From positions 60,825,311 to 60,889,310 of the forward strand of contig NC_081553.1 of the NCBI RefSeq assembly GCF_963082655.1: a stretch of DNA of 64,000 nt, in the 5' to 3' direction. This DNA comes from Stomoxys calcitrans (Eukaryota > Arthropoda > Insecta > Diptera > Muscidae). Positions 1-64,000 of this stretch are shown in pieces (positions within the stretch are counted from its first letter, which is position 1; the number at the start of each line of letters is the position of its first letter). The translations under genes and the position numbers were made by a program. The notes under the pieces are model-generated. The model searched no databases. It was not told the DNA's origin and saw nothing but the letters and a program-made list of their open reading frames with translations.

Positions 1-310
1 ATTGGCTGAAATGTACGACTTCTTGTATGACCTTTAACATACGTGTTAAATGGCCCGGCCTGGATCGGTCCAAAACCTGATATAAGAAATAAAGAAACCT
101 TCCAATTTTATTTCTTGAGCCACCATAGGGCGTAATTTATATCCGATTTGGGTGAAATTTGCACAATGAATGGTATAACCGAAATAGCATAAGAATTCTT
201 ATCCATTATGCTTTGCTTGTCTATAAAGAGATAACGGCCAAAGAACTTGACAAATGCGATCCATGGTGAAGGGTTTATTACATTCGGCCCATCCAACCTA
301 AGCACGGTTT
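1..310 (-). mobile_element. family A tandem-repeat element, head fragment (DINE-1/Helentron-like)
   Basis: Read on the minus strand, this piece carries the family A head: a gggccgaat motif, a ccctycaccatgg block and the phrase tatctctttatagacaa. Part of a repeat unit follows, with the words atccgatttgg and tgaaattt in plus-strand orientation. The window edge cuts the element. The same head is joined to the same LINE sequence near 8525. Assignment to DINE-1-like elements is an inference from the tails of complete copies elsewhere in the window. Confidence 0.6.
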
Positions 311-2250
311 TAATTTTTCACTGTACGGTGTTTCGATTTCTTGTCCCAAATGACTGCCTACCACACAGATAATTCGCGACCCAACGTTTCAGGGCTGGAT
401 GAAGGGACGTGTTGGTGATGTTGGTTGGTTGATGTCCTCAACTAGTTTGACAAGGCTGAATGCCTTCGACCACAAGGACCGTGCCACTAGGACCGTCCTA
501 TCACATGGCCTGAGCTGTTTATAGCCACGGCAAATATGTGCGTTGATGACATGCAAAGAAGTTGTTTTGCTTGCAAATGCAAATTTTTCCATGAATATTC
601 CGTTAAGTAACAGGGACAAACTTCTCAAATATCGATAAGTGCAGTCCGATTCGAGTCTAATCTCAATGATAAGAGGCCTCCTTTTTATAGTCGAGTCCAA
701 ACGGCGTGCCGCAGTGCGACTCCTCTTTGGAGGAGAAGTTTTTACATGGCATAGTACCTCACAAATGTCACCAGCGTTAGGAGGGGATAACCACCGCTGA
801 AAAATTTATGGTGGTTTAGCCAGGATTCGAACCTAGGCGTTCAGCGTCATAGGCGAACATGCAAACAAACCTTTGCGCTATGGTGGTTCTGCTTTGCAGT
901 CTACGAAATTCAAGCTAATGGTACACAAATGGAAATTCTCCACGGGGGTTTAGTCTCTGAAGCGTCTTGGCTACTGGTGAGAAAAGGGAGGTCGGTTTGT
1001 TTGACTCCGCCAAACTCGGGTCCTTACTAGGCTTCAGTGGCGGGATCACTTGCCCATCTTCCAGACATCTGGTACTATGAGAGTGTTCGGAGATAGGTTA
1101 AGTACAGTTGTAAGGTATTCAACTCTAGGTAGATCTAGATTCTTCAGCATCAAGGCAGAGTTTACGTCGAGGCCCAATGCCTTGGATGGCTTTGCGCCAC
1201 GGATGACCTTTGTACACTGTAAATGGTGTTAGCTGTCTATCGACTCGGGGACCACGGATACGACAAATGGCTCTACCATTGTCATTCTCGGGATGCTAAA
1301 TAAATTGGCGCTTGAGCAATCTGGAGCATCTCTTCGAATCAGTCACGGTAACGCTGCCGAGAGTGACTAAGGTCCTGCCATTCCTTCTACCGGGGTTGGA
1401 GAGTGACTTAAGAGTAGATCACAGCCTGCCTACACCGGTACCTATGCTACATAGCTCTAAATGTACCAGTCACAAATTCCGCTTATGTTTGTTGCCTAGC
1501 CCTTTTATCTCAAGTTCGCTTATTCTGGCGTTAGAAGGGTTCGTGCAACGAATCCTATTACGCTCGTCTAAGAGTACCACTGCCTGCGCCGGAAATTCGG
1601 GTATTCGACCGACTGGTATAAACCGAGTGACCGCTGCATTAATGTGATATCATTTCCCCTCCGCAAGTCGCACATTCGAGGGGGGTGTAAGTTCACTGAA
1701 GCGGTGATCGGCGTACGCTCTGAAGCCGATCCAATCGGCCGTCTTCTGATTGATAAACGTCCGTCGCTCAGACGTTATGAAATCAGGTGGTGGGTCGAAG
1801 GAGAGAATTATGGGAAGGTGATCTGATCCCAAAGAAATGGCAGCTTGCCAGGATACATCACGCAGGATATCAGTGGATGCATTGGCAATTTCTGGCGAGC
1901 TACTGCACATCCTCGTGATGCTAGTGGGGGCATCCTTAATCGCCGTGCAAAACGTGGAGCCTTCAATCTGCTCTGCTAAAGTTATGGCCTCTGGTCGTTA
2001 CCTAGGAAAGAATGGCATGGAGTGCGACGCGTATTAAAGTCTCATTGAACCAGGCGATTATTGCTTGACATTAGGGGACACATGGGGACACAACGACCAA
2101 GCGGTAGCATGCACACGTTGTTTAGCTGTAGTTGCGATCCCCACGCATTTCATAAAGGGGTCACTAGCGCCAGGCGCAGTCGAAATGGTGTTCGTCTCAA
2201 AGAGGCATGCTTTTACCATTGCACAACTCACAAATTAGCGTGTAGGTGAA
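311..2250 (-). pseudogene. Jockey-type LINE ORF2 fragment (endonuclease C-terminus to reverse transcriptase), interrupted by a SINE
   Basis: This is a decayed non-LTR retrotransposon ORF2 on the minus strand. Near 2040-1990 a DFN-like endonuclease motif can be read, and near 1820-1850 the sequence SLGSDHLPI typical of the APE endonuclease C-terminus. Next comes the linker block FIPVGRIPE with downstream ERNRIR (about 1640-1540), which in Jockey-clade proteins lies between endonuclease and reverse transcriptase. RT-like sequence follows at 1230-960, with decayed forms of the SKALGP and WKMG..IPLLKP motifs. The RT continuation (VKLVEDI, then a WVANYLCGRQSF-like stretch) resumes at about 470-320 beyond a SINE inserted at 577-889. 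Frameshifts and stops are frequent. The segment 2040-2250 is assigned only by continuity. No product is expected. Confidence 0.72.
577..889 (-). mobile_element. tRNA-derived SINE, nearly full length
   Basis: The head at 889 reads as a tRNA-like pol III promoter on the minus strand, with an A box resembling TAGCGCAAAGG and a B box GGTTCGAATCC (plus-strand ggattcgaacc). The body has the family words gaggtactatgccatgtaaaa, gtcgcactg and gactata, and ends near aaatttgca. About 310 bp, like the copy at 4972-5283. It sits inside the LINE relic, so it is younger than that LINE. Confidence 0.85.
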
Positions 2251-2566
2251 AGCATGTAATCGTTTTGGGACTTAGAGGATTGATGATGAAGCTTTGTTCG
2301 CCAACGAAATCACGATCTGTCCAATACATTTCAAGCACACCATATATGCCTTAACTTTTTAAAAAGGTTTTTATTTTGCTTTCTACTCTAAATAGCAGTA
2401 AAATGAAAGCCTATTAATTTCAGCTGGTTAAAAAAATCAAAATTTTATGTCTAAAAAAATGTTGTCCAAATTTTTTATAAAATTTTTCTATAATTTTAGA
2501 TCAATTAAAAATTTAAAAAATTTTTTCCAAATAAAATGTCTATTTTTCCCCAAAATTTATGTAATA
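2251..2566. other. AT-rich stretch without recognisable feature
   Basis: The sequence is dominated by A/T runs and shows no ORF, tRNA-like or repeat-family signature. Confidence 0.6.
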
Positions 2567-2802
2567 TTGGGTCGCCCAAAAAGTTATTGCGGATTTTTTA
2601 AAAGAAAGTAAATTCATTTTTAATAAAACTTAGAATGAACTTTAATCAAATATCCTTTTTTACACTTTTTTTCTAAAGCAAGCTAAAAGTAACAGCTGAT
2701 AACTCACAGAAGAAAGGCTGCAATTACAGAGTCACAAGCTGTGAAAAAATTTGTCAACGCCGACTATATGAAAAATCCGCAATTACTTTTTGGGCAACCC
2801 AA
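2567..2802 (-). mobile_element. mariner MITE, copy 1
   Basis: A 236-bp element begins TTGGGTCGCCCAAAAAGTTA and ends with the inverted complement (...TTTTTGGGCAACCCAA), flanked on both sides by TA (2565-2566 and 2803-2804). The interior is the reverse complement of the copy at 53221. The terminal 30 or so bases resemble cecropia-type mariner ends, and its parent type is at 25062-25829. Confidence 0.92.
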
Positions 2803-3315
2803 TATTTTCTTCAATTTTCTCACATTTTTGTCTTTCATAACTTTTAGTGAAATCTCCCCTTGCAGCAGTCTACACGACTGCTCATAATTAATTATAATAT
2901 CCTGCAGTGTTTAAATTCACTGACCGTTCGCAGTCTCTTCCGCACATTTCCGTTACAGCAAAACATGACCGCCTTAACTTCCGTTTCCGAATAAAAACTC
3001 CAACATTTTATTAAGGTTAGCATATAAAATGCAAATGCTAATTTTAGAAAATTTTATTTTAAAAGTTTGCAAATAACAATGCTAAACGCAAGGATAAAAA
3101 AAAAGTTTAAAACACCTGAATATATTCCCACTATGGTCATAATATGTAAAAGTTTTGCAGCTTCTCTTTAAGTGTGTCGCCATGTTATTCTCCTGCTGGG
3201 ATTTGGATTCCTTAGGGTCATCATAGTCGCAGTTGAAGGAAGACTCTTTTATTTGTTTTGTCGCATAAATTTGTTAACTTATGTAGAGGAATGTATTTCG
3301 AATTTTGCTTTTTTT
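2803..3315. other. AT-rich intergenic stretch, nothing recognised
   Basis: A/T-rich sequence without long open frames of recognisable origin and without a tRNA-like or tandem structure. Confidence 0.5.
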
Positions 3316-3455
3316 AATACCCAACACCAAAGCACGAGGGTGTATTCATTTTGTCATGCCGTTTGTAACACAGGGAAATATCTATTGCCGATCCTATAAA
3401 GTATATATGTTTTTGATAGTTGTAAAATTATTCGAAGATCTAGGGACCGTGGAAC
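3316..3455 (-). mobile_element. tail fragment of a family A/B/C element
   Basis: This is the reverse complement of the conserved tail: acccaacaccaaagcacgag, then ttcattttgtcatgccgttt, then gatcctataaagtatatatg. Complete copies end with the same block in the other orientation (for example 43370-43480). Only the tail is present here. Confidence 0.75.
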
Positions 3456-3779
3456 CATCTGCCTGCACGCTAAAGTGTTTAAATATGAAAATACTAGCTG
3501 ACCCGGGCCCGCTCCGCTGCGCCTTTTTTTACTTTATATGGAACAAAATTTTCCTCTGAATATTTATTTTCGACAATCAAAGAGGTTTTAGTGAAATACC
3601 ATGCTAAATAGTCCACAAATGTCCGATTTGAGGTATTGGTCCTAAAAACTATGAATATCGAGCTCCACTGTCTTGAAAACCCAAATTGCCTCGGTAAGAA
3701 AATACGTCTTTTTTGGTGGTTGGTATTGTGGTGGGCCCCCCCTAGACAGTTGGTTCTAAACTTTGACTTCAGATTCGTG

Positions 3780-5440
3780 GTCTACTTCCAAATACTTTTC
3801 ATTTGAGCCCCATTTTTCCAAAGACGGCAGACATGTTCTGTTTGGGGGGTGTTTTGGGGCGTCCACTCAGTGACTTGGCTTTGAAAGTTTATATCAGATT
3901 CGTGTTCTATTCTAAAAAACAAACCTCTTATTTGAGCCTCGTATTGCAATGGCGAGCAAATACTTCCTATTTGGCTGGTGTTATGGTGGTGGTGCCATAG
4001 ACACTTTTCCCCAATATTGACATCGCATTTGTTCTTAATTTCCAAAGACCTATCATTTGAGCCCCATATTGCTGTGGTTGTAAATTTGTCAGATTTTGGG
4101 GGTTGGGGTGGTCCCCCAAACATTTTGTCCGACAATTCGATATCAAATTCGTTTTCTAATCTTAGATACCTTTCATTTGAGTCCCATATTGCCATGGTCA
4201 GTAAATAAGTCCTGTTTGGGGGGTGTTTTGGGGAAGGGGTGGACACCCAGAAACTTGGTCCCACATTTGGATATCAGCTTCGTATTTTACTCGAAAATAC
4301 CTTTTATTTAAGCCCCATATTGCCATGGTCAGTAAATAAGCCCTGTTTGGGGGGGTGTTTTGGGGAAGGGATGGACCCCCAGAAACTTGGTTCCACATAT
4401 GGATATCAGATTTGTATTTTACTCGGAAATACCTTTCATTTGAGCCCCATATTGCCATGGTCGGTATATATGTCCGATTTTGGGGTGTTTTGGGGGTTGG
4501 GGTGGACCCCCAGAAACGTGGTTCCACATTTGGATATTAGATTCATATTTCACTCGGAAATACCTTTCATTTGAGCCCCATATTGCCAGGGTCGGTATAT
4601 ATGTCCTATTTTGGGGTGTTTTGGGGGTTGGGGTGGACCCCCAGAAAAGTGGTTCCACATTTGGATATCAAGTTCGTATTTTACACTCAAATACCTTTTA
4701 TTTAAACCCCATATTGCCGTGGTCAGTAAATAAGTCCTGTTTGTTTTGTTTTGTGAAAGGGGTTGACCCCCAGAAACATGGTCCCACATTTGTAGATCAG
4801 ATTCGTATTTTACTCAGAAATACCTTTCATTTCAGCTCCATATTGCCATGGTCAGTAAATAAGTTCTGTTTGGGGGGTGTTTTGGGGGTTGGGGTGGACA
4901 CCCCAGAAACTTGGTCCCACATTTGGATATCAGATTAGTATTTTACTCGGAAATACCTTTCATTTGGAGCTGGCCACCGTAGCGCAGAGGTTAGCATGTC
5001 CGCCTATGACGCTAAACGCCAGGGTTCGAATCCTGACGAGACCACAACAAAAATTTTCAGCGGTGGTTTTCCCCTCCTAATACTGGCAACATTTGTGAGG
5101 TACTATGGCATATAAAACTTCTCTCCAAAGAGGTGTCGCAATGCTGCACGCCGTTTGGACTCGGCAATAAAAAGGAGGCCCCTTACCATTGAGCTTAAAC
5201 TTGAATCGGTCTGGAGTCATTGATATGTGAGAAGTTTGCCTCTGTTCCTTAGTGGAATGTTCATGGGCAAAATTTGCAATTTTACTTTTCATTTGAGCCC
5301 TATATTGCCATGGTCGGTATATATGTCCGATTTTGCGGTGTTTTGGGTGTTGGGGTGGGCCCCCAAACTCTTGGTCCTGCAGTTGGATAACAGATTCGTT
5401 TTCTTATCACAAATACCTTTCATTTGAAACCCATATTGTC
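3780..5440 (+). repeat. ~131-bp tandem repeat array (family D)
   Basis: The phrase acctttcatttgagcccca recurs at about 4431, 4562, 4693, 4822 and 4955, giving spacings of 129-133 bp. Each unit also has atattgccatggtcagta, a ttttgggg run with gtggacccccagaa, and cacatttggatatcag. The units diverge by scattered substitutions. A SINE interrupts the array at 4972-5283. Short open frames on both strands follow the repeat phase and are not genes. Confidence 0.93.
4972..5283 (+). mobile_element. tRNA-derived SINE, full-length copy
   Basis: The head has an A box TAGCGCAGAGGTTAGCATG and a B box GGTTCGAATCC (5024-5034) spaced as in a tRNA. Next come the body words ggtggttttcccctcctaat, gaggtactatggcat and aaagaggtgtcgca, and a 3' end at ttgcaatttt. 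Flanks look like an imperfect duplication of ctttcatttgag taken from the host D unit. It is the best reference copy of the family in this window. Confidence 0.93.
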
Positions 5441-5499
5441 GTGGTTGGTGTATATATATATATATGTTAGGTTTAGGGGGTGGGGCGCCCCCCCTAGGT

Positions 5500-6225
5500 A
5501 TCCCATCCGAAATTTGGTTACCAAATTTTTGTTCATAGGTTACTATAAGAGAGCACACAAAATTTCGCTTAAATCGCACCACCCATCACAGAGATTTTGC
5601 TTTTCTGAAAATTAGGGTAAGGGGGAGGGTCCGCCCCCCCCCCCCTAGGTATCCCATCCGAAATTTGGATACCAAATTTTTGTGTGTAGGTTACTATAAG
5701 AGAGCACACTAAATTAAATCGCACCACCCATCTCAGTGATTTTGCTTTTCTGAAAATTAGGGTAAGGGGGAGGGTCCGCCCCCCCTTCCCATCCGAAATT
5801 TGGATACCAAATTTTTGTGTGCAGGTTACTATAAGAGAGCACACAAAATTTCGCCTAAATCGCACCACCCATTTCAGAGATTTAGCTTTTCTGAAAATTT
5901 AGGTAAGGGGGAGGGTCCGCCCCCCCTATGTATCCTATCCGAAATTTGGATACCAAATGTTTGTATGTAGGTTACTATAAGAGAGCACACAAAATTTCGC
6001 TTAAATCACACCACCCATCTCAGAGATTTTGCTTTGTTGAAAATTAGGGTAAGGGGGAGGGTCCGCCCCCCCCCCTTCCAATCCGAAATTTGGATACCAA
6101 ATTTTTGTGTGTAGGTTACTATAAGTGAGCACACAAAATTTCGCTTAAATCCCACCACCCATCTCAGAGATTTAGCTTTTCTGAAAATTTGGGTAAGGGG
6201 GAGGGTCCGCCCCCCCTTCACATTC
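5500..6225 (+). repeat. ~144-bp tandem repeat array with C-rich blocks (family D)
   Basis: The phrase gagggtccgcccccc recurs at about 5625, 5770, 5911, 6057 and 6201 (spacing 141-146 bp). Each unit contains atccgaaatttggataccaa, gttactataagagagcacac and cgcaccacccat, then gcttttctgaaaatt. C runs vary in length from unit to unit. Confidence 0.93.
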
Positions 6226-6328
6226 ACCACGAGATCATTATGCACCATCAAGAAAATCGTTTCAGCCGTTTCAGAGTCTATAAGAAACACACAAACAAAC
6301 AAACACATATTGATTTTTTATATATAGG

Positions 6329-7606
6329 AAGATTTTGCTGAAACTTTTTAGTAGACTGCTCTACCAGGATTTAGTTATAGAAATCGTCTGTGCCATGCTG
6401 AAGGGTATATAAGTTTCGGCCCGATGTTTGTTTCATTCTTTTGCCTCCAGCAATCATTCGAATTCCCTACAACTTTCATAGAAATTGGTTCTCATCAGGT
6501 ACAATTTCAATTGAATTTTCCCTGTAGACCCAACGACCTGTTTCCTTTTATTAACATTTGTGTCCTTCTCAAAGTCCTTGCATATCATTGTTGTGCTTCT
6601 TTTCTCTCGTTTACTTCCCTTTGTTATTGAAGCTTCAACTTTGCTACTTTGTTACATTTCCATTTAGTTCTGTTTGCCAGGCACTCTTGTTACGATTGTC
6701 CTTTACGATGTATCTTTGTGTGTGTGTGGGGGTTTTTGTTGCATTGCGTTTTTTCATTTGCATAAACTTTTATTTTATTTGAGCTATCCCGCACTTGGGG
6801 ATTTGTGTTACTGATTTTTAGTGGCCCTTTGGATTTCTTATGGATCTACGTTGCCCAACATCCCACATTGGCTAATGGCAAAGTGGCCAAATAGAGTCAT
6901 AGAGATTGCTAGGTCCTTGCAGGATGCCATTTTTATTTTGTTCACTAAGGTGGGGATGTGCTGCCATTAGAGAGAAACCATCATCATCATCAGTAACAAC
7001 CGACCTCCTCCTCCACCTCCACTCAGTAGCCAACCTTTGCTACTTTATCAGTCAATACCTCGCCAACCTAGTTTTGTCCAAGTTGACGGCTGGGGGAGGT
7101 GTGCGGTGTACTCGCCACAGTGATTCCACACAGCTGCTTGAAATTCAATACCTTTTGTTCTTTGCCTTTATTTTATATCGTTTTATTATTATTTGGTCTG
7201 ATTGTTAAATTTTATGCATGGCAGGACAATGTCATCTGTAATTGTAACTCTAACCGTATCTGCGTGTTGGGATTTCTTCATTTTGCGTCATTGCCATAAA
7301 AAAACAACGAGACAGGAAAAAGGAAACAACTTTTAGTGCAGAATTTAAATTTGTTCGAAATTGATTTTCTCTTTGATGAGGTCAATTGCCATTAGGTTGC
7401 ATTCGAATGAATTTCTTTCGTTTTTATGCGGGCACCCTTATTTAGACAAAGGTAAATGGCAGATTATTACAGGAAACAATCAAGAAAGACATTGGAGGAC
7501 CACATAGAAAGGGGCAGAATTTTGCTACTTGGCATTTTGTTTCTTGTTTTCTATGATACACCTTTGGCCGGAACTGATTAGAACATTTACAATGGAAGAG
7601 CATATA
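6329..7606. other. noncoding stretch, nothing recognised
   Basis: AT-rich sequence with a short GT microsatellite near 6716-6730 and several poly-T tracts. Short open frames here are low-complexity (Phe/Leu/Ser/Cys rich) and have no recognisable motif. A remnant gggtatataagtttcggccc at 6403-6422 resembles the family A terminal block. Confidence 0.5.
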
Positions 7607-7841
7607 TTGGGTTGCCCAAAAAGTAATTGCGGATTTTTCATATAGTCGGCGTTGACAAATTTTTTCACAGCTTGTGACTTTGTAATTGCATTCTTTCTTC
7701 TGGCAGTTATCAGCTGTTACTTTTAGCTTGCTTTAGAAAAAAAGTGTAAAAAAGCATATTTGATTAAAGTTCATTCCAAGTTTTATTAAAAATGCATTTA
7801 CTTTCTTTTAAAAAATCCGCAATTACTTTTTGGGCAACTCC
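7607..7841 (+). mobile_element. mariner MITE, copy 2 (right end eroded)
   Basis: The left end is TTGGGTTGCCCAAAAAGTAA preceded by TA. The interior matches the copy at 53221, with the block gttatcagctgttactttta. The right terminus reads gggcaactcc instead of gggcaacccaata, so the outer end and the TA are lost. Confidence 0.88.
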
Positions 7842-7884
7842 TGCTATGAATCCAAGACAAAAAATGGAAAATTGGCCAATATAG

Positions 7885-7955
7885 CAAATGCAAATTTTGC
7901 CCATGAAATTCCCACTAAGAAACTGGGAGAAAATTTTTACATATCGCTGAAGTCT
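7885..7955 (-). mobile_element. SINE 3'-end fragment
   Basis: It matches the 3' tail of the tRNA-derived SINE in reverse: aaattttgcccatgaaattc, then cccactaagaaactgggag. The remainder is missing, and LINE sequence follows directly. Confidence 0.65.
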
Positions 7956-7959
7956 ACTG

Positions 7960-8525
7960 TTAAGTCACTCTCGAAGCCTGGCATCCCGTCCTGACAGGAC
8001 CCCATTTGGCGACGTAACCGTGACTGATGCGAAGAAACTCGCCAGGTTGACAGAGCTAGGAGGTGAACCATTCTTGGTATCCGTGGTCTCGCATCGATAG
8101 ACAGCCATCACGATTTACTGTAGACGTAGTTACGAATGTAATTCGTGGCGCCAAAACCTCCAAGGCGTTGGGCCCCAACGGAATCTCTACACTGCTGCTG
8201 AAGAATCTGGATCTACCCTGGAGTTGAGTACCTTAAAACTGTCCTCAATTTGGCTCCTATCACTCTTTTAATGCCCGTCTGTCTGGAAGATGGGCAAGCG
8301 ATCCCGTTATTGAAGCCTGCAAAGGACTCGAGTCAGGGGGGGAGTCCTCATGGCGATAGACCTATCAAAGATATTCAGTCAGCTATGTCAAACTATTTGA
8401 GGACATCGCCAGCACGTCCCTCCATCCAGGCCTGAACCGTTGAGTGGCGAATTATCTGTGTGGTCGGCAGTCATTTGTGGAATTTAGGGACAAGAAATCT
8501 AAACAACGCAGAGTGAATGCACCGG
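7960..8525 (+). pseudogene. Jockey-type LINE reverse-transcriptase fragment
   Basis: Plus-strand conceptual translation in shifting frames gives IRGAKTSKALGPNGIS, LLKNLDLPW, IPLLKPAKDSS, VKLFEDIASTSLHPGL and VANYLCGRQSFVEFRDKKS, which are the early RT blocks of Jockey-clade ORF2. Several frameshifts and stops break it. It corresponds to the part of the minus-strand LINE at 311-1230, including the same joint to a family A head just after 8525. Confidence 0.78.
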
Positions 8526-8529
8526 CCCG

Positions 8530-10200
8530 AATCTCATGTACCCTCCATCATGGATTGTTCTTCGGCCGCTATCTCTTTATAGACAAAGAAAGCATAATGG
8601 ATAAGAATTGCTATGATATTTCGGCTATACCAAATTATGAACCGATTGAGGCCATACTTGGTTTGGCTGTTGAATACCAAAGTCGAATTCATTGTGCAAA
8701 TTTCAGCCAAATCGGATAGGAATTGCGACCTATAATGGCGCAAGAAATAAAATTGGGAGATTTCTTTATATGTGGGACCTATATCAGGTTATGGACCGAT
8801 CCAGGCCATATTTAAGACCTAGGTTTAAGGGTCATAAAATACGTCGTATATATTTTAGCCAAATCGAATAAGAATTGCTCCCATATTTAAGACGTAGTAC
8901 GACTAGAAATCGTACATTTCAGCCTAATCGGATAAGAATTGCTCCCTCTAGAGGCTCAAGAAGTGTAATCGCAAGATAGGTTTTTATAGGAACGATTTGG
9001 GACTTACTTGGTCAAACCAAAACCCTTTATGAAAATTTCAGCCAAATCGAATAATAATTGCGCCCTCTAGAGGCTCACGAAGTCAAGATCTGAGATCGGA
9101 TTACATGGGAGCTTAATCAGGTTATGAACCGATTTGAACCATACTTAGTGCAGTTGTAAGAAGTCAAAACAAAACACTTAGTGCAAAATTTCAATCAATT
9201 CGGATAAGAATAGCGCCCTCTGGAGGCTCAAGAAGTGAAGATATGAAATCAGGTTATATGAGAGCTATATCAGGTTCAGAATCGTTTTGGACCAAACTTG
9301 GCACAGTTGTTGATGTTCACAATAATACACTTCATGTGACATTTCAGCCAAATCCGATAATAATTTCGCGTTCTAGAGGCTCAAGAGATCTAAATCCGAA
9401 ATTGGTGTATAGGGGAGCTATATAAGGTTATGAACCTATTCGTAACGTACTTGGCAGAGTTGTTGATGGTCTAACCTTAACACTTTATGCAAAATTTCAG
9501 CCAAATCGGATAAAAATTGCGCCCTCTAGCGGACAATACTTGGCAGAGTTGTTGAAAGTCAAAACAAAACACTTGGTGCAAAATTTTAGCTAAATCGGAT
9601 AAGAATCTCAAGAAGGCTCAAGAAGTCTAGATCCGAAATCGGTATATTGGAGAGCTATATAAGGTTATGAACCTATTCGGAACGTACTTGGCAGAGTTAT
9701 TGATGGTCAAACCTATCGGATAAAAATTGCGCCCTCTAGCGGACCATACTTGGCAGAGCTGTTGAAAGTCAAAACAAAACACTTGGTGCAAAATTTTAGC
9801 CAAATCGGTTAATGATAATAAATGCGTTTTATAGCGGCTCATGAAATCAAGATCTGATATCAGTTTTTATGACAGATATACCAAAACGAGGAACGATTTA
9901 CAATTCCAAGTGACTTGCACTAATTAGAAGTATTTATGCAAAATTTCAACTTTCGAAGGAGTAAGGCTAGGTCCTTCGAAAGAATTTTCGGCAGACATAC
10001 GGACATGGCTAAATCGACTAAGAATGTGAAGACAATCAAGAGTATATGTACTTTGTTGGGTCTTAGTCCAATATTTCTTTGTGCTACAAACGGAATGACA
10101 AAATTGGTAAACCCCATCCTATGGTGGATGGATAAAAGGAGAGTTTCCCAAGGCGGGGGGATATATCCGTCACGGTTGAACCTCTCCATTCCACCCCTCC
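8530..10200 (+). mobile_element. family A tandem-repeat element
   Basis: The head reads cggcccgaatctcatgtacc then ctccatcatgg and tatctctttatagacaaaga. About ten diverged units of ~153 bp follow, with the words gccaaatcggataagaattg, gccctctagaggctcaagaa and agctatatcaggttatgaac. The tail at 10000-10140 has ggacatggctaaatcgacta, aatggaatgacaaaat-like sequence and the hairpin arm tatggtggatggataaaa. No ORF of note. Assignment to DINE-1/Helentron-like elements is an inference from tail and hairpin. Confidence 0.75.
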
Positions 10201-10310
10201 AGATGGCATAAAAATCGTATCATATGTGGACGCTTGTAATATCATGGCATCAGTCCCCCACCCATTGATGAAATCTTCGATAGGTTAAACGTCTATCTTA
10301 ACGTAAAAAT

Positions 10311-10578
10311 GGAAGAACAGGGGCAAACATCTCACATATCAATGAGTGCAGTCCGATTCAAGTTTATGTTCAATGATAAGGGGCCTCCTTTTTATAGTCG
10401 AGTCCGAACGTCGTGCCACAGTGTGACACTTCTTTGGAGAGAAGTTTTTACATGGCATAGTATCTCATAAAAGTTGCCAGCATTAGAAGGGGAAAACCAC
10501 TGCTGAAAATTTTTTCTAATGGTCTCGCCAGGATTCGAACCCAGGCGTGTAGCCTCATAGGCGGACACGCTAACCTCG
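10311..10578 (-). mobile_element. tRNA-derived SINE, copy lacking the outermost head
   Basis: In reverse orientation it carries the B box (plus-strand ggattcgaacc at about 10532), the body word gtcgtgccacagtgtgacac and the tail tctcacatatcaatgagtgc. The A-box end is cut at about 10578. Confidence 0.82.
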
Positions 10579-10645
10579 GCCTCCAACATAGCAGCAATAT
10601 CGAACTAAACTTCGATTAGGACCACACATAGCGCTGATGGTTCTA

Positions 10646-10692
10646 ATAAAGGGTGATTTTTTAGTTATTATCTTTTTGGCAACACTGCACTG
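10646..10692 (+). mobile_element. solo terminal repeat of a Tc1/mariner-like element
   Basis: The sequence taaagggtgatttttt followed by ttattatctttttggcaac matches, with few changes, the reverse complement of the end of the transposase relic at 57100-57153. No transposase accompanies it, so it is a leftover end. Confidence 0.6.
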
Positions 10693-10794
10693 TGGCCGAT
10701 ATGCCCAATCTAGCGGTATTTGAGCGAAATTTTCAAAATAAGAATTCGGCTAGATTTATTTACCTATTCCTAAATAAAAGCCTTAACGGTTATT

Positions 10795-12375
10795 TTTATA
10801 CCCACCACCGAAGGATGGGGGTATATTCATTTTGTCATTACGTTTGCAACACATCGAAATATCCATTTCCGACCCTACAAAGGATATGTGTATTAAGACG
10901 ATCTAGGCATGTCCGTCCGTCTGTTGAAATCACGGTACAGTCTTTAAAAATAGAGATGTTAAGCTAAACCTTTGCACAAACTCTTTTTTTTTTTGTCCAT
11001 AAGCAGGTTAGGTTCGAAGATGGGCTATATCGGACTATATCTTGATATAGCCCCCATATAAACCGATTCGCCGATTTAGGGTTTTAGGCCCATAAAAGCC
11101 ACATTAATTATCCGATTTTGCTGAAATTCGGAACAATGAGTTGTGTTAGGCCCTTCAACATCTTTCTTCAATTTGGCCCAGATCGGTCCAGATTTGGATA
11201 TATTTGCCATTTAGACTGATCCGCTGATTTAGGGTTTTAGGCCCTTAAAAGCCACATTTACTTTCCGATTTTGCCAACATTTGGAACAGTGGGTTGTGTT
11301 AGGCCCTTCAACATCCATCTTCAATTTGGCTCAGAGCGCTCCAGATTTGGATATAGCTGCCATATAGACCGATCTCTCAATTTTTTTTTCTATCAACCAA
11401 CACGCAGGGGATGTCCCCTATGAATGCAGTGCATTGCGTTGGCGAGAGGATTATTAGGAATTGGAGGGGGGAAAAGCATGTAGTGTTTATTGATATTTGT
11501 CTTAAATCTATGGATGTCAAATTGGGTAGGAAAAACATTAGCCGAAAGTCTAATCCACATACGAACTTTTCGGGCGAAATAGGAATTCTCTCTATAATGC
11601 GTTGTGTGGTCCGCTGGTCAATCAATTACAAATGGGTGTGAGTTCCTGGAATGTCTAGTATCCCTGACATACATCCTTACATCAGGAATAAGAAGACGAA
11701 TATCAGACGAACACACACCATGAAAGTACCGATAGAACAGCGCCAAACAACCCACATTGCGACGATGATCAAGGGAGGCAATAGAGTTGGATACCCTACT
11801 GTCCTCAATCAATGCTATCGCTCTCCTCTGTATACGGTCCAGTAGCTCCAGGGATGATTTTGAAGCTCCAGCCCGTAAATGTGAGTTGTACTCCATTTTC
11901 GGCCTTATGAAAGTGGTGTAGATGTTAAGAAGATCAGAACGAGTGAAGTAATTCCTACACCGTTTTAGGAAGCCTAAACACTTGAATGCAATATGGCCCA
12001 GATCGAATTAGATGTGGATATGGCTGCCATATAGACCGATTTCTCGATTTAAGGTTTTGGGCCCATAAAAGGCGCATTTATAGTGCGATTTCGCTGAAAT
12101 AAAAAACATTGAATTGTGTAGGGCCCTTTGACATCCTTCTATAATTTGGCCCTGATAGGTTTACATTTGGATATAGTTGCCATATAGACCGATCTCTCTA
12201 TTTTAAAGTCTTAGGCCCATAAAAGACGCATTTATTGCCCAATGTCGCCCAAATTTGGGACAGTGAGCTATGTTAAGCCCCTCGTCATACTTCTGCAATA
12301 TGGCACATAGCGGTTCAGATTTGGATATAGCTGCCATATAGATCGATTTAAGGTTTTGGGCCCATAAAAGGCCCA
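10795..12375 (-). mobile_element. family B tandem-repeat element, inverted, split by a LINE
   Basis: The tail comes first on the plus strand (tacccaccaccgaaggatgg, then ttcattttgtcattacgttt and gaccctacaaaggatatgtg). The ~153-bp units follow inverted, with gatttagggttttaggccca, ccgattttgctgaaatt and caatttggcccagatcggtc. LINE debris at 11377-11990 interrupts them. The array ends at about 12375, where it meets an A-type array in opposite orientation. Confidence 0.78.
11377..11990 (-). pseudogene. CR1-like LINE reverse-transcriptase C-terminal fragment
   Basis: Minus-strand translation of about 11896-11618 gives MEYNSHLRAGA, then LELLDRIQRRAIALI, then HRRNVGCLALFYRYFHG. This is the post-RT C-terminal region typical of CR1/Rex-like LINE proteins. 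After one stop codon the reading continues as HTTHYRENSYFARKVRMW and a short basic end, as in that family. The upstream RT core is absent, so this is a 5'-truncated insertion in the family B array. Clade assignment is from memory of the conserved wording and is tentative. Confidence 0.72.
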
Positions 12376-12830
12376 AATCGGACAAAAACTGCGGCTTGTA
12401 AGGACTCAAGAAGTCAGGCTGGAGATCGGTTTATATGGGAGCTATATCAGGTTATAGACCGATTTAGACCGTACTTAGCACAGTTGTTGGATATCATAAC
12501 AGAACACCATGTGCAAAGTTTCAGCCAAACCGGACACCGGAGCCAAATGGGCTAAACCGGAAAATTTTGGCATCTAGTGGCTCAAGAAATCAAATCGGAA
12601 GATCGGTTTATATGGGAGCTGTATCTGGTTATAGCTCGATTTGAACCGTACTTGGCGCGGTTGTTGGAAATCATAATAAAACACTATTTGCAAAATTTTT
12701 GTTAAATCGGAAGAAAATTGTGACTTACAGGGGCTTAAGAAGGCAAATCGGGAGATCGGTTTACATGGGAGCTATATTCAAATCTGAACCGATATGACCC
12801 ATTTGCAATTTTAACGACCTTCACCCACTG
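12376..12830 (+). mobile_element. family A repeat units (fragment)
   Basis: About three units in plus orientation contain gactcaagaagtcaggctgg, gagatcggtttatatgggag and gttgttggatatcataacag. They adjoin the inverted B array head-to-head at about 12375 and give way to LINE sequence at about 12830. Confidence 0.72.
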
Positions 12831-13870
12831 CCATGAGGTTAAGGGAGCTTTCTCATTGGCCATGTGGCGGCTACGGTGACTGTGTTATCCTTGATACAAT
12901 ATCCGATGTTCCAGGTACACCCTACCCGAGCCACTTTTTGATAAAAATTACCGAACCAATTGGAACTACGTTAACAGAAATTACATAGACTTCTATACGC
13001 ATGGTTCCAAACTAAACGACCAGATGAGCTTTGGGGTGTACTCTAAAGATCTAGATCTGGTCATATCGAAAAGATTACCCGACCACTGCAGTGTATATCA
13101 AGCAGAGATCCTTGCAATTAAGGAAGTGATGGAATGGCTGAGATATAATGTCATAGCGACGATTGCCATAAATATCTTCTCAGACAGCCATTAAATCTCT
13201 GGAGAACGTATTTCTGAACACAAAAACCGTCCTGGACTGTAGCAGATCTCTCAACGAGATGGCTGAACAGTTCAAAATTCACCTGTTCTGGGTGTCGGGC
13301 CACAAAGGTATCGCAGGGAATTGCAAAGCGGACGAACTTGCGAGTCTAGGAACTACACTACACTCTTCAGGGAAACTGGAATCTGTGGGTATGCCCCCAG
13401 CGACGTGTAAGCTAAGATTTCAGCCCGAAGGACAACGAATGATAGATGGTCACAAAGAGGGGGCTGTGAGCATTCCAAAACAATGTGGCCTAATTTAGAC
13501 TTGAAGAGGTCTACTGCTTTGCTGTCATTCGCTAAAACAGACGTCTCAGTCATTGTGTCCGCCATGACAAGTCATGATGTCTAATCGGAAAACATGCTGA
13601 CAGACTGAAAGTTGCCAGTAATGATTTTTGCAGAATCTATGAGGACATTAAAGAAGAAGAGACTATAGAACATCTTCTGGATGTGTTTACCGCACCGGCA
13701 GTCAGAAGGAGTCCCACTTTAGGTTCTCATTTCTTTTAGAACCTGTCTGATTTAGCGAATGTGAACATTCGCAAGTCGTTGGACTTTTAAAGCAATCTGG
13801 ATGGTTCAACAGTAGGAACTAGAAGGTAGCTTCCTTCTTCTGTTCGTGGACAAAAACGTCTTGAGTCTGA
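12831..13870 (+). pseudogene. Jockey-type LINE RNase H and C-terminal fragment
   Basis: Plus-strand reading gives IDFYTHGSKLND, YQAEILAIKEVMEW, NIFSDS and, in a new frame, FWVSGHKGIAGNCKADELA. These are the four active-site blocks of the RNase H domain. The first catalytic Asp (normally TDGS) is replaced by His. The C-terminus IKEEETIEHLL, with a decayed cysteine motif, follows at about 13640-13700. Frameshifts near 13195 and 13495 and several stops show that it is dead. It may be a piece of the same family as the fragment at 7960-8525. Confidence 0.78.
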
Positions 13871-13974
13871 TGGCAGACTGCCACTTAAACCTATCCAATC
13901 GATATTCCGACAAAATATAATATCGATAGTGCCATTGGTAGTTTGCCAGCTCTACGTCCTGAGCCCATGGAAAT

Positions 13975-16490
13975 CGCTGTTTGTCGGTTTCCTTGTTTGT
14001 TCCGTATAGACTCAAAAACGGCTGATCCTTTTTTTTAAATTTTCACAGATTGTGGGGTCCGAAGGAGTATAAGGTTATATAATTTTTTGATATCTCAAGG
14101 AAGCGGACCCTCCCCCTTACCCCAAAAGTACTACCCAAAAATAAAAGTGGACCGATCGGGACAATATGGGACACAAATAAGAGGTATTCAGGAGCAGAGT
14201 ACGAACTTCATATTAAAAATTTGGTACAAGTATCTGGGGGACCGCCCCAACACCAAAAAACCTCCTAAAATAGGTTTTTTGGACGATCATGACAATATGG
14301 GACTCAAATGTAAGATATTCGGGAGTAGGTAACGAATATGGACCGGAAGGAGCAATTGGCTATATAATTTTTTGATATCTCAAGGAAGCGGACCGACCCC
14401 CTTACCCCAAAAGTACTACCCAAAAATAAAAGTGGACCGATCGGGACAATATGGGACTCAAATGAAAGGTATTCAGGAGTAGATTACGAACTTCATACTA
14501 AAAATTGGGTACAAGTAACTAGGGAACCACCCTAACCCCAAAAAACCCCCTAAAATAGGTTTTTTGGACGATCATGACAATATGGGACTCAAATGGAAGG
14601 TAACGAATATGGACCGGAAGGAGCAAAAGGCTATATAATTTTTTGATATCTCAAGGAAGCGGACCCTGCCCCTAACCCCAAAAGTACTACCCAAAAATAA
14701 AAGTGAACCGATTGGGACGATATGGGACACAAAAAAGAGGTATTCAGGAGCAGAGTACGAACTTCATATTAAAAATTTGGTACAAGTATCTGGGGGACCG
14801 CCCCAACACCAAAAAACCCCCTAAAATAGGTTTTTTGGACGATCATGACAATATGGGACTCAAATGAAAGGTATTCAGGAGAAGACTGCAAATATGGTCA
14901 GGAAGTAGGAATAGGCTTTATAATTTATTGATTTCAGAAGGGGGCGGCCCCTTCCCCGTTACCCCAAAAACACCCCCCAAAATGAAAAGTGGACAGATCG
15001 GGACAATATGGGTATCAAATGAAAGGTATTGAAAAATAGAATACAAATATGGTATTAAAATTTGGGTCCAAGTACCCATCGGCCCGCCCCAACCCCAAGA
15101 TGCCCCCAAACAGACACATTGGACGTTCATGTCAATATGGACCTCAAATGAAAGGTATTCGGGAGTAGATTACGAATGTGGCATACAAAAAAGTATAGGA
15201 GTTCACCCTTCCTCCCAAAAATGTCTTAAATGGGCATATGACCCATTATGACTATATGGGATTGGGTTTTTTTGTTTGTTCCATAGAATCAAAAAGGGCT
15301 GAGCCGATTTTCTAAAAATTTTCACAGATTGTGTAAGTTTGTCTGGAAACAAAGGCTACATATTTTTAAGATACAGGATGGGGGCGGTCCTTCCGCCTTA
15401 ATCCGAAAACGCTAACCCAAATCAAAAGTCGTCCGATGGTCACAATATGGTTATCAAATCAAAGTTATTGGAGACTAGAAAACGAATATCGTATTAAAAT
15501 TTTGATCCAAGTACCGATCGGCCCGCCGCAACCCCAAAATTCCCCCAAACAGACATATTGGACGTTCATGTCTATATGGGCCTCAAATGAAAGGTATTCG
15601 GGAGTAGATTACGAATGTGGCATACAAAATCAGTTCCAAGTATAAGAGTTCACCCTTCCTCCCAAAAATGCCTTAAATGGGCATATGACCCATCATGACT
15701 ATATGGGACTCGGTCTTTTTTTGTTCCATAGAATCAAAAACGGCTGAACCGAATTTCTTAAAATTTTCACAGATTGTGTAAGTTTGTCTGAAAACAAAGG
15801 CTATATAATTTTTAAATATAGCATGGGGGCGGTCCCTTCCCTTTAACCCAAAAACCCCACCTGAAACCAAAATTCGTCCGAGGGGCACAATATGGTTATC
15901 AAATCAAAAGTATTGGAGACTAGAAAACGAATATCGTATTTAAATTTTGGTCCAAGTACTCAGCGGGCCTCCCCAACCCAAAACTCCTCTAAACAGATAT
16001 ATTCGACGTTTCTATCAATATGGGACTCAAATGAAAAGTATTCGGCATTAGATTACAAATATGGCATAAAAATTTAAGTCCAATTAATGCGAGGTCGCCC
16101 CATCCCCACATACCACCAAATGGGCATATTAGCCGACCATGGCTATATGAGACTCAAATGAAAGGTATTTAGGAGTAGATTACAAATATGACATTACAAT
16201 TTGCGTTAAATCCAGGTAGCGCTTTTCCTCCTTAAAATAAGTCAAATAGGTTAATTGACCCATTATAAAAATATGGGACTCAAATGATAGGTATTTGAGA
16301 GTAGAAAACGAATTTGAGGTCCAATTTTGCAGCCAAGTTTTTGTGGAGATATGAAGTTCAGTTTAGGGGGTGCTTTAGGGTGTCACCCCCTAAACGAAAC
16401 TTCTTATCCGACTATGGCAAATTAGAGCTCAAATCAACGATATTTGGGGGTAAAGAACGAATTTGATATCTATTTTCAGGGCAAAGTACC
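13975..16490 (-). mobile_element. family D element(s), inverted array
   Basis: The tail comes first on the plus strand (ttgtttgttccgtatagact, caaaaacggctga, aaattttcacagattgtg). Inverted units follow, with gacaatatgggactcaaatg, aaaggtattcgggagtag and accccaaaaacaccccccaa. Tail-like blocks recur at 15270-15350 and 15715-15790, suggesting several copies joined end to end. Within 14081-14922 a larger ~271-285-bp unit beginning aattttttgatatctcaagg is repeated. Confidence 0.8.
14081..14925. repeat. ~271-285-bp higher-order repeat within the D array
   Basis: The phrase aattttttgatatctcaagg starts at 14081, 14366 and 14637 and a diverged form at 14922. Long stretches, including ccaaaagtactacccaaaaa and aggttttttggacgatcatg, are nearly identical between copies, which implies recent local duplication of a two-unit block. 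Confidence 0.88.
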
Positions 16491-16529
16491 CTGAAAACAA
16501 CAGATCTCGGAGATTGGTGATGCGATTCT

Positions 16530-17560
16530 TACAGTCACCAAGGAGTGTAAGAAGGAGATTAAAGCCTTCTCTGAGAATGGCACAATCCGCATCGTTTGGG
16601 TGCCACTCACATGAAAGGTATTTAAGAGTAGAAAACGAATTTGAGGTCCAATTTTGTAGCAAAGTTTTTGGGGGGATATGAAGTTTAGTAGGAAGTATGA
16701 AGCTTTATATCCGACTATGGCGACTGAGCTGCCATCGCTCCCCTAAAAATTACTTCTCATTATCCTAATTTTTAAAAACACCAGATCTCAGAGATTGGTG
16801 ATGCGATTCGTTTGAAATTCTTTTGCACTCTTACAATCACCAAGGAGTGTAAGAAGGTGATTAAAGCCTCTTTTGAGGATGGCACAATCCGCATCGTTTA
16901 GGTGCCGGGCCATAACGGAGAAAGGGAGAAAGAAAGAGCAGACGATTTGTGAAAGCGAGGACTGCTGTCGATAAAATTGGTTAACCCGAAGCCTTTCGGG
17001 TCTATGCAGTCCGATTAAGCGTGTGGGCGACAAACGCTGTGGAACAGTGAAAAAGTCCGACGAAAATCTTATGAGCTGATCCGGATCGTGAGAGGACGAA
17101 GCCATTACTGCATCGTTTAGGTGCCGGGCCATAACGGAGTGAGAGGGAATGAAAGGGCAGACGATTTAGAAGTGAAAGCGAGGACTGTCGTCGATAAACT
17201 TGGTTAACCCGAAGCCTTTCGGGTCTATGCAGTCCGATTAAGCGTGTGGGCGACAAACGCTGTGGAACAGTGAAACAGTCGATAGAAAGGGAAAATCTTA
17301 TGGGGTGATCCGGATCGTGGGAGGACAAGGCTATTACTGAAAGGAAGTAAGAAAGAGTTCAGTATAGCTTTTAGTGTTGAAACGGGACACATAAGACTAC
17401 GAGCTCCCTTATGCAAAATCGGTGCGGCAGGTGATAGCATGTGTAGGGCACGTGGGGAAGATGATGAGACGTTGGAACATTTCCTAAAAATTAAAATTTT
17501 CTTCTTCGAGATTACTTTTTAGGTTTTAGGGCGCACAACAAGCCGATTACCGGCTTAGGT
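16530..17560 (+). pseudogene. Jockey-type LINE RNase H fragments, duplicated
   Basis: Plus-strand words read CKKEIKAFSENGTIRIVWVP at 16545-16607, then CKKVIKASFEDGTIRIV at about 16847. A decayed PGHNG block, the linker PKPFGSMQSD and an end APLCKIGAAGDSMCRA..EDDETLEHF at 17410-17480 follow. These match the RNase H domain and Cys-containing C-terminus of the minus-strand LINE at 25905-27892. A 219-bp block repeats (start 16891 and 17110). D-array sequence separates the first short piece (to about 16607) from the rest. Confidence 0.78.
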
Positions 17561-17639
17561 CTATGTCTATAGTGGCATTGGGCAGATTAATATCTGAACC
17601 CTAATTTAACCTATCGTCACCAAAAACAAAAAATGGTTT

Positions 17640-17985
17640 CTATTGTTGTAGTCTGGTGCCTCGGGGCCGCCCAAAACCCGCCAAATGGATATATAGGCCA
17701 ATCACGACAATTCGGCGTCAAAGGCGGGCATATGACACGAATTCAATATTCACATTCAGGGCGGAGTGTCCCCACTCTAAAAAGTTATTAGAGAGTTAAA
17801 GAAGGCGCAGCGGAGCGGGCTCGGTTCGGCTAGTTAGGTACATAAATTCGGCGTTATAGTCCGCCTATGACACGAATTCAATATTCACATTCAGGGGGGA
17901 GTGTCCCCACCGTAAAAAGTTATTAGAGAGTTAAAGAAGGCGCAGCGGAGCGGGCTCGGTTCGGCTAGTTAGGTACATAAAGTAC
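17640..17985 (-). repeat. duplicated terminal segment of family D
   Basis: The block gacacgaattcaatattcac, the words gagtgtccccac and gaaggcgcagcggagcgggc, and a cggctagttaggtac end appear twice, 135 bp apart (17734 and 17869). The second half is the inverted D head. The pair is a tandem duplication of one element end. Confidence 0.82.
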
Positions 17986-19006
17986 AACTATGCCCTTGAA
18001 CCAAGTTCATTTTGTGTAAGATTTTGGCAGACTTTTTAGTGGGGGGTTGTTTCCTTTGGTTTTTTGCAAAACTGTGCCTTAATGTTCACTCACTCCTCAT
18101 TCAGTACAATTATATGGCAAGCCGAAAAGGATAATTATTTAATTGTAGCCTACATACGAGTATGTACATATTTTTACTTTATCAAAATGAATGTGGCAGC
18201 TAAACTAGATGATATCAAGAACTTTCATAAATAAGAAGGACATGTAAATTTACTTGCTTTTGACTTCCGTTGACAGTTTACCCATCATCGCATCTTGCCT
18301 TCATTAAATCTTGTCTCCCATTCCGACAAGGCAAGACACTAAATTGAATAGTGTTAGCCCTGGTATGATGTCATACTTCATACTCTCTCTCCTCCTTGCC
18401 GCTCAATTTACATTCATGCTTGACCATTTCGTATTATCCTTTCACATCCCTTTTGCTCAGCGGCATCATGTGATTTAATTACTGCCACAATAGGCGTCTC
18501 GGTTTGATCTTTTGGAGAAAAATCTTGGCTACACTTTTTGAATATTAATGGCAAATCATCAGCATTGTTGTGGATAAACTTAAATTAATGTTAATAAACG
18601 GGCCATTAATTAACATATGAGAACTATAAAATTACCATGTACACATCTCAACTATCATTGTGCATGACAAAATTGTGACATAGAGTTAGAGACTGAGACT
18701 GAGACTGAGAGAGAGTCGTGTCAAGTCAAAGGATGCATACAAATTCCATAATTAAATAAACCAAATTTACGGCCATCTATGTTATGAAAATCTAAGAAAC
18801 GTGTAATTAAAGAAATCCTAGAGTAAAAGTGACTCAAGTTCTATCAAAGCTTATGGGCAAGGGGGGCAAGTAACTTTGATTGCTTACATTTAGCTCACTC
18901 ACAGAGTAGAGAACATATTTGGAATTTTTGATATTTTTTGCTTGAAAATTTAGGGTAATGGAAGTGACAACTTTTTAACTGGTCAGTTGTTGGATTAATT
19001 CCAAAA
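17986..19006. other. noncoding stretch, nothing recognised
   Basis: AT-rich sequence with a short (GACTGA)-type microsatellite near 18688-18715. No open frame, tRNA-like or transposon signature was recognised. Confidence 0.55.
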
Positions 19007-19559
19007 ATTACAAATTTTGCCCATGAACATTCCACTAAGGAACAGGGGCAGAAGTCTGCCACATATCAATGAGTGCAGTCCAATTCAAGTTTAAGCTCAA
19101 TGATAAGGGGCCTCCTCTTTATAGCCCAATCCGAAAGGCGTGACGCAGTGCGACACCTCTTTGGAGAGAAGTTTTACATGGCATGGTATTCGGTTGCCCA
19201 AAAAGTAGTTGCGGATTTTTCATATAGTCGGCGTTGACAATTTTTTTCACTGCTTGTGACTCTGTAATTGCATTCTTTCTTCTGTCAGTTATCAGCTGTG
19301 ACTTTTAGCTTGCTTTAGAAAAAAAGTGTAAAAAAAGTATATTTGATTAAAGTTCATTCTAAGTTTTATTAAAAATGCATTTACTTTCTTTTAAAAAATC
19401 CGCAATTACTTTTTGGGCAACCCAATACCTAATAAATGTTGCCAACATTAGGAGAGGAAAACCACCGCTGAAATTTTTTTTCTGATGGTCTCGCCAGGAT
19501 TCGAACCCAGGCGATCAGCGCCATAGGCGGACATGCTTAACTCTGCGCTACAGTGACCT
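19007..19559 (-). mobile_element. tRNA-derived SINE split by a mariner MITE
   Basis: The 3' half of the SINE lies at 19007-19188 and the 5' half, with B box ggattcgaaccc and A-box complement, at 19426-19559. Removing the MITE and one TA restores the family phrase catgg..tacct in register. Confidence 0.9.
19189..19425 (+). mobile_element. mariner MITE, copy 3, nested in a SINE
   Basis: A 237-bp element has ends ttcggttgcccaaaaagtag and ...tttttgggcaacccaa. TA duplications lie at 19187-19188 and 19426-19427. The interior matches the other copies. Confidence 0.94.
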
Positions 19560-19689
19560 CTTGGATTTATTTTACATACCACAAAAATTGAAAAAAACAT
19601 TTTCATAATTTAAATAAAAGGAACATTTCCGAGGCATTTCAGTTTAACTTGGCTTTCTATGATTTGACATGCAGTCATCTTTATTATGA

Positions 19690-19796
19690 ACTAGCCGAAC
19701 CGGGCCCGCTCCGCTGCGCCTTCTTTAACTCTCAAATATCTTTTAAGGGTGGGGACACTTCGCCCTGAATGCAGATATCGAATTCGTGTCATGGTA
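19690..19796 (+). mobile_element. family D head fragment
   Basis: It begins ctagccgaaccgggcccgct followed by ccgctgcgcc and ctttaactctcaaat, and reaches ggggacacttcgccctgaat. SINE sequence then replaces the rest. Confidence 0.7.
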
Positions 19797-20060
19797 GCCT
19801 ATGACGCTGAACACGTTCGAATCCTGGCGAGAACATCGGACAAAGCGGTGTTTTACCCCTCTTAATGTTGGTGACATTTGCGAGGTACAATGCCATGCAT
19901 GGTCATTTAAAAAATTTTCCCCAAAGAGGTGTCGCACTGCGGGACGCCGTTCGGGCTCGGCTATAAGAAAAGTCTCTTATCATTGAGTTTAAAGTTGAAT
20001 CGCAAAGCACTTATTGATGTGTGAGAATTTGCCCCTTCTCGACTCCTGGTGGTAATGTTC
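19797..20060 (+). mobile_element. tRNA-derived SINE, 5'-truncated
   Basis: It starts within the tRNA-like head (tagcctatgacgctgaacac), keeps a B box gttcgaatcc, and has the body word gacatttgcgaggtacaatg and the end atttgccccttctc. The A box is missing. Confidence 0.83.
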
Positions 20061-20104
20061 TTCCTTAGGGTAATGTTCTCATTAGGGGAGGGATGACACA
20101 TCGG

Positions 20105-20932
20105 ACATTTCGACTCAAATCTTTTTATATAAAAATCAATTTGTGTTTGTAGGTTTGTTTGTTTGTATGTTTATGTGTTCCTTATAGACTCAGAAACGGC
20201 TGAACCGATTTTCTTGAAATTTTCACAGATGGTGGTTGATATCTGAAGGGGGGGCGGACCCTCCCCCTTACCATAATTTTCAGAAACGCCAGATCTCGGA
20301 GATGGGTGGTGCGATTTAAGCGAAATTTGGTATGCTCTCATATAGTAGCTTAAAAATATAAATTTGGTATCCAAATTTCGGATGGGGCACCTAGGGGGGC
20401 CGCCCCACCCTAAAACCTACCAAACATATATTTAGACCAATCACGACAATATGGGACTCAAATGAAAGGTATTTAGGATAAGAAAACGTATCTAATATCC
20501 AATTGTCGAACCAAGCGCTAGGGGGACCACCCCAAGTCCCTAAATCGGACATATTTACTCCTCTTAAGCCAATGCCAATATGGGGATTAAATAAATGGTA
20601 TTTGAGAGAAGAGCACTATGCTGATATTTTTTCAGGGCCAAGTATCTGGGGGACCACCTCTCCTCCGAAAACACCACTAAATCAGACATCATGAGAATAT
20701 CGAGTTGAAATGAAGTATTTTAAAATTGGAGTACACCTTCCGTCCAAACTTAAATTTGTAGACCAATTAAGATCATGTGGGATTCAGATAAAAACACTTA
20801 TATTGTTAAACTCTAAGTCAAGTTGGCATGGTATTTCACTAAAGGATCTTCGAAAATAAATATTCCAAGGAAACTTTTGTTCCATATAAAGTAAAAGAAG
20901 GCGCAGCGGAGCGGTCCCGAGTCAGCTAATAT
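20105..20932 (-). mobile_element. family D element, short complete copy
   Basis: On the plus strand it runs from the inverted tail (ttttatataaaaatcaattt, gtttgtttgtttgtatg, cagaaacggctgaaccgatt), through C-rich blocks, to the inverted head gaaggcgcagcggagcggtc and gagtcagctaatat. At about 830 bp it is the most compact copy and shows both ends. Confidence 0.78.
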
Positions 20933-22400
20933 GGATATCAAATTCGTGCTGCACTTCCAAATCCCTTTAATTTGAGCTCCATATTGCCATGGCCGTTAAA
21001 TATGAACCGTTTAGAGGGTTTTTTGGGGCTGGGGTGGCCACTGGCACTTTGCACTGAAAATAGATATCAAATTCGTTCTTTATTCCCAACGGAAATGAAG
21101 TTCAGTTTAGGCTATGCTTTAGGGCGTACCCCACAGCATTTGGCTCCAAAATTGGATATCAAATTCGTTTTCTACTCTCAAATACCTTTCATTTGAGTCC
21201 CATATTCTCATAATAACTCAAATAACCCATTTAACTTATTTTTAGGAGAAAAAGCGCCACCTAGAAATGAACGCAAATTTTAAAGTCATATTCATAATCT
21301 ACTCCCTAATATTGGGTTGCCCAAAAAGTAATTGCGGATTTTTTAAAAGAAAGTAAATGCATTTTCAATAAAACTTAGAATGAGCTTTAATCAAATATAC
21401 TTTTTTTACACTTTTTTCTAAAGCAAGCTAAAAGTAACAGCTGATAACTGACAGAAGAAAGAATGCAATTGCAGAGTCACAAGCTGTGAAAAAATTTGTC
21501 AACGCCGACTATATGAAAAATCCGCAATTACTATTTGGGCAACCCAATACCTTTCATTTGATTCCCATATAGCCATGGTCGGCTAAAATGCCCATTTCGG
21601 GGTATTTGGGGGTGGGCGACCTCCCATTACTTGGACCTAATGTTGTATGTCATATTTGTAATATACTGCCTAATACTTTTCATTTGAATCCCATATCGAA
21701 ATTAACTTCGAATATATCTGTTTAGAGGAGTTTTGGGGTTGGGGGGACCGCTGGGTACTTGGACCAAATTTTAATACCATATTCGTTTTCTGGTCTCCAA
21801 TACCTTTCCTTTGATACCCTCATTGTGCCCATCAGACCACTTTTGGATATGGATGGTGTTTTTGGGGTAAGGGGGAGGGTCTGCCTCCACCCGATATCTA
21901 AATATTATATAGGCTATGTTTTCTTCCAGACAATTGTACACAATCTAGGAAAATTGTAAGATAATCGGTTCAGCCAAGTGTCATGTAGGCATAATGGGTC
22001 TAATGGCGTTTTTGAGAAGTGGCGTGACTCCCTATACTTCAATCTGATTTTGTATGCCAGATTCTAAATCTACTCTCGAATACCTTTCATTGGAGCCCCA
22101 TATAGAAACGAACTTCCAATATGTCTTATTTGGAGGAGTTTTGGGGTTGGGGGCAGTCCCATGGGTATTTAGACTCAAACTTTAATACCATATTCGTATT
22201 CTAATCTCCAATACCTTTCATTTCATATCTATATTGTCCCGATTGGTCCCCTTTTGATTTTGAGTTGTGTTTTGGGCTTGAGGGGTCCGCCACCTTTCCG
22301 ATACCGAAAAATTATATAGCCTATATTTCCTTCCAGACCAACCTACACAATATGCGAAAATTTCGAGAAAATCGGTTCTGCCGTTTTTCAGTCTATACGG
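20933..22400 (+). mobile_element. family D units and tail, interrupted by a MITE
   Basis: Units with tttcatttgagtcccatatt, ggggttggggg-type runs and tttggaccaaattttaat repeat, and the tail aaaatcggttctgccgtttt ends near 22400. A MITE splits a unit at 21312-21547. Confidence 0.78.
21312..21547 (-). mobile_element. mariner MITE, copy 4, nested in the D array
   Basis: A 236-bp element with ends TTGGGTTGCCCAAAAAGTAA and ...tatttgggcaacccaa, flanked by TA at 21310-21311 and 21548-21549. Without it and one TA, the host phrase ctccctaa-ta-cctttcatttg is restored. Confidence 0.94.
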
Positions 22401-22502
22401 AACAAACAAATCGAGTCCCATATATCCGTGATTGGCTAATGAGCCCATTTGGGGCGTTTTTGTTGGGGTGGGGTGGCCCCCTATACTTCGACACGAATTG
22501 AT

Positions 22503-22652
22503 ATTTGTTCTCACATATCAATGAGTGTAGTCCGATTCAAGTTTTTAGGCTCAACGATTAGGGGCCTCCTTTTTATAGCCGAGTCCGAACGGCGTGACGC
22601 AGTGCGACACCTCTTTGGAGAGAAGTTTTACATGGCATTGTACCTCACAAAT
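22503..22652 (-). mobile_element. SINE 3'-half fragment
   Basis: It matches the SINE from tctcacatatcaatgagtgt to acatggcattgtacctcaca in reverse orientation. The tRNA-like head is absent. Confidence 0.8.
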
Positions 22653-22659
22653 ACTGAAA

Positions 22660-23237
22660 TATTGATCCAGTACCCCATAAAGTATTTATATTCTTGATCG
22701 TCTCGAAATTCTGATTCAAACTAGCCATGTCCGTCCGACCGACTGTCCGTCTGTCGAAATCATGACAACGGTCGAACGCGAAATTTTGCACAGATATCTA
22801 ATATTGATGTAGGCCTTTGGGTATTGCAAATGGGCCATATCAGTTCAGATTTGGATATAGCTCCCATATGAACCAATCTCCCGATTTGACTTCTTGAACC
22901 CCTGGAAGCAGCAATTATTATCCGATTTGGCTGAAATTTTGCTTTATTTTAACTTCCAACAACTAAGCCAAGTACGGTCCAAATCGGTCTTTAACCTGAT
23001 ATAGCTCCCATGTAAACCGATCTCACGATTTGACTTCTTGAGCCCTTACAAGTAGCGATTTTTATCCGATTTGGCTGATATTTTGTACTTGGTGTTCTGT
23101 TATGACTCCCAACAACTGCGTCAAGTACGGTCCAATCCGGTCTGTAACTAAATATAGCTCCCATATTTTAGCAGAAACCATGGTGGTGGGTTCCCAAGAT
23201 TCGGCCCGACCGAACTTAGCACGCTTTTACTTGTTTT
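22660..23237 (-). mobile_element. family A element, inverted, short
   Basis: Tail first (accccataaagtatttatat, gatcgtctcgaaat, ccatgtccgtccg). About three inverted ~153-bp units follow (tatagctcccatatgaacca, atccgatttggctgaaattt). The head comes last (accatggtggtgggttccca, ggcccgaccgaacttagcac). Confidence 0.8.
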
Positions 23238-24205
23238 TGTATATTTTCCTTGAATTTTAAAAGAATTCAAAGTTTTGGTTAAATTCAATCACTTTACTAA
23301 CTCTCAAGAAAGTTTTCTCTTCGAGTACCATCCATGGTCGGTTCGTCTTTTTCTTCTTCTGTTTTGAATAAATATTGAGAGCAATGCATTGTAACAACTT
23401 CCTGAAATGCCAAAGGATAAAAACTTTTGCTTTGTAATGACATACACACGCACCCACACTCAAATACACCAATATACGCTTTTGCATACTTTGAAGCAAC
23501 AAACAATTCGCATATCGCTCTTCACATACACACACACACACATGACTATGCATCGATACTCACATCCTTTCATTTGAATATCAGGATGAATGAAAATGCA
23601 TTACAAAAAAGAGAAAGAAAAGGAGAGGAACAAACAGGATGTTAATTTTACAAGTATGGGAGATATAAGAAAAGCAGCTACAACAACAATTGCAACGGCT
23701 TCCAATACCAATACCAAGTGATGATCCTACAAGAAAGGACTTTTGCAACAACTCATTTTACAAAGCAATATATGAGTACAGATATTTGCCAGGAATAGCT
23801 ACCAGCAGTCCTGTTTTCTTTTTGAGAAATGAGATGTCTTAGTCCGTGCATATATACACACATACACATACGTGTTTGATGGTAGTATTGGAATGTTGAA
23901 CACTATGCAAAATGGACTCTGACCACTATGACCAGTCTTGAAGTGTGAATAAAACATAACGAATTGGTAATAAAGTAAAGTGTTTCTTGTAGCCAAAGAC
24001 GCTGAAGAAGTTCTAAGGGACACAAGTGACCTTTGTACGAACTCAAATGAGGACCAGCGAATGTTTTGGTAAAGAAATTGAATGGTAAAACATTTAAAAA
24101 ATTTTCTTACTTAACTACTATGAAGGGCATGCTAACTATGCCACACAGGTAGACGAATGAAAATCAGATAAAGAGAGACATAAGAATGCAACCAAGGCAC
24201 GAGAC
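23238..24205. other. noncoding stretch, nothing recognised
   Basis: It contains an (AC)n microsatellite near 23525-23542 and scattered low-complexity sequence. Overlapping short open frames on both strands have no recognisable motif. Confidence 0.5.
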
Positions 24206-25060
24206 AAAAACCAGTAAAAGCGTGCTAAATTCGTCAGGGCCGAATCTCGGCAACCCACCTACATGGATTCTGCTAAAATATGGGATCTACATCTTGTTAT
24301 AGACCGAATCGGACCGTTCTTAGCACAGATGTTCAGTGTCATAACAGAACACTGTGTACAAATTTTTTGCCAAATCGGATAAAAATGGCGGCTTCCAGGG
24401 GCTCAAGAAGTCAAATCAGAAGATCGATTTATATGGTTATATACCGATTTATATCAGGATATATAACGATTTAGATCGTATTCGTTACAGTTGTTGGAAG
24501 TCATAACAGAACACTATGTTCTGTTAAAAATTTCATAATTTCAGCCACATCGGATGAAAGTTGAGGCTTCAAGGGGTCAAGAAGTCAAATCGGGGGATTG
24601 TTAAGATGGGAGCTATATCAGGTTTTTCACCGATTGCCACAGTTGTTGAAAGTAACACTATGTGCAAAATTTCAGACAAATCGGATAAAAATTGTGGCTT
24701 CCAGAAGCTCAAGAAGTCAAATCGGGAGATCAGTTTATATGGGAGTAAAATAAGGTTATACACCGATTACAAACCGTACTTGGCAGAGTTGTAGCAAGTC
24801 ATAACAAAACATTATGTGCAAAATATCAGCCTAATCGGATGAAAATATTGCTTCTGGGGGTTCAAGAAGTCAAATCGGGAGATCGGTTTATCGGGAGTTA
24901 TATCAGGTTAAAGACCGATTTGGATCGTATTAGGAACAGTTGTTGGAAGTCATAACAGAACACCATATCCAAAATTTCAGCCAAATCGGACAATCATTGC
25001 GGCTTTTAAGGGCTCAAGAAGTCAAATCGGAAGATCGGTTTATATGGGAGCTATGGGTTT
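24206..25060 (+). mobile_element. family A element, tail replaced by mariner
   Basis: The head aaccagtaaaagcgtgctaa precedes units with tcaagaagtcaaatcgggag, ggtttatatgggagctatat and gttggaagtcataacagaac. The array stops abruptly at about 25060 where mariner transposase sequence begins, so the tail is lost. Confidence 0.78.
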
Positions 25061-25061
25061 A

Positions 25062-25829
25062 ATATGGGTACCGCATGTATTGAAGGAAATTCATTTAACA
25101 AACCGAATCAACGCTTGTGATATGCACCTTAAACGCAATGAATTCGATCCGATCGTTTTTAAAAAGAATCATAACTGGAGATGAAAAATGGATTGTTTAC
25201 AACAACGTTAGAAGAAAACGATCATGGTCCAAGCATGGTGAACCAGCTCAAACCACTTCAAAGGCTGATATCCACCAAAAGAAGGTTATGCTGTCTGTTT
25301 GGTAGGATTGGAAGGGTGTGGTATATTTTGAGCTGCTTCCAAGGAACCAAACGATTAATTCGGATGTTTACTGTCAACAATTGGACAAATTGAATACAGC
25401 CATCAAGGAGAAGCGACCAGAATTGGTCAATCGTAACGGTGTCATATTCCACCAGGACAACGCTAGACCGCACACATCTTTGGTCACTCGCCAAAAACTG
25501 AGTGAGCTTGGCTGGGAACTTTTGATGCATCCACCATATAGGCCTGACCTTGCACCATCAGACTACCATTTATTTCGATCTTTGCAGAACTCCTTAAATG
25601 GTAAAACTTTCGGCAATGATGAGGCTATAAAATCGCACTTGGTTCAGTTTTTTTGCAGATAAAGGCCAGAAGTTCTATGAGCGTGGAATACTAAATTTGC
25701 CAGGAAGATGGCAAAAGGTTATCGAACAAAATGGCAATTATATATTGGATTAAAGTTCATTCTAAGTTTTATTAAAAATGCATTTACTTTTTTTTAAAAA
25801 AATCCGCAATTACTTTTTGGGCAACCCAA
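25062..25829 (+). pseudogene. mariner (DD34D) transposase relic with intact right end
   Basis: Mariner transposase catalyses cut-and-paste transposition at TA sites. The reading gives INACDMHLKRN, then a frameshift near 25145, then RIITGDEKWIVYNN with the first catalytic Asp at codon 25180. HQDNARPHTS follows with the second Asp at 25456, and PDLAPSDYHLF with the third Asp at 25561. The spacing of the last two fits D34D, the mariner signature. A TAG stop at 25303 and a one-base insertion in the T run near 25645-25652 break the frame. The N-terminal DNA-binding domain and left terminal repeat are missing. The right end (25745-25829) is the MITE right half and ends gggcaacccaa followed by TA. 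A cecropia-like subfamily is inferred from the terminal repeat. Confidence 0.92.
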
Positions 25830-25904
25830 TACAACATACTGCTACAATAACAACAAAAACAACCTACATCAATATATACTAATCCTTCCCATGCCACTAT
25901 GGAC

Positions 25905-27892
25905 ACACACCTAAGCCTGTGATCGGCTTGTTGTGGGCTCTAAACACTATAAAGTAACCCCTAAACAGAAAATTTTAAGTTAGGCACTCTGAGCTTCTCA
26001 CAAAATCCTTAATTGTTTTCCATACCACTCCTCTAAGTTGGTTCATGTCTGATATCGTGTCCCCACCTACAGTTGTCTGTGTCTGTTAGCCGCGAAAGCA
26101 GTACAATGACATATGAAGTGCTCCAACGTCTCATCATCTTCCCCGCATGCCCTATCACATGCCGCACCGATTTAACATAAGCGCGCTCGCAGTTCTATGT
26201 GTCCCCTTCTGATACCAAAAGCTATACTGACCTCCTTCTTACTTCCTTTGAGTAAAAGTCTCGTCCTTAGCCTGTAATCGGCTTGTTTTGCGCTCTAAAA
26301 ACTATAAAAAACCTCTAAAAAGAAAATTTTTAGTTAGGAATTACGTGCTACTTACAAAATCCTTAATTGTTTTCAATACCACTCCCCTAAATTGGTTCAT
26401 GTCTGGTATTGTGTCTCCACCTAACAGCCGGTATCTGTTAGACGCTAAAACCGGGCAATGACAAAAGAAATGCTCCAACGTGTCATCATCTTCCCCGCTT
26501 GCTCTACACATGCTATAACTTGCCGCACCGATTTTACATAAGTGAGCTCGTAGTCCCATGTGTCCCGCTATGATACCAATAGCTTTACTGACTCACGATC
26601 TGGATCCCCCCATAGGCTATTCGCCATACTACCGACCGTTTCGCTGTTCCACAATGTTACGCATGCGTATTCGTCGCCCACTCCCTGAACTCTGACTGCG
26701 TCGACCCGACAGGCTTCGGGTTAACCAAGTTTATTGACGGCAGTCCTCTGGCCTTCATCGCCAAATCGTTTGCCCCTTCATTTCCGCCTACTCCGTTATG
26801 GTCCTGCACCCAAACGATGCGGATTTTACCATCCCCAGAGAAGGCTTTAATCTCCTTCTTACACTGCAAGACTGTTCGTGATCTTACCGTCCTGGTTGTT
26901 ATTGCCCTTATGGCAATTTTACTGTCGGTAAAGATGTTCAGACTCGACGTCCTCGCGTTAGCACTACACCTCTTCACTCATTCCCTAATCGCCCGGATCT
27001 CCGCCTGCAGGACCGTATTATGGTCAGACAGTCTAAAACAGATATTAGTCCCTGGGTTTTCAATGTAAACCCCCAGGCCACTCTGTCCTCTAGCTTTGAT
27101 CCATTCGTGTTAAATGATTTTCCAGATGGCAATACTAGGGTAACGTCAATCCAAAATTGTGCCCATGGCAGCAGTGCCTCACATCGACCTCAAGATTCAT
27201 CTCAGGTATCCGATCGGAAACCTCTTCCCTTTCTTCCAGGTTTCCTATCGTCTCCTCGATTATACCGCGATGGTATGAGCTGCTCTTCTCCTCAATCCAT
27301 TGTCCCAGCACCTTTAGTCTCATAGCCGCAGTGGTTACCTCACATTTAATCGATATGTCAATGGGTCGGATATCTAGAATAGTCCTCTAGTGGGCGTGGT
27401 CCTCATCGCTCCGCCTATGCCAAGAGAACGTGTTCTCTGAACCAGTTGTATGGTCCTTATGTAGCACTTTTTCTTCATAGCAGTCCATCAAACTATTGAG
27501 GCGTAAGTAAGTATTGGTCTAATCACGCTCCTGTATTCACTGATTCAGGGCCCATTTCGAGCCTACGGCCCGTCTACATAGTGCCCAACATCTGTGAGCC
27601 TTCTCAGTACGCTCCTGAATGTGACACCTCCAATTCAATTTCCTGTCAAAGATCACACCTAAATATTTGACCTTGTCGGATATCGAAATCGTCTTATTAA
27701 GGTGACGTGGTGCGTTAAATTGGCCCACCTTCGTCTTCCTCGTGAACAGGCATATTTCAGTCTTCTCTAGGTTAACATTGAGACCTCTGGGTCTAGCCCA
27801 ATCATATGCCATATGCAAGACCCTTTCGGCCCTACTGCATAGCTCGTTCGAATCCTTACCTCTTAGAAGTATTATAAAATCGTCTGCGTAGC
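25905..27892 (-). pseudogene. Jockey-type LINE ORF2 (RT end, RNase H, C-terminus), 5'-truncated
   Basis: The minus strand opens with the RT catalytic motif YADDFIILLRG (YADD codons at 27879-27890), then LNVNLEKTEICLFTRKT and VKYLGVIFDRKLNW, normal RT thumb wording. RNase H follows (FTDSKIAIRAI, KIRIVWVQDHNGVGGNEGANDLA at about 26940-26750), then a C-terminus GLRAHLCKIGAASYSMCRA..EDDDTLEHFFCHCP near 26560-26460 with the Cys/His pattern of Jockey-clade tails. The last ~360 bp are duplicated (gccgcaccga at 26161 and tgccgcaccg at 26521). Frames shift several times. The 5' cut, exactly before YADD, meets a family A array. The plus-strand fragment at 16530-17560 is the same family. Confidence 0.88.
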
Positions 27893-29072
27893 AGGTCCAA
27901 ATCGGTCTATAATCTAATATAGCTCCCATATAAACCGATGTTCTGATTTGATTTCTTGAGCCCTTACAAGACACAATTTTTGTCCGATTTGGCTGAAATT
28001 TTGCATGCGGTGTTCTGTTATGATTTCCAACAACTGTGATATGTGCGGTCCGAATCGGTCTATAAGCTGATATAGCTCCCATATTAACTGATCTCTCGAT
28101 GAGTCACTAGAGGGCGCAATTCTTATCCGATTTGTCTGAAATTTTGTATGAGGTATTTTGTTACGATTTCCAACAATTGTGCTAAGTATGTTTGAAATCG
28201 GTCCTTAACCTGATACAGCTGTCATATAAACCGATCTGGGGTCTTGATTACTTGAGCCTCTAGAGGGCGCAATTATTCTCCGATTTGGCTGAAATTTTGC
28301 TTGAGTTGTTTCGTTATGGCTTCCAAAAATTGTGCTAAGTATGGTTGAAATCGGTTCATATCCTGATAGAGCTGTCATATAAACCCCTTCTTAGGTCTCA
28401 ACTTCTTGAGCCTCTAGAGGGCGCTGTGCTAAGTGTGGTTGGAATCGGTCCATAACCTGATATAGCTGTCATATAAACCGATCTAGGGTCTTGATTTGTT
28501 GAGCCTCTAGAGGGCGCAGTCGGTTTATATGATACAGCTGTCATATAAACCGATCTGGGGTCTTGATTTGTTGAGCCTCTAGAGGGCGCAATCGGTTTAT
28601 ATGATACAGCTGTCATACAAACCGATCCAGGGCGCAATTCTTATCCGATTTGGCTAAAATTTTGCGTGAAGTGTTTTGTTTTAACTTCCAACAACTGTGT
28701 CAAGTATGATCTAATTCAGTCCATATCATGATATAGCCGCCATATAAACCGATCTCCCGATTAGACTCCTTGGGGTTCTTATCCAATCTGGTTGAAATTT
28801 TGCATATGTCATTTTGGTATGACTTCCAACAACTGTTCCAAGTATGGTTTAAATCGGGATATAAACTGATATAGCTGCCATATAGACAAATCTCCCAGTT
28901 TGACTTCTTGAGCCTCTGGAGGGCTCAATTATTACTCGAATTGCCTGAAATTTTGAAAGTGACGTTTTTCAATGACTGGTATTTTTCTATTTGAAAAAGT
29001 CATTCAAAGAACTTGACAAATGCCATCCATGGAGTAGGGTTAATAAGATTCGGCCCCGCCGAACTTGACAAT
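27893..29072 (-). mobile_element. family A element, inverted, tail missing
   Basis: Inverted ~153-bp units (gatatagctcccatattaac, tcttatccgatttggctaaa, gagcctctagagggcgcaat) run up to the head at about 29010-29072 (tgccatccatggagtagggt, gattcggccccgccgaactt). The interval 28430-28630 contains a shorter, partly deleted unit repeated about three times. Confidence 0.8.
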
Positions 29073-29216
29073 TTCATTCTGGAACTTGGCACTTTCATTC
29101 TGGTTTGGAAAATTTCCCATTTCAAGGCTCGAATTTCATGATTAACACACTCCGGTGTAGTTACGATTTAAGACTGGAAGTAAATAGGGAACGATTAGGG
29201 ACTTTTTGCGTAGCAT

Positions 29217-29545
29217 GGTAGTACTGGCATAGTTTTTTTTCGAGATAACTTCTCGGTATTGAAAGCGTACAAGAATCCGATTTCTAGCTTAGGTGTATAT
29301 GCATTGTAATATGAGCGGATTAAAATCCGAACCCTCTTTTCAGCCTTAACTAACCTTACGACAAAGTCGTTGGTTTCAGTCATTGCCGGTACGGGCATAG
29401 ATTTTTTCGAGGTAACTTCTCGGTATTGACAGCGTACAACAATTCGATTTCTAGTAAGGCTAGAGTGGTATGAAAGGATTAAAGTCCGAATTCTCTTTTC
29501 AGCCTTAACTAACCTTAAGACAATGTCGTTGGTTTCAATCATTGC
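29217..29545. repeat. ~165-bp direct duplication
   Basis: Both halves carry ttcgaggtaacttctcggta-like sequence, then cgtacaa.aatycgatttcta, and end in ttttcagccttaactaacct and cgttggtttca.tcattgcc. No known family was recognised. Confidence 0.8.
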
Positions 29546-30725
29546 CAAATTTATTACTGGGTAATAGATCACAAGACACAGAACTAGAGAAAACTCTTAA
29601 GGCCTTAAGCAAAATTGCATTTGAGGTCTACAAAGAAGAAGAGAAAACATTTTCTCAAAGAGTGAGTGAAGACGATGAAAGATTTCATCAAAGAAATTTA
29701 ATTAAGAACTTGTTAAACGGAAACACTTTTCTTTAGAAGGCTTTCAAATGACCATATGCACACATGTAAGTGCATATACATATTTGTAGATATTACTCAA
29801 AAAGAGGCCCACACCCTCTGCCATGTCCTGTGGCGAGCATATAACAATGCTCATATGTAAATAATGACCATTTGGTCAAAAGTTGTAATTTCAGTTGTTA
29901 TTGTTATTGTTGGTGTTGCGGATGGTTTTTGATTCCATTCCATTTCTTGGGGACTATTCCTATTCACTTTATTATTATGACTTGAGGATATTTAAATGTC
30001 AAAGTAATAACATTTTATTTGATTATTACCCGAGGGAAAAAGCAGAGAATAAAGAAACCACAGCTTTGCTTTTTAATAATGGCCCAAAAATGTGACATCA
30101 CCGTCTTCGTTACCGCTGCCAACAGCATCATCATCAACATTATTGTTTGCAATTTTCTTTTGCTGCAATTTTAATTGAATTTTATGACCTCAAATTTTGT
30201 TTTGGATCTAAAACAGCTGTTTTTCATTTGTCAAAAAAAGATTTTCGAATACCCTGAAAAATTTCGAAATCATACAACATAATTGAATTAAAATTCTCTT
30301 AAGGACGCCATTCATCCATCCATTGCCAAAAAAAAAACCTTTGATAAGCGTTCTCTAATAATAATCAGCCATAACAATAATAACAACATCTTAGCAATGT
30401 TGACTCTATGTTGTCCTTTCTGTTGTCCATAAAGGACATGTGTTGTTTGGCACTTTGGTTTTTGGTAAGAGGTTAAGGGAAGGCTGCTCTATGGATTATC
30501 GTACGTTTGATGGAATAGAAAGCACATGATGAAAATTACTATTGGTGAACGGCAACGAAGGAGGAAAAAAAAAACGTGTCCCATCAAAATGAATTTGATT
30601 AAAATCTTCCAAAAAAGAGATTGAACAATTCAAACAAATGTATCGAATGTCCATACAGTTGGTTTTTTTTTTTTGCATGGACAACCCTTTATGATTATCG
30701 CAGTTGCACTGTGGTTTTCATAAAA
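29546..30725. other. noncoding stretch, nothing recognised
   Basis: AT-rich sequence with poly-A/T tracts. A 64-codon open frame at 29542-29736 (rich in Lys/Glu, with EVYKEEEKTFSQRVSEDD) has no recognisable domain and could be chance or an exon remnant. Confidence 0.45.
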
Positions 30726-33700
30726 CAAAAAACCAGTAAAAATATGCTAAAATTGGTCTAGCCGAATTTTATATACCATCCGCCATGATTCGAAGAATTT
30801 TAAATGGACCTACGTGCTCAAAATTCTCAATATTCTTAAAAAAATAGGGAAAAAATTGCAATCGTCAAAATTAGGTGAAAAATGTATACCTTATGCCCCA
30901 TAGCAGCTATATCGGAATATGTTTCGATGTGGAGCAAATACTTATAAGTACAAGTCATTGCTCAATAGTGTATAACAATCTATTGATCTTTTTAGTAACT
31001 ATATCTAAAAATAAACAGATCTGAACCATATACGACAGGGATGTCGAAAAGCCTAACATAAGTCACTGTGTCAAATTTCAGTTAAATCGGATTATAAATG
31101 CGCCTTTTTTGGGGCCAAGACTTTTAATCGAGATATCGGTCTATATGGCAGCTATATGTAAATCTTTATCAATCTAGACCCAATTGCAGAAATATATGGA
31201 GGGGCTTAACTTAATTAATTCGGCAATATCGGACAATAAATGCGCCTTTTTTGGGCCCAAAGCCTTAAATCGAGGAATCGGCCTATATGGCAGCTATATC
31301 CAAATCTGGACAGATCTGGACCAAATTGAAGAAGAATGTCGAAGGGCTTAACACAACTTACTGTCCAAAATTTCGGCAACATCGGACAATAAATGCGCCT
31401 TTTATGGGCCCAAAACCTTAAATCGATAGATCGGTCTATATGGCAGCTATATCCAAATCTGGACAGATCTGGACCAAATTGAAGAATAATGTCGAAGGGC
31501 TTTACACAACTCACTGTCCCAAAATTTCAGCAAAATCGGACAATAAATGCGCCTTTTATGGGCGCAAAACCTTAAATCGAGTGATCGGTCTATATGGCAG
31601 CTATATCCAAATTTGAACCGATCTCTGCCATATTGCAGAAGTATGCCGAAAAACCTAACAAAACTCACTGTCCCAAATTTCAGCAAAATCGGACAGTAAA
31701 TGCGCCTTTTATGGGCCCAAAACCTTGAATCGCGAGATCGGTTATGTGGCAGGTATATCAAAATCTGAACAGATTTGGGCCAAATTGCAGAAAAATGTAG
31801 AAGAGGGTAATACAACACACTATCCATAATTTCAGCAAAATCGGGTAGTAAATATGGCTTTTATGGGCCTAGGACCCTGAATCGGCGGATCGGTCTATAT
31901 GGGGGCTATATCCAAATCTGAACCGATCTGAGCCAAATTGAAGAAGGATATCGAAGGTCCTAACACAACTCACTGTCCCAAATTTCTGCTAACTCGGACA
32001 ATAAAGGCGCCTTTTACAGCCCCACGGCCTTAAGTCAATAGATCGGTCTATATGGCAGCTATAGCCAAATCTGGACCGATCTGAGTCATATTGCAGAAGT
32101 ATATCGAGGGGCTTGACTTAACTCACTGCCCTAAATTTCAGCTAAATCGGACAAAAATGCGCCTTCTATGGGCGCAAGACCCCAAATCGAGAGATCGGTC
32201 TATATGTCAGCAATATCTAAATCTGGACCAATTTGGGCCAAGTTGCAGAAAAATCTTGAAGAGCTTTATACAACTCAATGTCTCAAATTTCGGCGAAATC
32301 GGACATTAATTGCGCCTTTTATGCGCCCAAAACCTTAAATCGAGAAATCGGTCTTTATGGCAGCTATATCCAAATCTGGTCAGATTTGGACCAAGTTACA
32401 GAAAAATGTCGAAGGGCCTAACAGAACTCAATGTCCCAAATTTTAGCAAAATCGGGTGATAAATGTGGCTTTTATGGGTCCAAAACCTTAAATCGAGTGA
32501 TCGGTGTATATGACAGCTATATCCGAATCTGGACCGATCTTAGCCAAATTGAAGAATAATGTCGAAGGGCCTAGCACAACTAACTGTCCCAAATTTTTGC
32601 AAAATCGGACAATAAATGCGCCTTTTATGGGCGCAAGACCTTAAATCGAGAGATCGGTCTATATGGCAACTATATCCAAATCTGAACCGATCCGTACTAT
32701 ATTGCAGAAGTATGCCGAAAAGCCTAACAAAACTCACTGTACCAAATTTCAGCAAAATCGGATGATAAAAACGCCTTTTATGGGCCCAAAACCTTGAATC
32801 GAGAGATCGGCCATATGGCAGCTATATCCAAATCGGGACAGATCTGGACCAAATTGAATAAGAATATCGAAGGGCCGAACACAACTCGTTGTCCCAAATT
32901 TCGGCAACATCGGACAATAAATGCGCCTTTTATGGGCGCAAGACTTTAAATCGAGAGATCGGTCTATATGACAGCTATAGCCAAATCTGGACCGATCTGA
33001 CCCAAATTGAAGAAGAATGTCGAAGGGCTTAACACAATTTACTGTCTCAAATTTCGGCGACATCGGATATTAAATGCGCCTTCTATGGGTCCAAACCCTT
33101 AAATCGAGTGATCGGTGTATATGGCAGCTATATCCGAATCTTTACCGATCTGAGCCAAATTTAAGAATAATGTCGAAGGGCCTAACAGAACTCAAAGTCC
33201 CAAATTTCAGCAAAATCGGATGATAAATGTGGCTTTTATGGGACTAAGACCCAAAATCGGCGGATCGGTCTATATGACAGCTATAGCCAAATCTGGACCG
33301 ATCTGGGCCAAATTGAAGAGGGATGTCGAGTGGCCTAATATAACTCACTGTCTCAAATTTTAGCAAAATCGGACAATAAATGCACCTTTTATGGGCCCAA
33401 AACCTTATATCGAGAGATCGGTCTATATGGCAGCTATATCCAAATCTGGACCGATCTGAGCCAAATTGAAGAAGAATGTCGAAGGGCCTAACACAACTCA
33501 ACGTCCCAAATTTCAGCAAAATTTGACAATAAATGCGCCTTTCATGGGCGCAAGACCTTAAATCGAGAGATCGGTCTATATGACAGCTATATCCAAATCT
33601 GAACCGATCTGGGCCAAATTAAAGAAAGATGTCGAGTGGCCAAACATAACACACTGTCCTTAATTTCAGCAAAATCGGGTAGCAAATGTGGTTTTTATGG

Positions 33701-34015
33701 ACTTAAGACCCTAAATCAGCGGATCGGTCTATATGACAGTTATGGTCAAATCTGAACCGATCTGGGCCAAATTAAAGAAGGATGTCGAGTGGCCTAACAC
33801 AACTCACTGTACCAAATTTCAGCAAAATCGGATAGAAAATGTGGCTTTATGGGCCTAAGACCCTAAATCGGCAGACCGATCTATACGACAGCTATATCCA
33901 AATCTGAACCGATCTGGCCCAAATTGAAGAAGGAGGTCGAAAGAACCTAACACAACTCAGTGTCCAAAATTTTAACAAACTCGGACATTAAATGCGCTTT
34001 TTATGGGCTTTTTAT
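30726..34015 (+). mobile_element. family B element with ~21-unit tandem array
   Basis: The head accagtaaaaatatgctaaa and gccgaattttatataccatc precede about 3 kb of ~153-bp units. The phrase tgcgccttttttgggcccaa starts at 31241, with tgcgcc repeating at 31394, 31548 and 31701. Each unit includes aaatcgagagatcggtctat, ggcagctatatccaaatctg and cctaacacaactcactgtcc. The array fades at about 34015 and no clean tail is visible. The short open frames on the minus strand (repeats of FDILLQFG and RFGYSCHIDRS) only mirror the unit. Confidence 0.9.
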
Positions 34016-34266
34016 GAGGTAAAAAAACATAATCCCATTTAGGGCATGTGGGCTTTGAAATTCGAGAACTCGAAGGGTTCTTCCAATTTTTATGCCCTCC
34101 ACTATAGGAATTAGTATCAGAAAATCCCAAAGCAGATGCGTGTTTACGAGTGGAACGCTGGGGGGAACGCACACCTGACTGCCTCACTGTTTCGATATTT
34201 TCCGGAGTTCTGATGGCCCGTTGAAGTTCTTTTCTGGACCTCCACCATACAATGGTCGTAAGGAAG

Positions 34267-34582
34267 GTAACCGTAGCGCAAAGGTAAACATTTCCGTCTA
34301 TGACGCTTATCGCCTGGGTTCGAATCCTGTCGAGAACATGAGAAAAAAATTATCAACGGTGGTTTTCCTTTCCTAATGCTGGAGACATTTGTGAGGTACT
34401 GTACCATTTGGTGTGGTAGCCATGTAAATACTTCTAACCTAAGAGGTGTCGTACTGTGGCACTCCATTCGGACTCGGCTATAAAAATGAGTCTCCTTATT
34501 GAGCTTAAACTTGAATCGGACAGCATTCATTGCTATTTGGGAAGTTTGCCCTTGCTCCTTAGTGGAATGTGCAAATTTGTAT
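34267..34582 (+). mobile_element. tRNA-derived SINE, diverged full-length copy
   Basis: The A box reads tagcgcaaaggtaaacattt and the B box gggttcgaatcc. The body words gaggtactgtaccat, aagaggtgtcgtactg and cattcggactcggctataaa are present, and the 3' end reads tccttagtggaatgtgcaaa. Substitutions are more frequent than in the copy at 4972. Confidence 0.87.
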
Positions 34583-36285
34583 TTGCACAGATGAATAATT
34601 GATGGATAGTGGAACCCATTGACCAGAACTAGAAATCGACGACTTTCACCGCAGTAGGAATGGCTGCAGCAAAGTATGACCGGAATCAATCCATAACCTG
34701 ATGTAGCTCACATATAAAACAATCCCTCGATTTGGCTTTTTCAGCACCTAAAGCAAGCAATTATCATCCAAATTAAAAAATATCTGTGTGTATTTCTTGC
34801 TATGACCTCCTATTATCCTTTTTTTTAGATCTGGACCATACATAGGAATGTCGAGGAGTTCAAATCAAAAATCCATTCCAAATTTCGTGGCAATCGGATG
34901 AACTATTCGGAGTTACTGTAAACATGCTCTCTAGGAATTTCATAATTGATATGCAAATCGCAAAATTTTTATGTCTATGAATACCCAACAAACACTGGGT
35001 AAGTCCATGTCATTATTTGAAGCATTACCACTGACACATATATCATTACCATCCACATTACTATTGGCTTAAGAATAATGATTTTGTCATAGTTATAACC
35101 TGAGAGAGCAAGAGAGTAAATTAGAATGAGGAAATTTTTCAATGTTTTTTGAATTTTTTTGTCCACGCTTACAAAGGAGCCACGAATATGTACTTACATG
35201 CTAGGACATCATCAAAGAGTTATTAAAGACTCTTTTCATAACTAATAGTTGCCTAATTTTTCGCAGGCTTACCAACTGGGTTATTTACTAATGAATGTTT
35301 TTGCTTTGGGACTTTCAAACCTTTTTCGAAAATTTTTTGCTTCGATTTTTTTTATAGGTATGGCTGTAATGAATATCCATTGATTTCATATAAACCACTG
35401 TGCATGGCATTAAATCAATATGTGTTTGTTTCGTTTTGCAACACTAACACGTATACACTTTCAATTTTTATGTGTAATGCAATTCAAATGCCAATAGCAC
35501 AACACGTTTGAGGACAATGATTTGACCACAAACACCTAAACCAAGGAAATGAATGAAAAAATCAAAAGAAAGGGTGACAAAAAAAAAAAAGAAAACCCAT
35601 ACCCACACACTCATACATAAGCTGGAACTACAGCTATGTCCTTTTTGAAAGACTTTTGTTAGATTTGTCACATATGACGAGGTCCTCCAATCCCCATAGA
35701 AGACTACATTCACTATGATGGTGATGATGTTGACAATAACAAAAAAAACTGAAATCAGATAAAAATTTCATTACCTTATGGCCGCATATTATCAACACAA
35801 GGCATCTTTGCCCAAATTTCAAGAGGAGTCCTGGATTTTCGTTTTTTTCTTCTCTCTAACCATCCACTCATGCGAGAGTGGTATTAAGCATATTTGGCCT
35901 GTTGTTTTTGTTATTTTTGCAAATGATTGTTGATGATGGTGGGTTCTTTTTTTTTGCATGCCGCAACGGTCGCCGTCCAATGCCACCGTTTGTTGCTTAT
36001 GTTGATGATACTTATTGTAAAATGTCACACATATATGTTATGATGGCCATGATGAACAGTTTGGGGGCAAGAAAATAAGGAAAGCTGAAAGCGAACCTGC
36101 AGTACCCAGCACAATGGCTGGGATAATCCATATCATATGGTGGGAACTGCATTATATGGGTGTCTAGTAACAGTGAGGCTAGGTTAGGTTCGAGGGCACA
36201 TGTCTTGGCACCTCGGTTACTATCCGCTTCAATCGGAGATCATCATGTTCACCCTAGAAGAAAGTAGAAGAAACGAAAATAACAC
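34583..36285. other. noncoding stretch, nothing recognised
   Basis: A/T-rich DNA. A few words near 34680-34735 (taacctgatgtagctcacat) resemble one worn family A unit. Otherwise there is no gene, RNA or transposon signature. Short open frames overlap on opposite strands. Confidence 0.5.
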
Positions 36286-37188
36286 AATAAACAAGTAAAA
36301 AGGCATTAAGTTCGGTCGGGCCGAACTTTGGATACCCACCACCTCGGGTATATATGTAAACCCCCTTTCGGCTTCAGACGCCTTACCGGCAGATCGGTCA
36401 ATATGCCAGCTATATCTAAATATAGTCCGATCTGAACCATATTTGGGTCCTTTGTTAGGAGGCGTAAAACTACTTATTGTTTCCAATTTCAGCGAAATCG
36501 GTTAAAAAATAAAGCATTTATGGGCTTCAGACCCTTTATCTGGAGATCGGTCTATATGGCAGCTATAACTAAATATAGTCCGATTTGATTCATATTTAGG
36601 TCAGATATTGGGGGGATTAAATTAACCCTCCGTTTCAAATTTCAGCAAAATCGGTTAAAAAATGAAGCATTTATGGGCTTCAGACCCTTTATCTGGAGAT
36701 CGGTCTATATGGCAGCTATAACTAAATATAGTCCGATTTGATCCAAATTTAGGTCAGATATAAGGAGGCTTAAGATAAACCTCTGTTTCAAATTTCAACG
36801 AAATCGGGTAATAAATACAATTTTTATGGGCTTCAGATCCTTTATCGGCAGATCGGTATATATAACAGCTATATATAAATATAGTCCGATCTGAACCATA
36901 TTTGGCTCCTATGTTAGGGGGCGTAAAACCACTCAATGTTTAAAATTTCAGCAAAATCGGCTAAAAAATGAAGCATTTATGGGCTTCAGACCCTTTATCT
37001 GGAGATCGGTCTATATGGTAGCTATAACTAAATATAGTCCGATTTGATCCATATTTAGATAAGATATGAGGAGGCTTAAGATAAATAAAGCTTTTATGGG
37101 CTTCAGACCCTTTATCGGCCGATCGGTCTATATGGCAGCTATATCTGAATATAGTCCGATCTGAACCATATTTGGGTCCTATGTAAGG

Positions 37189-37193
37189 GAGCG
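37189..37193. repeat. left target-site duplication of Transib (GAGCG)
   Basis: GAGCG precedes the left CACAGTG. The same five bases follow the right end at 42543-42547. Five-bp GC-rich duplications are the known Transib pattern. Confidence 0.95.
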
Positions 37194-38624
37194 CACAGTG
37201 GGCCAAATGGCAAAAAAATTGGAAATAAGTCTACAACTTTTTATCTGTTGATTTTAGCCATACAAAATGTTCTAGACATTTGTAGAGGAGGACATAGGCT
37301 TTCAGAAAAGTGCTGTTGTTGGTCCATATCTTTAATACAGGGTGAGCTACAGGGTGTCAAAGTTGACCACTTTTGACTTCTCCAAGCTTCTGGGGGCCAT
37401 AACTTTTGATCTACTCAACCGATTTACATGATTTAGGACTCTAGAGAAAGAGCTTGACAAGATCTAAAAAACTTATGCATAAAGTACCATGCCATCGTGT
37501 ACTGTTAAGGAGTTATGAATTGTTTAATTTTAAAATATGAAAATTTGGCCTTGGTTTTTTTCAGTGTTTTTTAAATAACTCCGTCAATTTTAAAGCTATA
37601 AACTTCATACTTCACACAAATTATGCCAGCATATGTGTGCATAAAATACAAAAGGAATCACGTGAATATCTTTGGCGGTTTAAAAATGGCATCGTTTTCA
37701 ATATGAAAAATATTTTTTTTGTCAAAAAATTGCAAAATTTTTCAAAAAAGATACTCCCATTTCCTTTAAGTTTTCGCAAACTTTGGCCGTCAAAGCATTA
37801 TCATTTCTTTCCATTTTCACAAAGTCGAGGTATTAAGAAAAGTTTTAAGTGCTAATTTGGCTAATTTCGATATCAAACAACACCGTTATCTTAAGACCAA
37901 AATGGCCAATTTTTTTACTAAACTTCAAAAGTTTCTCACTGGAAAAAAAGTTCCACGGGGATTTTTTCGCTTTTTTTGAACTTAAATGAAAGCTTAAAAT
38001 GTTCCCAACATTTTAAGGTATGTCTCGCCATATCCTAGCCATAAATGAGATCGTAGCGATCAAAATACTGAAAAAAGTCAATTTTCAAGTAGTGCTATAT
38101 TCATTGCTAAAAAACAAGTATTACGTCACATTTTATTGCAAAGATGTTAAATAAACTTTTATTTGGTAACACTTCTTCTACAAAACACAAAAAGAATCAT
38201 GGAAATATCTCTATTCTATTCCATTTTATGGAACCGGCAATAAAAAAGTCAATTTTTCAAAAAAGTCGAATTTCCCAAATTTTGTTTTTGTTGTCCTAAT
38301 TGCACATGACACACTATAGCCATATTTACGCAACATACCTTATCGTAAAGGAAATTTTCATACCTTTCCAACAATGTATAAAACATTTCTCAACTCGGAT
38401 TCTATCTACTCTAAAATTCATTTACACTTCATTAAACTCTATATAAAAATGTCTATTTGTGAAATGGAACCTTATATGGGGCCTACACTAAAACATTGAT
38501 AGATTTGCCCAGGGTTTACAATACAAATGTGTTAGAATAAAAAAAGGTCTCCTGCCAAAGTTTAAAAAAATTGGAATAAAAATATGTGTTTTAGAGCGAA
38601 AACACTTCGCATCGGCGTGCGTTT
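37194..38624 (+). repeat. Transib left terminal inverted repeat, 1431 bp
   Basis: It begins CACAGTG and runs to gcgtgcgttt at 38624, after which it diverges from the right arm (gtatag versus atatgt). Homopolymer lengths near the inner end (runs of seven A at two places) are the same in both arms. A 72-codon frame at 37637-37855 has an exact mirror at 41881-42099, consistent with a repeat rather than a gene. Confidence 0.95.
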
Positions 38625-39020
38625 GTATAGTACCTACATCTATTTTTAATGTAAGCTGATGATTTTTGAATAAAAAGTAACCTAGAAATATACCTGCATA
38701 TATATATATATTTGTGTTAAGATTTGATGCAGACAAATGTTACCTGTTTCGCTATGTCGAATTCCCAGGAAATCCACCGTATCAATGAATGTGAAAAAAC
38801 CTACCCATAAAAAATTCATTGTCATTTTTTTTAACCAAATTCGAGTCCAGGTAAATAATTATAGAAGAGTAAGTAAAAAGAGGCACTTTGGACCCCTTTT
38901 TACGATTGCGTCTGATACCTGAAATGGGTCATTAATTGTGAATATATTGCATAAATATTTGAACAAAATCCAAATTTTCTTCATTATATTTTGTAGAGGC
39001 GTAAAGGACATTTATAAGTT
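38625..39020 (+). promoter_or_regulatory. Transib 5' leader with a possible intron
   Basis: This unique stretch lies between the left repeat and the transposase ATG. Donor-like CAG|GTAAAT (GT at 38851) or AGA|GTAAGT (GT at 38869) and a pyrimidine-rich acceptor ending TTTTGTAG at 38996 would define a 128-146-bp intron in the leader. An in-frame TAA at 39015-39017 means the reading frame cannot extend upstream through the spliced leader, so the ATG at 39021 stands. No TATA box can be singled out in this AT-rich sequence. Confidence 0.4.
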
Positions 39021-41063
39021 ATGGAAGTCATACTGAAGTATTCCACTCTTTCGAAAATTGTATGGGACATCAAAAATGATTCCAAATCATACACGGAGTC
39101 ATTTAAGGAACTTGTTTACACTTTGGACCACATATATGGAATAAGGCTAAATAAAGACGCTTTAGACAAACTTGAAAAATTCTACAAATCATTTGAGAGA
39201 AGGTTGCCAGAATGTTCATTCGCAAAAATCAAGTTTTTCAAAATGTATGAGAAGTGGCTGAAATCGGATCTACTTATTGAAATTAAACCGCTGATTCCCG
39301 GCCGGCCTAGCAAAGCATACGACGAAGTTACGGAGAAAACCAAAAAGAAAAAACAAGAGGAACTATTGGCGGCACATCCGCCAAATTTAATAAAAGATAC
39401 GTTCAAAACAGCATTGTTAAAAACACAACCAAAAAATGTTGGACGAATTGTCGATGTTTTACCATTAGCATCTCCGAAAAGGGTAAAGAGAATGGTAGAA
39501 AGTATTCCAACTCCAAAATCGACTACAGAATTCACGGAGGAAGATGCACTGGCCCTGATTTTGAACCTAGGCCTCTCAAGAAACAAATACTCAACAATGA
39601 GGAAGGCTCTTCGTGAAAAAGGATGGGGTTGTTTACCCTCAAAACATAAATTGTACAACACCAGGACGAAAATGGTGCCATCAAATATATACGTGGACGA
39701 ATTAAAAGCAAGAGTGAAACTTGCTGATCTTGTTGAAAATACAGCTGTTAGAATTATTTCTAATTTTACTGAAGAACAGTTGAACACATGTAATAATTCC
39801 GAAGTGGTTTTGATCAGCAATTGGGGTTGTGATGGATCATCTGGATTTTCCGAATATAAGCAACAAACAGAAATAGATACCAACTTCGCATCAATTTTCA
39901 TGGCATCATTAGTACCATTGAGAATGAGATTGTACAAGGACCAATCTTCATCATCGAAAGAAAATGCATTTCAAGATATATGGATAAATAGAACACCTGG
40001 GTCAAAATATTTATGTCGCCCAATTCGGTTTGAGTATACAAAGGAAGACCGGAACACAACACGATCTTTGGTGAACGAAATAAAGGAAGAAATTGCTGCA
40101 TTACCCATGATTGTTATAAACCAATTGGGAAGAAATATAAAAGTTTCGTTTCAACTACAACTCACTATGATCGATGGAAAGGTGGCAAACGCATTAACTG
40201 GCGTTATGTCCAATTGGAGATGCAATATTTGTGGCAAGAAGAATGGGCAATTCGAGGACAAGTCTGATGAAAATTTAGTAAACGAAAATGCGCTCAATTT
40301 CGGTATTTCGCCCCTGCACTGTAGAATTCGATTCATGGAGTATTGTTTGCATTTATCGTATGACCTTAAATATCGGACTAGCCCTGGAAACCGCGATGTC
40401 TCTGCTAGAAACAACCAAGATCTTCACAAAATGAGGCAGGAAGAGAAGAATCGAATCCAGTTGGAGTTTAAACAAAAGGGACTTATAATAGATAAACCTC
40501 TTTACGGATACGGAAGCACAAATGATGGCAACTCGGCAAGGCGGTTTTTTGAGGACCCCGTATCGACATCTAAAATAACCGGTCTTGATGAACACTTGCT
40601 AAGACGATTCAAAGTGATTTTGGCTGTAATCAATAGCAAAAAGATGATAAATTCAACCAAATTTGAAGCTTATAGTAATGACACAAAAAACATTTTATCT
40701 GATTTATATTCGTGGAAAGCTTTAACACCGACAGTACATAAAGTCTTACATCATGGCAAGGAAATTGTGGAATACAACATACTTCCGTTAGGAGAACTTA
40801 CAGAAGAAGCTCAGGAATCCCGTAATAGAGATGTTAAACAGTTCCGGCTTTTCAATACCCGAAAGAGCACCAAATTTAACCAAAATTATGATTTACTTCA
40901 ATATTTATTGTTATCGTCTGATCCGGTACTATACAGCATCAGAACTAAATGGCTACCAAAAATATGTGACGATATAGATAAGGACGATCCCGATGCCATT
41001 CAAATTAAAGAGCTTTTAAATTTTGATACCTTAGATTATTTGGTAGAGAATAAAATCAAATAA
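39021..41063 (+). CDS. Transib transposase (RAG1-like DDE recombinase), 680 aa
   Basis: This nuclear DNA transposase is predicted to bind and cut the CACAGTG-type ends and insert the element with 5-bp duplications. The Transib family is the accepted relative of the RAG1 recombinase core. Visible family marks: the block NWGCDGSSGFSEYKQ with first catalytic Asp D271; TMIDGKVANALTG with second Asp D385; a zinc-binding pair WRCNICG (C401, C404); the HKVLHH block (H573-H578) in the position of the RAG1 zinc-ligand histidines; and QESRNRDVKQFRLFNTRKS with the probable catalytic Glu E599, matching the ESGNK..FR wording of RAG1 and of other Transibs. The N-terminal ~260 residues include a Lys/Pro-rich stretch (about 90-160) and are less conserved. 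No internal stop or frameshift is present, and the length is normal for the family. An in-frame TAA lies just upstream of this ATG. The stop is followed within ~50 bp by the right inverted repeat. AATAAA at about 41573 and 41599 could serve polyadenylation. Codon use is AT-rich like the surroundings. Confidence 0.96.
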   Translation: MEVILKYSTLSKIVWDIKNDSKSYTESFKELVYTLDHIYGIRLNKDALDKLEKFYKSFERRLPECSFAKIKFFKMYEKWLKSDLLIEIKPLIPGRPSKAYDEVTEKTKKKKQEELLAAHPPNLIKDTFKTALLKTQPKNVGRIVDVLPLASPKRVKRMVESIPTPKSTTEFTEEDALALILNLGLSRNKYSTMRKALREKGWGCLPSKHKLYNTRTKMVPSNIYVDELKARVKLADLVENTAVRIISNFTEEQLNTCNNSEVVLISNWGCDGSSGFSEYKQQTEIDTNFASIFMASLVPLRMRLYKDQSSSSKENAFQDIWINRTPGSKYLCRPIRFEYTKEDRNTTRSLVNEIKEEIAALPMIVINQLGRNIKVSFQLQLTMIDGKVANALTGVMSNWRCNICGKKNGQFEDKSDENLVNENALNFGISPLHCRIRFMEYCLHLSYDLKYRTSPGNRDVSARNNQDLHKMRQEEKNRIQLEFKQKGLIIDKPLYGYGSTNDGNSARRFFEDPVSTSKITGLDEHLLRRFKVILAVINSKKMINSTKFEAYSNDTKNILSDLYSWKALTPTVHKVLHHGKEIVEYNILPLGELTEEAQESRNRDVKQFRLFNTRKSTKFNQNYDLLQYLLLSSDPVLYSIRTKWLPKICDDIDKDDPDAIQIKELLNFDTLDYLVENKIK

Positions 41064-41111
41064 TACAAAACTAAAATGCTTTTTTATTTTGGGAGTAGCT
41101 AATATACATAT

Positions 41112-42542
41112 AAACGCACGCCGATGCGAAGTGTTTTCGCTCTAAAACACATATTTTTATTCCAATTTTTTTAAACTTTGGCAGGAGACCTTTTTTTATT
41201 CTAACACATTTGTATTGTAAACCCTGGGCAAATCTATCAATGTTTTAGTGTAGGCCCCATATAAGGTTCCATTTCACAAATAGACATTTTTATATAGAGT
41301 TTAATGAAGTGTAAATGAATTTTAGAGTAGATAGAATCCGAGTTGAGAAATGTTTTATACATTGTTGGAAAGGTATGAAAATTTCCTTTACGATAAGGTA
41401 TGTTGCGTAAATATGGCTATAGTGTGTCATGTGCAATTAGGACAACAAAAACAAAATTTGGGAAATTCGACTTTTTTGAAAAATTGACTTTTTTATTGCC
41501 GGTTCCATAAAATGGAATAGAATAGAGATATTTCCATGATTCTTTTTGTGTTTTGTAGAAGAAGTGTTACCAAATAAAAGTTTATTTAACATCTTTGCAA
41601 TAAAATGTGACGTAATACTTGTTTTTTAGCAATGAATATAGCACTACTTGAAAATTGACTTTTTTCAGTATTTTGATCGCTACGATCTCATTTATGGCTA
41701 GGATATGGCGAGACATACCTTAAAATGTTGGGAACATTTTAAGCTTTCATTTAAGTTCAAAAAAAGCGAAAAAATCCCCGTGGAACTTTTTTTCCAGTGA
41801 GAAACTTTTGAAGTTTAGTAAAAAAATTGGCCATTTTGGTCTTAAGATAACGGTGTTGTTTGATATCGAAATTAGCCAAATTAGCACTTAAAACTTTTCT
41901 TAATACCTCGACTTTGTGAAAATGGAAAGAAATGATAATGCTTTGACGGCCAAAGTTTGCGAAAACTTAAAGGAAATGGGAGTATCTTTTTTGAAAAATT
42001 TTGCAATTTTTTGACAAAAAAAATATTTTTCATATTGAAAACGATGCCATTTTTAAACCGCCAAAGATATTCACGTGATTCCTTTTGTATTTTATGCACA
42101 CATATGCTGGCATAATTTGTGTGAAGTATGAAGTTTATAGCTTTAAAATTGACGGAGTTATTTAAAAAACACTGAAAAAAACCAAGGCCAAATTTTCATA
42201 TTTTAAAATTAAACAATTCATAACTCCTTAACAGTACACGATGGCATGGTACTTTATGCATAAGTTTTTTAGATCTTGTCAAGCTCTTTCTCTAGAGTCC
42301 TAAATCATGTAAATCGGTTGAGTAGATCAAAAGTTATGGCCCCCAGAAGCTTGGAGAAGTCAAAAGTGGTCAACTTTGACACCCTGTAGCTCACCCTGTA
42401 TTAAAGATATGGACCAACAACAGCACTTTTCTGAAAGCCTATGTCCTCCTCTACAAATGTCTAGAACATTTTGTATGGCTAAAATCAACAGATAAAAAGT
42501 TGTAGACTTATTTCCAATTTTTTTGCCATTTGGCCCACTGTG
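41112..42542 (-). repeat. Transib right terminal inverted repeat, 1431 bp
   Basis: It is the reverse complement of 37194-38624, ending tggcccactgtg at 42542. It has the same length as the left arm. Confidence 0.95.
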
Positions 42543-42547
42543 GAGCG
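42543..42547. repeat. right target-site duplication of Transib (GAGCG)
   Basis: It is identical to 37189-37193, and the family C unit continues immediately with ttaaactactcaatga. Confidence 0.95.
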
Positions 42548-43484
42548 TTAAACTACTCAATGATTTAAATTTCAGCAAAATCGGTTAAAAAATAAAGCAT
42601 TTATGGGCTTCAGACCCTTTATCTGGAGATCGGTCTATATGGCAGCTATAACTAAATATAGTCCAATTTGATCCAAATTTTAGGTCAGATATTAGGAGAC
42701 TTAAGATAAACCTCTGTTTCAAATTTCAACGAAATCGGGTAATAAATACAGCTTTTATGGGCTTCAGACCCTTTATCGGCAGATCGGTGAATATGCCAGC
42801 AATATCTAAATATAGTCCGATCTGAACCATATTTGTGTCCTTTGTTAGGAGGCGTAAAACTCGGTCTATATGGCCGATATAACTAACTATAGTCCGATTT
42901 GATCCATATTTTGGTCTGATATTAGGAGGCTTAAGATAAACCTCTGTTTCAATTTTCAACGAAATCGGGTAATAAATGTAGCTTTTATGGGCTTCAGACC
43001 CTTTATCGGGAGATCGGTCTATATGGCAGCTATATCTAGACATAGTCCGATCTGAACTATATTTGGGTCAGATGTTGGGAGGCCCAAAAATACTCCTCAG
43101 TGTTTAAAATTTCAACAAAATCGGATGATGAAAATTAAGTTTTTATGGGCATTAGACCCTTTATCGGAAAATCGGTCTATATAGTAGCTATATCCAAATA
43201 TGGTCCGATTTTGCCCGTTCAAGAACTTAACCAGCGTGCATCAAAAATACGTATCTGTGCCAAATTTCAGCTGAATATCTCAATTTTTAACGTCTGTAGA
43301 GTGATTTCAACAGACGGACGGACAGACGGATAGAGGGACAGACGGACATCGTTAAATCGTCTTAGATTTTAACGCTGATCAAGAATATATATACTTTATA
43401 GGGTCGGAAATTGATATTTCGATGCGTTGCAAACGGAATGACTAATTGAATATACCCCCAATACTACGGTGGTGGGTATAAAAC

Positions 43485-44425
43485 AGATACAAGTAAAAGC
43501 GTGCTAAGTTCGTCCGGGCCGAATCTTATTTACACTCTACCATTGGTCGAATTTGTTAAGTTCCTTGCCCGATATCTCTTTATAGGTAAACAAAGGATAA
43601 TGGAGCTATACCAAGCTATGAACCGATTGGGGCCATACTGTAGTGGCTCTAGAAGTATATTTTGGGAGATCGGTTTATATGGGAGCTATATTAGGCTCCC
43701 CGGGAGAGTGGTATATAGGGGAGCTATATCAGGTTATGAACCAATTTAGACTATACTTGCCACAGTTGTTGGAAGTCATTACAAAACACTTTTGCAAAAT
43801 TTCAACCAAATCGGATAATAACTGCGCTCTATAGCGGCTTTAGAAGTCAAAATCCGAGATCAGTTCATATGGGAGCTATAACAGGTTATGAACCGTTTTA
43901 GACCATACTTGGCACCGTTGTTAGAAGTTATAAGAAAACTTTTCGTGCGAAATTTAGCCAAATCGGATTATGTTTGCGCCCTCTAGCGGCTCAAGAAGTC
44001 AAGATCAGAGATCGGTTCATGAGACAGCTACATCAAGTTTTGAACCGATTTCAACCACACCTCATTCAAAATGTCAGCCAAATCGGATAAGAAGTGCGCC
44101 CTCTAGAAGCTCAAGAAGTCAAAATCCAGTATAGGTTTATATGGCAGATATATCAAGACGTGGATCGATATGGCCCATTAGCAATCTCAACCGACCTACA
44201 CTGATAGGAAGTATTCGTACAAAATTTCAAGCCCCTAGCTTTATTCCGTCGAAATTTAGCGTGCCTTCGGTAGAAGGATAGAAGGACGGACAGGGCTTAA
44301 TCGACTTACAATGTCAAGACGATCAAGAATATATGTGCTTTGTTGGGTCTGAGATAATATTTCGATGTGTTGCAAACTGAATGACGAAATTACTATACCC
44401 TTTACCTATGGTGGAGGGTATAAAA
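43485..44425 (+). mobile_element. family A element, short, joined to the end of a C element
   Basis: The head acaagtaaaagcgtgctaag, ttcgtccgggccgaatctta comes first. About four units follow (ggagctatatcaggttatga, gccctctagcggctcaagaa). The tail has aggacggacagggcttaatc, gatcaagaatatatgtgctt and the hairpin arms ctataccctttacctatggt and ggagggtataaaa. Its head lies ~10 bp after the end of the C element tail. Confidence 0.87.
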
Positions 44426-44429
44426 AAGA

Positions 44430-46706
44430 GTGTGGTGTAGTGAGGCAATTCAGGCCTCTACAGAATTCTTGGATGACATGTGTGCCAAGAGCCTGTAGGA
44501 AATCCAGGCTCGGAAAGAGGTGTTCACCCATTATCCTATGTCTTCTCCTCGCAATTACTGAGCAGTGACACAACAGGTTGGAACGTCTTCAACTCTTCCC
44601 CGTCATTGCACATCCCGGCGAAGTCTGACTCTCCTTGCACCGTTACCAGTCAGGACTCCTTCTAGCAGTCCTAAGTCATGCTTTGCCAGCCCCAGGTTAA
44701 GCGACATCCTGTTTCGCGAGATACTCGGTCACAGGGCCTTTGTCACCCTAAAACCCTGCCAAAAAGCTCGCACAGTGGAGGTCTTACTGATTTGTAATTT
44801 TTGTAATTTTTTTTCTGCGGGTAGTCAGCGATCAAATTCTGGTCAGCTCGCCTGCCGCTTTGTTCCCCGCCACATCTTGATGGCCTGGGACTCAGCAGAG
44901 CCTGACAGCCGCTTCCATGGTCCGAAGAAGCTCTTTGCATTTTCTAACCAGTTTTGACCTCATGCGGTCTGACCCTAGAGCCTTCAGCGACTGATCGGGC
45001 TGCCGCTCCCCTATCAACATCGTCTCCAGTGCCTTTAGAACCGCAAAGACCTCCGCCTGAAAGAAGCTGCCAAGAAGCTCGCACAATGAAGGTCTCACTG
45101 ATTCCAAAGCAAAATCTGCGACAATGAGCTATCAATTCTTGGTCAGCTCGCCTGCCGCTTTGATCCTCACCACACCCTGATGGCCTGGAATCCAGCGGAG
45201 CCTGACAGCCCCTTCCATGGTTCGAAGAAGCTCTTTGCATTTTCTAACCAGTTTTGACCTCATGCGGTCTGACCCTAAAGCCTTCAGCAACTGATCGGGC
45301 CGCCGCTCCCCTATAAACATCGTCTCCAGTGCCTTCAGGATCGCGAAGACCTCCGCCTGAGAGAAGCTGCACCCGTGCCGAAGTCTATAAAATTCGTTGA
45401 TTTCAAGAAATTCAGTGAAGACTTCTGCTGCAGTGCCCCCATCCTATATCAATTACTGGTCAGCTTGCCTGCCGCTTTGATCCTCGCCACACCTTTATGG
45501 CCTGGAACCCAACAGAGCCTGACAGTTTCTTCCATGGTTGGAAGAAGGTCTTTGCATCTTCTACCAGTTTTGACCTCATGTGGCCTGACGCTAGAGCCTT
45601 CAGCGACGGATCGGACCGCCGCTTCGCTATCAACATCGTCTTCAGTGCCTTCAGAATCCCGAAGACCCCCGCCTGAAAGACTCCTGCCGCAGTGCGCCCC
45701 ACCTTGATGGGCTGTGACCCATTAGAGCCAGACAGCCTTTTCCATGGATCGAACAAGCTCTTTGCATCTTTAACCAGTTTAGACCTCATGCGGTCTGACC
45801 CTAGAGCCTTCAGCGACTGATCGGGTCGCCGCTCCGCTATCAACATCGTCTCCAGTACCTTCAGGATCGCGAAGACCTCCGCCTGAGATAAGCTGCACCT
45901 GTGCGGAAGTCTATTAAATACGTGGATTTCAAGAAATTCAATGAAGACTCCAGTGCCCCCATCCAATATAGACCCATTCGTGTAGGGAGCCTAGAAGAGT
46001 CGGGTGGTTCCAACCCAGAAAACCCTTTTCTCGAAAATGACTTCCAACCCATCAACAAGAAAGGACTCCCCTGGTATATAATCTGTCGCGCCGCATATAG
46101 CATGGTGCCTTGCGGCAACAACATCCGCCTGCAGAAAGGAAGAATTGCCCAAGTTAGAGAACCGCCATGTACCTGACTCCCTCAGTCTCCTGGCGATCTT
46201 GTGTTGCCACACACCCAACATGTTAGTGCAAAGGCATTCAGCGCACATCTCGGCGCACTACCTTGCCTCGGAGATTAACGCTGTAACTACACGATCATCC
46301 TAAGAAGGGCACAAATGTTCAGAGCTTTGTGCCACATCCGATAAATTGAAAATTGGCCGAACAACCGCCGTAAACATCTAGTGCACCGTCCCTGGGATCA
46401 GTCACCAACTCCTTCCTCTTGAGTTGCGACATGAGAAAATCGCACCCAGTTATCTTTTGGTCCTTTCTTTCACTTTAAAATAACCAGCTTCCTTCTTCTG
46501 ATGAAAAGGACCAGTTCAGTCGTTCTGGGATTAATGCCAAGCCCGATGGCCTCACCCATCCGCACAGGTTTTTAAAAGCTGCCAGAACGAGATCCGTCAT
46601 AGCAAATAGCCACTTACCATGAAGACGATGTCGTCCGCGTAGCCAACGACCATCACCCTCTTCCTCTCGATTGGTCTCAGAATCCCATTGATCACAAAAA
46701 GCCACG
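44430..46706 (-). pseudogene. Jockey-type LINE ORF2 relic with amplified RNase H segment
   Basis: The minus strand starts with an RT catalytic motif VMVVGYADDIVFM (YADD codons at 46630-46641), preceded by GILRPIERKR. It then runs through decayed RT thumb sequence (46600-46150). Next is an RNase H beginning GLYWMGAL and VFIEFLEIH, LPHRCSLSQAEVFAILKVLETML. Near 45210 the fourth block reads RWIPGHQGV. The RNase H segment QAEVFAILKVLETML-KALGSDRMRSKLV is present four times. The C-terminal end lies near 44600-44430. Many stops and frame changes are present. The 5' edge abuts a ~157-bp satellite-like array. Confidence 0.85.
44850..45966 (-). repeat. four-fold tandem amplification of LINE RNase H segment
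   Basis: Plus-strand phrase cgtctccagtgccttcagga with gaagacctccgcctga ends at about 45060, 45360, 45676 and 45886 (spacings 300, 316 and 210 bp). A companion phrase ccatggttcgaagaagctct precedes each. The copies differ by a few percent and by small deletions. Confidence 0.92.
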
Positions 46707-46707
46707 G

Positions 46708-47590
46708 CTGACCCATTTTTAGCAGACTTTCTGCTACTTTCTGCTGTTACAGCAAACATTTTTGCTGTTTTTACTTGCAAATTTCTTGGAGAGCAAACAT
46801 TTTTGCTGTTTTTACTAACAAATTTCTTGGAGAATATATTTGCTATTTTAGCAGCAAATTACTGCTGTCTCATTTTTAGCAGAGTTTCTGCTACTTTCTG
46901 CTGTTACAGCAAACATTTGTGCTGTTTTTACTAACAAATTTCTTGGAAAGCAAAAATGTTTGCAGTTTTTACTAACAAATTTCTTGGAGAATATATGTGC
47001 CATTTTAGCAGCAAATTACTGCTGTCCCATTTTTAGCAGAGTTTCTGCCACTTTCTGCTGTTACAGCATACATTTTTTGCTGTTTTTACTAACAAATTTC
47101 TGGGAAAGATAACATTTTTGCTGTTTTTACTACCAAATTTCTTGGAGAATCTATTTGCTATTTTAGCAGCAAATACTGCTGTCCCATTTTTAGCAGAGTT
47201 TCTGCTACTTTCTGCTGTTACAGCAAACATATTTGCTGTTTTTACTAACAAATTTCTGGGAAAGCAAACATTTTTGCTGTTTTTACTTACAAATTTCTTG
47301 GAGAACAAATATTTTTGCTGTTTTTACTAAAAAATTTCTTCGAGAATATATTTGCTATTTTAGCAGCAAACTACTGCTGTCCCATTTTTAGCAGACTTCT
47401 GTTGTTACAGCAAACATTTTTGTTATTTTTACTTAAAAATTTCTTGGAGAGCAAACATTTTTGCTATTTTTACTGACAAATATCTTGGAGAATATATTTG
47501 CTATTTTAGCAGCAAATTACTGCTGTCCCATTTTTAGCAGACTTTCTGTTGTTACAGCAAACATTTTTGCTATTTTTACTTACAAATTTC
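46708..47590. repeat. ~157-bp satellite-like tandem array
   Basis: The phrase catttttagcagagtttctg recurs at about 46713, 46871, 47028, 47185, 47383 and 47529 (mostly 157 bp apart, one 198 and one 146). Each unit holds actttctgctgttacagcaa, ttgctgtttttactaacaaa, tttcttggagaatatatttg and ctattttagcagcaaa. AGCAG/CTGCT words recur in both orientations, so units can fold on themselves. No family is recognised. Confidence 0.93.
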
Positions 47591-48784
47591 GCTGATTCTT
47601 AGTTGGCATATGGTCTCCCGAATGAATATCGTGGGTTGATTAAACAAAATTCGCATGTTTCATCAAATCTTAAAGATCAGCAAAGCCTCGTTTTTACTTA
47701 TCAGAGTTATTTTTTGGTAAGTTTTTTTTGCTACAAACTTGCTTTATAATATCTTGTCATCACACTGTTAACCCTCACACATGCCTGCTACGAAAGGAGG
47801 TCCACGCTTTATGACACGAGAATGGAGAAAATTGCAAATTATTTTTCTTTTCACTTGTTTTGGGCGGTACTTTGCGAAATACCTCCTTCACTCCATACAC
47901 ACTTTTTGTCTACTAACCGGAAAATATCCCACAGGAAACCGTAGTGCTTTTTGGCCAACAATCATGTTGCCATCACAAAGAGGGGTTTTTTTGGAGCTCT
48001 ACAAAATTTTTTTGTTCTGCTGAGATTTTTGTTTTTGTCCCTTAGACTACGTGATCATCTTTTGAGGGTGTGTGTGTATGTGTGTTTGTAGGAAAACCAA
48101 AGAAAAACTGGCCCTCAGTGTAAATAACATTCAAATAAGAAAAAATAGCCCTTAAGGAAGTAGGCAAAAAGGGAACGGTGGTTCCTGCAAATCTGAATAA
48201 AAAGTGTAATAATTTTATCTTGAATTCTTATCACAGACATGCCATGTGAGTTGCACACTCTCCTCTCTTGGCAATGTGTTTTCATCTTTGTCATCATCGG
48301 CCACACTTCCACCTCCGGCTGTGTTTTATTGTTGTCGATTGTTCGGTCACATTAGGAATAAAAAAAAGGAGTGCTGCTTTGCAAACCTTGCTTTTGGTAT
48401 TTGGGTTTTGAGGGCGTAATTTGGTTTATTGTTCGACAAAAGGTTAATTTATTTAAAAGAAACTCATGAGTGTGCAAAATTAAAATCTTGCCTTGTGATC
48501 AATTGAGGACGTTGTTTTCTAACAACAATGGACAGGAGATTTTCTTCAGAGATAGGTTTTGCAAGGATTTTTCATTTTTCGATTGGAATTTCCATTTGTT
48601 CGATATTCATCATATAATTTTCTTAAAACCTTGTTTTCCTTTCACAGATTTTTGATAGCTAGAGGCCATAACTATCATTAAATGAGAATCTGTGGAAAGT
48701 TGCTACAACAAATTGTTGAGATATAAAACCAAATATTGGAGTGCCTGTGAAGCTTTTCCTTGTGCATGTTTAAAAAAAAAAAAA
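47591..48784. other. noncoding stretch, nothing recognised
   Basis: It contains a GT microsatellite near 48068-48088 and several T runs. Short open frames show no recognisable motif. Confidence 0.5.
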
Positions 48785-49404
48785 AACAAGTCAAGACGTG
48801 ATATGTTTGGATAGCCACCACCTAGAATATATTAAACATCCTAGTTTCTTATAACTCCATTACCACATCCTTAGCTATATCCAAATATGGGCTGGTTTGA
48901 ATCATATTTCATTCAGGTCCCGAGAGCTCTTGTACAAGTCACAATTTCAGCGTAATCGCGCAATATCGCCGCTTATTATGGAACTAAGACCCTTAATTGG
49001 AAGATTGGTCTATATGGCAGCTATATCTAAATGTAGTCCTATTTGGACCATATTTGGGTTGGATGACGGGTGGCTTAAAACAACTCCTTTTTTTCAAATT
49101 CCAGCGAAATCGGATAATAAATGGGGTTTTGTGGGCTTAAGACCCTAAATCGACAGATTGAACTATATGAGAGCTATCGGACCAAATATGGTCCGATTTG
49201 TTCAAGAACTTAACCTGCCATTTACTCTGAAAAATGGGGGAGCATTAGGAAAAATTACCAAATTTTGCAAAAAAAAAAATGGCCAATATCTGGGTTTCTT
49301 TAATACTTAGGGTTCCAAATTGGATAGATTTGGAAGGATCGTGGTCCGTATTATATTCCCTGTAAACTGTCTTAGCTCACTATTTTTCTGGTGACCAGAG
49401 TACA
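48785..49404 (+). mobile_element. family C fragment
   Basis: A worn head (acaagtcaagacgtgatatg, gatagccaccacctagaata) and about two units (gaagattggtctatatggca, gctatatctaaatgtagtcc, agcgaaatcggataataaat) are visible to about 49215. The remaining ~190 bp shows no unit structure. Confidence 0.68.
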
Positions 49405-51533
49405 TCGAACAAGTAAAAGCATGCTAAGTTCTGCCGGGCCGAATCTTATATACCCTCCACCAGGATCGCAGTTGTCGAGTTCCATTCCCGGCATCTCTTC
49501 GTAGACAAAAAAAGGATAAAAGAAACGATTTGCTCTGCTATTAGAGCGATATCAAGATATGGTCTGGTTGGGACCACAGTTAAATTATATGTTGGAGACC
49601 TGTGTAAAATGTCAGCCAATTCGAATAAGAATTGCGCCCTTTGGGGGCTCAAGAAGTAAAATAGAGAGATCGATTTATATGGGAGCTGTATCATGCTATA
49701 AACCGATTCAGACAATAAAAAACACTTATGTTGATGGTAATAAGAGGATCCGTCGTACAAAATTTCAGGCAAATCGGATAATAATTGCGACCTCTAGAGG
49801 CTCAAGAAGTCAAGATCCAAGATCGGTTTATAGGGCAGCCATATCAGGTTATGAACCGATTTGAACCTTATCTGGCACTGTTGTTGAAAGTAATAAAAAA
49901 GTACGTAGTGCAAAATTTCATTCAAATAGGATAAGTATTGCGCCCTCTAGCGGGCTCAAGATGTCAAGACCCAAGATCGGTTTATATGGCAGCTATATCA
50001 GGTTATGGACCGATTTTAACCATACTTGGCACAGTTGTTGGAAATCATAGCGAAACACGTCATGCGAAATTTCATTCAAAGTGGATAAGAATTGCGCCCT
50101 CTAGAGGCTCAAAAAGTCTATACCCAAGATCGGTTTATATGACAGCTATATCAGGTTATGGACCGATTTGAACCATACTTAACACAGTTGTTGGATATCG
50201 TAACAAAATACGTCGTTCAAATTTTCGTTTCAATCGGATAAGAATTGCGCCCTCTAGCGGCTCTAGAAGTTAAGATTATTATATCTGGCAGCTATATCAG
50301 GTTATACACCGATTTGAACCTAACCTAGCACAGTTGTTGGAAGTCATAGCGAAACACGTCGTGCAAAATGTCATTCCAATCAGATAAGAATTGCGCCCTC
50401 TAGCGGCTCAAGAAGTCAAGTCCCCAGATCGGTATATATGGGAGCTATAGCAGGTTATTGACCGATTTGAACATAACGAAGCACAGTTGATGGAAGTCAT
50501 AGCAAAACACGTCGTGCAACATTTCATTCCAATCAGATAAGAATTGCGCCCTCTAGAGGCTCAAGAAGTCAAGACCCCAGATCGGTTTATATGGCAGCTA
50601 TATCAGGTTATGAACCGATTTCAACTATTCTAAACACAGTTGTTGGATATCATAACAAAACACGTCGTTCAAAATTTCATTCCAATCGGATAAGAATTGC
50701 GCACTCTAGAGATTCAAGAAGTCAAGACTCAAGATTGGTTTATATGGCAGCTATATCAGGTTATGGACCGATTTGAACCATACTTGGCACAATTGTTGGA
50801 TATCATAACAAAATACGTCGTGCAAAATTTCATTCTAATCGGATAAGATTTGCGCCTTCTAGAGGTTCAAGAAATCAAGACCCAAGATCGGTTTATATGG
50901 CAGCTATATCAGGTTATGGACCGATTTGAACCATACTTGGCACAATTGTTGAATATCATACCAAATCACGTCGTGCAAAATTTCATTCAAATCGGATAAG
51001 AATTGAGCCCTCTAGTGGCTCAAGATAAGATAAGAATTGCGCCTTCTAGAGGCTCAAGAAGTCAAGACCCAAGATTGGTTTATATGGCAGCTATATCAGG
51101 TTATGAACCGATTTGAACCATACTTGGCAAAGTTGTTGGATATCATAACAAAACACGTCGTGCAAAATTTCATTCCAATCGGATAAGAATTGCGTCCTCT
51201 AGAGGCTCAAGAAGTCAAGACCCAAAATCGGTTTATATGGCAGCTATATCAAAACATGGACCGATATGGCCCATTTACAATACCAACCGACCTACACTAA
51301 TAATAAGTATTTGTGCAAAATTTTAAGAGGCTCGCTTTACTCCTTCAGAAGATAGCGTGCTTTCGACAGACAGACGGACGGACGGACAGATGGACGGACA
51401 TGGCTAGATCGACATAAAATGTCGCGACTATCAAGAATATAAGTACTTTATGGGGTTTCAGACGAATATTTCGAGTATTTACAAACAGAATGACGAAATT
51501 AGTATACCCCCATCCTATGGTGGAGGGTATAAA
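49405..51533 (+). mobile_element. family A element, long copy (~12 units)
   Basis: The head acaagtaaaagcatgctaag, gccgggccgaatcttatata, ccctccaccagg is followed by ~153-bp units: gcgccctctag starts at 49940, 50094, 50247, 50393, 50546 and so on. One unit near 51010 carries a short internal duplication (gataagataagaattgcgcc). The tail has acagacggacggacggacag, catggctagatcgacataaa, atcaagaatataagtacttt and the hairpin tacccccatcctatggtgga with gggtataaaaa. Head and tail carry complementary TATACCCTCCACC / GGTGGAGGGTATA arms. Short open frames read repeats of AAISGYEPI and are not genes. Confidence 0.9.
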
Positions 51534-52240
51534 AACAAGTAAAAAGGCGTTAAGTTCGTCCAATCCGAACTTTGGATACCCACCACCTCCGGCATATATG
51601 TAAACCACCTTTCATCATATTCCGGTGGAAAATGCATAATGTATGCCCCCTTAGCAGCTATATCGAAATATGGTCCGATTTGGACCAAATTCGGCACGGG
51701 CACCGAGTGGTCTAATACGTAGAAGTCATTGCTCAATTTTGTAGAACAAAATATGGCTACCAATCCAAATATAGACGGATCTGAACGATACGGATGTCGA
51801 AAAGCCTAACATAAGCCACTGTGTCAAATTTTAGTAAAATCGCACTATAAATGTGTCTTTTATGAAGCCAAGACACTAAATCGAGACATCGGTTTATATG
51901 GCAGTTATATCCAAATCTGAACCAATCATGGGCCAAATTGAAGAGGGATGTTGAAGGGCCTAACACAACTCATAGTCCCAAATTTCGGCGACATCGAACA
52001 ATAAATGCGCCTTTTATTTGTGCAAAACCTTAAATCGAGAGATCCAAATCTCAACAATATGCCAACAACTCACTATTCCAAATTTTGGCGACATCGGACA
52101 ATAAATGCGCCTTTTATGGGCCAACGACCTTAAATCGAGACATCGGTCTATGTGGCAGCTTTATAAAAATCTGGACCGATCTGAGCCATATTGCAGAAAG
52201 ATTTCGAGGGGCCTAACACAACTCATGGTCCCCAAGTTCG
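51534..52240 (+). mobile_element. family B element, head and about four units
   Basis: The head aacaagtaaaaaggcgttaa, gttcgtccaatccgaacttt begins directly at the terminal bases of the preceding A element. Units carry aaatgcgccttttatgggcc and ggcctaacacaactcat. The array is cut at about 52240 where family D units begin. Confidence 0.82.
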
Positions 52241-53220
52241 GGCAACCCTAGATTTCCATAGTCGGCAAACATGACCGGTTTCGGAAGATGGGACGGCCAC
52301 TCAGTTCAGAATTTGCCTTGAAAATATATATCAGATTCGTGTTCTGCTCTAAAATATCTCTTTTAGAGCCCCATATTGCAATGGTCAGCAAATACATCCT
52401 ATTTGGATGGTGGGTGTTATGGGGGTGGGGTGGCCCCATAGGCACTTTTTCCCGAATATTGATATCAGATTCGTCAATTACTCCCAAAGGACCTTTCCTT
52501 TGAGCCTCATAATGCTATAGCCGTAATTTGTCCTATTTGGGGGATGTTTTTGGGGAGGGCGGCCCCCCACGTTTCTATACCAGACTCGTTTTCTACACTC
52601 AAATACTTTTTATGTAAGCCCTATATTACCTTGGTCAGTACATAAGTCCTATTTGGGGGGGTGTTTTGGGGAAGGGGTGGACCCCCAGACACTGTGTCCC
52701 ACATTTCCCTAGCAAATTCGTATTTTACTCGCACATTCCTTTCATTTGAGTCCCATATTGCCATGGTCGGTATGTATCTCCGATTTAGGGGTGTTTTGGG
52801 GGATGGTTTGGTCCGCCAAACACTTGGTTTCACATTTGGGTATCCGATTTGTATTCTACTCGGAAATACCTTTAATTTGAGTCCCATAATGTCGTGATTG
52901 GTCCATAAATATATTTGGTGGGTTTTGGCGGTGGGGCGGCCCCCCTAGGTATCCCATCCAAAATAAGGATACAAAATTTTTGGGTTTCGGTCATTAAAAG
53001 AGAGTACACAAATTTTCGCCTAAATCGCACCAACTATCTCCGATATCTGGCGTTTCTGAAAATGAGGATAAGGGGGAGGGTCCGCCCCCCCTTCAGGTAT
53101 CAAAAAATTTAGTTTCAAGAAAATCGGTTCAGACGTTTTTAAGTCTATAAGGAACACACAAACAAACAACCTAACAAACCGATAACCCGCCAAACAAACA
53201 CAAATTGATTTCTAAATATA
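52241..53220 (+). mobile_element. family D element, units and tail
   Basis: The ~131-bp units (tttcatttgagtcccatatt, ggtgttttggggaaggggtg) pass into one ~144-bp unit with gataagggggagggtccgcc. The tail follows (caagaaaatcggttcagacg, taaggaacacacaaacaaac, aaattgatttctaaatata). A MITE is inserted in the terminal TA at 53220. Confidence 0.82.
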
Positions 53221-53457
53221 TTGGGTTGCCCAAAAAGTAATTGCGGATTTTTCATATAGTCGGCGTTGACAAATTTTTTCACAGCTTGTGACTCTGTAAT
53301 TGCATTCGTTCTTCTGTCAGTAATCAGCTGTTACTTTTAGCTGGCTTTAGAAAAAAAGTGTAAAAAAAGTATATTTGATTAAAGTTCATTCTAAGTTTTA
53401 TTAAAAGTGCATTTACTTTCTTTTAAAAAATCCGCAATTACTTTTTGGGCAACCCAA
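53221..53457 (+). mobile_element. mariner MITE, copy 5 (best-preserved)
   Basis: A 237-bp element with perfect-looking ends TTGGGTTGCCCAAAAAGTAA and ...tttttgggcaacccaa, and TA on each side. The right ~85 bp are nearly the same as the right end of the mariner relic at 25745-25829. Confidence 0.95.
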
Positions 53458-53481
53458 TATAAAATTTCAGTGAAATTTAGG

Positions 53482-53550
53482 CGCCTCAGCAGTAGAGTTG
53501 GTAGTGTGCTCGGATTGCCAATGCGGGGGTCGAGGGTTCGATGTTCGATC
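53482..53550 (+). repeat. possible tRNA-derived SINE head of a second type
   Basis: The sequence gcctcagcagtagagttggt, tagtgtgctcggattgccaa and cgagggttcgat recalls a tRNA with A-box-like and B-box-like elements, but the 3' arm is irregular (a second ttcgat follows). It is not the family found elsewhere in the window. A genuine tRNA gene is unlikely. Confidence 0.4.
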
Positions 53551-54989
53551 TGTCGCTACTTAGCGAATCCGTAAAGGACTCTTACCTCACCTCATATCGG
53601 CGATGATGGGTATGCAAAGTTCTGCACGGCCAAACATGTACTTCTTAGTTGTACATTTATTGTAATATTCCTCTGGTTCTTTAAATTCATTAAATCTCTG
53701 CTTATACCTCTTTCGGTTGTTAATCAAAGCAAAATAAATTTTACAGATCCTGTGAAGCTTCCCTGATGTATTGCTGCCCATTAGGAATTCAATTACCTCT
53801 TGCCCAAAAAGGAAGAAGGTAGAAGACTTTCAATCAAGGACATCCTTAAGATATAAATACCACAAAATTGAGTATTTAGTTAAGAAGAGTAAAACCTTCC
53901 GCGAGGTAACCAGCTCCTCTTAAATCAATCTCTTGCAACATCCCCCCCTTTGACAATGTAAAATAACCATGAAAGGGAAACACTAAACTATTTCAAGTGA
54001 GCGCTAAGAAGTGTCTTCCTGCTAACGTTAAGAAGGCCAATCTATCAACATAATTGATGGCAATCGATTAGTATGCCATCATAGTAAACAAAGTCATTGT
54101 TATACAGGATTTCGCCCAATCGCCAAAACTTACCCTAATCCAGGGGAAAGAAAATGCTTTGGATGCTATGTTTAAAGTCTGAGTTGTTTTGTTTGTTTAA
54201 AAACAACAACAAAATACCAATTAATTAAATATTTATTCGTAACATGAACACGAAACAAACAAGCACAGCAAAGAAACTACAAAACAGAAAAGTGGAACTC
54301 AAAGAACAAGAAAATCCTTAGCCTGCTGCAAAAGGACCATGCCTAATGAAGTGTAAGAACTTAAGTGGCAAGTGGCAAGTGGACAGAGAGAGGGAGGAGC
54401 GGCAGCTATCTTAGCAACTGGAGATGGGTATTAATTAGCAACGATACATTTTGAATCATCTCATTTGTTATGACTTGTATTGATTATTGTCCTTTGTTTC
54501 AAAGGATATGGTCCTTTACTTTCCCCCCTCAATATCGGCATTTCTGCCTTGAACGAATGAAGCGATTAATAAGTATTTGTTTGCCAACCAACCAACTAAG
54601 CCATAATGTAAGTCTTACTCTACTTTTTGTTGTGATAAGCCATTTTCTGATGATATATTGCACATTTTGTTTTGTTTCACTAATTATGAATTCAAAGAGC
54701 TTGAAAATGTTTTGCAACCACACACGCACACACACACACAATTGCCAAATGACAGTTGCTCGTATAGTCCATAATTTATGGTGTGTTTTTCATACAAAGT
54801 TAATATTCCAATAAGGATTAACCACAACACAAAACCTTGAGAAAAATATTTTGTTATTATTAAAATTTTATTTTGGCTTATTTTGGATATGGATATTTGG
54901 GAACTTAATAGAGGGATCTCTTTTTATGACCATTATCATGGGATGGGGGGTACAAATAATGTGTGATCTTTAAGAGCTATAGGAAAGTT
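53551..54989. other. noncoding stretch, nothing recognised
   Basis: AT-rich DNA with an (AC)n microsatellite near 54722-54741. No coding, RNA or repeat-family signature beyond short chance frames. Confidence 0.5.
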
Positions 54990-56320
54990 AAACAAACAAG
55001 TAAAAGCGTGCTAAGTTCGGCCGGGCCGAATCTTATATACCCTCCACCATGGATCGCATTTGTCGAGTTCTTTTCCCGGCAACTCTTTTTAGGCAAAACA
55101 GGATATAATAAAAGATTTGCTCTGCTATTAGAGCGATAATCAGATATGGTACGTTTTGGACCACAATTAAATTATATGTTGGAGACTTGTGTAAAATGTC
55201 AGCCAATTCGAATAAGAATTGCGCCCTTTGGGGGCTCAAGAAGTAAAATCGAGAGATCGATTTATATGGGAGCTTTATCGGGCTATAGACCGATTCAGAC
55301 CATAATAAACACGTATATTGATGGTCATGAAAGAATCCGTCGTGCAAAAGTTCAGGCAAATCGGATAATAATTGCGACCTCTAGAGGCTCAAGAAGTCAA
55401 GATCCCAGATCGGTTTATATGACAGCTATATCAGGTTATGAACCGATTTGAACCTTATTTGTCACAGTTGTTGAAAGTAAGAATAAAATACGTCTTGCAA
55501 AATTTCAGCCAAATCGGATAGGAATTGCGCCCTCTAGAAGCTCAAGAAGTCAAGTCCCCAGATATGTTTAGATGACAGCTATATCAGGTTATGAACCGAT
55601 TTAAACCATACTTGGCACAGTCATTGGATGTCATAACAAAACACGCTGTGCAAAATGTCATTCCAATCGGATAAGAATTGCGCCCTCTAGAAGCTCAAGA
55701 AGTCAAGACCCAAGATCGGTTTATATGGCAGCTATATCAGGTTATGAACCGATTTGAACCATACTTGGCACAGTTGTTGGATATCATAACAAAATACTAC
55801 GTGCAAAATTCCATTCCAATCGGATAAGAATTGCGCACTTTAGAGGCTCAAGAAGTCAAGATCCAAGATCGGTTTACATGGCAGCTATATCAGTTTATGG
55901 ACCGATTTGAAACATACTTTACACAATTTTTGGATATCATAAAAAAACACGTCATGCAAAATTTCATTCCATTCGGATAAGAATTGCGCTGTCTAGAGGC
56001 TCAAGAAGTCAAGACTCATGGTCGGTTTATATGGCAGCTATATCAAAACATGGACCGATATGGCCCATTTACAATACCAACCGACCTACACTAATAAGAA
56101 GTATTTGTGCAAAATTTCAAGCGGCTAGCTTCACTCCTTCGGAAGTTAGCGTGCTTTCGACAGACAGAGGGACGGATGGACATGGCTAGATCGACATAAA
56201 ATGTCGCGACGATCAAGAATATATATACTTTATGGGGTCTCAGACGAATATTTCGAGTAGTTACAAACAGAATGACGAAATTAGTATACCCCCCATCCTA
56301 TGGTGGAGGGTATAAAAACA
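54990..56320 (+). mobile_element. family A element, near-sister of 49405-51533
   Basis: The head (acaagtaaaagcgtgctaag, ttcggccgggccgaatctta, tataccctccaccatggatc) and the first units are close to those at 49405, including a shared distinctive unit with gttggagacctgtgtaaaat or its one-base variant. It has about half as many ~153-bp units. The tail ends catcctatggtggagggtat at about 56318. Confidence 0.9.
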
Positions 56321-56334
56321 AAAAAAAATCAGAA

Positions 56335-57153
56335 AAACGGAAAAAAACTTTATTTGAATCGGTAGTACGCTCCATATAATTTAATGTTTGAAGATTATTT
56401 CACGCAAATGTTGACCGTGACTGCGCCTCAAATGGTCAATCCGCTTAGTCAAATTTTGGCAGTTCGGCCGGTATCTCAAGAATAAATGCTTCAATGTTGT
56501 CCTCCAATGCCTCAAATGCAGCGGGCTTGTCTGTATAGTCTTGAGCTTTAACATAGCCCTGCAACAAATAGTCTAAAGGTGTTAAATCGCATGATCTAGG
56601 TGACCAATTGACGGGTGGCGAACGGGAAATAAAATATGCATCGAACTCGCCTCTCAATAAGTCCATTGTTACGCGTGCTGTGTGGCATATGGCACAGTGT
56701 CAAGTCAAGCTCTTGCATTTTTGGCTAAAAAAGTTGGATATCATCTCACGGTAGCGCTCACCAGTAACGTTACGATTCGCAACGTCTTCAAAGAAGTACG
56801 GTCCAATGATGCCACCAGCCCATAAAACGCATCAAACTGTGACTTTTTCTGGATGCATTGGTGGCTCTTGCAATGCTTCTGGCGGATCTTCACTTCAAAA
56901 TTGACAATTCTGCTTATTTACGTACCCATTGGGCCAAAAATGAGCTTCGTTGCTGAATAGAAGAAGTGTACGATGAACTTTCTAAACACAGCACATTTTG
57001 ATAAAAAAAAACTTCAATAATTTGCAAGACGATTCATGGTTAAATTATTGACCAAACTGAAAATGTTTGACAGTGCAACAAAACAAGAAACGTGCGTGAA
57101 CTGATTAAATCAGCGTTGCCAAACAGATAATATCCAAAAAATCACCCTTTATA
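56335..57153 (-). pseudogene. Tc1/mariner-superfamily transposase relic
   Basis: The minus strand reads NEAHFWPNGYVNKQN, then MHPEKVTV and WAGGIIGPYFFEDV. After gaps and stops it continues MDLLRGEFDAYFISRS, NWSPRSCDLTPLDYLLQGYVKA and a tail EDNIEAFILEIPAEL. This is the wording of a widespread insect Tc1/mariner-like transposase whose third acidic residue lies in the PRSCDLTPLDY block. A deletion between ELDL and the following HMPHSTR-like text removes the block that normally holds the second catalytic Asp. The right end (57153 inward: ataaagggtgattttttgga) matches the solo end at 10646. A left end is not obvious. Confidence 0.82.
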
Positions 57154-57299
57154 TTTATCTAGTTAAAGATGTACACTCTTGAAATATTCATCTGCGACCC
57201 TATATATTGATCGTCATAACATTCTACGTCGATATAGGCATGTCTCTTTGTATTTAGTTATAACGTTTGTAAAATTTTCTATTTTTCACATATATTGCC

Positions 57300-57870
57300 T
57301 TTTTGCCCGTCCTCACATCTGACCTTCGTCTCTTCTATACGTTCTTCCCTCTCTCCTTCCCTTTGTTGGTCCGTCCCTACGCCTGTCCTACCTTCGTTCT
57401 ACTCGTGCTTCCCTTTTTCTGACCTTTTGTTGGTCCGTTTACCTCCCGTCTGTCCTACCTTCCGATACTCCTTCCCTCCCCCCTTCCATCCGTCTGTTTT
57501 ATCATCTGTCCTATTGTCCGTCTTTGTTGTTGGATATCATAACAACCTAACTTACGTCCGTCCGTCCGTATTCACGTCCGTCCGTACATCCATCTGTCCT
57601 ATTGTGTCTTTTCGTCCGCCCGTCCTTACTTACGTCCGTCCGTACTTACGTCCGTCCGTACTTACGTCCGTCCGTACTTACGTCCGTCTGTACTTACGTC
57701 CGTCCGTACTTACGTCCGTCCGTACTTACGTCCGTCCGTACTTACGTCCGTCCGTACTTACGTCCGTCCGTACTTACGTCCGTTCGTACTTACGTCCATC
57801 CGTACATCCATCTGTCTGTACATCCATATTTTGTCCATATTTTCGTTCATCCTTATAAGTATTTATGGAC
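57300..57870 (+). repeat. CCGT-rich array with a 16-bp core repeat
   Basis: From 57620 to 57795 the 16-bp unit tacttacgtccgtccg is repeated about ten times. 57300-57620 is a looser pyrimidine-rich stretch of ccgtcc and cttcc words. The open frame across it (repeats of TYVRPYLRPSVLTSV) is produced by the repeat. Confidence 0.93.
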
Positions 57871-58589
57871 TATCCTTATAAGTATTAATGGACCATCCTT
57901 ACAAGTATTAATGGTTTAAGCTATAGTTAATAATTTAGTCTTTCCTTTCCTTCGTCTTGCCGTTGCTCCGTTTTTCCATCTCTTTGGCCTAACTTCCTCT
58001 AATGCCCGTCCATCAGTTTCTTCTTTCTTCCCTTTTCCTTCCAATCGTGGCTATTGTAAGGGATTTCTGCCTGAAAGACTCTTCCCTTCCCTACTTAAGT
58101 CTGTCATTCCATTCGTTTCTTCGTTTTGCCGCCTGTATGTTCTTCCATCTCCTTGTCCTTCCTTTTTCAAGTCCTCCTAAATCAAGCTCAACGCTATCTT
58201 CACGAGGGCAGTTTAGCCAATTTTTTGAAAGAAATAGAAGAGAGTAGGAAGAGAACGCCTATATAATATGCTTAAGTATAAGTGGATACCACTGGGGGAC
58301 CATGGTCGACGCAGTGATTAATGTGTAGGATCACATCCTGTCTTCGGTACCAATTTTGCAAAAACGCCCAGAATGGAGAAAAACGCTCCCCGTGATTGAG
58401 GCGGGTTTTCTTAGTTACCCTAAAGACCAAGACTTAAAAAATCAAGTGTTCGATCGTTTTCTCCTTACACAGCGTGCTCTTTCGAATCGCCAATGGACTT
58501 ATTACATCCCAATGCGGGACAAGGGCTCAAGTTATAGTACTCAGTGAACTTTTTGCCGAAAATTACGCAATGAGATCGTTTACGCTCAC
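57871..58589. other. pyrimidine-rich and unremarkable sequence
   Basis: The stretch 57930-58170 continues the T/C bias on the plus strand. 58260-58589 is mixed-composition DNA with no recognised family. Confidence 0.5.
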
Positions 58590-58990
58590 AAATGTGTACA
58601 TACCACGCAGATCACTGGTCTCACATGACAACGTGTAAAATCTCATCGCGTCATCTGTCGATGCCATCCCGTCTATGCAGGGTGGCTCATATCAAGGAAA
58701 ACCAAGATCGGAACCCTTTAGTCTTTGTCGCCAAAAAAGCTAGTGCTCGTTGTAGAACACCCATGCACGTCGTCAGAGTACTTATCACGTCTTCATGTAG
58801 GATTTAAACTTCCTGTTATTATACCCAGTCCCACGGTCACAAGTGTGTGCATTCCATGCAGATAACTGGTCTCATACGACAGCGTGTGAAATTTCATCGT
58901 GTAACCTGTCGACTACCATCCCGTCTTAGCAGGATGGCTCAGTTCGAAAAAAAACCAAGATAAAACCCTCCTTCCCTTTAGTCCGGGTCG
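58590..58990 (+). repeat. ~249-bp partial direct duplication
   Basis: The block tgtgtacataccacgcagat at 58592 recurs in diverged form at 58841 (tgtgtgcattccatgcagat). It is followed in both copies by ctggtctca, acgacagcgtgt, ccatcccgtct and aaccaagat. The family is not recognised. Confidence 0.78.
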
Positions 58991-59089
58991 CGAAAAAAGC
59001 AGGTGCTCTCTGTAGAACCAGCACGCGCATCGTCAGAGTATTTATTACGTCTTCTACATTATACCCAGTGACCTCTTGCCGAAAGCCAG

Positions 59090-59785
59090 CAATTATTCTC
59101 CTCATTACTCCGTATTCCTTACTCTTTTCTCCTTACACCTTACTCTTTACTCCTTACTCCTTACTCTTTACTGCTTACTCCTTACTTCTTACTCTTTACT
59201 CCTTACTCCTAACTTCTTACTCCTTACTCCTTAGTCCTTACACCTTACACCTTACACCTTACTTCTTACTCCTTACTTCTTACTTCTTACTCCTTACTCC
59301 TTACTTCTTACTCCTTATTCCTTACTCTTTACTCCCTACTCCTTACACCTTACTCCTAACTCCTTACACCTTACTCCCTACTCCTTACACCTTACTCCTT
59401 ACTCCTTACTCCTTATTCTTTACTCCTTACTCCTTACTCCTTACTCTTTACTCCTTACTCCCTACTCCTTACTCCTTTCTCCTTACTCCTTACACCTTAC
59501 TCCTAACTCCTTACTCCTTACTCCTTACTCCTTACTCCTTACTCCTTACTCCTTACTCCTTACTCCTTACTCCTTACTCCTTACTCCTTACTCCTTACTC
59601 CTTACTCCTTACTCCTTACTCCTTACTCCTTATTCCTTACTCCTTACTACTTACTCCTTACTCCTTACTCCTTACTCCTTACTCCTTACTCCTTACTCCT
59701 TACTCCTTACTCCTTACTCCTTACTCCTTACTCCTTACTCCTTACTCCTTACTCCTTACTCCTTACTCCTTACTCCTTACTCCTC
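59090..59785 (+). repeat. TTACTCC heptamer array (~700 bp)
   Basis: Variants (ttacacc, ttacttc, ttactct) are common up to about 59510. The array then becomes nearly perfect ttactcc to 59785, followed by four ctcct units. Variation concentrated at one end suggests recent expansion of the uniform part. Confidence 0.97.
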
Positions 59786-59810
59786 TCCTCTCCTCTCCTC
59801 TAAAATTTCT

Positions 59811-60075
59811 TCCCTTCCCTTCCCTTCCCTTCCCTTCCCTTCCCTTCCCTTCCCTTCCCTTCCCTTCCCTTCCCTTCCCTTCCCTTCCCTTCCCTTCCCT
59901 TCCCTTCCCTTCCCTTCCCTTCCCTTCCCTTCCCTTCCCTTCCCTTCCCTTCCCTTCCCTTCCCTTCCCTTCCCTTCCCTTCCCTTCCCTTCCCTTCCCT
60001 TCCCTTCCCTTCCCTTCCCTTCCCTTCCCTTCCCTTCCCTTCCCTTCCCTTCCCTTCCCTTCCCTTCCCTTCCCT
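59811..60075 (+). repeat. TCCCT pentamer array (~265 bp)
   Basis: About 53 virtually perfect tccct units. The minus strand is (AGGGA)n, with G runs of three separated by two A. Confidence 0.97.
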
Positions 60076-60079
60076 TTCC

Positions 60080-61015
60080 GCATAACCGTCAAAAATTCAA
60101 AATTAAGTCGAAAATCCATTCAGTTCGAAAATTTCAATAGACTGTATCTCTTAAACTAAGTCCATCAAAAATTTAAATTATAGTAATTTGAATTGGCTGC
60201 TTCTTCCTTTTCCCTCTAGGATGGGAAATGGACCCTATACGTGACTTCATTCAAAATAAGCCATTATGAAAACTTTAAATTTGCTCTATCTCATAAAGCC
60301 ATCAAAAATTTCAAAATTTCATCAAAAATCCATCAAATCTCCTAACCTAAGCGTCCTAGAGAGAAATGGGCCTTAAGAGGTGACTACATTAAACAAATTC
60401 AAAATTTCATCGCAAAACCAACAAAAATCGAAATTCCAGTACGAAACTTTAAATTGGCTGTATCTTCCATACTAAGCGCCCTAGAGGAAAAATTGGCCTC
60501 AATTCGTGGCCTGATAAAAAAATTCAAAATTTCATCAAAAATTGAAATTCCAGCTTGAAAACTTTGAATTAGCTGTATCTCCTAAACTGAGCGTGCTAGA
60601 GGGAAATAAGTCGTAAGTCGTGACTTCATCGAAAAATTCTAAATTTCATCGAAAATCCAGCAAAAATCCAAATTTTAAATTGGCTGTATCTTCTAAACAA
60701 GGCGTCCTAGGGGGAAATGGGCCTCGATAAAACATTTCAAAATTTCATCAAAAATCTCTCAAAAATCGAAATTTCAGTATGAAAACTTTAAATTGCTATA
60801 TCTCCCTAACTATGAGTGCTATTGGGAAATGGGCCTTAACTCATGGCTCCATCAAAAAATTCTAAAATTCATCGAAATCCATCAAAAATCGATATTACAG
60901 TGTGACAACTTTACATTGACTGTATCTCCGAAACTTAGCGTACTAGAGGGTAAAGGGCCTCAAAAAATTGAAAATTTCATTGAAATTCCATCAAAATTCA
61001 AAAGTTTGGAGTAAG
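60080..61015. repeat. ~111-125-bp AT-rich tandem array
   Basis: The block aattggctgtatctcctaaa, then gcgtcctagagggaaatggg, recurs at about 60351, 60476, 60591, 60702, 60814 and 60938. It is accompanied by aaaatttcatcaaaaatcca and aaaatcgaaattccagt. The units are clearly diverged. Confidence 0.88.
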
Positions 61016-61029
61016 TGCCCACTCTCTAC

Positions 61030-61450
61030 CAAACATCTTTCTACTGAAGCAGGAGACTCATAGTTTCGAACTGAGGACGAGGCCCATGTATTGCGCCTCC
61101 TTCGATAACTGCAGAGTAATCCCAAGTTAGAAGTTTTCTTGTTTTTTCCACCCTCTTCGAAGTTTGGTATTGCTTGCCGATATTCGGAAGGATGCCCTTT
61201 TTCGCACATCCTTCGCCTGCTTCGATAACTGCGGAGTAATACCAATTTAGAAGTTTTCTTGGTTTTTTTCTTTTCCACCCTCTTCGAAGTTTGGTATTGT
61301 TTGCCGATATTCGGGAGGACACCCGTTTTGCACAGAGTGGTGACCCCATCTTCATGCGGATATCCAGAAAGGCCACAATGGTGTATTCTTCTTCCACTTC
61401 GTGGAGGCCAGTCTGCGCTGACCTCTGTTGAGAGGTGTCACTTCCTTACT
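61030..61450 (-). pseudogene. LINE reverse-transcriptase remnant with a 122-bp duplication
   Basis: Minus-strand reading of about 61440-61365 gives TGLHEVEEEYTIVAFLDI. This matches the RT block in which Jockey-type proteins have the first catalytic Asp (..YT.VAFLDIEGAF). Sequence after it is disrupted. Downstream, a block with cttcgaagtttggtattg, gccgatattcgg and tagaagttttcttg is present twice, ~122 bp apart. Confidence 0.6.
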
Positions 61451-62129
61451 TACTTTCAGTTTGTTCAGCGTTTTCCATTATTTTGAAAAAAAATTAGGAC
61501 AGACAGATTTTACTATAATCCTTTGTCATTTTGTGGTTTATTTAATCAGGCTAAAAACTATCCTGGCCACTTAGGACCATGTCGGACTTGCCTGATAATC
61601 CATTCTAGCTTTGGTAGGGTAATTCCAAGAAATTCCTGCAGAGTCCGGCCAATCTAAATGTATGTAGGATTTTATTTTCAGTAGAGACAGCTCCTGTGGC
61701 TATTGCAAAATTTTGACAACGAACCTCCTCCTGACTGCTTGGAAAATGCTCCCCCCTTTTGAGTTCTTTTGTCTCCCGGTTTCTCTTCTTGAAAATTCCC
61801 TCCTCCCATCTTAGACAGTTAGTCGTGCTTGGAGAGCTCTTTGCAGTGCCTTCCAATTGAACACAGAATTTCGTTGGAGAGCTGCTACATGCTTACTTCG
61901 TCTCCTCTTGAACCTGCATGGGGCTTTACTGCATTCGTCGCAGCCTTCTGACGTATTCTCTCTCTCTCTTTTACTCCTTCTCTCTTTGGCATATGAAAAA
62001 TCGGTTTGTTCCCTTTTCTAAGCACTATCAATCCTGTTGCCATCGTTACTGGCTGGTCTTACACGTGGTCGGTAAGGCTTTGTTAAGGCATACCGTAGCA
62101 AGATCCAATGAGCATTCCAGGTCCCATGG
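61451..62129. other. noncoding stretch, nothing recognised
   Basis: Mixed-composition sequence. A minus-strand open frame at 61605-61856 is Lys/Glu/Arg rich and unrecognised. Confidence 0.45.
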
Positions 62130-62215
62130 GTCCGATATAGGTCCCAAATCTTTTCAGCAAAACCCATGGTGGTGGACAGCCAAGATTTGTCCCGGCCGAA
62201 CTTTGTCCTTTTTTT
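62130..62215 (-). mobile_element. family A head fragment
   Basis: The inverted head words tcagcaaaacccatggtggt, ggacagccaagatttgtccc and ggccgaactttgtcc correspond to the head end seen at 23170-23225. Repeat units are absent. Confidence 0.65.
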
Positions 62216-62220
62216 CAGAA

Positions 62221-62513
62221 GCCACCGTAGCGCAGAGGTTAGCTTGTCCGCCTATGACGCTGAACACCTGGGTTCGAATCCTGGCGCGAACATCAGATGG
62301 TTAGCGATGGTTATCCTCTTCTAAAGTTGGCAACGTTTGTGAGATACTCCGCCATGTAAAAACGTATCCCCAAAAGAGATGACGCACTGCAGCATGCCGT
62401 TTGGAGAAGAAGAAGGTCCCTTATCATTGAGCTGAAACTTCGGACAGCAATCATTGATATATGTGAAGTTTGCCTCTGTTCTTTAATGGAATAGTCATTG
62501 GCAAATGTGCATC
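62221..62513 (+). mobile_element. tRNA-derived SINE, near full length
   Basis: The head gccaccgtagcgcagaggtt has a full A box and a B box gggttcgaatcc at about 62270. The body words ggcaacgtttgtgagatact and cgcactgcagcatgccgttt follow, and the 3' end reads ttctttaatggaatagtcat. It lies directly after the family A head fragment. Confidence 0.9.
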
Positions 62514-63720
62514 TTTACTTTGGTTGTTTTACTTGTTGTTTAAAAAGTTCTGCAATGTCCTATCTTCTTTATTTCCTATCAGAAGTTTTTTCGAAAATTA
62601 ATCTTTTAAAATTTGAAATGGACTTAAAATCAAGCAAATTTTATTTCTTTCTTAAACTCCATTCGGTAGTGAAATAACTTGTGGTCAAATGCATAATGGC
62701 GTGCCACTTCTCAGTTATTCACATCACACCATTTAAGCAACTACGCCACAAAATGAACCCTTGCTACGTTGAAAAAAAAGGATTTAACAAAACTCAATTT
62801 CATACTGTTCGACACCTATTCATAAAAATGGCCATGAAAGATGTCCTGTCAATAAATATGAAATTGCCAACATTTATATTGTATGGATTTCCCCCCCCCC
62901 CCCCAATTTTACTAAACGGACAATACGCCATACTTCAGGACATGTGCCTGTATAAATACACACACACACACACATACACACACAGCAGCCATCATCAATG
63001 CGGATAAAAGGGACCCTGTTGTAACTGACGATACAAAAAGGTGAAATGTTGGTTGGCAATATCCTTGGTGGGTTGTTGTAGTTGTTGAGTTTTTTTTTAT
63101 ATGTGTCGAAACCACAAAATTGCAGAAAATTTATTTTATTTATGACGATTGCGGACTGCATATGTCCAGACCAATAATTTTTATAAATTACAAGGTTAAG
63201 ATATTACATGAAGGTAGAGCGCAGTTACAAATGATCATGTAGTCCTATACAGGAACACACACACGCAAACGGACATACTTCCGGTAGGTCAAATAACACA
63301 CTGATATAGACATGGGATTCAAGGCATGCATGTTTTATATGAAACGTGTATTTCTCAGCTGAAGGGAAATGAACAGCATGAAGGAGTTGACCGGATAAAG
63401 GGGTGGCAGCTACAATCCTTTTTTTTTTTGCCAAACATATTGATGGAATATCTGAAGATAATTTAGTGTTGTAAGATTTCTTAAAATGGGAGGAAGGAGG
63501 GAGTAACCCGGGTTTTTGGAAATTGAAGTTTTTAAAAACCTTGGGAGAGATTATTAAGAAAGAATCAGAAACTTTAAATTTGGTCAAGGTTATTCAAGGT
63601 TTACTTGGGTAACTTTAATACCCAAACTTCAAAACAATTTTGGAAACATACTTTTGCCTTCTGATTGCCTTCTGGTTGCAAATTGACATTTTGAGTTTTT
63701 AGCGAATAAGGAATTTCCTT
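62514..63720. other. noncoding stretch with microsatellites
   Basis: It contains a 16-17-base C run near 62890-62906, an (AC)n tract near 62959-62983 and another near 63257. No gene or transposon signature was recognised. Confidence 0.5.
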
Positions 63721-63724
63721 GCAA

Positions 63725-63960
63725 TGAGAGTTTTATCCAGTCCGTACCTTGCAGAAGTCTGCCTCTCCCTGCGCCTACCACGACATCAAAGTCCTGATGT
63801 TGAATTGGATAGAGGATGGAAAGACCGTCATCGAACCATTGGAACCAGTCAGGATCTACAAGGTACCGGGCCACCAGGGGATGGCGTGGAACGAAGACAT
63901 CGATGAGAGGACCAGGAATAAGTTAACCCTCCATTGTGCGATTTTCTTGAGAGGTAGACG
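63725..63960 (+). pseudogene. LINE RNase H fragment
   Basis: Plus-strand reading of about 63845-63915 gives EPVRIYKVPGHQGMAWNEDI, resembling the fourth RNase H block (WVPGHQGI.GNE.AD) of Jockey-type ORF2. The upstream reading HDIKVLMLNWIEDGKTVIE is less clear. The expected GNE reads WNE and the frame is not supported beyond about 63930. Confidence 0.55.
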
Positions 63961-64000
63961 CCTTCGACTATGACCATGCGAATGAGGCGTGGGCTGGTTT

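Follow-up and report, generated by a model that had tools for sequence, protein, structure and literature searches.

An apparently complete 5.3-kb Transib transposon with unusually long identical inverted arms in a host tandem repeat

Introduction

The V(D)J recombinase, which rearranges antibody genes, and the Transib transposons have a common ancestry; the consensus heptamer of the signals for V(D)J recombination is CACAGTG. To our knowledge, few apparently intact Transib elements have been studied at the bench. The locus analyzed here lies in a stretch of 64,000 nucleotides (the window), in which the original prediction placed a Transib transposon with CACAGTG ends, flanking GAGCG duplications, an uninterrupted 680-aa transposase and long matching arms of equal length. 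The locus raises the question of whether such an element is really present and, if so, how inverted arms of this length could be accounted for.

Results

Architecture and terminal tips

The window contains a real, apparently complete Transib element of 5349 bp (37194..42542) with unusually long identical arms. We conclude that this is very probably a full-length and perhaps autonomous Transib DNA transposon, inserted into a host tandem repeat. Its features are as follows.

36370..43209 (+), host tandem repeat, interrupted by the element
37189..37193 (no strand), left target-site duplication GAGCG, read directly
37194..38624 (+), left arm, 1431 bp, identical to the right arm; starts with CACAGTG; A-rich block AAAAAAATT from 37212
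38625..39020 (+), unique leader from the left arm to the start codon; TATA-like run at 38699-38710
39021..41063 (+), Transib transposase, 680 aa, without internal stop; D271, D385 and E599 aligned to the HzTransib catalytic triad
41064..41111 (+), short unique stretch from the stop codon to the right arm
41112..42542 (-), right arm, 1431 bp, reverse complement of the left arm; ends with CACTGTG
42543..42547 (no strand), right target-site duplication GAGCG
37212-37224 and 38564-38576 (+), 41160-41172 and 42512-42524 (-), sites of the 13-mer AAAAAAATTGGAA

As predicted, the element begins with CACAGTG at 37194 and ends with the complementary CACTGTG at 42542; between these tips there is no further exact CACAGTG heptamer. 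Both ends show the same order of CACAGTG, an 11-bp spacer and AAAAAAATT, i.e. the RSS-like tips (a CAC-start heptamer plus an A-rich block) that are a Transib trait. The combination of the heptamer with A7 within 8-24 bases, a pattern formulated after the tips were known, is present at each of the two tips and nowhere else in the window (two occurrences versus 0.04 expected). The tips have no clear proper nonamer. According to PMC8355894, Transib TIRs combine a heptamer with a nonamer-like part; spacers are symmetric at 20-22 bp, and some TIRs show 12/23 asymmetry. The 11-bp spacer matches none of these lengths (12, 20-22 or 23), although it is within 1 of 12. Since the outer 1431 bp do not differ between the ends, the transposase must meet the same sequence at either one, and an end-asymmetry rule such as 12/23 therefore cannot operate within them.

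Inverted arms

Base-by-base alignment bears out the predicted arms of equal length: 37194-38628 agrees with the reverse complement of 41108-42542 at 1434 of 1435 positions, and the sole mismatch, at arm position 1432, leaves an uninterrupted identical run of 1431 bp. In each of 20 simulated 6.7-kb sequences with the dinucleotide make-up of the window, the longest exact inverted match reached only 12-20 bases. Counting inverted pairs of 40 nt or more within 12 kb gives 104 for the window, and among the 25 longest the runner-up is 240 bp at 95%. Two ~240-bp copies, 95% identical and in opposite orientation, lie at 2571-2810 and 7599-7838; they have TTGGGTYGCCCAAAAAGT-type inverted ends, TA adjoins three of the four ends, and the pair is presumably a mariner-type MITE.

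The left arm of the 1435-bp repeat stops 392 bp before the start codon, and the distance from the stop codon to the right arm is 44 bp (1435-bp repeat) or 48 bp (identical 1431-bp run). Neither arm has a long reading frame, the longest open stretch being 104 codons. No direct-repeat family of at least 25 nt was found inside the arms, and self-comparison gave only short, weak pieces (e.g. 29 bp at 83%). The longest exact direct repeat in an arm, 15 bases, was reached in 5 of 300 simulated arms, slightly above chance. Beyond the inner arm edges, the similarity between the unique leader and the 3' stretch was equalled or exceeded in 131 of 300 shuffles, and there is thus no trace of an earlier, longer arm. 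On the plus strand, the first AATAAA after the stop codon is at 41573, within the right arm, suggesting that the transposase message probably ends there.

Exact copies of the 13-mer AAAAAAATTGGAA lie close to both edges of each arm, outer and inner, in the same orientation within an arm. Because the arms are copies, only two of the four exact matches are independent; at up to 1 mismatch there are 6 matches in the window versus 1.2 expected. The 13-mer might be a putative second transposase-binding site, or a chance occurrence in A-rich DNA.

Target site

The interrupted host repeat comprises a left part with period 153 (36370-37079) and a right part with periods 230 and 158 (42630-43209). When the flanks are joined with one GAGCG, they align without gaps to two sibling repeat units, 36401-36557 and 36860-37016, with 144 of 157 bases matching in each case. 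The sibling units are a paralogous empty site of the insertion, which fixes the ends of the element and demonstrates the duplication of GAGCG on insertion. The predicted GAGCG copies are present on both sides, at 37189-37193 and 42543-42547, and the 5-bp target-site duplication, a Transib trait, is checked against the sibling units.

Tandem arrays with a unit of ~153 bp are dispersed in the window (31041-34008, 36370-37079, 49602-51303, 55189-56045 and others); many carry a TATATGGCAGCTATATC-like stretch, and one of them is the target of the Transib insertion. Long simple-sequence runs occupy 59101-60076, first CTCCTTA repeated ~98 times (89% matches) and then CTTCC repeated perfectly ~54 times. 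A 181-aa ORF at 27537-28082 (-) lies partly in a tandem-repeat area, and its middle resembles a reverse-transcriptase fragment (YADDFIILLRGK).

The GAGCG target is GC-rich, like that of hopper. It mismatches, however, both the hopper target motif CCANTGG (PMC3276498) and the pattern CNNNG given for H. armigera Transib MITEs in a table of PMC7764229.

Transposase

The frame 39021-41063 is open from ATG to stop, as anticipated, and the encoded protein is a Transib-type (RAG1-core-like) DDE transposase. D271, D385 and E599 align with HzTransib D126, D225 and E436; D271 and E599 are found in all 30 aligned rows and D385 in 29 of the 30. The predicted model superposed on HzTransib (structures 6pqn, 6pqr, 6pqx and 6pqy) with 36% identity over 472 residues, a comparison that covers mainly residues 167-647. 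The protein is nearer to HzTransib than to any RAG1 or RAG1L matched. Assignment to Transib, also part of the original prediction, is therefore supported by protein, structure, 5-bp duplication and heptamer ends.

At the N-terminus, ~145 residues have no HzTransib counterpart, model residue 168 superposing on HzTransib residue 21. This part (39021-39515) is common to most aligned relatives, has a conserved GRP-x-K plus basic motif and is mostly helical in the predicted model. No Pfam match was found before residue 165; PF26100 is listed in the protein database for an identical protein, P0001, yet gave no match in Pfam scans. Two residues are changed, K to N at 267 and T to S at 505, at positions kept in the other 29 aligned rows.

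Judged from the ORF list, the element has a single gene without a RAG2-like partner. Six other ORFs, 80-251 aa in length, overlap the interval 37000-42800; each is on the minus strand, and three lie antisense to the transposase. Membership of the RAG-like (RAGL) elements, which have RAG1L and convergent RAG2L, was considered and rejected since there is one long gene only. The promoter would presumably lie in the unique leader (38625..39020).

Relatives and copies

A protein search scored 7997 candidates, restricted to those sharing most words, and returned 127 relatives at E <=0.001, of which 120 were listed. P0001, identical over 680 residues, occurs on 3 contigs from another source. Among the 120 listed relatives, 12 carry an organism name, in every case an insect, and the host of the element is probably an insect as well. 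In a quick tree of 88 of the 120, constructed without RAG1, the transposase falls in a group of nine rows (SH-aLRT 99) within a 22-row clade (SH-aLRT 100). Its nearest neighbor is P0003 with 67% identity over 543 columns, and its end branch of 0.38 is the longest of the nine-row group (others 0.027-0.33). For P0002-P0021, the longest contig is 2224-2884 bp in 18 of 20 cases, a range that breaks at long repeats would explain no better than breaks at the edge of any repeat.

No second copy of the arms or tips was found within the window. The DNA collections searched consist of viral, bacterial and archaeal records, so their yield is weak evidence where insects are concerned. In viral contigs, the search for DNA relatives of the transposase gave 3 pattern matches, none confirmed, and the 29-base tip gave 0 matches; alignment A1 gave 47 pattern matches in viral contigs and 24 in genome contigs, with 0 confirmed relatives. 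Since neither the window nor the viral and prokaryote collections yielded a second copy, mobility of the family rests on one insertion.

Discussion

Origin of the arms

Hairpin cut-and-paste chemistry would be expected for this element by analogy with HzTransib and RAG; purified HzTransib transposase produces hairpins on the flank and blunt transposon ends (PMC6941560). The RAG1-type DDE transposase would bind the two identical ends at CACAGTG and the A-rich block, nick them at the border of the heptamer and cut by forming hairpins on the flanking DNA. The excised element would then be pasted with a 5-bp stagger into a GC-rich 5-bp target, yielding the GAGCG duplications. DNA repair after excision may copy one end with the other as template, by which the arms would grow and stay identical, and such growth could have brought the right arm to within 44 bp of the stop codon, its present distance. 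Which end served as template cannot be read from two identical arms. We are less sure of this repair step; nevertheless, repair-coupled copying between the ends is plausible and would best explain the long identical arms, by analogy with Galileo, for whose long TIRs recombination and conversion between arms have been proposed (PMC3573991).

The sharpest rival concerns only the arm part of the explanation: the long arms may be unique to this copy, produced by a single inverted duplication or break-repair event shortly before insertion in an otherwise short-ended family. We consider this possible, if somewhat doubtful. A very recent event would agree with the 1431 bp of perfect identity, and the five D. 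melanogaster Transibs listed in PMC10299278 have TIRs of 33-45 bp. Against it, Hztransib is described with long TIRs in PMC1852546, so the superfamily can have them. Moreover, the duplications lie outside both arms, implying that both arms moved as one unit and that the long-armed element could still move when it was carried into its target. The boldest form of the copying model, in which a Transib lineage would retain kilobase arms as a maintained working feature, seems unlikely to us as it stands; here, sister-element copying and arm strand exchange after each excision would keep the arms identical and growing until the coding region, with ends indistinguishable to the transposase.

The unique coding center between two identical inverted blocks also invites comparison with a bacterial composite transposon, in which two opposite non-autonomous elements would have captured a transposase gene. 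Such an origin needs a transposon end at each inner arm edge, but no heptamer (up to 1 mismatch) lies near 38624 or 41112. The nearest are at 38884 and 40610, the exact ones are at the outer tips only, and the enclosed protein is itself a Transib transposase, suiting the CACAGTG tips; we regard this origin as very improbable. Slightly more improbable still is an assembly artefact, with the second arm arising from an unresolved fold-back read or from false duplication of one end. Long perfect inverted repeats are well known as sites of misassembly. Both arms, however, end in heptamer, GAGCG and host repeat, which is unexpected for a false second arm, and the gapless match of the joined flanks to two sibling units, i.e. 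the paralogous empty site, likewise argues against a misassembled arm. A Foldback/Galileo-type element of another superfamily, Transib-like at its tips only, is disfavored and can practically be dismissed: inverted arms of ~1 to 1.6 kb are known in Galileo (PMC3573991 and PMC4168063), and internal tandem repeats characterize the arms of such long-TIR elements, but here no tandem repeats were found in the arms, and the 5-bp duplication and transposase are of Transib type.

Age and activity

The absence of differences in the 1431-bp run sets a 95% upper bound of 0.21% on arm divergence. At a Drosophila-like mutation rate of ~3e-9 per site per generation, which may not be that of the host, the arms would have been last identical at most a few hundred thousand generations ago. 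This estimate, derived from the arm comparison, refers to the later of two events, the last homogenisation or the insertion; if the arms exchange sequence, the date says nothing about anything older. The identical arms are consistent with a recent insertion, and it is possible that the element is active. Full activity is not assured, given the changed residues at 267 and 505 and the long end branch of the protein.

Comparison with known systems

The original prediction that Transib inverted repeats are usually far shorter holds for D. melanogaster but not for the whole superfamily. Its further idea, that long arms are a derived form of the element, is a possibility. In the table of PMC10299278, the TIRs of hopper and transib1-4 are 33, 43, 42, 45 and 40 bp, hopper2 being left out for want of data, and the elements are 1435-2883 bp long, as opposed to 5349 bp here. 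The present arms are more than 30 times longer than these TIRs and lack the short form of some tens of bp that is a usual, non-defining Transib trait. All five likewise belong to the Transib superfamily, and hopper and transib2 have a 5-bp duplication (PMC3276498). Other papers describe TIRs of 13-57 bp in Helicoverpa Transib MITEs (PMC9033116), imperfect TIRs in Anopheles gambiae Transib elements (PMC3442997) and 13-bp TIRs in TransibSU-1_PM, a RAG-like element of the bat star (PMC4411706). No Transib with arms stated to be this long was found in the literature searched, which excludes most subscription journals and Repbase.

Hztransib of Helicoverpa zea is a close parallel in several traits, sharing a Transib transposase with an aligned DDE triad, a 5-bp duplication (GCTCG there) and, by description only, 'long TIRs', whose length appears only in a figure (PMC1852546); long inverted repeats thus have a precedent in the superfamily. 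It differs in being 3518 bp long with a deduced protein of 489 aa as printed, compared with 680 aa here. The RAG-like transposons ProtoRAG and protostome RAGL differ by their convergent RAG1L and RAG2L genes (PMC7204232), in place of which our element has one gene. At 5.3 kb, with its open transposase, exact duplications and identical arms, the element is a good candidate for another active Transib beside Hztransib, and could serve to examine a possible link between end symmetry, arm length and hairpin-type excision.

Galileo, a Drosophila element of the P superfamily, resembles the present element in its kilobase-scale inverted arms (PMC3573991 and PMC4168063). Its duplications are of 7 bp and its transposase is P-type, whereas the element described here has a 5-bp duplication, an open Transib transposase and arms identical over 1431 bp. 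If such arms prove to be a family trait, very long inverted repeats would have arisen in the Transib superfamily too, as has been argued for Galileo in the P superfamily.
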